A stretch of 44,545 nt of DNA from Erysipelothrix aquatica (GTDB taxonomy: Bacteria; Bacillota_I; Bacilli_A; Erysipelotrichales; Erysipelotrichaceae): assembly GCF_009828775.2 (NCBI RefSeq), contig NZ_WTSY02000018.1, positions 1-44,545 of the forward strand, written 5' to 3'. The position numbers were made by a program, and so were the translations under genes. Positions 1 through 44,545 of this stretch are shown here, one piece after another; position 1 is the stretch's first letter; every line of letters starts with the position of its first letter. The notes beneath the pieces are model-generated. The model was not told the DNA's origin. It saw only the letters and a list, made by a program, of their open reading frames with translations, and made no database searches.

Positions 1-1319
1 TAATTGTAGGATTAAAAGCAGTATTGTATGTCTTGTTAGGGTATACATTTTTTGAAGTGTTTGCACTACAAAATGTCGGACTTAATTATATCTCACGAAC
101 ACTAGGGACAACCATGATGACATTCGCTGTCGTTGGAATCTTAATGCTCACAGTGTATGGTAACTTTGAAATTGGAAAAAAGAAAAGTAAGCCAATTATA
201 TTCTCTACTACGGTGGCTGTAATGTTTACAGACTTTGTCTCATACCTACAGCTAATGATTATGAACACCAATCCCAACAACAATCATTCATTCCGGTTGG
301 AACAACTTGATCTCTTACTGATTGTATTGTTAATTCAAATTATTGCGATTATTATCTTTGCATATTTAGGAAACTGGATTTACTTCAAAATTAATGATCC
401 GGTGAATGCGTTAATCATCTATGATGGGAATCACCCTGAAGTGAGTGTACGAAAAATTCAACGCTATATCTCACGCTTTAAACTTCAGTACCGAGTCATT
501 GATACAATTGATGCTTCGCAATGTGATTTAGGAAAATATGTTGATAAAGTAGACTATGTTATTTTTTCAGATCTACCAGAGTCAGTGCGTAAACCATTAG
601 TGGATGTTTGCTATGAGCATGCAATTAACTTTACGTTTGCACCATCAATTACCGATGTAATTCAGTTAAGTGGAGAGCATATTACATTTGATGATAAACC
701 GATGGTGGATGTCAATGTATCTGGTCTAACAATGGAGCAACGTTTCTTCAAACGTGTTCTTGATATTGTTGCCGCACTTGCTGGTATTGTAATCTCGTCG
801 CCAATTTGGATTGTATCTGCAATTGCAATTAAACTTGGTGATGGTGGGAAAATTCTCTTTACGCAAGATCGATACACCATTGATGGTAAAATCTTTAAAG
901 TTTATAAATTTAGAACGATGAAAGAGAATGTGGAGAATTTCTCATCTACAGAGAATGATGATCGTATAACCAAAGTTGGGCGTGTACTTCGAAAAATCCG
1001 CATGGACGAATTACCACAACTTATCAACATTCTCAATGGCGACATGAGCCTTGTTGGGCCGCGTCCAGAGATGACAGAGAATGTAGATAAATATGAATCA
1101 GAATTACCTGAGTTCCGTTACCGTCTTCGAGTAAAAGCTGGGCTCACAGGTATTGCTCAAATTGAAGGTAAGTATAATACGAGTCCTTATGATAAATTAC
1201 TCATGGATCTCGTATATATTGAAAACTATAGTGTTTGGTCTGATATTCGACTCATTTTGAGAACGGTCATTGTTCTCTTCAAATCGGATAGTACAGAAGG
1301 ATTTGAAAGTAACGACTAA
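1..1319 (+). CDS. Polyprenyl-phosphate sugar transferase, 5' partial
   Basis: This is the C-terminal part of a membrane-bound glycosylphosphotransferase that loads the first sugar phosphate onto undecaprenyl phosphate for an exopolysaccharide, capsule or wall glycan. The frame is open to the left edge of the window, so the true start lies upstream; the TTG at 24 is only the first possible start codon visible. Membrane segments lie roughly at nt 24-165, 190-260 and 310-390, followed by a soluble region and then the bacterial sugar transferase domain from about nt 740. That domain shows its family motifs: the KRVLDI entry helix, VYKFRTM, KIRMDELPQLINIL, SLVGPRPE and KAGLTGIAQI. The length and order fit the WbaP/CpsE-like group. 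The sugar donor cannot be told from sequence. A terminator follows directly. Confidence 0.9.
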   Translation, partial: IVGLKAVLYVLLGYTFFEVFALQNVGLNYISRTLGTTMMTFAVVGILMLTVYGNFEIGKKKSKPIIFSTTVAVMFTDFVSYLQLMIMNTNPNNNHSFRLEQLDLLLIVLLIQIIAIIIFAYLGNWIYFKINDPVNALIIYDGNHPEVSVRKIQRYISRFKLQYRVIDTIDASQCDLGKYVDKVDYVIFSDLPESVRKPLVDVCYEHAINFTFAPSITDVIQLSGEHITFDDKPMVDVNVSGLTMEQRFFKRVLDIVAALAGIVISSPIWIVSAIAIKLGDGGKILFTQDRYTIDGKIFKVYKFRTMKENVENFSSTENDDRITKVGRVLRKIRMDELPQLINILNGDMSLVGPRPEMTENVDKYESELPEFRYRLRVKAGLTGIAQIEGKYNTSPYDKLLMDLVYIENYSVWSDIRLILRTVIVLFKSDSTEGFESND

Positions 1320-1322
1320 CTT

Positions 1323-1352
1323 AAAACATCACTTAAAAAGTGATGTTTTTTT
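1323..1352 (+). terminator. Rho-independent terminator of the sugar transferase gene
   Basis: Inverted arms AAAACATCACTT and AAGTGATG close a short A-rich loop and run into seven T residues. It lies 4 nt after the stop codon. Confidence 0.85.
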
Positions 1353-1433
1353 CTGCGTAAATTTATAGAGTCTTCATAAAAATCAATTGAAAAGAAACAT
1401 TTTCAAATTGTTTCTGTAAATAGTTACATATTG

Positions 1434-1452
1434 TGTGAAACTATGTTACAAT
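1434..1452 (+). promoter_or_regulatory. Extended -10 promoter of the transporter/ggt operon
   Basis: TGTTACAAT at 1444-1452 is an extended -10 (TG-N-TACAAT). It sits 13 nt before the AAAGGAG ribosome site of the transporter gene, so the leader is very short. The 19-nt block TGTGAAACTATGTTACAAT recurs with a single change at 4342-4360, before the structured RNA. Confidence 0.6.
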
Positions 1453-1478
1453 CATACACATTACAAAGGAGAAAGTGT

Positions 1479-2672
1479 ATGCAACAGATTATAAGTAGCT
1501 TTACAGAAAACAATAGCTTATTCTATTTTTTTATAATAATGCTAGTGTTTGGGTTCGCCGATTTTATGGGCGTATTTACGAAGGCCAAGGTATCCTCGGT
1601 CTTCGTAGTTATGGTTGTTTTCCTGGTTGGATTTATGACGGGAGTATTTCCAACCGATATCGTTGAGCAAGCATTTTTGACTCAATTTGCGTCAATGTCA
1701 GCCGCAATTCTAATTTTCCACATGGGAACAATGATTAATTTAAAACAACTACGTGATGAATGGAAAACCGTGGTTACGGCCGTCGCATCTATGCTTGTCG
1801 TAATCGTAACATGCTTCGTCCTAATACCTATTATTGGTAGAGAAAATGCAATGGTTGCAATTCCAGTCCTCAATGGCGGAATTATATCAACACAAATCAT
1901 GAGTAGTAAAGCAGCAGAGTTGGGATTGGTAGTTCCTGCAGCCTTCGCCGCTATCCTCTATGCCGTTAAAAAATTTGCGGGATCGTATCCTGCTTCGTAT
2001 GTTGGGATGCAAGAGGCGAAAACAGTTTTAGCTGCCTATCGTAACGGGACCTATGAATCGAAACAAACGCAAGATGCTGAGAAGAAACGAAAAGGACTTG
2101 CAACCAAGCATACGAAGTACTTTACAGACTTTGTATGTTTGATGATTGCAGTCTGCTTTGCGTGGATTGCTGTTTCTCTTGGGAAACTCATGCCAAGTAT
2201 TAACTATTCAATTTGGTCATTGTTATTTGGAGCAATCTTAGGTTATTACGATGTCGTGCCAACACGCATTCTTGAAAAAGGTAAAGCATCAGGTGTCTTC
2301 TCAATGTTAGTTTATGTCACCATTATTCCTTCGTTAGGTAAAGTAACGTTTACAGATCTTATGGCATTGGGAATGAATATTGTTGTGACTTTAGGTGCAA
2401 CGATAGCGGTGCTCTATGTTGTGTTTGCCATTTTACCAGGTTGGAAACTCTTAAAGTCCAAACATCTTGCCTTTGGTGTTGCTTTAGCCCAGTATCTTGG
2501 GTTTCCGGCAACATACCTGGTCTCACAAGAAATTTCCAAAGCAATTACTGATGATGAAACAGAACAACAAATCGTCTTTGACCACATCATGCCACGTTAT
2601 GTGGTTGCGGGAATGACTACTGTAACGACACTTTCGATTGTGGTTGCGGGAATCTTTGTCGCATTCTTATAG
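1479..2672 (+). CDS. Multipass membrane transporter of unassigned family
   Basis: This is a 397-residue polytopic membrane protein with about ten hydrophobic segments. ATG 1479 is chosen because AAAGGAG stands 7 nt before it. An in-frame TTG at 1431 would place the promoter-like TACAAT inside the gene. Two similar halves are separated by a charged cytoplasmic loop (about residues 190-220, rich in K, E and R). A glycine-rich re-entrant-like stretch near VLNGGIISTQ (about residue 130) recalls glutamate/sodium symporters and other ion-transporter-superfamily carriers, but I cannot assign a family. The gene is 11 nt from, and co-directional with, a gamma-glutamyltransferase gene. This suggests, by inference only, import of gamma-glutamyl compounds or their cleavage products. 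Confidence 0.8.
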   Translation: MQQIISSFTENNSLFYFFIIMLVFGFADFMGVFTKAKVSSVFVVMVVFLVGFMTGVFPTDIVEQAFLTQFASMSAAILIFHMGTMINLKQLRDEWKTVVTAVASMLVVIVTCFVLIPIIGRENAMVAIPVLNGGIISTQIMSSKAAELGLVVPAAFAAILYAVKKFAGSYPASYVGMQEAKTVLAAYRNGTYESKQTQDAEKKRKGLATKHTKYFTDFVCLMIAVCFAWIAVSLGKLMPSINYSIWSLLFGAILGYYDVVPTRILEKGKASGVFSMLVYVTIIPSLGKVTFTDLMALGMNIVVTLGATIAVLYVVFAILPGWKLLKSKHLAFGVALAQYLGFPATYLVSQEISKAITDDETEQQIVFDHIMPRYVVAGMTTVTTLSIVVAGIFVAFL

Positions 2673-2683
2673 GAGGAAATAAC

Positions 2684-4297
2684 ATGATTAACTTTGATCC
2701 ATATATGCATCGTTATCCATCCCGTCGTAATTTAGTTTATGGTCGGAAGGGAATGGTAGGAACGGCAAGTCCGTTAGCGTCACAAATTGGCTTAGAAATT
2801 CTTAAACTGGGAGGGAATGCAATTGATGCAGCGATTGCGACTGCAGCGGCATTAACTGTAGTTGAGCCGAGTGGGAATGGTTTAGGGGGCGATTGCTTCG
2901 CAATTGTTTGGCATGAGGGTCAAATGTACGGGCTGAATGCGAGTGGTGCAGCTCCAGGGCTGATGACGAAAGATGCCATCACTGCAAAAGGAGATAAAGC
3001 AATTACATTGTTTGGCTTAGATCCGGTGACGGTTCCGGGTATTCCTAGTGGTTGGGTGGCCTTATCTCAGAAATTCGGGAAACTCCCGCTCGAGACGGTT
3101 TTAGAGCCCGCAGCGCGCCTTGCAGAAGAAGGCTTCCCTGTCGCACCTAATGTCGCACGCTTATGGGAAAGATATTATAAAATCTATTCAAAAAATATTG
3201 AACAGTATCCGGTTCTTAAAACCTGGTTCGATACATTTTGTCCACATGGGCGCGCAATGCGTGTCGGAGAAATTTTTCACGCTCCGGGTCATGCAAAGAC
3301 GATTCGTGAGATAGCGAGAACGCAAGGTGATTCTTTCTATAAAGGAAAGATAGCTGATGCAATTGATGCATTCTCAAGAGAAAATGGCGGATATATTCGC
3401 AAAGAAGATTTGGAAAAGCATCAAGCTGAATGGGTAAATCCAATGTCGGTCAATTACAAAGGCTATGACGTGTGGGAGTTGCCGCCCAACGGTATTGGTA
3501 TCATGGTACTGATGGCATTAAATGTTCTTGAGAATCTTCCATTAACAGGAAAAGACGAAGTAGATACCTATCATAAACAAATTGAATCTTTGAAGCTTGC
3601 ATTTACAGATGGCATGAAGCACATAGGTGAGCTCTCATTCATGCGCAAAGATTGGGAGTATTTATTATCCAAAGAGTATGGGTCCCAAAGAGCTGCAACA
3701 GTTACGGATCATGCTATGGAACCTGCACCTGGTGAACTGGATAATGCTGGGACGGTATATTTTGCAACTGCGGATGGAGATGGAAACATGGTTTCGTTCA
3801 TTCAAAGTTGCTATACAGGATTCGGGTCAGGAAGTGTCGTTCCGGGATATGGGATTGCATTGCATAATCGAGGCTCTCAATTTACGTTAGATGAAGCGCA
3901 CCCGAACTGTCTTGAACCTGGCAAGCGTCCCTTACATACGATTATTCCAGGATTTATTACAAAAGACGGTAAACCCGTAGGTCCCTTTGGAGTGATGGGA
4001 GGGCCACTGCAACCACAAGCTCATATGCAGGTTGTTAGTAGTATGATAGACTTCCACCTTAATCCACAAGATGCATTGGACGCACCACGTTGGCAATGGA
4101 CTCATGGAAAAAAAGTTCAAGTCGAGAATACATTACCATTCCATATTGCCGAGGGCTTGATGCGAAGAGGTCATGATATTGAGATTCTAAACGAGACCAT
4201 AATGCTAGGACGTGGTCAGATAATTCTTCGTGATGAATCTGGAGTTTTAATTGGTGCTACCGAGTCACGATCCGATGGGCACCTTGCGGTCTGGTAG
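2684..4297 (+). CDS. ggt: Gamma-glutamyltransferase (YwrD-like, probably cytoplasmic)
   Basis: This is a 537-residue N-terminal-nucleophile hydrolase of the gamma-glutamyltransferase family, which cleaves or transfers gamma-glutamyl groups from glutathione and related compounds. Family members self-cleave before a threonine that becomes the nucleophile. Here the matching position is T357 in NAGTVYFATAD, as in the YwrD branch. Other family signatures are GGNAIDAAIATA near residue 45, EPSGNGLGGDCF near 70, and the C-terminal FGVMGGPLQPQAHMQV. There is no signal peptide, unlike secreted GGTs, so a cytoplasmic role on imported substrate is likely. The ribosome site AGGAGG is 8 nt before the ATG, and the gene shares an operon with the transporter upstream. 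Confidence 0.9.
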   Translation: MINFDPYMHRYPSRRNLVYGRKGMVGTASPLASQIGLEILKLGGNAIDAAIATAAALTVVEPSGNGLGGDCFAIVWHEGQMYGLNASGAAPGLMTKDAITAKGDKAITLFGLDPVTVPGIPSGWVALSQKFGKLPLETVLEPAARLAEEGFPVAPNVARLWERYYKIYSKNIEQYPVLKTWFDTFCPHGRAMRVGEIFHAPGHAKTIREIARTQGDSFYKGKIADAIDAFSRENGGYIRKEDLEKHQAEWVNPMSVNYKGYDVWELPPNGIGIMVLMALNVLENLPLTGKDEVDTYHKQIESLKLAFTDGMKHIGELSFMRKDWEYLLSKEYGSQRAATVTDHAMEPAPGELDNAGTVYFATADGDGNMVSFIQSCYTGFGSGSVVPGYGIALHNRGSQFTLDEAHPNCLEPGKRPLHTIIPGFITKDGKPVGPFGVMGGPLQPQAHMQVVSSMIDFHLNPQDALDAPRWQWTHGKKVQVENTLPFHIAEGLMRRGHDIEILNETIMLGRGQIILRDESGVLIGATESRSDGHLAVW

Positions 4298-4351
4298 AAA
4301 TGAAATAATTTACAATGGCAAATGAAAACAGTTCCAAACACTGTGAAAATA

Positions 4352-4360
4352 TGTTACAAT
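4352..4360 (+). promoter_or_regulatory. Extended -10 promoter of the structured RNA
   Basis: TGTTACAAT is an extended -10 element. A weak -35 candidate TTCCAA (4332-4337) lies 17 nt upstream. The predicted transcription start is near 4367. Confidence 0.5.
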
Positions 4361-4366
4361 CTAACA

Positions 4367-4620
4367 AATCGGTGGGAATCGTTTCGAACAGATTCTAGAC
4401 TCTACACGATTGCGTCAATTTGTATTTGTAAAATGCATGAAAGGTCGTAGTGTCACTACTCCTTATCATCAATACAAACATCAAACAATTACGGCCTTGC
4501 TGAGCACATGTACGGTACGAATGATGGAGGAACAAATTGATAATGTGTGCTATTTTGTAGAGTCTCCTAGATGTAATGAGCGATTGATTAAGGCAGTGTA
4601 CACATTCACTGCTTTTTTTC
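4367..4620 (+). ncRNA. Structured non-coding RNA, 6S-like overall shape
   Basis: A stand-alone transcript is predicted between the promoter at 4352-4360 and a terminator ending at 4619. It folds as one long hairpin. Outer pairing is AATCG 4377-4381 with CGATT 4581-4585. A 9-bp perfect stem pairs AGACTCTAC 4397-4405 with GTAGAGTCT 4557-4565. Then comes a large asymmetric internal bubble (4406-4415 opposite 4540-4556), followed by CAATTTGT 4416-4423 with ACAAATTG 4532-4539. Further in, AAGGTCGT 4441-4448 pairs with ACGGCCTT 4491-4498. A long rod of about 200 nt with a central bubble is the design of 6S RNA, which mimics an open promoter. I recognise no conserved 6S primary motif, so the identity is open. 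An overlapping TTG-started 74-codon reading frame has no ribosome site and is judged non-coding. Confidence 0.55.
4592..4619 (+). terminator. Terminator of the structured RNA
   Basis: GGCAGTG and CACTGC form a stem around an 8-nt loop, followed by seven T residues. No protein gene ends just upstream, so the terminator belongs to the RNA transcript. Confidence 0.8.
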
Positions 4621-4665
4621 TTACAAAAGTGTAACCCTAGTGTTAGGTTATCTGTATTGTTCGTG

Positions 4666-4674
4666 TGATACAAT
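4666..4674 (+). promoter_or_regulatory. Extended -10 promoter of the YxeA-like gene
   Basis: TGATACAAT matches the extended -10 pattern used elsewhere in the window (for example 28377-28385). It is 40 nt before the start codon. No clear -35 is seen. Confidence 0.45.
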
Positions 4675-4713
4675 GGTTGTGTTACACGAGGCATACAGCC
4701 GTGGAGGGATTAT

Positions 4714-5106
4714 ATGAAAAAAAATAAAGCTGGAGCATTTCTTGCTGTTGCAATTCTTGCAGTTGTGGGTATTGGTGGATACTTCATCAAAGACTATTAT
4801 GACGGTCGTTACAAAAAATCGGATACGTTCTATGTTCATGTACCAATGTCACAAGAAGCAACGGTTACGGATATAAAAGATAGTAATGGTAAAGTTGTTG
4901 ATCGCGGTCGTTCTTATACGTTTACAGGGTATAATGAAAAAGGAAATGCACGCGAAGTCAGTTTTTCTTATCAAACAAATGACGCATCAAAATTATTGCA
5001 ACCTGGACAGTATCTAGCTGTTGATGTAAGTAAGACAATCGTGATTGGCCAAGAAGTTATTGCGGAAAGTAAGGTTCCGGATGCAGTGAAGCCATTCTTA
5101 AAATAA
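4714..5106 (+). CDS. YxeA-family (DUF1093) secreted protein
   Basis: This is a 130-residue small exported protein. An N-terminal lysine-rich start and one hydrophobic segment (about residues 7-24) form an uncleaved anchor or signal, followed by a single small beta-rich domain with the family pattern VxDxxGKxxxRGxxYxFxGYNEKGxxRxVSF near residues 50-85. YxeA-type proteins are widespread in Firmicutes and of unknown function. The ribosome site GGAGG lies 7 nt before the ATG. The gene has its own promoter and terminator, so it is monocistronic. Confidence 0.8.
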   Translation: MKKNKAGAFLAVAILAVVGIGGYFIKDYYDGRYKKSDTFYVHVPMSQEATVTDIKDSNGKVVDRGRSYTFTGYNEKGNAREVSFSYQTNDASKLLQPGQYLAVDVSKTIVIGQEVIAESKVPDAVKPFLK

Positions 5107-5111
5107 TTTTC

Positions 5112-5139
5112 AAGGTATGATATCAAATCATACCTTTTT
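5112..5139 (+). terminator. Terminator after the YxeA-like gene
   Basis: AAGGTATGAT and ATCATACCTT pair around a 5-nt loop and run into T residues. Confidence 0.8.
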
Positions 5140-5251
5140 CAATACAAAAGTTCATAAATTCACAAAGAACTTAAATATAAAATTGTATTTCTTAATTTTA
5201 ATAGAAATATTGATTAATAATTTCGGAATAACCGCCATGTCGCATAGGAAG

Positions 5252-5306
5252 TGCTAAACTATTAGTATAAGAATACAAGCAGAAAGGAGGGGGGGTACTT
5301 GTATTC
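5252..5306 (+). promoter_or_regulatory. Candidate promoter and 5' hairpin carrying a stab-SD-like sequence
   Basis: TGCTAAACT (5252-5260) is a possible extended -10 that would start transcription near 5267. The RNA would begin almost at once with a perfect 9-bp stem, GAATACAAG 5271-5279 with CTTGTATTC 5298-5306. Its 18-nt loop holds AGAAAGGAGGGGGGG. That loop sequence is a near-ideal anti-16S sequence, yet it lies about 50 nt before the surface-protein ATG, which has its own weaker site (AAGAGG). It resembles the stab-SD element of Bacillus thuringiensis cry3A, GAAAGGAGG, which protects mRNA from 5' decay. It also stands 8 nt before a TTG that opens a 12-codon frame. Confidence 0.5.
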
Positions 5307-5337
5307 AAGCACACACAATCGAAGAAAAGAGGAATAA
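5299..5337 (+). CDS. Possible 12-codon leader peptide before the CnaB surface protein
   Basis: TTG 5299 follows the strong GGAGG by an ideal 8 nt and opens a frame reading MYSSTHNRRKEE, ending at TAA 5335-5337. That stop is one nucleotide before the ATG of the surface-protein gene, so translation could be coupled. The evidence is spacing and position only. The same Shine-Dalgarno could instead act purely to stabilise the RNA. The 5' end of the TTG sits in the 3' arm of the leader hairpin. Confidence 0.3.
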   Translation: MYSSTHNRRKEE

Positions 5338-5338
5338 A

Positions 5339-7762
5339 ATGAAATACAATAAAATTGCAACAGTAATTTTAACTATTGCTATGGCGTTTGTTTCTTTTGG
5401 AATTGCGCCAAGCACCTATGCTGAAACATCGCCTGTGCAACAAGCTGGTGATTTTTATGAAGACTATCCTCAAGCCCGAAACCATATCTTAGGGGCAGCA
5501 GGTTTCTTTCATATTTTTGGTCGAGATATAACATCGAACTCGCATACAAATGGCAATATAGCGGCGATTAACTTTGGTGGCCAAGGCGATATCGGAACAA
5601 AACAATATGCAGCTACAGGTAACGTCGATGTTTCGTATATTCGTAGTTACACCCACCTACAAAGTGGCTCATTTCCGAATAAGGGGATGAATAAATTTGT
5701 CGTCGGAAGTGGGATGAATGTTGACTTAAGTAATCCAAATCAACCACGCATTAATGGTGGAACACTTGATAACTTAAGTGCTACTTCGATTTACCAAGAC
5801 CCTGCAGATCATTACTATATCGATATTGACGCCGAACTCAATAAACTTGCAACGACAAGTTCAACACTATCTCAGGAAGTTGCAGATCTTGTAATTACTA
5901 ATGACTCATTTCCGGATCGAAACAACCGCGTAATTGATGTAACAGACATTGATAAGGATCAAATTTTTGTTAAGGTTGATGGAAGTGTTTTAGATATTGA
6001 GACACCAATTATCGTAAAAGGCCTTGAGAAAAATGAAGGCAGTGAGTTCAAACAAGTCTTTATTACAGTTGATTATAGCGGTGCGCAATCAGCAACTATT
6101 CAGTCGACCGTCATGCTTGAGTATGCTGATGGTTCAAGACGGGGAAACAAAGAAACGACAGACTTTGCCGATAGTACCTTACTGTGGAATTTCACGGCAA
6201 ATGGTACGCCAATGGAAGGAACAATCACTTTCAGAGGAACGTGGATTGGCTCGATTCTTGCACCCAAAGCCCATGTTGTGAATGAGAAAAACATTGATGG
6301 AACAATCATCGTTGATACTTTCACGAGTTCTGGTGAAACACACCGGTGGGACTTCCAAGATCCTGAACCACTGATGATTCGCTTGCGTAAAGTAGATGCA
6401 AATGATTCCGCTCGCGCTCTCAAAGGCGCCGTCTTTAAATTGGTAAATGAATCAGGAAAAGTACTCTACGATCATTTGACGACAGATATCCTTGGTGAAA
6501 TCAAAGTTTCCATTCCAAAAGCTGGAAGGTATTGTTTTATTGAGACACAGGCCCCAGATGGATATACTTTGGACACACGAGAAAAATGTATAACCATAAC
6601 AGAATCCATGATGTCTAAAGCAGAAGTTTTATTCGAAGTTACGAATACTAAAATACCCGATATGCCCAATTCACTCCTATTGCGTTTGCGCAAAATGGAT
6701 GCTGCTGATTCGAGTAAAGTTTTAGCAGGCGCTGAATTCAAACTTGTAGATGAGAATGATTCGATTATCGCTGAAAACCTCACTACTGATACATTGGGTG
6801 AACTTACAGCTACAGTGACAAGTCCGGGAACTTATTGCTTTATCGAAACGAAAGCACCTGATGGCTATACGTTGGATGTGACACCAAAATGTGTGACTGT
6901 GACAGAAGCCATGTTGAACCAACCCGAAGTGCTTATCGAAATGACAAATGTGAAGACACCGGATAAACCAGAACCACTCTTATTGCGTTTGCGTAAGATG
7001 GATGCTACTGATTCGAGCAAAGTTTTAGCAGGCGCTGAATTCAAACTCGTGGATGAGAATGATTCGATTATCGCTGAAAACCTCACTACTGATACATTGG
7101 GTGAACTTGTAGCTTCAGTGACAAGTCCGGGAACTTATTGCTTTATCGAAACGAAAGCACCAGATGGCTATACGTTGGATGCGACTCCAAAATGTGTGAC
7201 TGTGACAGAAGCCATGTTGAACCAACCCGAAGTGCTTATCGAAATGACAAATGTGAAGACACCGGATAAACCAGAACCATTAAATCTTCGACTACGAAAA
7301 ATTGATTCAAAAGATAGTCTCAAAGTTCTTGAAGGTGCTGAGTTTAAGCTCATTTTTGAAACAGGTGAGGTTCTTTACGACAAACTTACAACGAATGCTC
7401 TCGGAGAAATTAACGTATCTATCCCTACAACTGGAACGTATTGTTTCATCGAAACGAAAGCACCCGAAGGTTATACTTTGGATGCAACTGAACACTGTGT
7501 GGCGGTAACAGAGTCAATGATGACTCAATCCGAAGTGCTTATATCAGTTACGAACGTTCGAATACCAGAAAAACCAACACCAGAAAAACCAACACCAGAA
7601 AAACCAACACCAGTCAAACCAGTTGATCCTGAAAACAAGGTATTACCAAAAACTGGTCAATCGGATGACCTTGTTCGATGGGGGTTAATTATCAGTGCTA
7701 TTGGAATTGTGATAGGTGGTATTGTAGTTTATACAAAAAAAGAAATGATGATCAATAATTGA
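5339..7762 (+). CDS. LPKTG wall-anchored protein: choice-of-anchor-A domain plus four CnaB repeats
   Basis: This is an 807-residue surface protein. A signal peptide ends near residue 28 (AETSPVQ). The next about 310 residues are a choice-of-anchor-A domain, opening with ARNHILGAAGFFHIFGRDI. Four tandem SpaA/CnaB-type domains follow, starting at nt 6371, 6674, 6977 and 7280. Each keeps the residues used for an internal isopeptide bond: K in RLRKxD, E in FIETxAPxGY, and N in the closing TN. Each also carries two cysteines (YCFIET and KCV), which is unusual in Gram-positive wall proteins. A PEKPT spacer leads to LPKTG, a hydrophobic stretch and a positively charged tail, the sortase A sorting signal. 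It is likely a stalk-like adhesin. No pilin-type operon or sortase is adjacent. The ligand is unknown. Confidence 0.9.
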   Translation: MKYNKIATVILTIAMAFVSFGIAPSTYAETSPVQQAGDFYEDYPQARNHILGAAGFFHIFGRDITSNSHTNGNIAAINFGGQGDIGTKQYAATGNVDVSYIRSYTHLQSGSFPNKGMNKFVVGSGMNVDLSNPNQPRINGGTLDNLSATSIYQDPADHYYIDIDAELNKLATTSSTLSQEVADLVITNDSFPDRNNRVIDVTDIDKDQIFVKVDGSVLDIETPIIVKGLEKNEGSEFKQVFITVDYSGAQSATIQSTVMLEYADGSRRGNKETTDFADSTLLWNFTANGTPMEGTITFRGTWIGSILAPKAHVVNEKNIDGTIIVDTFTSSGETHRWDFQDPEPLMIRLRKVDANDSARALKGAVFKLVNESGKVLYDHLTTDILGEIKVSIPKAGRYCFIETQAPDGYTLDTREKCITITESMMSKAEVLFEVTNTKIPDMPNSLLLRLRKMDAADSSKVLAGAEFKLVDENDSIIAENLTTDTLGELTATVTSPGTYCFIETKAPDGYTLDVTPKCVTVTEAMLNQPEVLIEMTNVKTPDKPEPLLLRLRKMDATDSSKVLAGAEFKLVDENDSIIAENLTTDTLGELVASVTSPGTYCFIETKAPDGYTLDATPKCVTVTEAMLNQPEVLIEMTNVKTPDKPEPLNLRLRKIDSKDSLKVLEGAEFKLIFETGEVLYDKLTTNALGEINVSIPTTGTYCFIETKAPEGYTLDATEHCVAVTESMMTQSEVLISVTNVRIPEKPTPEKPTPEKPTPVKPVDPENKVLPKTGQSDDLVRWGLIISAIGIVIGGIVVYTKKEMMINN
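6371..7570 (+). repeat. Four tandem 303-nt CnaB coding repeats
   Basis: Units begin at 6371, 6674, 6977 and 7280, each exactly 303 nt (101 codons) after the last. Units 2 and 3 are nearly identical, with roughly fifteen base differences by eye and long shared runs, while units 1 and 4 are more diverged. This is the pattern of a recent duplication or gene conversion, and repeat number may vary between strains. Confidence 0.9.
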
Positions 7763-7789
7763 AAACCTTCAGAAATGAAGGTTTTTTTT
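7762..7789 (+). terminator. Terminator after the CnaB surface-protein gene
   Basis: AAAACCTTC and GAAGGTTTT pair around AGAAAT, followed by a T run. The stem begins at the stop codon. Confidence 0.85.
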
Positions 7790-7865
7790 CGATAGATGGG
7801 GAAAGATAATGACGGATATAAGGGAAGAGTATAAATCGTCATGATAGACCTATAATTTGTCTCTA

Positions 7866-7893
7866 TTGTAAGCGGTTAACAAAATCGTACAAT
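7866..7893 (+). promoter_or_regulatory. Promoter with overlapping cre-like site before the GH85 gene
   Basis: TTGTAA 7866-7871 and TACAAT 7888-7893 are 16 nt apart. TGTAAGCGGTTAACA (7867-7881) overlaps the -35. It matches the left half of the CcpA cre consensus (TGWAANCGNTNWCA) exactly, with a one-nucleotide offset on the right. Catabolite repression of a glycan-harvesting enzyme would make sense. A second -10-like TATAAT lies at 7851-7856. Confidence 0.4.
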
Positions 7894-7915
7894 ATCATGG
7901 TATAGGAGGTAACAC

Positions 7916-10900
7916 ATGAAACGACTGTTACAATGTCTCGTAACAATGGGACTTTTGCTTACGAGTTTAGTTTTACCAGTTATGGCAGAAACATCCGGGG
8001 AAGATGGATCTGTACAAACAACTGATGGGATTCCGGTCATTGAAGATCGCCCATATTCTTCATTTTTCTTTCCAAATGATTTCTTAGAATGGGATTTCAA
8101 TACGGACCCCGATGCAATTCATAATGTATCAAAGGTACCGTTACAAAAACGTGTCAAAGGAACACCGGTGAATCCGGACCAAAATCCGGATGCAAAAGTA
8201 GTATCACTACCGATTGCAAACAAGAATACAAGTGGGACACCGTCACAAGGTTCCAGTGAAAAAGCAATCTACAACTTTACAAACTGGCAATATGTTGATG
8301 CCCTTGTTGGATGGGCAGGATCAGCTGGAGAAGGGATAATTGTTCCTCCCAGTGCTGATTTAGTTGACGTTGCACACCGCAATGGTGTCCCTGTTATGGG
8401 AACCGTATTCTTTCCTCCGAAAGCCTATGGAGGACAAAATCAATGGGTCAGTGAATTCTTGGTTAAGCGCGATGATGGCAGTTTTCCAATGGCAGACAAA
8501 CTCATCGAAATGGCAGAGCTGTACGGATTTGATGGTTGGTTTATAAACCAAGAAACCAGTACAGGTAGTCCTGAACATGGTCAAGGATTTTTAGACTTTT
8601 TAGCGTATTACAACAATAACAAAAAAGACCATATGGAGCTCGTGTGGTATGACTCAATGCTTGAAAGCGGTCAAGTTAGTTGGCAAAATGAGCTAAATGA
8701 TCGCAACAAGCGTTATTTCCAAAATGGTGAGCAAAGAACGTCAGACTACATGTTCTTAAACTTCTGGTTTGGACCACAAATGGTTGCAGGAAGTCGTGAT
8801 AAGGCGATTTCTTTAAACCGCAGTCCATATGATGTATTAGCAGGCTTTGATGTTCAAGCTCGAGGTGTGAACAGTGGTGATAAACTGTCAAATGCAGTTG
8901 GAAGCGACAACAAGGTAATGACATCTGTTGGTCTTTACGCTCCAGACTGGACATTACGCGATGGTGGTCAGTATAATGTCGACAAATACTGGCAAAATGA
9001 AAGTGACTTCTGGATCAATCAGGCGGCAGACCCAAGAGATACATCCCAAGGGAAAAATACCTGGCAAGGAATGTCACGTTACTTTGTTGAGAAATCTCCA
9101 GTAACAAGCCTTCCATTCCATACAAGCTTCAATGTTGGAAATGGGGATAACTATTATCAAGATGGCGTGATTGCGAAAGCTGGCACATTCAATAACCGCT
9201 CAGTTCAAGATATTATGCCAACCTACCGTTGGATTCTTGACCAAAGTGACAATGAACTTTCCGCATTTATTGATTATAGTCGTGCGTACAATGGCGGTTC
9301 TTCCATTGGATTGAAAGGAACCATGACTGAAGGTGCTACAACACGCATGGACCTGTATGCAAGTGATCTTGCATTAACTGCAAACAATAAAGGAATCGTT
9401 CGTCATCATGGGAATGCAACAATCGATTTGGTGTTAGATTTTACTGACGGAACCCAAGAAGTGGTCAAAGGAACACAAACACCGAAGGGTGAATGGATTG
9501 AGACTCACTTCGAACTTGCAAGCCTCAGTGGAAAAACAGTTAAGAAAATCGCAATTGATATTACCGCAGATGAAACGATTGCATCGGGCTTAATTAATAT
9601 CGGTTATTTAGGTATTGATGACAATACAGATAAAGCAGTGTCAGCGGTGAGTGACGTAAAAATCGTTGGGAAAAATGTCACCGATAACGTGAGTGCAAAC
9701 TTACGATTGACATGGAACCATGATCAAGTAAATACACGTCAATACGATATTTATCGTGTCGAAGATGGTGTTCGCTACTATGAAGGAAGCACCGCAAATA
9801 CAGCTTATTATGTAGAAAATCAACAGAGACCAGAGACTGGAAAACTTCACTATGAAGTCGTTCCAGTTGACGAAACAAATGTAAAACATTTTAATAAAGC
9901 GGCATCCGTAGACTTTAAATTTGAAGCTGTGGGTCTTCCAAGTGGAGACTTTAGAATATCCTCAAGTTTTGTTAAGGTTGGTGAGGAAGTAACCTTAACA
10001 GCGGTTCCATCACAATCAACAAAAACAGTTAACTGGCTTGTTGAAGGTGCTGTGACAGATCGACTTGAAGGTGTTGAGACAACCGCCTCCTTTGATCAAG
10101 CAGGTGTCTACAGCATAACTATGACGTTAGGCAATGAGGCAGGAACTACGGATGTTCGTAAACAAAATCTAATTTACGTTTATGATGATACTTTAGTTAC
10201 GAAACCACAGTCCCTTTCAAATCTTGCACAAAATTTCAAAGTGTCAAATTCATGTGCGCCAAGTGAAGGTGCAGCTCAAGCTTTTGACGATTCAGACGCA
10301 ACGAAGTGGTGTGATAATAAGACAGAGAAACCATGGCTAGAAGCATCATTCCCACAAACTGTAACACTAACTGACTTTGAACTTCATCATGCTGAAGCTG
10401 GTGGGGAAAACAAGGAGTGGAATACACGTGACTATGAAATTCTAACAAGCATGGATGGTGAAACATGGGAAACTGCCGTCATGAGAACATGGAATACAGA
10501 TGCCATTACCAAAGACGCGATTCCTGCAACGCAAGCAAATCATATTCGACTTGTGCTCCATAAAGCTGAAAGTACCGGAAATGTTGCACGAATTTACTCA
10601 TTCAAAGTAAATGGTATTAACGGTGTGGATATTGAAGTACTACCAAACCAAAACGAAATAAGTGCACTTCGAAGTTTACAGTATGAAACAGATGTAGATT
10701 TAACAAAATACACGGACGAATCAGCACGTGTTCTTGTCAGTGCACGTACACGTATGAATGAAATTCTTGCTAACAATGGAATTGGTGTGGATAAAGAAAC
10801 AATTCTGAATGTCATTGCGGAAGTAAAGGATGCATTTGCAGGCTTAGAATTGAAAGATATTGATCCAATCGATCCAATCGATCCAATTGATCCAATCGAC

Positions 10901-11080
10901 CCAATCGATCCGATTGATCCTGTCAAACCCGTTGACCCTGAAGTTGTGAAGCCGAAACCGGAAACGAAGGAAGAGAAGCTACCGGCAACAGGAATTGGAA
11001 ATACTTTACTAATTTCGGGTGGATTCCTGACTTTAGTGGGTGTTGGTGTTTACGAAGTCAACCGTCGTCGCAAACAATAA
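7916..11080 (+). CDS. LPATG wall-anchored endo-beta-N-acetylglucosaminidase, GH85
   Basis: This 1054-residue secreted enzyme cuts the chitobiose core of N-glycans on host glycoproteins (EndoD/EndoA group). A signal peptide ends near residue 24 (VMAET). The GH85 catalytic domain (about residues 60-370) carries the signature GFDGWFINQET. N211 would stabilise the oxazoline intermediate and E213 would be the general acid/base, matching the family N-x-E pair. Later regions are a fibronectin-like stretch near 580, a PKD-like domain (about 670-740), an F5/8 type C-like carbohydrate-binding domain (about 770-890, containing NTRDYEILTSMDGETWE), a helical FIVAR-like segment, a DPI repeat spacer and the LPATG sorting signal. 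The ribosome site TAGGAGG is 7 nt before the ATG. Released glycans could feed fermentation or expose receptors. Confidence 0.93.
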   Translation: MKRLLQCLVTMGLLLTSLVLPVMAETSGEDGSVQTTDGIPVIEDRPYSSFFFPNDFLEWDFNTDPDAIHNVSKVPLQKRVKGTPVNPDQNPDAKVVSLPIANKNTSGTPSQGSSEKAIYNFTNWQYVDALVGWAGSAGEGIIVPPSADLVDVAHRNGVPVMGTVFFPPKAYGGQNQWVSEFLVKRDDGSFPMADKLIEMAELYGFDGWFINQETSTGSPEHGQGFLDFLAYYNNNKKDHMELVWYDSMLESGQVSWQNELNDRNKRYFQNGEQRTSDYMFLNFWFGPQMVAGSRDKAISLNRSPYDVLAGFDVQARGVNSGDKLSNAVGSDNKVMTSVGLYAPDWTLRDGGQYNVDKYWQNESDFWINQAADPRDTSQGKNTWQGMSRYFVEKSPVTSLPFHTSFNVGNGDNYYQDGVIAKAGTFNNRSVQDIMPTYRWILDQSDNELSAFIDYSRAYNGGSSIGLKGTMTEGATTRMDLYASDLALTANNKGIVRHHGNATIDLVLDFTDGTQEVVKGTQTPKGEWIETHFELASLSGKTVKKIAIDITADETIASGLINIGYLGIDDNTDKAVSAVSDVKIVGKNVTDNVSANLRLTWNHDQVNTRQYDIYRVEDGVRYYEGSTANTAYYVENQQRPETGKLHYEVVPVDETNVKHFNKAASVDFKFEAVGLPSGDFRISSSFVKVGEEVTLTAVPSQSTKTVNWLVEGAVTDRLEGVETTASFDQAGVYSITMTLGNEAGTTDVRKQNLIYVYDDTLVTKPQSLSNLAQNFKVSNSCAPSEGAAQAFDDSDATKWCDNKTEKPWLEASFPQTVTLTDFELHHAEAGGENKEWNTRDYEILTSMDGETWETAVMRTWNTDAITKDAIPATQANHIRLVLHKAESTGNVARIYSFKVNGINGVDIEVLPNQNEISALRSLQYETDVDLTKYTDESARVLVSARTRMNEILANNGIGVDKETILNVIAEVKDAFAGLELKDIDPIDPIDPIDPIDPIDPIDPVKPVDPEVVKPKPETKEEKLPATGIGNTLLISGGFLTLVGVGVYEVNRRRKQ
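10858..10921 (+). repeat. 9-nt tandem repeat coding a DPI spacer
   Basis: About seven 9-nt units with the consensus GATCCAATC encode (DPI)n just before the sorting signal. They are a wall-spanning spacer whose length can change by slippage without breaking the frame. Confidence 0.9.
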
Positions 11081-11084
11081 ACTT

Positions 11085-11116
11085 AAAAGTATGCACAGAT
11101 ACTGTGCATACTTTTG
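11085..11116 (+). terminator. Terminator after the GH85 gene
   Basis: AAAAGTATGCACAG and CTGTGCATACTTTT pair perfectly around a 3-nt loop. The arms are symmetrical, so it could stop RNA polymerase in either direction. Confidence 0.85.
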
Positions 11117-11168
11117 TATGTAAGTTGAGCCTTAAATGAAGGGTTTTAGCAATAATTTCGAAAAGGTG

Positions 11169-11197
11169 TTGACATTTGAAACATTATTGGTAATAAT
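11169..11197 (+). promoter_or_regulatory. Promoter of the T-box operon
   Basis: A consensus TTGACA (11169-11174) is followed after 17 nt by AATAAT (11192-11197). Transcription should start near 11204, giving a leader of about 285 nt before the first gene. Confidence 0.7.
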
Positions 11198-11203
11198 AGT
11201 GAA

Positions 11204-11460
11204 AAGCGATGAAAAGGAAAGTAACTTCATGAAAGTTCTTACAGAGAATCTACGTATGGTGAGAGTAGACGAACGGAAACGAAGCGAAAATGGCCTTGGA
11301 GCAATGATGCTGAAACACGAAAAGTGGTTTAGGCACATCGGGAGTGCCCGTTAAAGCGCTAGAGAATGATAGTTCTTGAAGAGGTTTATGATCGTGAGAC
11401 ATAAACGAATTAAGGTGGTAACATGAGCAGCGCTCATCCTTAGGGATGGGCGCTTTTTAT
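11204..11460 (+). promoter_or_regulatory. T-box riboswitch, probably sensing tRNA-Met
   Basis: The leader holds the usual T-box landmarks. An AGAGA element (11252-11257) is followed by a stem with a GTATGGTGAGA loop. The T-box AAGGTGGTAACATG is at 11412-11425. The antiterminator forms from AAGG with CCTT and ATGAG with CTCAT, leaving the bulge TGGTAAC. The competing terminator is AGCGCTCATCC with GGATGGGCGCT (11429-11452), then five T residues. The bulge UGGU would pair with ACCA, so the cognate tRNA has discriminator A, as tRNA-Met does. Possible AUG specifiers stand at 11290-11292 and 11304-11306; I could not fold stem I well enough to choose. Uncharged tRNA would turn on the M20 amidohydrolase and metNIQ. 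Confidence 0.85.
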
Positions 11461-11488
11461 ATGCTTACAAAGCAAAGGGAGAAAGAAT

Positions 11489-12676
11489 ATGACACACAAA
11501 ATTGATGAATATGTAAACCAACAACACGAAATATACAAAAAAATTGCCTTGGATATTCATGCGAAACCAGAAGTAAGTAATTACGAGTTCTTTGCGAGTG
11601 AGACCCTCGCAAACCAACTTAAAGCAGAAGGTTTTGATGTTAAGGTCGATGTTGCAGGACACCGTACAGGTTTTGATGCACGATATGTTTCAAAGAAACA
11701 AGGACCTGTAATTGCATTTCTAGCTGAGTACGATGCGCTTGTCGGAATCGGGCATGCATGTGGGCACAACCTCTTTGGTGCAACCTCATCCTTAGCGGGT
11801 GCTGCTTTAAAACAAATTGTTGATGAAGTCGGCGGTGAAATTCGAATCTATGGAACACCGGGAGAAGAAGGTGGCGAGAATGGATCTGCAAAAGGAAGCT
11901 TTGTTCGTGAAGGGTTCTTCGAAGATGTAGACGCTGCATTATGTGTCCATCCAGGTCACTTGCATGGAGGAACGACATCAGGACTTGCAAATGATCCAGT
12001 CGATGTTGAATTCTTCGGACGAGCAAGTCATGCGTCTGGTAATCCCCAACATGGAATAAACGCTCTGGACGCAGTCATTCAAGTGTTCAACAGTGTTAAC
12101 GCATTACGTGAACACTTAACTGATGATGTTCGAATTCATGGAATTGTAACGCATGGTGGTGATGCACCAAATGTAGTACCTGAATATGCATCAGCGCGCT
12201 TCTACCTACGTGCCAAAAGCCGTACAACCCTTAATGATGTTTACCAAAAATTTGAGAACATTATAAAAGGTGCAGCACTAGCTACTGGATGTACACATAA
12301 ATTTGGACTCTTCCAAAACAGTGTTGATAATATCATCCTTACCCCGTCCTTCGATGCAATTTATGAAGCAAAACTTGCAACGTACGGTGAAGTATTCACA
12401 CCACGCAAAGTCACTGGAGGGCAAGGATCCTCAGACGTAGGAAATGTGAGTCAGGTTGTTCCAACGATTCAACCCTATATTAATATCAACAATACACCAA
12501 TGGCTGGACACAGTGTTGAATTTAGAGAAGCATCGAAGAGTGAGCTTGGACTCGATTCAATTGCTCTAGGTGCAAAAGTTCTTGCCCATACAGCATTGGA
12601 ATTACTGACAAATCCTGAATTACTAGAAGCAATTAAAAAAGAACATCGAGAAAATGTGGTATTGCAAGGAGAATAA
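11489..12676 (+). CDS. M20-family amidohydrolase (AbgB/aminoacylase-like)
   Basis: This is a 395-residue zinc-dependent amidohydrolase or peptidase of the M20D type, which includes aminoacylases, aminobenzoyl-glutamate hydrolases and N-acyl amino acid deacylases. Metal-site motifs are present: GHACGHN near residue 89, GTPGEEGGENGS near 126 with the catalytic and metal glutamates, CVHPGH near 152, and a late GHS. The dimerisation domain starts near residue 170 (VEFFGRASHASGNPQ). It is the first gene after the T-box and is followed after 2 nt by metN, so it probably releases methionine from an N-blocked or dipeptide form imported from outside. That substrate is inferred from context only. The ribosome site is AGGGAGAAAG. 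Confidence 0.88.
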   Translation: MTHKIDEYVNQQHEIYKKIALDIHAKPEVSNYEFFASETLANQLKAEGFDVKVDVAGHRTGFDARYVSKKQGPVIAFLAEYDALVGIGHACGHNLFGATSSLAGAALKQIVDEVGGEIRIYGTPGEEGGENGSAKGSFVREGFFEDVDAALCVHPGHLHGGTTSGLANDPVDVEFFGRASHASGNPQHGINALDAVIQVFNSVNALREHLTDDVRIHGIVTHGGDAPNVVPEYASARFYLRAKSRTTLNDVYQKFENIIKGAALATGCTHKFGLFQNSVDNIILTPSFDAIYEAKLATYGEVFTPRKVTGGQGSSDVGNVSQVVPTIQPYININNTPMAGHSVEFREASKSELGLDSIALGAKVLAHTALELLTNPELLEAIKKEHRENVVLQGE

Positions 12677-12678
12677 GA

Positions 12679-13716
12679 ATGATTGAATTTCAAAATGTAT
12701 CCAAAACATTTCAAACAAAGCAACTGAATGTCCATGCACTTCAAGACGTTAGTTTTAAGGTTACACCGGGAGAAATATTCGGCGTTATCGGATTTAGCGG
12801 TGCAGGAAAGAGCACGCTTGTTCGCTGCATTAATTTACTAGAGCGCCCAGAATCGGGAAAAATTATCGTGAATGGCGTTGATGTGAAGTCGTTAAATCCA
12901 CGCGAACTTCGCAATGAGCGTCGTAAAATTGGAATGATATTTCAAGGCTTTAACTTACTAAATTCCCGAACTGTTTATGAAAATATTGCATTTCCGTTAC
13001 GCTATAAAGGGAAGACTAAACATGAAATCAAAGATAAAGTTGAGTCCCTTCTCGAACTGGTGGGAATTGCAGACAAACGCGATGTTTTTCCATCACAATT
13101 GTCAGGTGGCCAAAAACAACGTGTTGCGATTGCACGTGCTTTAGCGAACGATCCAGACATTCTGTTATGTGACGAGGCCACGAGTGCTCTTGATCCGCAA
13201 ACCACCCAGACAATATTGAAATTATTGAAGGAAGTTAATGAACGTTTGGGAATCACAATTGTAATTATTACGCATGAAATGGCTGTTGTAAAAACAGTTT
13301 GCGATCGTGTGGCTGTGATGGAAAATGGCCATATTAAAGAGTTGGATGCAGTGACCGAAATATTTGCAAACCCACAAGCATCCATTACCAAAGATTTTGT
13401 AGACACGACTACCAATCTTACGTCACTGCAAGCATTAATCAACGAGAAACCTGAAGTCTTAGCACTCGATGAAGCTCAGCAATTAGTAAGACTTGATTTC
13501 CGGGGGAATATTACCCAAGAGGCAATCATTTCAGAAGTAAGTTTACGTTTCAATGTTAAAGCAAGTATTGTCTTTGCGAATGTCGAAATTGTTCATGACG
13601 AAGTGTTAGGGATTCTCGTGGTCATCTTGACTGGTGAACGTCAAATTGAAGCGCTTGAATTTTTACAGGCGACCGGGGTGAAAGTAGAGGTATTTGAAAA
13701 TGACAAGCGTGCTTGA
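12679..13716 (+). CDS. metN: Methionine ABC transporter ATP-binding protein
   Basis: This is a 345-residue ATPase of the MetNIQ importer. Walker A is GFSGAGKS near residue 38, with a phenylalanine in place of the more common H or Q. The Q-loop lies in IGMIFQGFNLL, the signature is LSGGQKQR, Walker B is ILLCDEATSALD, and the switch histidine is in ITHEM. The C-terminal about 80 residues (from about 265) form the NIL domain typical of MetN, which binds methionine and shuts the transporter when the cell is full. It starts 2 nt after the amidohydrolase stop and overlaps metI by 17 nt. Confidence 0.95.
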   Translation: MIEFQNVSKTFQTKQLNVHALQDVSFKVTPGEIFGVIGFSGAGKSTLVRCINLLERPESGKIIVNGVDVKSLNPRELRNERRKIGMIFQGFNLLNSRTVYENIAFPLRYKGKTKHEIKDKVESLLELVGIADKRDVFPSQLSGGQKQRVAIARALANDPDILLCDEATSALDPQTTQTILKLLKEVNERLGITIVIITHEMAVVKTVCDRVAVMENGHIKELDAVTEIFANPQASITKDFVDTTTNLTSLQALINEKPEVLALDEAQQLVRLDFRGNITQEAIISEVSLRFNVKASIVFANVEIVHDEVLGILVVILTGERQIEALEFLQATGVKVEVFENDKRA

Positions 13717-14380
13717 AACATATTTACCGAACCTAATGAACTATCAAGATGAGTTCGTAAAAGCGATTTGGCAGACGATTGAAATGGTTGTTCGTAGTGG
13801 AGTGATTGCCTTTGTCATCGGAATTACTTTAGGTGTGATTTTGGTGGTTACCCGTGAGGATGGTATTCTCGAAAATAAATGGGTGTATCAAGCTTTGGAT
13901 AAATCCACCAACTTGTTACGCTCAATTCCATTTGTCATTTTGATAACTTTCATTGCACCACTAACACGAATTATTGCAGGAACAAGTATTGGGATTGATG
14001 GTGCGATTGTACCACTCGTAATTGGATGTGTTCCCTTCCTAATGCGACAAGTTGATATGGCGCTATCTGATATTGATTCTGGTTTGATTGAAGCAGCAAC
14101 TGCAATGGGAGTTTCCCCGGTAGGGATTATCTTCCGTGTTTATTTGAAAGAAAGTATTCCAGCACTCGTTCGTGCCACAACCATCACAATTGTAAGCCTG
14201 ATTGGTCTTACTGCAATGGCAGGTATCGTCGGTGGAGGCGGTCTTGGAGATTTTGTAACTCGTTATGGTCATGCCCGTTACATGCATGATATTACCAATG
14301 TTTCAGTTCTTGTAATTCTAATTATGATCAGTGTTGTGCAAGGATTAGGAACCATTATTATTAAGAAAACAACACACTAA
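13700..14380 (+). CDS. metI: Methionine ABC transporter permease
   Basis: This is a 226-residue inner-membrane permease with five predicted membrane spans and the binding-protein-dependent coupling motif near IEAATAMGVSPVGIIFRVYLKES. ATG 13700 is preferred over TTG 13694 because AGAGG lies 8 nt before it. The gene overlaps the end of metN, so translation is likely coupled. It ends 11 nt before metQ. Confidence 0.95.
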   Translation: MTSVLETYLPNLMNYQDEFVKAIWQTIEMVVRSGVIAFVIGITLGVILVVTREDGILENKWVYQALDKSTNLLRSIPFVILITFIAPLTRIIAGTSIGIDGAIVPLVIGCVPFLMRQVDMALSDIDSGLIEAATAMGVSPVGIIFRVYLKESIPALVRATTITIVSLIGLTAMAGIVGGGGLGDFVTRYGHARYMHDITNVSVLVILIMISVVQGLGTIIIKKTTH

Positions 14381-14391
14381 GGAGAAAATAT

Positions 14392-15198
14392 ATGAAAAAA
14401 ATAGTCACAATCCTCATCGTAGGATTATTGGTTTTAGTAGGATGTGGATCAAAACCAGCACCAGCTACAGGTGATGAAAAGGTCGTTAAAGTAGGAATGA
14501 TCGGGAGTGATTCGGTAGTTTGGAAACATGTTGCTGAAGAAGCTGCCAAAGAAGGTATCAAAATTGAAATTGTTGCTTTTAGTGATTATACGCAACCCAA
14601 TGCTGCCTTAAACAATGGCGAAATTGATTTAAATGCGTTTCAACATCAAGTCTATTTGGAGAATGAAGTTGAAACGAATAAGTATGATTTAGTCTCGATT
14701 GCGAAGACATCAATTGCACCACTGGGTCTTTACTCAAACAAAATTACCGATTTAAAAGAGGTTAAAGAAAATGATAAAGTCGCAATTCCAAATGATGTTA
14801 CAAACGGTGGTCGTGCATTACAACTCTTACAAGCCAATGGGTTTATCAAACTGAATGATGCGAAATTCCCAACCTTAAAAGATATTGTAGAAAATCCACT
14901 AAACTTGGAGATTGTTGAATTGGCAGCTGCGCAAATTCCAGCATCGTTACCGGATGTTGCATTTGCAGCCGTGAACTCCGGAATTGCGGTTGATGCAGGG
15001 CTTAATCCGACCGAAAAAGCAATCGTTTTAGAAGATGTAAGTATCTCACAAGAGAATCCTTATGTGAACTTAATTGCAGCTCGTAGTGAAGATAAAGATA
15101 ATCCAACTTTCAAACGTATTGTTGAATTGTATCAAACAGATGCTGTGAAACAACTTGTGATTGAAGACAGTAAAGGTGCCTCAATTCCAGTGTGGTAG
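14392..15198 (+). CDS. metQ: Methionine-binding lipoprotein (NlpA family)
   Basis: This is a 268-residue substrate-binding lipoprotein. The signal peptide ends in a lipobox at VLVGC (C19), so it is lipid-anchored on the outer membrane face. The NlpA family pattern is clear: VGMIGSDSVVWKHVAEEA, NAFQHQVYLENEV and IAPLGLYSNKI. It delivers methionine, possibly also D-methionine, to MetNI. It is the last gene of the T-box operon and is followed by a terminator. The ribosome site is AAGGAG. Confidence 0.95.
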   Translation: MKKIVTILIVGLLVLVGCGSKPAPATGDEKVVKVGMIGSDSVVWKHVAEEAAKEGIKIEIVAFSDYTQPNAALNNGEIDLNAFQHQVYLENEVETNKYDLVSIAKTSIAPLGLYSNKITDLKEVKENDKVAIPNDVTNGGRALQLLQANGFIKLNDAKFPTLKDIVENPLNLEIVELAAAQIPASLPDVAFAAVNSGIAVDAGLNPTEKAIVLEDVSISQENPYVNLIAARSEDKDNPTFKRIVELYQTDAVKQLVIEDSKGASIPVW

Positions 15199-15226
15199 AA
15201 AAATAGTGCTGCGGCACTATTTTTTT
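15199..15226 (+). terminator. Terminator of the metNIQ operon
   Basis: AAAAATAGTGC and GCACTATTTTT form a tight hairpin followed by T residues, directly after the metQ stop. Confidence 0.85.
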
Positions 15227-15319
15227 CTGCAAAAGAATCCCTAAAGAGTGGCTGAAATGCTCATTATTAAAAATTATTTCCAATATTTTACCGAATATAG
15301 TGAAATATTATTTCTAACG

Positions 15320-15345
15320 TGTATAATAAATGTAAGCGCTATAGG
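15320..15345 (+). promoter_or_regulatory. -10 promoter element with downstream cre-like site
   Basis: TATAAT (15322-15327) is followed at once by TGTAAGCGCTATAG (15331-15344), which matches the first ten positions of the CcpA cre consensus. A site at the transcription start would block polymerase. The shared TGTAAGCG block also occurs before the GH85 gene at 7867, so two glycan-active wall proteins may be co-repressed by sugar. Confidence 0.4.
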
Positions 15346-15353
15346 AGGAAAAT

Positions 15354-17618
15354 ATGAAAAAAACTTTGGTTTTATTTCTAGCACTTTTTTTAGGATTATC
15401 AACATATCAAGTTGGAGCATCAACCTCTGAACCTCTGTATAAGTACAAAAAACTTGCAGATGAAACAATGGGGTATGACAAAACAGATCCAGTCATGTAT
15501 TACAACGGCAGTACGGAACAAATCGAAATTCCTGTTGCTTACAATCAAGAACAAACGCAATTTAAATCATCGTGGATTGGTACGATTTTCAACCTACACT
15601 TCCCACAAATAAGTGACGAAACGGCATTTAAAGAAATGTACGAATCGCGTCTTGATGATTTTGAATCATGGAATATGAATGCAATGATTTTCCAAGTTAG
15701 ACCTTTATTAGATGCATTCTATCCATCAGCAATAAATCCAACATCAGAATTCTTAAGTGGTAAACAAGGACAAGATGTAGATTTTGACCCTCTTGCATAC
15801 ATGGTCGATGCAACGCATGAACGTGGTATGGAATACCATGCTTGGTTTAACCCTTATCGTGTCACGAATTCAGATATTATGTCAGCAGGTGTGTTAGCAA
15901 AACTATCTGCAGTTGGTTTTAGTAAAGAAGATGTAGCGGCTATGAATACAGGCGAGCGTGTTGCAGCACTTAACAAAGCCGGTGTCCTCGCCGATACAAA
16001 CTTCGCAGTTAAAAATCCAGGATACGTTCTTGAGTTTCAAGGAAAGTTATTCTTAAACCCAGGTGAGCCGGATGTTATTAACCATGTTGGCGATACCATT
16101 CACGAAGTTGTAACTAACTATGATGTTGATGCGATTCACTTCGATGATTACTTCTACCCATATAAAGGGGCAGTACTCAAAGATGAAAATGGCGTTGATA
16201 TTCCAAATAGCGAAATTTTCGGAAGTAAAAATGAAGATCGAGCAACATTCGAAAAATATGGAAAAGGCTATGAGGACTCCCCAGCAGGAATAGAATCATG
16301 GCGTCGTGATAATGTTACCAAACTCATCGACAAAGTGAACGACGTTATTGGAACACACAATAACAAAACGGAATCATCCGTTCAATTTGGAATTAGTCCA
16401 TTTGGGATTTGGGAACACAAATCAATTGATGATCGAGGCTCAAATACTCCTCAAGGATCATCCAAGTCATACTCCCAAACAATTTTTGCGGATACTTACC
16501 AGTGGATTAAAGATGGCAAATTGGATTATGTAGCACCACAAATTTACTGGGCATTTGGTGCTGGAGCAGCCCCATACGGTGAACTTGCACGTTGGTGGGA
16601 CCAAGCTGTAGAAGGAACTCAAACTAAACTATATATTGGCCATGCCAACTACAAACATGTTAATAACTCATGGGATAGCGATTGGAAGAATCCTGAAGAA
16701 ATCAACAATCAAATGAAATTTAATCAAACACTATCCAACATTGCAGGTAGCGCGTTGTATGGATACTCAGACATAATGCCATCCAATCTGGATACTGTTG
16801 ATCCAGCGAAACGTGGGGCCCACGCTATTAAGAATGAGAGTTTAGAAATCCTACGTAATGACTCATTTGCGAAAGTGTCACTATCGCCAAGTCATCCTCA
16901 GTTATCACATGGTAACGTCGTGCCATTAGACGGCATAGAATTGAAAGATAATACCCTTTTATGGACTGAAACGAACAATACCAACGCACGTATGTACGTT
17001 GTTTATGGTGGCGACGAAGGTCAAAGTGTTGATGACATCATGCAGACAGGTACAATTCTTGGGAAAGTGAATTTCGCTGGAAAACAAGATTATGTATTTG
17101 ACGTTTCTAATGCCTCATATGATACATATGTTGTGAGTGTTGTAGACAAAGCATATGTTCAAACGGACGGAAAAACGGCGGAAACATTTGTTTTTGATGC
17201 AACGCTACAAAACCTTGCGTTAGAGATCAAAAAAGATACGACGCTAACGAAACAACAATTTTTAGACTTACTGCAAATTCAAGCAAATGATACCTACCAG
17301 GTTGCTACAAACTTTGATGAAGTCTTTGATGCAAGCAAACTGGGAACAGTTCAGATTTCGGTAACACTGACTTCGGATAGAACAGGCGCAAGTGTTCCGT
17401 TCAGCGTAAACTTAAATATTGTGAAAGCTGATACGAATCCGGAAGTAAAACCAGAACCCGAGCCAAAACCTGAAACAAAGCCAGATAAAGATAACAATGA
17501 ATCACCAACAACCCTACCAGCAACTGGTGTTCAAGAAAATTACCTCGGTTATAGCATTTTGGTTGCAGGATTTGTACTCGTAATCTTTGGTAAGCGTCGC
17601 CATAATAAAGCAAAATAG
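15354..17618 (+). CDS. LPATG wall-anchored GHL10-type glycoside hydrolase-like protein
   Basis: This is a 754-residue secreted protein. A signal peptide ends near residue 22 (VGAST). Residues about 60-470 form a glycoside-hydrolase-like 10 domain (the YngK/DUF187 group). Recognisable stretches are WNMNAMIFQVRP, RGMEYHAWFNPYRV, VDAIHFDDYFYP with acidic residues at a strand end, ISPFGIW, and LDYVAPQIYWAFG. Related proteins are thought to act on wall or host glycans, but the substrate is not established. A beta-sandwich region (about 500-610) and a small C-terminal domain precede a KPEPEPKPE spacer and the LPATG sorting signal. The ribosome site TAGGAGG is 7 nt before the ATG. It has its own promoter and is not part of the met operon. 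Confidence 0.88.
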   Translation: MKKTLVLFLALFLGLSTYQVGASTSEPLYKYKKLADETMGYDKTDPVMYYNGSTEQIEIPVAYNQEQTQFKSSWIGTIFNLHFPQISDETAFKEMYESRLDDFESWNMNAMIFQVRPLLDAFYPSAINPTSEFLSGKQGQDVDFDPLAYMVDATHERGMEYHAWFNPYRVTNSDIMSAGVLAKLSAVGFSKEDVAAMNTGERVAALNKAGVLADTNFAVKNPGYVLEFQGKLFLNPGEPDVINHVGDTIHEVVTNYDVDAIHFDDYFYPYKGAVLKDENGVDIPNSEIFGSKNEDRATFEKYGKGYEDSPAGIESWRRDNVTKLIDKVNDVIGTHNNKTESSVQFGISPFGIWEHKSIDDRGSNTPQGSSKSYSQTIFADTYQWIKDGKLDYVAPQIYWAFGAGAAPYGELARWWDQAVEGTQTKLYIGHANYKHVNNSWDSDWKNPEEINNQMKFNQTLSNIAGSALYGYSDIMPSNLDTVDPAKRGAHAIKNESLEILRNDSFAKVSLSPSHPQLSHGNVVPLDGIELKDNTLLWTETNNTNARMYVVYGGDEGQSVDDIMQTGTILGKVNFAGKQDYVFDVSNASYDTYVVSVVDKAYVQTDGKTAETFVFDATLQNLALEIKKDTTLTKQQFLDLLQIQANDTYQVATNFDEVFDASKLGTVQISVTLTSDRTGASVPFSVNLNIVKADTNPEVKPEPEPKPETKPDKDNNESPTTLPATGVQENYLGYSILVAGFVLVIFGKRRHNKAK

Positions 17619-17702
17619 CAGATAAAAATCATCTGTTTCAACGTAAAAAAAGAACGATTAGAGTGTCATAATCATTAATAATCCTCGCAATCAAGTATTA
17701 AA

Positions 17703-17738
17703 AAAAAACTTATCCAAATGCCAATGGATAAGTTTTTT
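17703..17738. terminator. Bidirectional terminator after the GHL10 gene
   Basis: AAAAAACTTATCCA and TGGATAAGTTTTTT pair around an 8-nt loop. A weaker hairpin (CAGAT with ATCTG) lies right after the stop codon at 17619-17635. The stretch between them holds no gene that I can see. Confidence 0.8.
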
Positions 17739-17814
17739 TATGGTATCAAATAGTTGTGGAAGTCGACGAAAATACTGAAAAAAGAGGAAGCAAGAATCAA
17801 AAAGAAAATTAGTG

Positions 17815-17820
17815 TATAAT
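17815..17820 (+). promoter_or_regulatory. -10 element of the SWIM/VanY operon
   Basis: A consensus TATAAT stands 51 nt before the SWIM-protein start. No convincing -35 is visible. Confidence 0.45.
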
Positions 17821-17871
17821 ATACAAGTAGGAATGTAAAGATATTAAACATAATTAGAATTAGGAGTACAC

Positions 17872-18369
17872 ATGGAAGTAGGATTTTATTTTAGAGACTA
17901 TATTTATAACCGCGGTGAAACGCTATTAGAAGAATCAAAAGTTCAAATTATTGAAGATACAAAAGAAGTGATACGAGCTCGTGTGCAAGGCAGTGATTTG
18001 TATATCGTTCGGATTGAAATTACAGGGAATGCAGTGGATTCAATGTATTGCTCCTGCGAACATGCAAAAAAAGGCAACAACTGTAAACACATGGCTGCAA
18101 CTATTGCGTCATCGATTAAAAACGGAAATATCCACAACTTTAGTGTTGAGGCACTCGAAACCTTTGATGATTATGCTTCCGACTTGGATATGCAAGAAGG
18201 TACTTTGACCCCAGAATTAATGGTTGAAGTTGGTCACCTCTTATCGCTATTGTCGCATGATAATTTGATTGAATATTTAATCGTGTTATTTGAGCGTTAT
18301 CCGCAATTAGCACAACAATTTTCAGAGTTTGATTTCACATTTGATGGACAAGGTGAAGACTTGTCATAG
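17872..18369 (+). CDS. SWIM zinc-finger domain protein
   Basis: This is a 165-residue protein. A SWIM zinc finger (C-x-C-x8-C-x-H) is formed by C60, C62, C71 and H73 in MYCSCEHAKKGNNCKHM. The N-terminal half resembles the SWIM regions found before SNF2 helicases, while the acidic C-terminal half is unassigned. No helicase gene follows, so this is a free-standing SWIM protein, possibly a nucleic-acid or protein adaptor. The stop overlaps the ribosome site of the next gene (TAGGAG), which suggests coupled expression with the carboxypeptidase, although no functional link is known. Confidence 0.8.
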   Translation: MEVGFYFRDYIYNRGETLLEESKVQIIEDTKEVIRARVQGSDLYIVRIEITGNAVDSMYCSCEHAKKGNNCKHMAATIASSIKNGNIHNFSVEALETFDDYASDLDMQEGTLTPELMVEVGHLLSLLSHDNLIEYLIVLFERYPQLAQQFSEFDFTFDGQGEDLS

Positions 18370-18377
18370 GAGCCAGT

Positions 18378-19616
18378 ATGAAACGTAAAAGTTATATTCA
18401 AATAGGGATTGTCGCTATTTTTGCGTTATACGCAATTTACTCACTCACAAAAATTAAAACACCGGTTGAGTCAATGCAAGATAAAATGACGGTTGAAGTG
18501 GGAACAATTATTGATTTGGGTGCCATCGCAAAACAACAGAATATTGAGTCTGGTGTTGTTGAAGTGAATGGGAAAGTTGCCGAAAGTAATCAATACACTA
18601 TTAATAAACCAGAAAAAGTAAAAGATAAGAATCTAGCCGTTGTCATTTCATCGAAAAAAGAGAATCGTGTGCATCGTTTTGAGATTGCAATTGTTGAAAA
18701 TCGTGATGTCGCACTAACGGTACGTCATAACGATCAGGTATTGAAAGATCAAGAGCGTGTGAATGCTACAGCGGGATCCTTAGTTGCAAGTGCAGATTAT
18801 ATCAAAGACTATGATAAAGTTGCAGCAACAGTGACGTCAAATCTCGATACAGTCGATTGGGATACGGATGGTGAATATCCTGTAACTTTTGAGACAAGTG
18901 CTGAAGGAAAATCGCAAACAATCAACATTACAGTTGTTGTTGGGGCCGCAGAAGAACGTGATACAACAGAAGATGTTGCAGTAAAACCGGAACCTGAAAC
19001 CAATGAAGAAAAACCCAAAGAAGCATCAAATGAGAAACCACAGTCAGAACTTGCAAGTGTTACTAATGCAGGTTCTGAACTCGTTTTGGTGACTAAGCAA
19101 CGAGCATTACCGGCAGATTATGTACCTCCACTCAAAGACATTCCTGAAGCATATGCGGTCAGCACCGGGTATGAGGCAACGCCTGCTACAGTCGACGCCT
19201 TTATTGCGATGGTAGACACCATGAAAAGTGAAACGGGAATGTGGATGTATACGACATCATCATACCGTGATTATGACTTTCAAAATGAATTGTATACCAA
19301 TTATGTAGCGCAACATGGCCAGGCCGAAGCTGATCGTATGTCTGCTCGACCAGGGACGTCTGAGCATCAAACAGGTCTTGTTATCGATGTAGTAACACCA
19401 GGTGGTTACATGTTTGATTTTGCACAAACTGAGCAGTCAACATGGGTTAATAACAATGCCCATAAGTTTGGATTTATTGTGCGATATCCTGAAGGAAAAG
19501 AACACATTACAGGCTATATGCCAGAGGCATGGCACTTGCGTTATGTCGGGAAAGATATGGCCACAAAAGTTAAGAGCTCAGGACTAACCTTTGATGAAGT
19601 GTTAGCACAAAGTTAA
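18378..19616 (+). CDS. VanY-type D-alanyl-D-alanine carboxypeptidase (M15B)
   Basis: This is a 412-residue membrane-anchored enzyme that removes the terminal D-Ala of peptidoglycan stem peptides. One N-terminal membrane segment (residues 8-24) is followed by two small beta-sandwich-like regions and a KPEPETNEEKPKE linker near residue 200. The C-terminal catalytic domain (about 245-405) has the M15 metal and catalytic motifs SEHQTGLVIDV (zinc H and D) and EAWHLRYVG (general base E and zinc H). The N-terminal extracellular regions may hold the enzyme at the wall. There is no VanA/H/X cluster, so this is housekeeping wall trimming rather than glycopeptide resistance. Confidence 0.88.
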   Translation: MKRKSYIQIGIVAIFALYAIYSLTKIKTPVESMQDKMTVEVGTIIDLGAIAKQQNIESGVVEVNGKVAESNQYTINKPEKVKDKNLAVVISSKKENRVHRFEIAIVENRDVALTVRHNDQVLKDQERVNATAGSLVASADYIKDYDKVAATVTSNLDTVDWDTDGEYPVTFETSAEGKSQTINITVVVGAAEERDTTEDVAVKPEPETNEEKPKEASNEKPQSELASVTNAGSELVLVTKQRALPADYVPPLKDIPEAYAVSTGYEATPATVDAFIAMVDTMKSETGMWMYTTSSYRDYDFQNELYTNYVAQHGQAEADRMSARPGTSEHQTGLVIDVVTPGGYMFDFAQTEQSTWVNNNAHKFGFIVRYPEGKEHITGYMPEAWHLRYVGKDMATKVKSSGLTFDEVLAQS

Positions 19617-19635
19617 AAATAAATGATTAATAAAT

Positions 19636-19664
19636 TTGACATCTTAGAAAAAATTACGTAAGAT
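19636..19664 (+). promoter_or_regulatory. Promoter of the ABC-F gene
   Basis: TTGACA (19636-19641) and TAAGAT (19659-19664) are exactly 17 nt apart. Transcription should start near 19671, giving a leader of 75 nt. Confidence 0.75.
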
Positions 19665-19670
19665 AGCAAT

Positions 19671-19745
19671 AACGAACGAAAGGCGGTGTGGCAATGTACA
19701 ACTCATCCTATACAGCATAAATAATCAAAATAGGAGGAGTTTGCC
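19671..19745 (+). promoter_or_regulatory. Translational attenuator of the ABC-F gene
   Basis: The 75-nt leader encodes a short peptide and can fold so that the ABC-F ribosome site is hidden. ACTCATCCTA (19701-19710, inside the leader ORF) pairs with TAGGAGGAGT (19731-19740, the Shine-Dalgarno) with one mismatch. Further pairing adds AA/TT on the outside, and GGCA (19690-19693) can reach TGCC (19742-19745) across a 6-nt bulge. A ribosome stalled on the leader peptide would cover the left arm and free the ribosome site. This is the logic of erm and cat translational attenuation, and drug-stalled leaders are known before several ABC-F resistance genes. Confidence 0.65.
19694..19720 (+). CDS. Eight-residue leader peptide MYNSSYTA
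   Basis: The ATG follows AAGGCGG by 7 nt and is read MYNSSYTA to TAA at 19718-19720. Its codons overlap the arm that pairs with the ABC-F Shine-Dalgarno, so its translation state would set expression of the next gene. It is within the predicted transcript, 24 nt after the start site. Confidence 0.6.
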   Translation: MYNSSYTA

Positions 19746-21230
19746 ATGCTAAATTTTAATATTGGTGTGAAGTCACCACAAGGGCGCCAACTAGTAGCGC
19801 CTTTTTCTATGTCCGTTCATGAGAACGAAAAAATTGCAATTATCGGAGAAGAAGGAAATGGGAAAAGTTTATTTCTAAAAGCCCTACTGAATCATCCGTC
19901 TTTAGATACTTTGGAAGTAACTCGAAGTGTATCATCGAAAGTTCTTTTCGGTTATGTATCCCAAGATATTGCAACCGAGGATCTTCTACGCTCAAGTAGA
20001 GACTACATCATTGAAGATCAATGGGAGCGTTATGAATCCTTTGGCTCGGTACATCAGGATTTATTACCGCATTTTTCGGAAGATGATTTTGATAGACCGT
20101 TACAAAGCCTTAGTGGTGGAGAACGTGTTCGGATTCAACTTATGAAAATTCTTGTGCAGGATGTTGATGTCTTTTTACTTGATGAGCCAACCAACGATTT
20201 GGATATTGAGACACTGATGTGGCTCGAATCATGGATTTTAAGTCAAAGTAAGCCGATTCTGTATATTTCTCATGATGTAAAACTACTAAAAAACACAGCA
20301 AATCGAGTCGTTCATTTTGAACAGACGCACCGAAAAACGCGATCACATATCACAGTCTTTGAGGGTACTTACGATGACTATGTGGAAACACGCAATCTGG
20401 AAATCGCAACGCACAACCATCAAGTTGAACGGGACCAAGCAGCACGTGCCAAACGATACGACCGTTGGTTACAATTATATCAAACAGTAGAACATCGCCA
20501 GCGGACACAAACCCGTCAAGATCCTGCAAAAGGGCGCTTGCTCAAGAAGAAAATGAAGACAATTAAATCTATGGAGCGTCGTTTTGACCGCGAAACACAC
20601 GAAACGAAAATCGATACCGAATCTGCAATTTCCATACGTTTTGACAATCAAGAAAAAGTGCATCGTAAGAAAATTGCTGAAATTGACGTCGACGCACTTG
20701 AAGTTGCCGGCAAGACACTTGGTTATAATTTCTATCTGGATATTTATACACCAGATAAAATCGCGATTATTGGTCGAAATGGAATCGGAAAATCGAGTTT
20801 GTTGAAGCAGGTTTTCGAAAATCACGATGCAATGATGCACCAGGATTATCGTCTGAATCTAGACTTTGAAAAGTCGCCGATTGATAATTGTGTACGAGAA
20901 GGGTCGCGTGAGGAACGAGGTCTCATCACCAATCGCTTGGGAAGTTTAAAGTTCACCGAAACGGAAATGAATACGCCGATGCGCCTCCTTTCTGGAGGAC
21001 AGAAAGCCAAAGTGTCATTGCTTAAGCTCGTGCTTCAAAAACCACAATTTATTATACTGGATGAACCAACACGAAACTTAAGTCCCCTTTCAGTTCATGA
21101 AATTTATAGTATGCTTCAAGGATTTCAAGGGGCTATACTTTGTGTAACCCATGACCGTTCCTTGATTGAGAACGTATTTGATACGGTCATTGTCATGACT
21201 GAAGATGGCTTTGAACCGGTGAGTGAGTAA
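19746..21230 (+). CDS. ABC-F ATPase, probable ribosome-protection (antibiotic resistance) type
   Basis: This is a 494-residue protein with two ABC ATPase domains and no membrane segment, the ABC-F design. Domain 1 has Walker A GEEGNGKS (34-41), signature LSGGE, and Walker B LLDEPTNDLD. A charged linker (about 210-290, with RAKRYDRWLQLYQTVEHRQR and LLKKKMK) would reach the ribosomal exit site. Domain 2 has GRNGIGKS, LSGGQ and ILDEPTRNLS. ABC-F resistance factors bind the E site and dislodge drugs of the macrolide, lincosamide, streptogramin or pleuromutilin classes. Which drug, if any, cannot be read here. The leader-peptide attenuator upstream supports a drug-induced role. ATG 19746 lies 8 nt after AGGAGG. 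Housekeeping ABC-F paralogs are the alternative. Confidence 0.85.
   Translation: MLNFNIGVKSPQGRQLVAPFSMSVHENEKIAIIGEEGNGKSLFLKALLNHPSLDTLEVTRSVSSKVLFGYVSQDIATEDLLRSSRDYIIEDQWERYESFGSVHQDLLPHFSEDDFDRPLQSLSGGERVRIQLMKILVQDVDVFLLDEPTNDLDIETLMWLESWILSQSKPILYISHDVKLLKNTANRVVHFEQTHRKTRSHITVFEGTYDDYVETRNLEIATHNHQVERDQAARAKRYDRWLQLYQTVEHRQRTQTRQDPAKGRLLKKKMKTIKSMERRFDRETHETKIDTESAISIRFDNQEKVHRKKIAEIDVDALEVAGKTLGYNFYLDIYTPDKIAIIGRNGIGKSSLLKQVFENHDAMMHQDYRLNLDFEKSPIDNCVREGSREERGLITNRLGSLKFTETEMNTPMRLLSGGQKAKVSLLKLVLQKPQFIILDEPTRNLSPLSVHEIYSMLQGFQGAILCVTHDRSLIENVFDTVIVMTEDGFEPVSE
19781..19806 (+). terminator. Intrinsic terminator-like hairpin inside the ABC-F start region
   Basis: AGGGCGC (19781-19787) pairs with GCGCCTT (19797-19803), one G-U included, around a 9-nt loop and runs into five T residues. 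It lies about 12-20 codons into the gene. Ribosomes entering the gene would melt it. When the ribosome site is hidden, it could end transcription early, adding a second layer to the attenuator. Confidence 0.4.
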
Positions 21231-21265
21231 AGTCGATAATCAATCAGTGAAGGAGAATCAAACAA

Positions 21266-21547
21266 ATGAAAAAGAAACTTAGTGTATACGGATGTTACTT
21301 AATATTTGTTGGAGGACTCTATGGCATCGAACATGGTTTAGGATGGTTTGCGTTTAGTCACTATGCTGGAATAGCGATTAGTCTGGCACTTCTTATAACC
21401 CTGTTTACATCAGTGCCTTTATTCCATAACGATTTTGAAACTGTTGGAAGCATTGCTGATCGAGCAAAAGAAAGCGCACCAATTATGTCAATTGGTCTGG
21501 CCTTTGCATTGATCTTGCCGCTTATAATCTACCTATATTTCTCGTAA
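21266..21547 (+). CDS. Small membrane protein of unknown function
   Basis: This is a 93-residue protein with three hydrophobic segments (about 9-25, 33-50 and 74-92). I do not recognise a family. It starts 35 nt after the ABC-F stop with AAGGAGA as ribosome site and no terminator between, so it is probably transcribed together with the ABC-F gene. A terminator follows its stop codon. Confidence 0.7.
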   Translation: MKKKLSVYGCYLIFVGGLYGIEHGLGWFAFSHYAGIAISLALLITLFTSVPLFHNDFETVGSIADRAKESAPIMSIGLAFALILPLIIYLYFS

Positions 21548-21572
21548 AAAAGCCGATTTAGTCGGTTTTTTT
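21546..21572 (+). terminator. Terminator after the small membrane protein
   Basis: AAAAGCCGA and TCGGTTTTTTT form a short GC-topped stem with a T tract. Confidence 0.8.
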
Positions 21573-21665
21573 CAAATGACATTTGCGAGGTGATGAAGCA
21601 AGGTCAATTCAAACGACCCAAGCAACAACATAATCAACACAAGTCATCTTATGGGGAAAAAAAGA

Positions 21666-21671
21666 TATAAT
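21666..21671 (+). promoter_or_regulatory. -10 element of the 51-residue membrane protein gene
   Basis: TATAAT, with transcription predicted near 21678. This places the earlier in-frame start at 21651 outside the transcript and supports ATG 21702. Confidence 0.45.
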
Positions 21672-21701
21672 AGAATTAAGCTAGAAAGGATGGATTTTGA
21701 A

Positions 21702-21857
21702 ATGAATGTGGTACTTATGATGTATCATTCGCTTCTTGAATTTGTACGAAATATTGATCCAATTATCGTATTTACAATCAAAATATTGATAATTATCATT
21801 CTAATACAAACTGTCGTCTTTCTGCGAAAAATAAACAAGAAAATGCATCACCAATAA
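21702..21857 (+). CDS. Tiny single-span membrane protein
   Basis: This is a 51-residue protein. A short N-terminal amphipathic region precedes one strong membrane span (IIVFTIKILIIIILIQTVVFL) and a basic tail (RKINKKMHHQ), so the C-terminus is probably inside. AAAGGA lies about 11 nt before ATG 21702; ATG 21690 overlaps the ribosome site and is less likely. Promoter and terminator frame it as a single gene. No family is recognised, but the compact transcription unit argues that it is real. Confidence 0.55.
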   Translation: MNVVLMMYHSLLEFVRNIDPIIVFTIKILIIIILIQTVVFLRKINKKMHHQ

Positions 21858-21863
21858 ATGAGA

Positions 21864-21888
21864 AGGGCACAATAAAATGTGTCTTTTT
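21864..21888 (+). terminator. Terminator after the tiny membrane protein
   Basis: GGGCACA pairs with TGTGTCT (two G-U pairs) around ATAAAA, followed by T residues. Confidence 0.6.
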
Positions 21889-21987
21889 AGTACAAACTAT
21901 GCAACGCATAGAGCGAACAATTTCCAATTTTGGACTACTTGCCGATGATACAGGTTTGTCCTATTAACAATGTGGGTAAAGATTTGG

Positions 21988-21993
21988 TATAAT
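21988..21993 (+). promoter_or_regulatory. -10 element of the J-domain-like gene
   Basis: TATAAT preceded by GG. Transcription should start near 22000, which rules out the GTG/ATG-like starts further upstream. Confidence 0.5.
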
Positions 21994-22014
21994 TATAGAA
22001 AGGTGGTATGGCTT

Positions 22015-23160
22015 ATGTGGGAAATTCTAGGAATCGATGCAACAACAGATATCGAACAAATCTTTGAGGCGTATGCTTCAAAAGTCGCAGAAAATGGCGA
22101 ATCAGATGCATTAACGAAGGCATATGAAGATGCGCTGGTTTATGCAGAAGGCACTTCCGATACCCGATTTGACGATCTCATGCAAGAGTTGTCCTTGATG
22201 GATGTGAAGGAGCGATTTGCTTGGCAAAAATGGTTTGATGCACTTGACAGTTTGGAAGTGTATGAGCGTTTTGAAGATGTCGAAATCCTCAATACGTCAC
22301 TTCAACGCGTAGATGTTCGCTTGATTCCAAGTGGGGTCATGTTTGAAATAATTTTGCCACATTTGCGAAAGATAGCACATTACAGTAATGAGAATGAATC
22401 TGAGTTAAAAATGACGATGGACCACTTCGAATCCTATGTCCGATTCCGTGAAGAAAGTCGTATTGGGTGGCGTGATCAGGGGAAAGCAAAACGCAAGAAC
22501 CAGTCGAATGCGAAACACGTATGGTCTGTTATTCAGATGATTGTACAGTTTATTGGGTGGGTGACGGTATTCTTGTTGATATTTCAAATGTTGGGTATTT
22601 TCAATATCTTCGGTACGCGTCAAGATACGCGGAACCCTGAGCGAGAAATTACACCACCAACCAGTGAATTTGTACATTATGAAAGCCAGTTTTCTGATGC
22701 ATTGGTTGAGGCAATTCAAGAAGGGGTACGCGATCAATCACTCCAAGCCCATCTTGACTTTGATACACTGAGCCGCTTAGAGACAAACTCATGTTTTGAT
22801 AAAGATATCGACTATGATGCATGTGAAGGCGCGTTTTTGTTAGATCTTACAGAGCGCCAATATAAACGAATCATGGCGAATTCCTATCTTCAAGAAGGGT
22901 TGAATGATGATTTGTACGAAGCTTTTCCTGCTGAAAGTATCTACTATTATGAAACATATTATGATGAATTCGCGGACCTTCTCAAGAACAACAAATCGTA
23001 TGCTTTAAATGACATTACACAAGGATTGCATCTCAATGAAGCACTCTATGATGAAGCATATCGTGCATATTCTGACGAAGTCTATGATGTCTTCTTCAAG
23101 CAACTTGTGCAGGAGAATCACAATATAAACCTACAAAGATTTACCAAGGATGCATTATAA
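22015..23160 (+). CDS. Degenerate J-domain-like membrane protein
   Basis: This is a 381-residue protein. Its first about 60 residues (MWEILGIDATTDIEQIFEAYASKVAE, later AYEDALVYA) follow the spacing of a J domain, but the HPD tripeptide that stimulates DnaK is missing. The middle region is charged. One membrane span lies near residues 180-205 (IQMIVQFIGWVTVFLLIFQML), and the C-terminal about 170 acidic, tyrosine-rich residues would be outside if the N-terminus is inside. ATG 22015 has AAAGGTGG 8 nt before it. Proteins with this N-terminal module and one span occur in several Firmicutes with unknown roles. No partner chaperone gene is nearby. No terminator is seen before the next promoter. Confidence 0.7.
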   Translation: MWEILGIDATTDIEQIFEAYASKVAENGESDALTKAYEDALVYAEGTSDTRFDDLMQELSLMDVKERFAWQKWFDALDSLEVYERFEDVEILNTSLQRVDVRLIPSGVMFEIILPHLRKIAHYSNENESELKMTMDHFESYVRFREESRIGWRDQGKAKRKNQSNAKHVWSVIQMIVQFIGWVTVFLLIFQMLGIFNIFGTRQDTRNPEREITPPTSEFVHYESQFSDALVEAIQEGVRDQSLQAHLDFDTLSRLETNSCFDKDIDYDACEGAFLLDLTERQYKRIMANSYLQEGLNDDLYEAFPAESIYYYETYYDEFADLLKNNKSYALNDITQGLHLNEALYDEAYRAYSDEVYDVFFKQLVQENHNINLQRFTKDAL

Positions 23161-23163
23161 TCA

Positions 23164-23191
23164 TTGACGTTAGAAATATAAAACGTATAAT
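23164..23191 (+). promoter_or_regulatory. Promoter of the thiamine operon
   Basis: TTGACG (23164-23169) and TATAAT (23186-23191) are 16 nt apart. Transcription should start near 23198, just before the riboswitch. Confidence 0.75.
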
Positions 23192-23216
23192 GAAGGCGTA
23201 CAATTGAATCCATAAA

Positions 23217-23323
23217 TACAAGGGGTGCCCGCAATAGCGGCTGAGACTAAACGCACGTTTTAAACCCTTAAACAGGAAGTCCTGTTTAGCACTTGATCCA
23301 GATAATACTGGCGGAAGGATGTA
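23217..23323 (+). promoter_or_regulatory. TPP riboswitch (THI element)
   Basis: The conserved THI-box blocks are in order: GGGGTGCCC, GGCTGAGA, ACCCTT, ACTTGATCCAGATAATACTGGCGGAAGGA. Two extra hairpins are inserted: AAAC-GCAC-GTTT (23249-23260) between the GCTGAGA and ACCC arms, and AAACAGG-AAGT-CCTGTTT (23270-23287) in the joint before the pyrophosphate-sensing arm. TPP binding would favour the terminator at 23358-23389 and switch off import of thiamine precursors. Confidence 0.93.
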
Positions 23324-23357
23324 TATCGTAGCTCGTTTATTAACGTATATACATATA

Positions 23358-23389
23358 CCTCTTTTCGGAAATGAAAAGAGGTTTTTTTT
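23358..23389 (+). terminator. TPP-controlled terminator
   Basis: CCTCTTTTC and GAAAAGAGG pair around a 6-nt loop and run into eight T residues, about 35 nt after the riboswitch core and right before the first gene. Sequences GTATAT and ATATAC (23321-23352) upstream could form an alternative stem. Confidence 0.85.
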
Positions 23390-23410
23390 ATGAAAGATGG
23401 AGGATTTGCA

Positions 23411-23707
23411 ATGAATGCAAGTATCGCAATACAAGTATTACCCCACGTAGATGGGAACCAAGAAGTAGTTCGAATCGTTGATGAAGTTATCGATTACATT
23501 AAAGGAACCGGTCTTCATTACACCGTTGGAGCATTTGAAACAGCGGTTGAAGGCGATTATGATACGTTAATGGAAATCGTAAAACAATCACAGATTATTG
23601 CACATCGTGCCGGGGCTGATAAAGTTTCAGCATACGTAAAAATCGTGTACGCACCTCAAGGTGAGATGCTCACAATTGATGAAAAAATTACGAAACACCA
23701 ACAATAA
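23411..23707 (+). CDS. Thiamine-binding protein, YkoF/MTH1187 family
   Basis: This is a 98-residue ferredoxin-like fold protein of the thiamine-binding DUF77 family (MTH1187/YkoF type). It probably binds thiamine or its pyrimidine part in the cytoplasm or at the transporter. ATG 23411 has GGAGG 8 nt before it; ATG 23390 directly abuts the terminator T run and is less likely. Family features are IAIQVLPH at the start, LHYTVGAFETAVEGD in the centre, and VKI near the end. It is the first gene after the TPP riboswitch and overlaps the permease gene. Confidence 0.88.
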   Translation: MNASIAIQVLPHVDGNQEVVRIVDEVIDYIKGTGLHYTVGAFETAVEGDYDTLMEIVKQSQIIAHRAGADKVSAYVKIVYAPQGEMLTIDEKITKHQQ

Positions 23708-24440
23708 GCGTTATGCGTTTATGTCGGTTGGTCTTGTCATAGTACTGTGGCAACTCATAGTATGGAGTGGTATTGTGCCCCAGTTCATGCTTCCAGGTCC
23801 CGCTTCGGTTATTATGGCATTGTATGAAGACCGTGCATTGTTATGGATGCATGCTCAAACAACCCTGCTAGAAGCCTTTCTGGGGCTTTTAGGGGGTGTT
23901 GGGTTGGGTGTCACATTAGCGTTACTGATGGATCGTTACGATCGCGTTTATCGTATGGTTTATCCGTTGATGATTCTCACGCAGACAGTCCCAACTGTCG
24001 CCGTTGCACCACTGCTTGTCTTATGGTTAGGTTATGGAATCTTACCGAAAATTGTACTCATCGTTTTAACATCATTTTTTCCAATGGCTATCGGTTGTTT
24101 CCAAGGCTTACAGGCTGTCGATCGAGACAGCATTCAACTCTTACGAAGTATGGGGGCGAATACAGTACAACAGTACCAGCACGTTCGGATTCCGGAAAGT
24201 ATATCACCATTTTTTGCTAGTCTAAAAATTGCGGTTTCGTATGCAGTTGTTGGGGCTGTTATTGCGGAATGGCTCGGTGGAACCAGCGGACTGGGAGTCT
24301 ATATGACACGTGTTCGAAAAGCCTATGCATTTGACAAAATGTTTGCAGTAATTGTGCTCATTTCACTATTAAGCCTACTCTTAATGGGGTTGGTCAATGT
24401 TTTGGAACGGAAAGCGATGCCGTGGAAAGATGTGGAATAA
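23679..24440 (+). CDS. thiX: Thiamine-precursor ABC transporter permease
   Basis: This is a permease of the SsuC/TauC/ThiX type with about six membrane spans and the coupling loop LQAVDRDSIQLLRSMGANTVQQYQHVRIPES (about residues 140-170). ATG 23679 (protein MKKLRNTNNKRY) is preferred; a GTG at 23661 is in frame but has no ribosome site. The start overlaps the end of the thiamine-binding gene by about 29 nt. With thiY and thiZ it makes an importer for the pyrimidine part of thiamine, as the TPP switch implies. Confidence 0.88.
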   Translation: MKKLRNTNNKRYAFMSVGLVIVLWQLIVWSGIVPQFMLPGPASVIMALYEDRALLWMHAQTTLLEAFLGLLGGVGLGVTLALLMDRYDRVYRMVYPLMILTQTVPTVAVAPLLVLWLGYGILPKIVLIVLTSFFPMAIGCFQGLQAVDRDSIQLLRSMGANTVQQYQHVRIPESISPFFASLKIAVSYAVVGAVIAEWLGGTSGLGVYMTRVRKAYAFDKMFAVIVLISLLSLLLMGLVNVLERKAMPWKDVE

Positions 24441-24450
24441 AGGAGATATT

Positions 24451-25425
24451 ATGAAACGAATTGTAGTGAGTTTATTAGCGTTGCTAGTCTTAGCAGGATG
24501 TAGTACTTCCAAAGATACTCAGAAAGTGCGCTTTGTACTGGATTGGACACCCAATACTAACCACACAGGCCTATACGTAGCGCTTGAAAAAGGATACTTT
24601 GAAGAAGCAGGGATTGCGTTGGAAATAGTTCAACCGCCTGAGGATGGTGCTGTTGGTTTGGTTGCAGCTAAGGGCGCAGAATTCGGTGTCGGGTTCCAAG
24701 ATACCTTGGCGCCAGTCTGGGCACGCCCAGAACCTTTACCAGTAACTGCAGTTGCAGCGATGATTCAGCATAACACATCTGGAATTGTCTCGTTGAAAGA
24801 CAAAGGTATTGACCAACCATCTAAAATGGCGAATCATTCCTATGCGACATGGGATATTCCCGTTGAACAAGCAATCTTAAAATATGTAATTGAACAAGAT
24901 GGCGGTTCATTTGACAGCGTCTCATTAATCCCAAATACCGTGACGGATGCTGTCAGTGCACTCCAAAGCAATGTCGATACAATTTGGATTTATCGCGGTT
25001 GGGATGGTATTGCTTTAGAAGTTGCGAACCAAGAGATAAACTACTTTGCATTCGCCGATTATGCGAAGGAATTGGATTTCTATAGCCCAGTAGTCATCGC
25101 AAATAACGATTATCTGAAAGATAATCCAGAGCAAGCGAAAGCATTTTTAGCAGCATTGGGTAAAGGATATCAGGACGCTGTTGCTAATCCTGAAGAAGCT
25201 GCACAAATTCTGATGAAACATGTCCCGGAATTAAAAAGCAATGAGGTGTTAATCATTGAAAGCCAAAAATATCTTGCGGGTGAGTATATGCGTGGCGAAG
25301 CGCAGTGGGGAAAATTTGATGCAAACCGTTGGAATGCTTTCTACAATTGGCTCGGTGAGAAGCAATTGATTGAGCAACCGATTCCTGCCGGATTTGGCTT
25401 TACGAATGATTTCCTTGCTTCATGA
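24451..25425 (+). CDS. thiY: Pyrimidine-precursor-binding lipoprotein
   Basis: This is a 324-residue substrate-binding lipoprotein of the NMT1/THI5-like fold. A lipobox at VLAGC (C17 or near) anchors it outside. The signature FVLDWTPNTNHTGLYVALEKGYF near residue 30 is typical of ThiY, which binds formylaminopyrimidine or HMP salvaged from degraded thiamine. ATG 24451 follows AAGGAG by 6 nt. The end overlaps thiZ by four bases (ATGA), so translation is coupled. Confidence 0.92.
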   Translation: MKRIVVSLLALLVLAGCSTSKDTQKVRFVLDWTPNTNHTGLYVALEKGYFEEAGIALEIVQPPEDGAVGLVAAKGAEFGVGFQDTLAPVWARPEPLPVTAVAAMIQHNTSGIVSLKDKGIDQPSKMANHSYATWDIPVEQAILKYVIEQDGGSFDSVSLIPNTVTDAVSALQSNVDTIWIYRGWDGIALEVANQEINYFAFADYAKELDFYSPVVIANNDYLKDNPEQAKAFLAALGKGYQDAVANPEEAAQILMKHVPELKSNEVLIIESQKYLAGEYMRGEAQWGKFDANRWNAFYNWLGEKQLIEQPIPAGFGFTNDFLAS

Positions 25426-26171
25426 AACCACTTTTAGAAATTCGTAATCTTGGTAAGTCGTTTGGAACGCATACAGTCATTGCCGATGTAAACTTTGAAG
25501 TGTATCCAGAAGAGACGGTTGCTATTTTGGGGCAAAGTGGTGTTGGAAAATCAACACTCTTTCAAATTGTAGCGGGCTTAAGCAAACCGGATACAGGAGA
25601 TGTGCTCCTTGAAGGTGAGTCTATTGTTGATAAACCCGGATCGCTTGCGTATATGCTCCAGAAAGATTTATTGTTAAATCATAAAACTGTGATGGAAAAT
25701 GCAGCACTCCCTTTGACGATTCAGGGGATGGATAAAGCCGCTCGACACGCGAAGGTTATGCCATACTTGGACACCTTTGGACTTGCCCAAACAGAAAACA
25801 AGTACCCACGTCAATTATCAGGTGGGATGCGCCAAAGGGTTGCATTTCTACGTACTTATATGATGAACAAACCAATTATGTTACTGGATGAACCGTTTAG
25901 TGCATTAGATCCAATGACAAAATATCAAATCCATGAATGGTATCAGGATTTAAGTGATAAGTTTAAAATTACGACATTGTTTATTACCCATGATGTTGGA
26001 GAAGCAATTAAACTCTCTGATCGCATTTTGATTTTGAATGGAGCCCCTGGACGCATTCAGGAGACGCTTGAGATTGCATCGCTTAAAAAGAAGCACTCTG
26101 ATTTTTTACAAACGGCTGCTTTTTTGGAATTGAAGGCATCCATTCAGGAAAACTTTATGATGAAACCATAA
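25422..26171 (+). CDS. thiZ: Thiamine-precursor ABC transporter ATP-binding protein
   Basis: This is a 249-residue ABC ATPase. Walker A is GQSGVGKS, the Q-loop is in YMLQKDLLL, the signature is LSGGMRQR, Walker B is IMLLDEPFSALD, and the switch histidine is in ITHDVGEA. It is close to the SsuB/TauB/ThiZ group and is assigned by operon. It begins inside the last codons of thiY and ends the thiamine operon. Confidence 0.92.
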   Translation: MKPLLEIRNLGKSFGTHTVIADVNFEVYPEETVAILGQSGVGKSTLFQIVAGLSKPDTGDVLLEGESIVDKPGSLAYMLQKDLLLNHKTVMENAALPLTIQGMDKAARHAKVMPYLDTFGLAQTENKYPRQLSGGMRQRVAFLRTYMMNKPIMLLDEPFSALDPMTKYQIHEWYQDLSDKFKITTLFITHDVGEAIKLSDRILILNGAPGRIQETLEIASLKKKHSDFLQTAAFLELKASIQENFMMKP

Positions 26172-26186
26172 CAGCTTATTGAACTC

Positions 26187-26220
26187 AAAAAAAGATGAAC
26201 CCTAGGGCTCATCTTTTTTT
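26187..26220. terminator. Bidirectional terminator between thiZ and a lipoprotein gene
   Basis: AAAAAAAGATGA and TCATCTTTTTTT pair around ACCCTAGGGC. The A and T tracts on both sides let it serve converging transcripts. Confidence 0.85.
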
Positions 26221-26665
26221 AGATTATGACGCGGTTATTGATGCTAAGATGTAGAATTTCAGCTTGTTCCGCTGAACCATTCCATAGGAAAATCAGCTTG
26301 GAAATGTTTGGGCGACCCCGTTGTACGGGTTCTTTAATAATAACGGCCACTTTGTTTGGACCTTGATTTTCGAATTGCCACTGACTGCGGTCAGGAGCGG
26401 TAAATCCATAATCAGCAAACGTTTGAATTACAAACTCATCTTGAGTGAGACCACTGGTGGTTTCGACGGGTGTTTCTTGAGGCTCTTCAATGGGTTCTTC
26501 AACTACGACTTCTGGTTCTTTGATTTCTACCTTTTCTGGTTCTTGTTTGCCTTCCTTTGGTGTTTCCTTCTCTTGCGTGGGTGCTGTTTCATTGGGTACC
26601 GCTTCCTTTGCGCTACATCCATAAAGCAAAGCACTCACGACTAATAATACTAAAACGCGTTTCAT
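26219..26665 (-). CDS. Lipoprotein, paralog of its upstream neighbour
   Basis: This is a 148-residue lipoprotein of unknown function. The signal peptide ends in a lipobox LLYGC. A long acidic and proline-rich linker (about residues 25-75, with PEKVEIKEPEVVVEEP) spaces a C-terminal domain of about 70 residues from the membrane. That domain shares the pattern TFADYGFTxPDRSQWxxExQGPxKVAVIIKE, then RPNISKLIFLW, with the protein at 26819-27232. The start is ATG 26665, with GAGGA before it; longer in-frame starts lack a ribosome site. Confidence 0.75.
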   Translation of the reverse strand: MKRVLVLLVVSALLYGCSAKEAVPNETAPTQEKETPKEGKQEPEKVEIKEPEVVVEEPIEEPQETPVETTSGLTQDEFVIQTFADYGFTAPDRSQWQFENQGPNKVAVIIKEPVQRGRPNISKLIFLWNGSAEQAEILHLSINNRVII

Positions 26666-26782
26666 AAATATCCTCATATCTTTCTTATGTATGCTTGTGA
26701 TTGCACAAGAACATTCACTATACGTCCTTTCTGACATTAATCCTTAGTGTGTGCCCCAAGTGCGTGATTGATGTTCCAAAAT

Positions 26783-26810
26783 AAAAAGACAGTACCGAAG
26801 TAGCTGCCTT
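26783..26810 (-). terminator. UUCG-tetraloop terminator (minus strand)
   Basis: Read on the minus strand, GGCAG-C-TAC-TTCG-GTA-CTGTC closes a UUCG tetraloop and runs into five T residues. It lies just after the stop of the lipoprotein gene 26819-27232, so the two lipoprotein genes are probably separate units. Confidence 0.8.
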
Positions 26811-26818
26811 TAAACCAT

Positions 26819-27232
26819 CTACTGGTCAGTTCCAAACTTAACGGTGTTTGAGACCATGACATGAAGTAATTCTCCAGTCTGCATTTGATTATCCCAAAGG
26901 AATACAAGTTTGGAAATGTTAGGTTTTCCTTGACCAATATTCTCTTTAATAATGACCGCAACTTTTTGTGGTCCTTGTTGTTCTACAATCCATTGAGAAC
27001 GGTCAGGCACCGTGTAGCCGTATTCTGCAAATGTATCGAGAATATAGGCATCTTGTGCCGAGATGGCATCGGTTTGAGGTTTATTTACATTCGCATCGTT
27101 TGAAGATGGGTTAACAGGAGTCTCTTGCTGCGGTTTTGGTTCTTGAGGTTTCGAATCATCAGCAGGGAAGTTCACACTAACACATCCCGTCAGCACGATT
27201 ACAAACAATGCTAAGGTGAGTAGTTTTCGCAT
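26819..27232 (-). CDS. Lipoprotein, first of a tandem paralogous pair
   Basis: This is a 137-residue lipoprotein. The lipobox is VLTGC (about C17). A proline- and glutamine-rich linker (about residues 25-55) precedes the same C-terminal domain as its neighbour: TFAEYGYTVPDRSQWIVEQQGPQKVAVIIKE and KPNISKLVFLWDN. The linkers differ far more than the domains, as expected for a duplicated gene whose spacer drifts. No known family is recognised. The ribosome site is AAAGGACA on the minus strand. Confidence 0.75.
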   Translation of the reverse strand: MRKLLTLALFVIVLTGCVSVNFPADDSKPQEPKPQQETPVNPSSNDANVNKPQTDAISAQDAYILDTFAEYGYTVPDRSQWIVEQQGPQKVAVIIKENIGQGKPNISKLVFLWDNQMQTGELLHVMVSNTVKFGTDQ

Positions 27233-27278
27233 GATATTTGTCCTTTCTAAGAAGCCCTGGACATAGTGATACTATGAT

Positions 27279-27307
27279 TCGACTATTCTTAAACTTTATC
27301 ATATAAT
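27279..27307 (+). promoter_or_regulatory. Promoter of the tag gene
   Basis: TCGACT (27279-27284) and TATAAT (27302-27307) are 17 nt apart. Transcription near 27314 fits the start codon at 27343. Confidence 0.6.
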
Positions 27308-27342
27308 TAGATTTGAGAAAAAGGAACAACCCAGGAGGCATT

Positions 27343-27897
27343 ATGAAACGCTGCACATGGTCGACACATTCGACAAATGAAATGGAATATCACGACACAG
27401 AATGGGGGAAGCCGAATCATGATGATCGCTACCTCTTTGAAATGTTGAATCTCGAGGGGCAACAAGCAGGATTAAGTTGGTCAACCATCCTAAACAAACG
27501 CGATACGATGCGCCAAGCATACGCAAACTTTGAACCATCGGCCCTGATTAAATTTACGGAAAATGATGTAGAAAGACTGCTTCAAGATGCTGGAGTGATT
27601 CGTCACCGTCTGAAAATTCAAGCGGTAATTCATAATGCACATGCGTATCACGATATTGTGGCAAAACATGGCAGTTTCAATGATTTTTTGTGGGCGTATG
27701 TGGATAACGCACCTGTTGAAAATGATGTCCAACATTATACGGACGTTCCAGCAGAAACGGAACTCTCGAAGCAAATCAGTAAAGATTTACGAAAATTAGG
27801 ATTTAAATTTGTGGGACCAACAACTGTTTATGCATTTATGCAAGCCGTTGGTATGGTAAACGACCACGAAAATGATTGTGCATTTCGTCACCAATAA
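27343..27897 (+). CDS. tag: DNA-3-methyladenine glycosylase I
   Basis: This is a 184-residue base-excision repair enzyme that removes 3-methyladenine from alkylated DNA. The zinc site of Tag is visible: C4 and H17 at the N-terminus, and a late H and C in NDHENDCAF. The catalytic region includes EMLNLEGQQAGLSWSTILNKR (residues about 28-48), with the conserved glutamate and tryptophan. LGFKFVGPTTVYAFMQAVGMVNDH is the family C-terminal block. ATG 27343 has AGGAGG 7 nt before it. It has its own promoter. Confidence 0.95.
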   Translation: MKRCTWSTHSTNEMEYHDTEWGKPNHDDRYLFEMLNLEGQQAGLSWSTILNKRDTMRQAYANFEPSALIKFTENDVERLLQDAGVIRHRLKIQAVIHNAHAYHDIVAKHGSFNDFLWAYVDNAPVENDVQHYTDVPAETELSKQISKDLRKLGFKFVGPTTVYAFMQAVGMVNDHENDCAFRHQ

Positions 27898-27924
27898 AAA
27901 ATAGGTCGAAGAACCTATTTTTTT
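27896..27924. terminator. Bidirectional terminator between tag and the MazG-like gene
   Basis: AAAAAATAGGT and AACCTATTTTTT pair around CGAAG. It serves two converging genes and overlaps the last codons of the minus-strand gene. Confidence 0.85.
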
Positions 27925-28262
27925 TCGTCTGTGGGTAATGTTTGTTTATTCATGTAGGCTTCATACCGTGCATCGAGTTTATCCACATGCATCTTAAAAA
28001 TGTCTTCGAAAGACAAATCATAATGGTTCGCAATGACCATTAAGTTTCCGAGCACATCCCCAATTTCGGACGCTAATTCTGCTTTGAGGTCGGTATCTAC
28101 AATATCGTGGTCTTCACGTCCTAATTCAATGGCTCGGACCGAACGGGCAACTTCTCCTGCTTCCTCAAACAAAAAAGTTACACGAATGAAAATATCCAAA
28201 TCCGACCACCCACGTTTCTTATAGTAAGTATCGACCCATTGTTGAAATAATTCGACGTTCAT
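27915..28262 (-). CDS. MazG-like nucleotide pyrophosphohydrolase
   Basis: This is a 115-residue all-alpha NTP pyrophosphohydrolase of the single-domain MazG type, which cleaves nucleoside triphosphates to monophosphates and clears damaged or unwanted nucleotides. The metal motif ExxE...ExxD is seen in FLFEEAGEVARSV and ELASEIGDVLGNL. Its nucleotide substrate cannot be told. It stands opposite tag, so two nucleic-acid maintenance genes meet tail to tail. The ribosome site on the minus strand is GGGAGGA. Confidence 0.85.
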   Translation of the reverse strand: MNVELFQQWVDTYYKKRGWSDLDIFIRVTFLFEEAGEVARSVRAIELGREDHDIVDTDLKAELASEIGDVLGNLMVIANHYDLSFEDIFKMHVDKLDARYEAYMNKQTLPTDEKK

Positions 28263-28358
28263 ATATATATCCTCCCATTCTTTTGGAAATTATAAATTAA
28301 TTTTCGGATGAATAAAATAGTTAGGTGGTATTTTCACGAGAAACTGATGTCTTCGGTG

Positions 28359-28385
28359 TTGTTACGGGTCTAAGTTTGATACAAT
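28359..28385 (+). promoter_or_regulatory. Extended -10 promoter of the dipeptidase gene
   Basis: TGATACAAT (28377-28385) is an extended -10, identical to that at 4666-4674. A TTGTTA lies 15 nt upstream. Confidence 0.5.
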
Positions 28386-28427
28386 ATAAACATAACTTAG
28401 CAAAAGTCTAAGCATATAGGAGGTATT

Positions 28428-29759
28428 ATGGATTTAAGAAAAAAAATTGACGACATCTTTGCAGACTATCAAAGAGATTTAGGGCGTCTGGTTTCAATCC
28501 CTAGTGTCCTAGAAGAGGGCGGCGATGCACCGTTTGGCGCGAATATCCAACGTGCATTAGAAGAAGTATTAAAAATTTCTGAAGAACTCGGATTTAGAAC
28601 ATTCATAGATCCCAATGGATACTATGGCTATGCTGAAATTGGTGATGGTCCGGAAATGTTCGGTGTTCTTGGACACATGGATGTTGTGCCAGCGGGTGAT
28701 GTAAAAGCTTGGGATTCGAATCCATTTGAGTTAGTAGAGAAAGATGGATTCTTAGTTGGACGTGGTTCGTCTGATGATAAAGGACCAACTCTTGCAGCTA
28801 TGTATGCGCTTAAGACTTTATTAAATGAAGGAAAAGAACTTAACCAACGTGTTCGTTTTATTTTTGGAACGGATGAAGAATCACTATGGCGTTGTATGAA
28901 CGCATATGTTGAGAAAGAGGAACTCCCAACTAAAGGGTTTACACCAGATTCGGGATTCCCACTCATTTATGCAGAAAAAGGCTTAATTGAATTTATGTTG
29001 TATTCGCATCAAATGTCTGATGTTCGTCTCGAAGGTGGTGGAGCCCTTAATGCTGTACCGTCACAAGCAACAACCGACTACGATGCCAATGTTGCTGCTG
29101 CATTGGATGAATTAGGATATACCTATACAGTTGATGGCAATGATTTAACGGTTGAAGGAATGGCAATTCACGCTAAGGATGCAGACAAAGGTAAAAACGC
29201 AATTGTTTATTTAGCTGAAGGGTTGCACAAAGCAGGTAAAACAAATGACATGATTCGTTTTATTGTAGAAAAAATGTCCAATCCTAATGGAACCCTTGTC
29301 TTTGGTGAAGTTGAAGATGATGTATCAGGAAAACTCATGTTAAATGTTGGGAAAGTAAGTTTCCGCGAAAACGTACAACAAATTGGAATTGACATTCGAT
29401 TCCCAGTAACTTATCCCGTGGAAAACGTCAAAGAACTTTTAACAAAAGATGCACACAAGTATGAAATTGTCGTTGAATTGTACGATTACTTGAAATCAAT
29501 CTATGTTGAGAAAGAATCAGATTACATTCAATCACTGATGAAAGCATACCAAGATGTAACCGGTGATACGGTATCACAACCAATTACAAGTGGTGGTGCA
29601 ACGTATGCCCGCGCGATGGATAATGTCGTTGCGTATGGTGCTTTACTACCAACAGGGTTAAAAACAGAACATCAAGTCAATGAACGTATTAGTATTGAGG
29701 ATATGAAAATAGCAATGCATGTCTATGCACAAGCATTCCTAAACATCGTTATCAAATAA
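28428..29759 (+). CDS. pepV: PepV/Sapep-type dipeptidase (M20)
   Basis: This is a 443-residue metal-dependent cytoplasmic dipeptidase. Metal and catalytic motifs are present: GHMDVVPAGD (H83, D85), GRGSSDDKGP (bridging aspartate), GTDEESLW (catalytic base and metal glutamate), TPDSGFPL, and a late EHQVNE histidine. The insertion between residues about 180 and 300 is the lid domain of PepV. It acts on imported dipeptides. The ribosome site AGGAGG lies 7 nt before the ATG. The next gene, a YfcC-like carrier, follows after 21 nt, so uptake and cleavage may be linked. Confidence 0.92.
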   Translation: MDLRKKIDDIFADYQRDLGRLVSIPSVLEEGGDAPFGANIQRALEEVLKISEELGFRTFIDPNGYYGYAEIGDGPEMFGVLGHMDVVPAGDVKAWDSNPFELVEKDGFLVGRGSSDDKGPTLAAMYALKTLLNEGKELNQRVRFIFGTDEESLWRCMNAYVEKEELPTKGFTPDSGFPLIYAEKGLIEFMLYSHQMSDVRLEGGGALNAVPSQATTDYDANVAAALDELGYTYTVDGNDLTVEGMAIHAKDADKGKNAIVYLAEGLHKAGKTNDMIRFIVEKMSNPNGTLVFGEVEDDVSGKLMLNVGKVSFRENVQQIGIDIRFPVTYPVENVKELLTKDAHKYEIVVELYDYLKSIYVEKESDYIQSLMKAYQDVTGDTVSQPITSGGATYARAMDNVVAYGALLPTGLKTEHQVNERISIEDMKIAMHVYAQAFLNIVIK

Positions 29760-29780
29760 CACTGAACGGGGGAAATATTG

Positions 29781-31325
29781 ATGGAGAAGAAAAAGAAATT
29801 TTCAATGCCGAGTTCCTATACAATTGTTTTTATTGCATTGGTAATTACGGCAGCATTAAGTTATTTTATTCCACAATCAGTATTCGATAAGCAATCAGGA
29901 GACATTATCTTTGATGCAATTCGAGGACCACAAGGTGAAATTCTTCAAGGACAAGGAATGCAACCTTTTGGACTGTGGGATGTCTTAATGGCACCAATTA
30001 AAGGATTCCAATCCGCAAGTGATGTCGCGATTGGAATTCTATCAGCAGGAGGGTTCTTAGCTGTCTTGAATCATGTCGGCGCACTTGAAGCTGGAATTGG
30101 AAGCCTATTATCAAAATTTAAAGGAAATGTATTGATTGCAATCATGATGTTTGTGTTTGCAGTTCTGGGTACATCTTTTGGATTTTGGGAAGAAATAACT
30201 GCCTTCGCAGTCGTAATTATTCCAATGTTCGTCCTGGCTGGCTATGATGTTATGACAGGATTGGCAGTTCTCTTTATTGGGGCGTCCATCGGGAATATGG
30301 CAAGTTTGGTTAACCCATTTTCCACCGGTGCTGCGGTAGCGGCAATCGGAAACCCAGATCTTTCAATTGGATCGGGAATTGTCTTACGATCAATTATCTT
30401 TGCAGCATTGTATGTTGTGGGAACAATCATGGTAATTGGATATGCATCTAAAGTAAAAAAAGACCCAAGTAAGTCAATTACGGCAGACTTGGAAAACGTC
30501 AATACACTCGTTGATGCGAAAGAAACATTACCTGAATTTACGACACGTCGAAAATGGTCGGCATTCGTCTTAATCATGGTTGTAATTATTGTTATTTTGG
30601 GATATTTCCCTTGGGCCGATCTTTTAGGACAAGGCGTTTCGGATGCGATTAACGCACCATTTACGATGCTTGCGAAAGTCCCAGTTCTAGGCGATATTTT
30701 AGGAGCTGGCAATATTACACCCTTAGGAACTTGGGGTTTTGATGAATTCGCCTTCCTCTTCTTAATGGGGGCATTCTTACTCAAGTTAATCAATGGTTTG
30801 GGTGAAATGGAATTTATCAACAAATTTATTGAAGGAATGAAAGATCTCTTTGGAGTTGTTGTGGTCCTTGCGATTGCCCGAGGCATTGCAATCATCATGG
30901 GTAGCTCAACTGAGGGGATGTCGATTACCTTTATTTACTGGATATCCAACGCACTCTCGAGTGTTCCATTATGGGTGTTTGGAATCTTTGCAATTGCTGC
31001 ATACGTCTTAATTGGAATTTTCTTGCAATCCACAAGTGGTGTTGCGGGAATCTCAATGCCCATCTTGGGAGCTGTTGCAGCCGCACTCTTTACATCAAAT
31101 GTCATCGGTGCTGAAGGTGGTCAAATTATTCTGATTTCTGCCTTTGTTGCAGGGGTTAACTTTATGTCCGGTGTCTATCCGGGAGCAACCTTGATGGGGA
31201 CCCTGGAACTTGTTAATATCCCATATGACAAATATTTGAAGTTTACATTGAAAATACTAGGAACATTATTATTCGTCGCTGCAGTAATTATTGCAGTCGC
31301 ACCATATATAGGAATCGTACGATAA
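29781..31325 (+). CDS. YfcC-family carrier (C4-dicarboxylate/amino-acid type)
   Basis: This is a 514-residue polytopic membrane protein of the YfcC/DcuC-like group, with about 12 spans and the family stretches AIGILSAGGFLAVLNHVGALE, FGFWEEITAFAVVIIPMF and SGVAGISMPILGAVA. Members carry C4-dicarboxylates, arginine/ornithine or short peptides, so substrate is open. Its place after a dipeptidase suggests peptides or amino acids. ATG 29781 is preferred over TTG 29778, with GGGGGAAA before it. Confidence 0.85.
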   Translation: MEKKKKFSMPSSYTIVFIALVITAALSYFIPQSVFDKQSGDIIFDAIRGPQGEILQGQGMQPFGLWDVLMAPIKGFQSASDVAIGILSAGGFLAVLNHVGALEAGIGSLLSKFKGNVLIAIMMFVFAVLGTSFGFWEEITAFAVVIIPMFVLAGYDVMTGLAVLFIGASIGNMASLVNPFSTGAAVAAIGNPDLSIGSGIVLRSIIFAALYVVGTIMVIGYASKVKKDPSKSITADLENVNTLVDAKETLPEFTTRRKWSAFVLIMVVIIVILGYFPWADLLGQGVSDAINAPFTMLAKVPVLGDILGAGNITPLGTWGFDEFAFLFLMGAFLLKLINGLGEMEFINKFIEGMKDLFGVVVVLAIARGIAIIMGSSTEGMSITFIYWISNALSSVPLWVFGIFAIAAYVLIGIFLQSTSGVAGISMPILGAVAAALFTSNVIGAEGGQIILISAFVAGVNFMSGVYPGATLMGTLELVNIPYDKYLKFTLKILGTLLFVAAVIIAVAPYIGIVR

Positions 31326-31326
31326 C

Positions 31327-31836
31327 ATGAACATTACATATAAAAAATTTACACAAGAAGATATACCGTTTTATTACGCATGGCGTAATGATCCAGAGGT
31401 CGCACAATATGACCAAAGTGGATTCTTACGTCCAATGTCATTTGAAGAAGTCGAAGAGTGGAGTCAAATCCTCGTTAATGGCATGACTTACACTGTTCTG
31501 GCAGATGAAAAGCCAATTGGAACAGTAGCATTCATGAATCTTGATCAAAGAAACCGTCATGCAGAGCTTGCTATTGTAATTGGTGATAAAAACTATTGGG
31601 GTCAAGGACTTGGTCCACAATTGATGAAACAACAACTAGAATGGGGATTTAATGGTTTAAACTTAAACCGCCTCTATCTTCATGTTTTTTCATTCAACGA
31701 GCGTGCTCAAAAATTGTATAAAAAAATGGGATTCCAACACGAAGGAACGAAACGTGAAATGCTCTTCCGTGATGGAAAATACCAAGACGTTGAAGTTTAT
31801 GGCCTCTTACGCCGAGAGTGGGAAGCTCAACGCTAA
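31327..31836 (+). CDS. GNAT N-acetyltransferase, RimJ/RimL-like
   Basis: This is a 169-residue acetyltransferase. The acetyl-CoA motif is NYWGQGLGPQLMKQQLEWGF (residues about 89-108), and the C-terminal EGTKREMLFRDGKYQDVEVYGLL matches the RimJ/RimL group, which acetylates protein N-termini or small amines. It begins one base after the carrier stop, so it is the last gene of the dipeptidase operon. Its substrate is unknown. Confidence 0.88.
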   Translation: MNITYKKFTQEDIPFYYAWRNDPEVAQYDQSGFLRPMSFEEVEEWSQILVNGMTYTVLADEKPIGTVAFMNLDQRNRHAELAIVIGDKNYWGQGLGPQLMKQQLEWGFNGLNLNRLYLHVFSFNERAQKLYKKMGFQHEGTKREMLFRDGKYQDVEVYGLLRREWEAQR

Positions 31837-31842
31837 GAATTG

Positions 31843-31876
31843 AAAAGTCTCTTCTAACTTAGAAGGGACTTTTTTT
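31843..31876 (+). terminator. Terminator of the dipeptidase operon
   Basis: AAAAGTCTCTTCTAA and TTAGAAGGGACTTTT pair (G-U included) around a short loop, followed by seven T residues. Confidence 0.85.
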
Positions 31877-31948
31877 GGCTAATGGTTGGTTTAAACGTAG
31901 TGTTTTGATTGCAAATAATGACTGCCTAAGTTGTTTGAAATCAATTCT

Positions 31949-31991
31949 TGCAAACACTTACATTGACAAGTTAAGCACGTTATGTTAATTT
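31949..31991 (+). promoter_or_regulatory. Promoter with adjacent cre-like site for the beta-glucoside operon
   Basis: TTGACA (31963-31968) and the extended -10 TGT-TAATTT (31983-31991) are 17 nt apart. TGCAAACACTTACA (31949-31962) ends right at the -35. Read in reverse, it matches the CcpA cre consensus at all but two positions. Repression by preferred sugars is expected for this operon. Confidence 0.65.
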
Positions 31992-31997
31992 TGAGGC

Positions 31998-32023
31998 AGG
32001 ATTGTTACCACTTGGGCTATACC
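31998..32023 (+). promoter_or_regulatory. RAT antiterminator element before the licT-like gene
   Basis: AGGATTGTTACC then GGGCTATACC is a ribonucleic antiterminator target of the BglG/LicT type. It is nearly identical to the second element at 32891. It starts at or within one base of the predicted transcription start, and no terminator hairpin with a T tract follows before the gene. Confidence 0.65.
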
Positions 32024-32053
32024 TACACACTGTAAAGTAAAGAGGAAATGCGT

Positions 32054-32887
32054 ATGATCATTGTAAAAGTTATCAACAATAATCTCGTGATTTCTGAAAA
32101 TGATGACAAACAAGAAGTGATTCTTATGGGAAAAGGACTCGGCTATCAAAAAAAGATAGGCGATGTCGTAGATGAATCGACCATAGAAAAAAGATTCGTT
32201 AGTGGTGAAACAGCTAATACAAATAAATTAGTGACACTACTCGCTGAAATTCCTCATGAACAAATTGCCGTAGCAACAGAAATTATCAGTTTTGCTAAGG
32301 TATCGTTAGGGAAGACATTAAGCGATAGTATCTTCATTACGCTAACCGATCATATTAATCATGCAATTGAACGTCATCAAAATGGCTTAGCACTAAAAAA
32401 CGCACTATTGTGGGAAATTAAGCGCTTTTATAATCATGAATTCCTAATAGGAAAAGAAGCTGTAAACATTATCCACCAACGACTCAATATTACACTCAAT
32501 GAAGATGAAGCAGGGTTTATTGCCTTACACATTGTGAATGCTGAGTTGGATTTAGATCGTGTAAGTCAGGTTTCGGAAATGACTGAAGTCATTCAGAATA
32601 TTCTGAATATTGTTAAGTATTACTACAAAATTGAGTTAGACGAATACTCGTTAAATTATGAGCGGTTTGTTACCCACTTGAAATTTTTTGTACAACGATT
32701 GATGAGCGGTGTCTCATTAGAAGATGAAAACGATCAATTCATCACTATCTTGAAGGATAAGTACACAGAAGCTTACTCTTGTGCACTCAAAATTCGGGAT
32801 TACATCCTTAAGAATTTCAACCGTGATTTGACAGAGAATGAAATGATTTATCTCACGATACATATTCATCGTGTGACGACACAATAA
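32054..32887 (+). CDS. licT: BglG/LicT-type transcription antiterminator
   Basis: This is a 277-residue RNA-binding antiterminator. The N-terminal CAT domain (residues 1-55) opens with MIIVKVINNNLVI and includes MGKGLGYQKKIGD, which contacts the RAT hairpin. Two PRD domains follow. PRD1 shows its histidines in LTDHINHAIERH and IALHIVNAEL, and PRD2 in RFVTHLKFF and YLTIHIHRV, the sites phosphorylated by HPr and the sugar permease. ATG 32054 fits LicT N-termini and has AAAGAGG 9 nt before it; ATG 32048 is too close. It should allow read-through of the terminator at 32914-32950 when beta-glucosides are present. Confidence 0.93.
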   Translation: MIIVKVINNNLVISENDDKQEVILMGKGLGYQKKIGDVVDESTIEKRFVSGETANTNKLVTLLAEIPHEQIAVATEIISFAKVSLGKTLSDSIFITLTDHINHAIERHQNGLALKNALLWEIKRFYNHEFLIGKEAVNIIHQRLNITLNEDEAGFIALHIVNAELDLDRVSQVSEMTEVIQNILNIVKYYYKIELDEYSLNYERFVTHLKFFVQRLMSGVSLEDENDQFITILKDKYTEAYSCALKIRDYILKNFNRDLTENEMIYLTIHIHRVTTQ

Positions 32888-32890
32888 AAT

Positions 32891-32950
32891 AGGATTGTTA
32901 CCTTAAGAGGGCTAGACCGTTATAAATTGTAAATTTATGAGGGTCTTTTT
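32891..32950 (+). promoter_or_regulatory. RAT and overlapping terminator between licT and the PTS gene
   Basis: The RAT AGGATTGTTACC-ttaaga-GGGCTAGACC (32891-32918) shares AGACC with the 5' arm of a terminator. In it AGACC (32914-32918) pairs with GGTCT (32942-32946) and ATAAATT with AATTTAT, followed by five T residues. The two folds exclude each other: bound LicT holds the RAT and the PTS and glucosidase genes are transcribed. Confidence 0.9.
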
Positions 32951-32958
32951 ATGCTTAA

Positions 32959-34824
<1,866 letters not shown>

Positions 34825-34828
34825 GTAA

Positions 34829-36259
<1,431 letters not shown>

Positions 36260-36369
36260 ACCGATAAATTGAAACGCTCATTCTTAACTGTAGTGCATCG
36301 TATAGATGCGAAAATCAAGGGCCTATTAACCAAGACGTGTCGCAAAGAGATGTCCATACAATTAGAGTT

Positions 36370-36407
36370 AGAACCATCATCGTAGAAATATGATGATGGT
36401 TCTTTTT
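36370..36407 (+). terminator. Terminator of the beta-glucoside operon
   Basis: AGAACCATCATC and GATGATGGTTCT pair around a 9-nt loop with five T residues. It lies 110 nt after the glucosidase stop. I see no gene or clear RNA structure in 36260-36369. Confidence 0.85.
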
Positions 36408-36601
36408 GTTTCTACGGCTAACCTTTAAACCATAGTGTCTTCTCTATCTCTTATTCTGTCCAACGCTAAACCTCGAATCATGATAATCTCGTAACAACAC
36501 TAGAATATGAAGAACCATTATTTTGTACACAAACAAAGGGTAAAAAAAAGGAGATTAATCAAAATATCACACTATTTAATAAAATGTCATATGGGTCATA
36601 A

Positions 36602-36641
36602 AATCTTCATTTTGGAACATCATGAACAAAATATGAAGATT
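36602..36641. repeat. Inverted repeat upstream of the LPSTG gene
   Basis: AATCTTCATTTTG (36602-36614) and CAAAATATGAAGATT (36627-36641) are near-perfect complements around GAACATCATGAA. It is 55 nt before the surface-protein start and has no T run, so it is more like an operator or 5' RNA hairpin than a terminator. The rest of 36408-36695 is AT-rich with no recognisable gene. No convincing -35/-10 pair is found; TTGATA (36645-36650) is an isolated candidate. Confidence 0.5.
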
Positions 36642-36695
36642 AACTTGATAGTCTAAACTTATACCCACATGACCAGTGGAAGAGAGGACATAGAT

Positions 36696-39600
36696 ATGAG
36701 GAAAGTAGTGAAGAATACGCTGACAGCACTCCTTGTTATGGGAGTCGCTGCCGGATCACTTCGTGTTTATGCTGATGATAGAGGAACAACCCAACCCATA
36801 ACATCGGTAACGAAGACACAACAAGAGCAAACAGAAATACTGAATGACCCTGAATTTGAGGATATTGTGGAGGTCCCTGAGCAAAAAATTGATGCTTCAA
36901 AAGCTAATATTCAGGACGAGACGCAACAAAATAATGACATTGTGAAGCCTGTGTCGCATCAAGCTCGTGTTCAAGTGCTTGCAGATAGTCAGACATTAGA
37001 AGTTGGTAAAACAGCATCGTATCGCATTGTAGTTGGTGTTGACGGGGCAAATGAGATTATTCCTAATCTTGATCTTATAATTCAGCTACCAAACGTAGTA
37101 GATGGTACTGCAGTTCAGTTTAATCAGAACTTAGAAACCCTTGCATTACGCGACGTCATTCCAAGTTATGACGCTAATACGAATCAGTTGCATTATCACC
37201 TTACAAATCTTTCAGGTGGTTTTGATACAACCCTGATGCTTAAACTTGAAACAGAAAATGGAAGTGCCTTAAATGGTCAACAGTTATTGGTTCAAGCAAT
37301 AATTAGCGGCGATACTATTGCGGAAATAAGTAGCGACGCATCCATTGAATTAGTCGCAAATCAAAATGCTTCGATTAGTAATAAGCTGCGTGGAATTATG
37401 GTAAATGATATTCCTGTAGACCGTTCAAGTATTCGCTATTTAGATGAAGCAATTTTTGATGTGGGATTTTCAATCAATAAATTCGAAACAGGTACTGTTG
37501 CACCAGATACAACTGATATGATTCGTTTTAGTTATACCTTACCTGAGGGCGTTGATTACGTTCGTGATTCAAGTGGCAAAACACCCACAATTAATGGTAA
37601 GACAATCACATGGGAGTTCGATGCTACAACGAATGTAGATGCAGAGTATTACTTCAATGTGAACTTTAACATCATTACTAAAGTATCAGGAAACCTAACT
37701 TTATTTAGTACTGTTGATACGATTGCAGCATCGGATGTTAAGTTTATCGATGGTAGTTCGAAAAATTTCCAAACGAAAGCAAGTGTCATGATTTCACCTA
37801 ACTTTGAGTATGTTCCGGATGCACTCTTTGGTGGTGGCCCATTAACATCTGTTTTTAGTGGTCCTGCTGATAGTTTTGGTGGTGTAGGATGGATCAATAA
37901 TGATGATCCAAGTGTGACAGATGGCGCAACCTTGGGTTGGCGTTTATACTTAAGTTCATTGGATGCGACCAGTCCAATTCACGGACTCAATAGTTATGAT
38001 GCGTTCTTTATGCCAGATCAAGCATTAAACGTTACACAAATTTATACTGGAAAATTCTACCAACGTCCATCAAGTGTTTTCCCTGCGGGAATTCCAGCTG
38101 AAGAAGATGTCTTCTTTTCCTTAAGTTTCCGTTACGCTGGCGAGACGGAATGGCAACGTTCGATTGCAGAACTAAAACAAGAACGTTATTACTATGCTGA
38201 TGAAATGGGAATTGATCCAAATAGAAAAGTATCCGAGATATGGTTCCATTTCCATGATGGCGAAAACAATATCTTTGCAGACAGTGTCGATTTCGTTCAA
38301 GAGACAATGTTTAAGATTCCAACGGGATTGACAAACATGAACTTAACGGTTTTCACAACCATTGATGAAGGTTATGTTGGTCCAGTCCAATCCAATGCTG
38401 GAATTGCATACTCTGGCTGGTACCCACAAAAAGAAGACCTAACAAACTCCTATCGTACAGATCAGCAATCAAAATATGTACCTACTGATTTAAAAGACAA
38501 GTATTATTCAGATATTAACAGTCAATATGAATCACGCTTAGCACCAAAAACGGCGCAAGTTGTAACTGCACCAGAAGGAATTACCCGTTTTATTAAGTCT
38601 AATATTACGTTTAATGAAAAACAATCCAACCTCGTCAATCAAGGGGATAATTTTATCCGTCTGGAAATCAACAATGATGCAGCATCCACACAAACGATGA
38701 CGGGACCATTCTCAACATATGCGTTAGTCGATCATGGCGTTGAAATCCTTGACTTGGATACGATTACCAATGCAACGGTTACTGTTGCAGACACGAACTA
38801 TCAAAACTCAAACCGGACATTGCTGAAAATTGATTTAAATGTTGAGCGTTTAGAAATTAATCGACGCGCAATTGTAAGAATTCCGGTTCGTATCAGTGAA
38901 AATGCTCCGAATACGATCAATGTTCAAATGTTTGGTTATTTAAATGAAACGTTCTCCGTATCGGATGTTTCGAATACAGATGGCTCGTTTACAATTCGTA
39001 CAACGGATAGCCATGATTTCGATGGTGATAATGATTTCGATGAATATGTCTATTCAACCAAAAACACATTTACCTACCGTAATGCTTATGACTTTGTAGC
39101 AACAGCAACTGCTCATGATAATCTTTCAGTAACGATGCATCCGAATACCATGCAGACCTTTGATCTAACAGTCTTTAATGAAAAGGATACACCATTCTCA
39201 AGTTTAGAGTTGATTGGGGTCTTACCACGCATTAACGATACATTTGTAACAAATGATGAACATCGAAATTCAGTCTTTGACGTCTACTTAACAGGACCAA
39301 TTCGATTACCAGAAGGGTATGAGTCATTGTTTGATGTTTCTTATTCGACATCACAAGAACCGCTGATTGAAGGGGTTCTCGATATCAATACAGATCCAGA
39401 GTTGATGCCGATGACATATCCAACAGAGGTGGATGATCAACCATGGTTATCAGAATCTGAAGTGACTGATTTTGAAGCAATCAAATCATTCAAAATCAGT
39501 ATTAAAAAAGATGGCGGGTCAATTCATGAAGCATCACTACAATTTAAAATGGATGCACATATCAATGCGCCAAACCTTACAGGTGATGAAGCACTTGCAG

Positions 39601-40211
39601 ACCGTATCGCATTCTTCAGCTTTGGTATCGCAGCAAACCAATCAAACATTTTTGAAACACAATCTGTGTCGGTGATTTATGAGAAAACACCAGTATATAC
39701 GATTGCGGGTCGTGATGTTGAAATGTATTTAAGTGATGTAAATCAACTAATTGCTGATCAAACCTTTAATGATAAACTTCTTGAATCCATTAATCCAATC
39801 GTCACTAAAAATGATGAAATCGTGGTAGATCCGATGGTGGTCGCAACGATTCTTGACGAACCTGTAAATTACGCACCAGGAACGTACACAGTAAACCTGA
39901 GCTACTACGATACACTCCGTAGTGCACTCGCCGAGACAACTGTAGTCTTGACAATCTTGGATGATCCAGCTGAGCCAATCGAACCAACAGAGCCAACAGA
40001 GCCAACTGAACCAACTGAACCAACTGAACCAACTGAACCAACTGAACCAACTGAACCAACTGAACCTACAGATCCAGTCGATAAAGAAGAAACACTACCA
40101 AGTACGGGTGTTTCGGAAAACCGTATCGGTTATGCATTGGCTGTAGCGGGTCTTGGAATGAGTATTGTAGCTGGTTTAAGACGAAAACGTGAAAGAAACA
40201 CGTCCCATTAG
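36696..40211 (+). CDS. Large LPSTG wall-anchored surface protein
   Basis: This is a 1171-residue protein of unknown function. A signal peptide ends near residue 26 (RVYADD). ATG 36696 has AGAGAGGA 7 nt before it; the ATG at 36669 lacks one. An acidic and glutamine-rich segment (about 30-85) is followed by a series of beta-sandwich-like regions of the conserved-repeat type, with stretches such as VGKTASYRIVVGVDG, TDMIRFSYTLPEGVDYV, and MQTFDLTVFNEKDTPF. A D-rich segment DSHDFDGDNDFDEY near residue 775 resembles a calcium-binding loop. The EPT repeat spacer, LPSTG, hydrophobic stretch and RRKRER tail make the sorting signal. It is likely an adhesin or wall-spanning protein. A Rsp-type Erysipelothrix surface protein is possible, but I cannot confirm it. 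Confidence 0.85.
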   Translation: MRKVVKNTLTALLVMGVAAGSLRVYADDRGTTQPITSVTKTQQEQTEILNDPEFEDIVEVPEQKIDASKANIQDETQQNNDIVKPVSHQARVQVLADSQTLEVGKTASYRIVVGVDGANEIIPNLDLIIQLPNVVDGTAVQFNQNLETLALRDVIPSYDANTNQLHYHLTNLSGGFDTTLMLKLETENGSALNGQQLLVQAIISGDTIAEISSDASIELVANQNASISNKLRGIMVNDIPVDRSSIRYLDEAIFDVGFSINKFETGTVAPDTTDMIRFSYTLPEGVDYVRDSSGKTPTINGKTITWEFDATTNVDAEYYFNVNFNIITKVSGNLTLFSTVDTIAASDVKFIDGSSKNFQTKASVMISPNFEYVPDALFGGGPLTSVFSGPADSFGGVGWINNDDPSVTDGATLGWRLYLSSLDATSPIHGLNSYDAFFMPDQALNVTQIYTGKFYQRPSSVFPAGIPAEEDVFFSLSFRYAGETEWQRSIAELKQERYYYADEMGIDPNRKVSEIWFHFHDGENNIFADSVDFVQETMFKIPTGLTNMNLTVFTTIDEGYVGPVQSNAGIAYSGWYPQKEDLTNSYRTDQQSKYVPTDLKDKYYSDINSQYESRLAPKTAQVVTAPEGITRFIKSNITFNEKQSNLVNQGDNFIRLEINNDAASTQTMTGPFSTYALVDHGVEILDLDTITNATVTVADTNYQNSNRTLLKIDLNVERLEINRRAIVRIPVRISENAPNTINVQMFGYLNETFSVSDVSNTDGSFTIRTTDSHDFDGDNDFDEYVYSTKNTFTYRNAYDFVATATAHDNLSVTMHPNTMQTFDLTVFNEKDTPFSSLELIGVLPRINDTFVTNDEHRNSVFDVYLTGPIRLPEGYESLFDVSYSTSQEPLIEGVLDINTDPELMPMTYPTEVDDQPWLSESEVTDFEAIKSFKISIKKDGGSIHEASLQFKMDAHINAPNLTGDEALADRIAFFSFGIAANQSNIFETQSVSVIYEKTPVYTIAGRDVEMYLSDVNQLIADQTFNDKLLESINPIVTKNDEIVVDPMVVATILDEPVNYAPGTYTVNLSYYDTLRSALAETTVVLTILDDPAEPIEPTEPTEPTEPTEPTEPTEPTEPTEPTEPTDPVDKEETLPSTGVSENRIGYALAVAGLGMSIVAGLRRKRERNTSH
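39970..40071 (+). repeat. 9-nt tandem repeat coding an EPT spacer
   Basis: About ten units of a 9-nt sequence with consensus CCAACTGAA encode (EPT)n before the sorting signal. Several central units are exact copies, a pattern expected to change length by slippage while keeping the frame. Confidence 0.9.
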
Positions 40212-40228
40212 ATAATTTGTAGAAATAT

Positions 40229-40279
40229 ATCACCCTGAAGCAATCGTGTCTTATATGCAGACCGTTGCTTTAGGGTGAT
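40229..40279 (+). other. Long intergenic hairpin between the LPSTG and lipoprotein genes
   Basis: ATCACCCTGAAGCAA (40229-40243) pairs with TTGCTTTAGGGTGAT (40265-40279) over 15 bp with one G-U pair, around a 21-nt loop. No T tract follows; the lipoprotein ribosome site AGAGGAGG begins 10 nt later. It may be a weak terminator, a processing site or a structure that insulates the two messages. Confidence 0.6.
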
Positions 40280-40299
40280 TGTATGAAAGAGGAGGCAAT

Positions 40300-40902
40300 A
40301 TGAAGAAAAAAGCAGGGTGGATACTTGCCCTAATGATGTTTGTGCTTATTGGATGTACTTCCAAAAATGTTGGGTACGCCATCGCGGAAAGCATGAATAC
40401 AGATGACTTACGTACAATTCTTAACGATAGTTCGATAACACCTAATGTTGGAATTCTTGATACAGAATCACTTCAAGATGTCTATGAAGAACTGGCATTT
40501 GAAATCGACAGTTTCAACCGTGAATTACAACTCATGGAAAGTGAGGATTTCGATGAACTTGAGGGTGAATTATTGCAAGATGTATTTGCTACACTAGCAA
40601 TATATGCACAAACGATTGTTGATTTGATGGATGAAGACACAGCGTTCAATGCGTATTATCTTGGCGATGATCGAGATGTGGAATCGATTTACGGGATTTC
40701 AGTACTCGTCTTCTCTAAGCCCATCAATATCGATTCGGAATTGGTTGAGTTTATGAATGAACTTGCCAACGAGGAGATTGGCGAAGCAGTGTATGTCAAT
40801 GACAAGATTTTAGTGATTGCAGAGTCTGATTATATTTCGGACATCGATCAATTCTTAAAATTGGCGGAGCAAGCTGTCACCAAACATGTGAAGGCATCAT
40901 AA
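40300..40902 (+). CDS. Lipoprotein, paralog of 43082-43660
   Basis: This is a 200-residue lipoprotein of unknown function. The lipobox is VLIGC (about C18). The mature part is acidic and mostly helical. It aligns along its length with the protein at 43082: AxSMNTD, NVGILDxxSxxDxYxE, YLGDD...SIxGxxVL, then NExAxEEIGEAVYV and a closing helix. ATG 40300 has GGAGG 7 nt before it. It follows the LPSTG gene with no clear terminator, only a hairpin, so it may be partly co-transcribed. Confidence 0.8.
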   Translation: MKKKAGWILALMMFVLIGCTSKNVGYAIAESMNTDDLRTILNDSSITPNVGILDTESLQDVYEELAFEIDSFNRELQLMESEDFDELEGELLQDVFATLAIYAQTIVDLMDEDTAFNAYYLGDDRDVESIYGISVLVFSKPINIDSELVEFMNELANEEIGEAVYVNDKILVIAESDYISDIDQFLKLAEQAVTKHVKAS

Positions 40903-40929
40903 ACCCCATTCGTATCAAATAATATTCTT

Positions 40930-40957
40930 AAAAAAGATGCGATTACGCGTCTTTTTC
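40930..40957 (+). terminator. Terminator after the lipoprotein gene
   Basis: AAAAAGATGCG and CGCGTCTTTTT pair (one G-U) around a 4-nt loop, followed by T residues. Confidence 0.8.
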
Positions 40958-41003
40958 TTTGCAGTTACTTCAAGGGAAACCTCAAATGATGTGCTTTCTG
41001 CTA

Positions 41004-41012
41004 TGCTATACT
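41004..41012 (+). promoter_or_regulatory. Extended -10 promoter of the membrane protein gene
   Basis: TG-C-TATACT is an extended -10, 67 nt before the start codon. No clear -35 is found. Confidence 0.45.
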
Positions 41013-41078
41013 TAACTTGCCGCTTGCGTAATGGTTCAAAGCATGCTGAAGTGTACAGATTAATGGGGGAACGAAACA

Positions 41079-41651
41079 ATGGGGTTTTTAGTGAGTATCG
41101 GGATATTAGTTCTATTTATTATTGTGATAAGTATGTTATTTAACGGTGTTGTATTGGGAGTGCATTCTTTAATCTTAAATAATGAATTGGTGGAAGATTT
41201 GGCGAATAAATTGAATCGTTTTGTGAGTTCTCGCAAACACCTCATCAGTTTTAGTCTTTTGGTGTTGTCTGGATTTGGGGTACGCCAAGTGACCATTTAC
41301 TATCTGTTTTCAGGTGTATATTTCTGGTTTGTTATTTTTACTTTTGGACTTCTGTTGCCACTCTATATTGCGCCTATTAGTGCAATGTTCCTCCCTAATG
41401 TAAAAAAAGAGTATAAATATTGGAGTTGGTTTTCCAAGTTTTATTGGAACGTCATTGGTTCAAGTTCGTTATTGTGGGGTTTACTGATGCTAATCGACAC
41501 GAGTACTAAGATATATGCGGACGAAAGTGGTGGAACATTTCACTATGGCAATCACAGTTTAAAAATACTTGGAGGCCTGTGTCTTATCATAGTGTCAATG
41601 TATGTTGCAACGTCACTGGCGGGGCGTAAACGGACTGCATCTCAGCATTAA
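41079..41651 (+). CDS. Integral membrane protein of unknown function
   Basis: This is a 190-residue protein with about five hydrophobic segments (residues 3-30, 55-72, 78-105, 125-140 and 165-183). I recognise no family. GGGGGA lies before ATG 41079. It is a single gene between its own promoter and a shared terminator. Its tail meets the PadR operon. Confidence 0.65.
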   Translation: MGFLVSIGILVLFIIVISMLFNGVVLGVHSLILNNELVEDLANKLNRFVSSRKHLISFSLLVLSGFGVRQVTIYYLFSGVYFWFVIFTFGLLLPLYIAPISAMFLPNVKKEYKYWSWFSKFYWNVIGSSSLLWGLLMLIDTSTKIYADESGGTFHYGNHSLKILGGLCLIIVSMYVATSLAGRKRTASQH

Positions 41652-41683
41652 AAAAGTAGACAGAATATTTCTGTCTACTTTTA
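41650..41683. terminator. Bidirectional terminator
   Basis: AAAAGTAGACAGAA and TTCTGTCTACTTTT pair perfectly around a 3-nt loop. It separates the plus-strand membrane protein from the minus-strand PadR operon, with tracts suited to both directions. Confidence 0.85.
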
Positions 41684-41699
41684 ATTATGATAATGTAGG

Positions 41700-42608
41700 C
41701 TACTCAGCTTTGGTGAAGATAGCTTCAATCAAGGTCATGAGAAGGGCAACGACAGGAAACATAATCCATCCTATCGCAAAGAAATCGTGATTCATGAGTC
41801 CAATCCCGACATAGACCATTGCTGTTAGTCCCATGAGTGCACCTGTAATCTTACCGAATTTCTTTTCTTGTGCGGTTGTGTGCATGGTATCACCATGATT
41901 TTCAGGATTTAAGAATCGGCTCGGCATTTCGGCTTTGATGGGCACTGAGATAAGGAAGAAAACGCCGATTGCAACAAACATCAACATTCCTACGCCAGAT
42001 AAGTTGTCATTAATGCCAAGTTCTTCCATCACAATCGTGCTAAGAACTCCCAGTAAAATTATTGCGATACCACTTGGTATTGCCGCAATCATTTGCTTTT
42101 TATAGGGTTTTTTAAAGGCGTTCACGCGTTCTCTGTCGTGGGGTGTAAGTTCAGATCCAGTGATTTCAATATTGCCTAAACGAAGCCCGTAAACGATAAA
42201 TAACGAGACACCAATAATCACTGCAGTCAAGAAGACAACATATCCGATAATTTCAAGATGCAAATACTCGAAGAGTGGAAAGAGTGCCGTTCCGACAATA
42301 ATAGTTGAGACACCACCAGCAATTGCCGTTGCAAATTTAGGAATGAACTTTAAATAGGTATCTACAGTTCTTGAATCAAACGCATCAAGAGATGGTTCTT
42401 CCAAATTGAGTGCTTCTTTTAGATCATCAATCGAACCAAATTCACCAATTACTCTTCCGATTGCGGTTGCTTCCTCCATCCCTTCCTGGCGGTACTGCTC
42501 ATATTTCGTTTCCATCGAATCTAGAATGTTGGCTTTAATGCCGAGGACTTCGTGTGTTTGAGGTAATGATTTAAACATTACGTCTACATAATCTCTAATT
42601 TGTTGCAT
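41700..42608 (-). CDS. Permease-prefix-domain membrane protein, PadR partner
   Basis: This is a 302-residue protein. The N-terminal about 80 residues are soluble and helical (MQQIRDYVDVMFKSLPQTHEVLGIKANILDSMETKY), resembling the DUF1700/permease-prefix module. Six or so membrane spans follow in three pairs. ATG 42608 has AAAGGAG on the minus strand and lies inside the end of the padR gene, a 14-nt overlap that couples translation. PadR regulators are often paired with such membrane proteins, which may sense or modulate envelope stress; function here is unknown. Longer in-frame starts would run through the ribosome site. Confidence 0.8.
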   Translation of the reverse strand: MQQIRDYVDVMFKSLPQTHEVLGIKANILDSMETKYEQYRQEGMEEATAIGRVIGEFGSIDDLKEALNLEEPSLDAFDSRTVDTYLKFIPKFATAIAGGVSTIIVGTALFPLFEYLHLEIIGYVVFLTAVIIGVSLFIVYGLRLGNIEITGSELTPHDRERVNAFKKPYKKQMIAAIPSGIAIILLGVLSTIVMEELGINDNLSGVGMLMFVAIGVFFLISVPIKAEMPSRFLNPENHGDTMHTTAQEKKFGKITGALMGLTAMVYVGIGLMNHDFFAIGWIMFPVVALLMTLIEAIFTKAE

Positions 42609-42942
42609 AATCCTTCTCCTTTGTGTTTGTAAAGATATCAATGACTTCTTTTACCAGTTCCCATTCCGCTTGCTTTTCTTTGAAGTATTGCTGACCGGCA
42701 TCGGTAATTCGGTAGTATGTACGAATGCGCCCCTTTGTTTCATCGCCTTCGTACGAGGCAATATAGTCGTTTTTTTCCAATCGCGTAAATGTTGAGTAAA
42801 GTGTTGTTTCTTTGATGACATATTTCCCTTGACTCATGGTGGCGATATTTTGTCCAATTTCATACCCGTAGGAATCCCCCTTAAGTAAGATATAGAGAAC
42901 GATCGTATCATTGTAACCACGAATAACATCACTACTAATCAT
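42595..42942 (-). CDS. PadR-family transcriptional regulator
   Basis: This is a 115-residue winged-helix repressor of the short PadR type. The core DTIVLYILLKGDSYGYEIGQ leads into the recognition helix region VIKETTLYSTFTRLEKNDYI and the wing TKGRIRTYYRITDAG. The C-terminal helix makes the dimer. The ribosome site is GGAGG on the minus strand. A strong dyad overlaps its promoter (42963-42998), so autoregulation is likely. It is co-transcribed with the membrane protein downstream. Confidence 0.92.
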   Translation of the reverse strand: MISSDVIRGYNDTIVLYILLKGDSYGYEIGQNIATMSQGKYVIKETTLYSTFTRLEKNDYIASYEGDETKGRIRTYYRITDAGQQYFKEKQAEWELVKEVIDIFTNTKEKDYATN

Positions 42943-42962
42943 GTTGGCCTCCTTTACTTCAT

Positions 42963-43011
42963 CTGTCGTAGTAATCGTAGCACAAAGTACTACGACAGGT
43001 AAAGTACTTTG
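42963..43011 (-). promoter_or_regulatory. Promoter and operator of the PadR operon
   Basis: CTGTCGTAGTA (42963-42973) and TACTACGACAG (42988-42998) are perfect 11-nt arms with 14 nt between. A second inverted pair, CAAAGTACT (42982-42990) and AGTACTTTG (43003-43011), interlocks with the first. On the minus strand an extended -10, TGC-TACGAT, and a TTTACC 18 nt upstream lie within the dyads, so a bound PadR dimer would cover the promoter. Confidence 0.7.
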
Positions 43012-43058
43012 GGGAAATTAGTGATAAAAGGTGCAAAAAGAGGCTGTTTACGATAGAA

Positions 43059-43064
43059 TATAAT
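43059..43064 (+). promoter_or_regulatory. -10 element of the second lipoprotein gene
   Basis: A consensus TATAAT lies 18 nt before the ATG, so the leader is very short. The PadR dyads end about 48 nt upstream of it, close to where a -35 for this gene would be, so cross-regulation is possible. Confidence 0.45.
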
Positions 43065-43081
43065 GGGAAAAGGGGAAGAAT

Positions 43082-43660
43082 ATGAAAAAATCTATTATAA
43101 GTGTCCTACTTGTGACACTCCTATTATTTGTAAGTGGTTGTACTCAAACCGGTGATAGTTATAAAATTGCCCGAACAATGAATACGGATGCATATACAGC
43201 AATTGTCGCGGATAAAGTGAAACAAAATGTGGGAATCCTTGATGGTCAATCTGTCATTGATGCCTATAAAGAAGCATCATCAAGCCTTGATGACATCTAC
43301 ATGGAGTTGGATGATGAAATGATTGAAGAAGGTTTGGATTATGTTTTCGCAGCAATGGGCTACTATTATGAAACAGTCTACCAACTACTCAGTCAAGATT
43401 CTAAATTTGAAGCCGTGTATTTGGGTGATGATTCAAACCAAAATTCAATTGACGGGGTTACAGTGCTTAAATTTACCGAAGCGCCAGAAATTGAACCAGA
43501 GCTTATCGAAATCATGAATGATATCGCACGTGAAGAAATAGGTGAAGCTGTGTATGTCCAAGGAAACTATATGGTAGTCGTGAATGCAGAATACATTAAT
43601 GATGTTGATGCATTTTTAGCACTTGCAAAAACTGGTGTTGCATCAGTAATCAAAAAATAA
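43082..43660 (+). CDS. Lipoprotein, paralog of 40300-40902
   Basis: This is a 192-residue lipoprotein. The lipobox is FVSGC (about C20). The mature domain aligns throughout with the other copy: ARTMNTD, NVGILDGQSVIDAYKE, YLGDDSNQNSIDGVTVL, then MNDIAREEIGEAVYVQGNYMVVV. It lacks about eight residues present in the other copy in the region after the first helix. The function is unknown. It has AAGGGGAAG as ribosome site, and its own -10 and terminator. Confidence 0.8.
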   Translation: MKKSIISVLLVTLLLFVSGCTQTGDSYKIARTMNTDAYTAIVADKVKQNVGILDGQSVIDAYKEASSSLDDIYMELDDEMIEEGLDYVFAAMGYYYETVYQLLSQDSKFEAVYLGDDSNQNSIDGVTVLKFTEAPEIEPELIEIMNDIAREEIGEAVYVQGNYMVVVNAEYINDVDAFLALAKTGVASVIKK

Positions 43661-43680
43661 CCTCTGTGAGGTTATTTTTT
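43653..43680. terminator. Bidirectional terminator
   Basis: AAAAATAACCTC and GAGGTTATTTTT pair around TGT. It serves the lipoprotein gene and, from the other side, the MerR gene. Confidence 0.85.
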
Positions 43681-44507
43681 CAATCAAGATTGGGATAATT
43701 GAGAATGCGGATGGAGAGTTCGACGACAAAATCATCGACACTCGAAACGGTAATTTCGCTAAGAAGTAAATCTTCGTAAAAATATGCATCCAAATCGAGA
43801 TTGTGTGCTTGTGCAAAATCTAAAATGGCGTCATAGCCGCGGTATAGCGTTTCAAAATCACCATGATGGTAGTAAGTGATATAGTGACCCTCAGGTTTGC
43901 GTGTGAGGTTTGGTGTTGTGTCGGGATCTAATGCAATAAAGTAAAAATATGAATGATTGCGATAATTACCGTCCTTAATATCTTCCAAGCTCGTTATTGT
44001 TCCAATCGAGTTCGCAAATGTCATGTTTTGTTCTTGCGCAAATTGGGTATATTCGGAAACGAAACTGTGACGACTTCGAGTCGGAGAGGGACTGCTTTGA
44101 ACTAACCATTCCTCTGGTAGATATGAAATGGATGGCGTATTTGCTCGTGATTTATCGGCTGTATCAAGATTCGCTAAGGTACGATCGATGTACCGTTGGC
44201 TGAGTTCAAGGCGATGGATATGATCTTGAAGTGATTGTCTACGTTGGGCTAGTAAGTCCGTTAGGTGTTGCGGAGAACGATGATCCAGATAATCTTGAAT
44301 TTCACTCAACGACATCCCCATTTCTTTAAAAAAAGAAATAACAGAAAAGGCGTAATACTGGTGATATGCATAGTATCGATAGCCATTTTCAGCAATGACT
44401 TCGGGCTTAAAAATTCCGATTTCATCATAGTAAAATAAAACATGTTTCGGGACACCGGCTAACTTGGCAAATTGTCCTGTTGTTAATTTATCATTAATTC
44501 TATTCAT
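43680..44507 (-). CDS. MerR-family regulator with effector-binding C-terminus
   Basis: This is a 275-residue regulator. The N-terminal MerR helix-turn-helix and wing ([28 protein letters not shown], then [27 protein letters not shown]) and the dimer coiled coil (residues about 80-115) are clear. The C-terminal about 150 residues have the GyrI-like/BmrR-like pattern ([26 protein letters not shown]), which binds hydrophobic or drug-like ligands. The MerR type activates multidrug efflux genes in relatives. ATG 44507 follows AAGGAGA on the minus strand. It lies beside a dyad promoter at the window edge, and the target gene is probably to the right of it. Confidence 0.9.
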
Positions 44508-44522
44508 AATGTATTAATCTCC

Positions 44523-44545
44523 TTGACTATAAGGTTACCTTATAC
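44523..44545 (+). promoter_or_regulatory. MerR-type operator-promoter at the window edge
   Basis: TTGACT (44523-44528) is followed directly by the perfect dyad ATAAGGTTACCTTAT (44529-44543). A dyad placed between -35 and -10 is how MerR proteins overwind and activate promoters. The -10 and the gene would lie beyond the window. The same dyad sits upstream of the merR gene on the other strand. Confidence 0.65.

Follow-up and report, generated by a model that had tools for sequence, protein, structure and literature searches.

The ABC-F gene at positions 19746..21230 (+ strand) of the Erysipelothrix aquatica contig presumably is controlled by a two-step attenuator, in which a short leader ORF would govern the translation of the gene and this translation would in turn relieve an intrinsic terminator located inside the coding sequence. 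Pleuromutilins, lincosamides and streptogramin A (PLSA drugs) would be the likeliest inducers, and we assign this reading a probability of roughly 60%. Comparison of related sequences shows that the leader and its pairing with the gene start are conserved and that the intragenic hairpin is under selection at the RNA level, in a genus lacking rho. The stronger discovery and the best-evidenced of all parts is the hairpin inside the gene, which the original prediction had brought in as a side remark and thereby underrated. The window referred to below is the whole analysed stretch of 44,545 nucleotides.

The predicted gene product of 494 aa shows the two ABC domains, the linker and the lack of a membrane domain that define the ABC-F class: two matches to PF00005 were obtained, two Walker A motifs (GEEGNGKS and GRNGIGKS) and two signatures (LSGGE and LSGGQ) are present, no transmembrane domain was recognised and residues 12-481 align with solved ribosome-bound ABC-F proteins, e.g. 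7p48. The nearest curated NCBIfam profiles, Vga (249.6 of 725), CplR (204.7 of 780) and Sal (202.9 of 725), all remained under their cut-offs, as did the general model for ribosomal protection (287.4 of 380), and none of the named resistance ABC-F families (Vga, Sal, CplR, Lsa, Msr, OptrA) was matched over its NCBIfam cut-off. The protein represents an uncharacterised ABC-F lineage, which judging from its sequence may have a role in antibiotic resistance. A search for the CplR family in the phylum returned no matches, its controls likewise returning none. The nearest named match is E. anatis (98% protein identity), and a paralog with 45% identity is encoded in the same genome. Based on searches in the genus, a comparison set of 16 Erysipelothrix genes was assembled that comprises two paralog groups (nine genes in group A, seven in group B), which together form one clade against the other members of the family in the protein tree (support 100/100).

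A putative promoter of the sigma-70/A type (TTGACA-17-TAAGAT; 19636..19664, + strand) precedes the leader ORF, as had been predicted, and the transcript start predicted from it lies at about 19671, upstream of the leader. The promoter scan by itself performed at chance level (11 hits vs 11.6 expected). A similar promoter is found 106-128 nt 5' of the majority of the related genes in the set of 16, despite differing neighbour genes. According to the neighbourhood comparison VanY and a downstream gene of 93 aa adjoin the ABC-F gene only in L001 and L009. The latter gene (21266-21544, + strand, 3' of the ABC-F gene), which putatively encodes a membrane-like protein without Pfam or NCBIfam match, has this position only in the two nearest genomes.

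Elsewhere in the window a T-box leader was detected at 11200-11444 (+ strand; Rfam RF00230, 117 bits), which is located 5' of genes (11489-13716) predicted to encode an amidohydrolase/M20-type peptidase as well as the ATPase of an amino-acid ABC transporter. The genes at 23390-25425 (+ strand) presumably encode a YkoF-like thiamine-binding protein, a permease and an NMT1/ThiY-like binding protein, as named from sequence reading. No TPP riboswitch reached the Rfam gathering score in the window.

The leader ORF of eight codons (19694..19720, + strand; ATG TAC AAC TCA TCC TAT ACA GCA TAA), encoding MYNSSYTA, was found together with its own ribosome site exactly as proposed. This site is the purine-rich, Shine-Dalgarno-like sequence AAGGCGGTG (19680..19688, + strand), for which a duplex energy of -11.3 kcal/mol with the 3' end of the 16S rRNA was computed. 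In all 16 genes of groups A and B a short leader ORF begins 51 to 56 nt upstream of the ABC-F gene, the gap between leader stop and ABC-F start amounting to 16-33 nt. The encoded peptides are MYNSSYTA, MRTTPTH, MNSSSIN, MDRNSF, MNRTSF, MDRISF, MDRKSF and MKIALS in group A, and MGNAPTLKHNN with variants, MGENSVDKK, LGKLPH and LGQFLII in group B. Since the peptides differ while the location of the leader is the same in every gene, it is the pairing and the position that are conserved and not the peptide. The leaders of group B have a weak Shine-Dalgarno sequence and in some cases TTG starts, which counts against the two-step attenuator. Group B (L002, L017-L022) furthermore carries an additional conserved element, AGAAAGGTAGCANNTYGCTA...GGTGA, about 60-90 nt 5' of the gene and just upstream of the leader, which frequently folds as a hairpin beside the leader Shine-Dalgarno sequence and is absent from group A.

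Short leaders with a good Shine-Dalgarno sequence were also detected in front of 78 of the 112 ABC-F genes of the Erysipelotrichaceae, compared to 20 expected from shuffled sequences. Many of these leaders consist of only three or four codons (MKN, MKK, MRN, MYR and MYRK; also MYKHK) and resemble the MIN, MRI and MKL/Q leaders of vmlR, cplR and vmlR2. Leaders of three to four codons with a strong Shine-Dalgarno sequence occur in L036, L038, L039, L042, L055-L057, L071, L077, L095, L098, L107, L123, L132 and others.

The region 19671-19815 is predicted to fold with -39.2 kcal/mol (z = -2.76; four of 200 shuffled sequences were equally stable), its minimum-energy fold containing a hairpin between the leader and the ABC-F Shine-Dalgarno sequence, a small one within codons 6-11 and a further one within codons 13-19. 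In the first of these (hairpin 1) the leader codons double as the 5' arm (19685..19711, + strand), whose anti-Shine-Dalgarno core ACTCATCCTA (19701-19710) pairs with the ABC-F Shine-Dalgarno sequence TAGGAGGAGT (19731-19740) in the 3' arm (19730..19750, + strand; start codon at 19746-19748). The pairing of leader codons that had been proposed to mask the ribosome site was thereby confirmed with one A.G mismatch and with a longer predicted stem than had been described, which extends upstream through the start region of the leader and downstream across the AUG of the ABC-F gene.

The geometry of hairpin 1 is conserved in the 16 genes, in which leader nucleotides from about +8 to +17 pair with the Shine-Dalgarno sequence; in most of them the stem is extended by pairing of the leader start region with the gene start region. 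Variants in the flanks of the Shine-Dalgarno sequence (GGAGGAAG, GGAGGCG, GAGGAG) are matched by altered leader codons. Among 12 representatives the native arms pair on average with -18.3 kcal/mol and the swapped arms with -14.5 kcal/mol, and none of 20,000 permutations was as good, a result which, due to the relatedness of the representatives, does not amount to a probability for independent samples. Thus, the leader and the compensating pairing that the original prediction had proposed to look for in related genomes are present in all 16 Erysipelothrix genes, and this conserved pairing supports a translational attenuator based on the leader ORF. Sequestration of the Shine-Dalgarno sequence by the uORF, as known from cplR and vmlR, is likewise found in 16 of 16 genes.

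Modelling of the accessibility gave a mean unpaired probability of the Shine-Dalgarno sequence of 0.16 in the free RNA, which rose to about 0.5 when a ribosome was placed on leader codons 1-4 and to 0.81 when it was placed on the last codon. The expected opening upon blocking of the leader was thus obtained for the last codon and only by about half for the first four, the latter counting against the two-step attenuator. A constitutive coupling ORF, the translation of which always opens the hairpin and senses no drug, would agree with the unconserved leader peptides and with a stop-to-start gap that would permit a transient opening. However, once a ribosome has completed the leader, nothing would keep the hairpin from closing, and the tiny ABC-F leaders found throughout the family match the drug-sensing uORFs of vmlR, cplR and lsaA (PMC9226507, PMC10201436). 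We therefore regard such a coupling ORF as highly unlikely.

The designation of the attenuator as Erm-like was not supported. When the arm containing the Shine-Dalgarno sequence was blocked, no alternative hairpin of the erm type was conserved in the folding of ten representatives, and the four-segment folding typical of Erm was not found. No Rfam covariance model matched in the leader region. As in erm and cat, stalling on the leader would free a sequestered Shine-Dalgarno sequence, and the single hairpin resembles cat; in contrast to these systems there are neither erm-type alternative hairpins nor a conserved arrest peptide, and the leader codons themselves form the anti-Shine-Dalgarno arm. 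One direct hairpin between leader and gene start, the lack of an alternative and the absence of the +x+ motif from 15 of the 16 leaders fit the cat, cplR or toiL types and drugs that stall ribosomes at initiation.

The macrolide motif +x+ occurs solely in the L022 leader, as RLK, and this rarity together with the unconserved leader peptide argues against macrolides as inducers. By analogy, PLSA drugs are the likeliest candidates: they were shown by toeprints to stall ribosomes at the start codons of ABC-F uORFs (PMC12421871), and this stalling depends little on the sequence context (PMC10201436). If a PLSA drug arrested a ribosome at the leader AUG, the ribosomal footprint would cover the anti-Shine-Dalgarno codons. 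Codons for Ser, Thr or Ala are present in the majority of the leaders, and chloramphenicol stalls ribosomes after residues of this type according to work cited in PMC12121999; phenicols or oxazolidinones acting at these codons might hence be considered as inducers in place of the PLSA drugs. This seems quite unlikely, since the Ser and Thr codons are dictated by the anti-Shine-Dalgarno sequence alone, the group B leader LGQFLII has neither Ser, Thr nor Ala and the protein scores closer to the Vga, Sal and CplR profiles than to OptrA.

The hairpin in codons 13-19 (19782..19806, + strand) consists of GGGCGCCAACTAGTAGCGCC followed by TTTTTC, with TTTTT at 19802-19806, and resembles an intrinsic terminator. 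It was missed by the consensus terminator scan due to its loop of 9 nt. In all 16 genes it occupies the same nucleotides of the coding sequence (+37..+57, followed by TTTTTC or, in L011, TTTTAC; full element +37..+61), L016 retaining a stable but bulged hairpin. At pair 39-55 nine of the genes have G-C and seven have A-U; at pair 42-52 nine have C-G, five have U-A and one has U-G. The 5' bases of the covarying pairs are synonymous third positions (Gly13, Arg14) and the 3' bases are first positions (Pro/Ser19, Ala/Thr18), amino acid changes thus being mirrored by silent changes across the loop. On the protein tree at least three independent double changes are required: in L013, which is nested among relatives with G-C, in group B without L017, and at pair 42-52 in group B.

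Sampling of synonymous codons showed that only 0-4% of the draws per gene reach the observed stability, L001 and L009, the type of this strain, being the weakest cases with p values of only 0.03-0.04. In a scan of the whole gene with windows of nine codons, codons 11-13 had the lowest mean z (-3.24), and the next distinct signal, in codons 2-5, reached about -1.3. The background rate was determined in another Erysipelothrix genome, of which a portion of about 0.8 Mb with 725 ORFs contained only eight terminator-like hairpins of -10 kcal/mol or below within the first 150 nt of ORFs, two of which belong to the ABC-F genes of groups A and B. Present in all genes, covarying and more stable than synonymous recoding explains, the terminator-like hairpin that had been suggested to add polarity is under selection at the RNA level as far as the comparison of coding sequences indicates, and it probably acts as a terminator. 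It counts against the two-step attenuator that part of the U-tract is provided by Phe-Ser codons for reasons of the protein and that the d-score, as approximated here, is -2.9 in this strain (the weakest together with the near-identical ortholog L009) vs 4 to 31 in all others.

Other ABC-F genes of the family more often carry terminator-like hairpins 5' of the start codon (e.g. L026, L032, L058, L065, L072, L113), and the internal placement in Erysipelothrix therefore seems to be a local change. L102, L112 and L029 have internal hairpins of their own, and possible intragenic terminator-like hairpins followed by T-runs were noticed in codons 14-21 of L102, codons 13-20 of L112 and codons 26-34 of L059, L061, L093, L097 and L104.

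The small hairpin 2 (GGTG...CACC, codons 6-11; 19763..19778, + strand) has the second-lowest synonymous z of the gene (about -1.3). It is conserved only in part as a helix of fixed position, as its register shifts between the subgroups. One may speculate, by analogy to vmlR (PMC9226507), that it is an RNA polymerase pause hairpin which buys time for the ribosome.

In the proposed two-step attenuator a ribosome would complete the leader in the absence of a drug, hairpin 1 would close and the ABC-F gene would not be translated; a ribosome held on the leader by a drug would cover the anti-Shine-Dalgarno codons, keep hairpin 1 open and free the ABC-F start. Without translation of the ABC-F gene the polymerase would stop at the internal terminator (nt 37-61) and release a transcript of about 135 nt, while a translating ribosome would disrupt the terminator hairpin and permit synthesis of the full mRNA. 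No conserved antiterminator pairing was found in the comparison of the 16 genes, so that translation of the ABC-F gene itself would be the simplest means of read-through. A pairing of the leader Shine-Dalgarno sequence with the 3' arm of the terminator (-8.6 to -17.7 kcal/mol in group A except L016) was rejected as antiterminator, its register being unconserved in group B and L016 and its logic being wrong, since occupancy of the leader would favour termination.

If the attenuator acted on translation only, the intragenic hairpin would be a throttle of fixed efficiency or an element of RNA stability or pausing that does not respond to translation. Besides the lack of an antiterminator, the classification of the Bacillota as having runaway transcription (PMC13323073) speaks for this, since the ribosome may arrive after the polymerase has passed the approximately 60 nt from the Shine-Dalgarno sequence to the terminator, which makes the rescue of an intrinsic terminator by a ribosome doubtful in this lineage. 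However, a terminator that cannot be relieved would merely lower the expression of an inducible gene, yet both paralog groups have retained this element through compensating changes; a purely translational control thus appears unlikely.

Due to the absence of rho, an untranslated ABC-F mRNA would escape Rho-dependent termination in Erysipelothrix, and the missing polarity would instead come from the intrinsic terminator within the gene. None of 13 Erysipelothrix genomes had a rho match over the cut-off, the controls E. coli and B. subtilis being matched, and the residual weak hits probably are ATP synthase subunits, judging by length and pairing. A strong rho match was obtained in only 16 of 96 genomes of the family. 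Taking into account that most of the family also lacks rho, its loss was rejected as the specific cause of the internal terminator and seems to be permissive and not explanatory.

Dual attenuation of transcription and translation is already known for the ABC-F genes vmlR and cplR, as is the uORF-controlled release of intragenic termination, with Rho, in toiL-topAI. In this E. coli system stalling on the uORF caused by an antibiotic opens the Shine-Dalgarno hairpin, and Rho-dependent intragenic termination is relieved by translation (eLife 2025, PMC12121999). The genes described here share with it a uORF, a hidden downstream ribosome site and a predicted translation-relieved stop signal inside the downstream coding sequence, namely a putative terminator under sequence selection. 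However, a toxin-antitoxin system is regulated there and an ABC-F gene here, and the role of Rho would be taken by an intrinsic hairpin with a U-tract inside the gene.

The C. difficile cplR gene is similarly a genome-encoded ABC-F gene with a very short uORF, a sequestered Shine-Dalgarno sequence and attenuation of both translation and transcription (PMC10201436). Its terminator, however, is the hairpin that hides the Shine-Dalgarno sequence; it extends as far as the start codon and is countered by an antiterminator (PMC10201436). In Erysipelothrix, by contrast, there are two separate hairpins, of which the clearly terminator-like one occupies nt 37-61 of the coding sequence, and an antiterminator was not found. 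In most of the 16 genes hairpin 1 is followed by U-runs (GGAGGAGTTTT, GGAGGCGTTTTT) and could, following the precedent of cplR (PMC10201436), represent a terminator hiding the Shine-Dalgarno sequence, with the internal hairpin as a backup terminator. We consider this improbable because the loop of hairpin 1 is long (about 18 nt here), the hairpin makes a weak terminator in its short-stem form, only three T follow it in the window and an anti-terminator partner is lacking. The terminator at or upstream of the start codon with its antiterminator, by which cplR and vmlR are characterised, was not recovered, the weak U-run after hairpin 1 leaving room for a part of it.

Returning to the two-step attenuator with its internal terminator, B. 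subtilis vmlR shares with it the uORF control of an ABC-F gene, attenuation at both levels, lincomycin-type inducers and a flexible uORF sequence, but its terminator lies in the 5' leader upstream of the Shine-Dalgarno hairpin and involves NusG pausing (PMC9226507), whereas the present one lies in the coding sequence. The streptococcal msrD is likewise an ABC-F gene under the control of a leader peptide (PMC10314930); in contrast, the arrest peptide MsrDL is specific for macrolides, and the terminator is located between leader and gene (PMC10314930).

In the open-access literature we found no description of an intrinsic terminator inside a coding sequence in this role. We tentatively propose, with slightly less than even confidence, that translation of the ABC-F gene itself is the antiterminator and that the embedded terminator, kept by compensatory codon changes, is a Rho-free polarity device which converts translational attenuation into transcriptional control. 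If true, this would show how bacteria without Rho tie the transcription of a costly resistance-type gene to its translation. The doubt concerning read-through in a lineage classed as having runaway transcription also gives the system its appeal as a test case. It would provide a natural setting in which to see whether ribosomes keep pace with the RNA polymerase early in genes of the Bacillota. Furthermore, the proposed mechanism predicts that Erysipelothrix has an intrinsic, inducible tolerance to drugs employed against it in farm animals.
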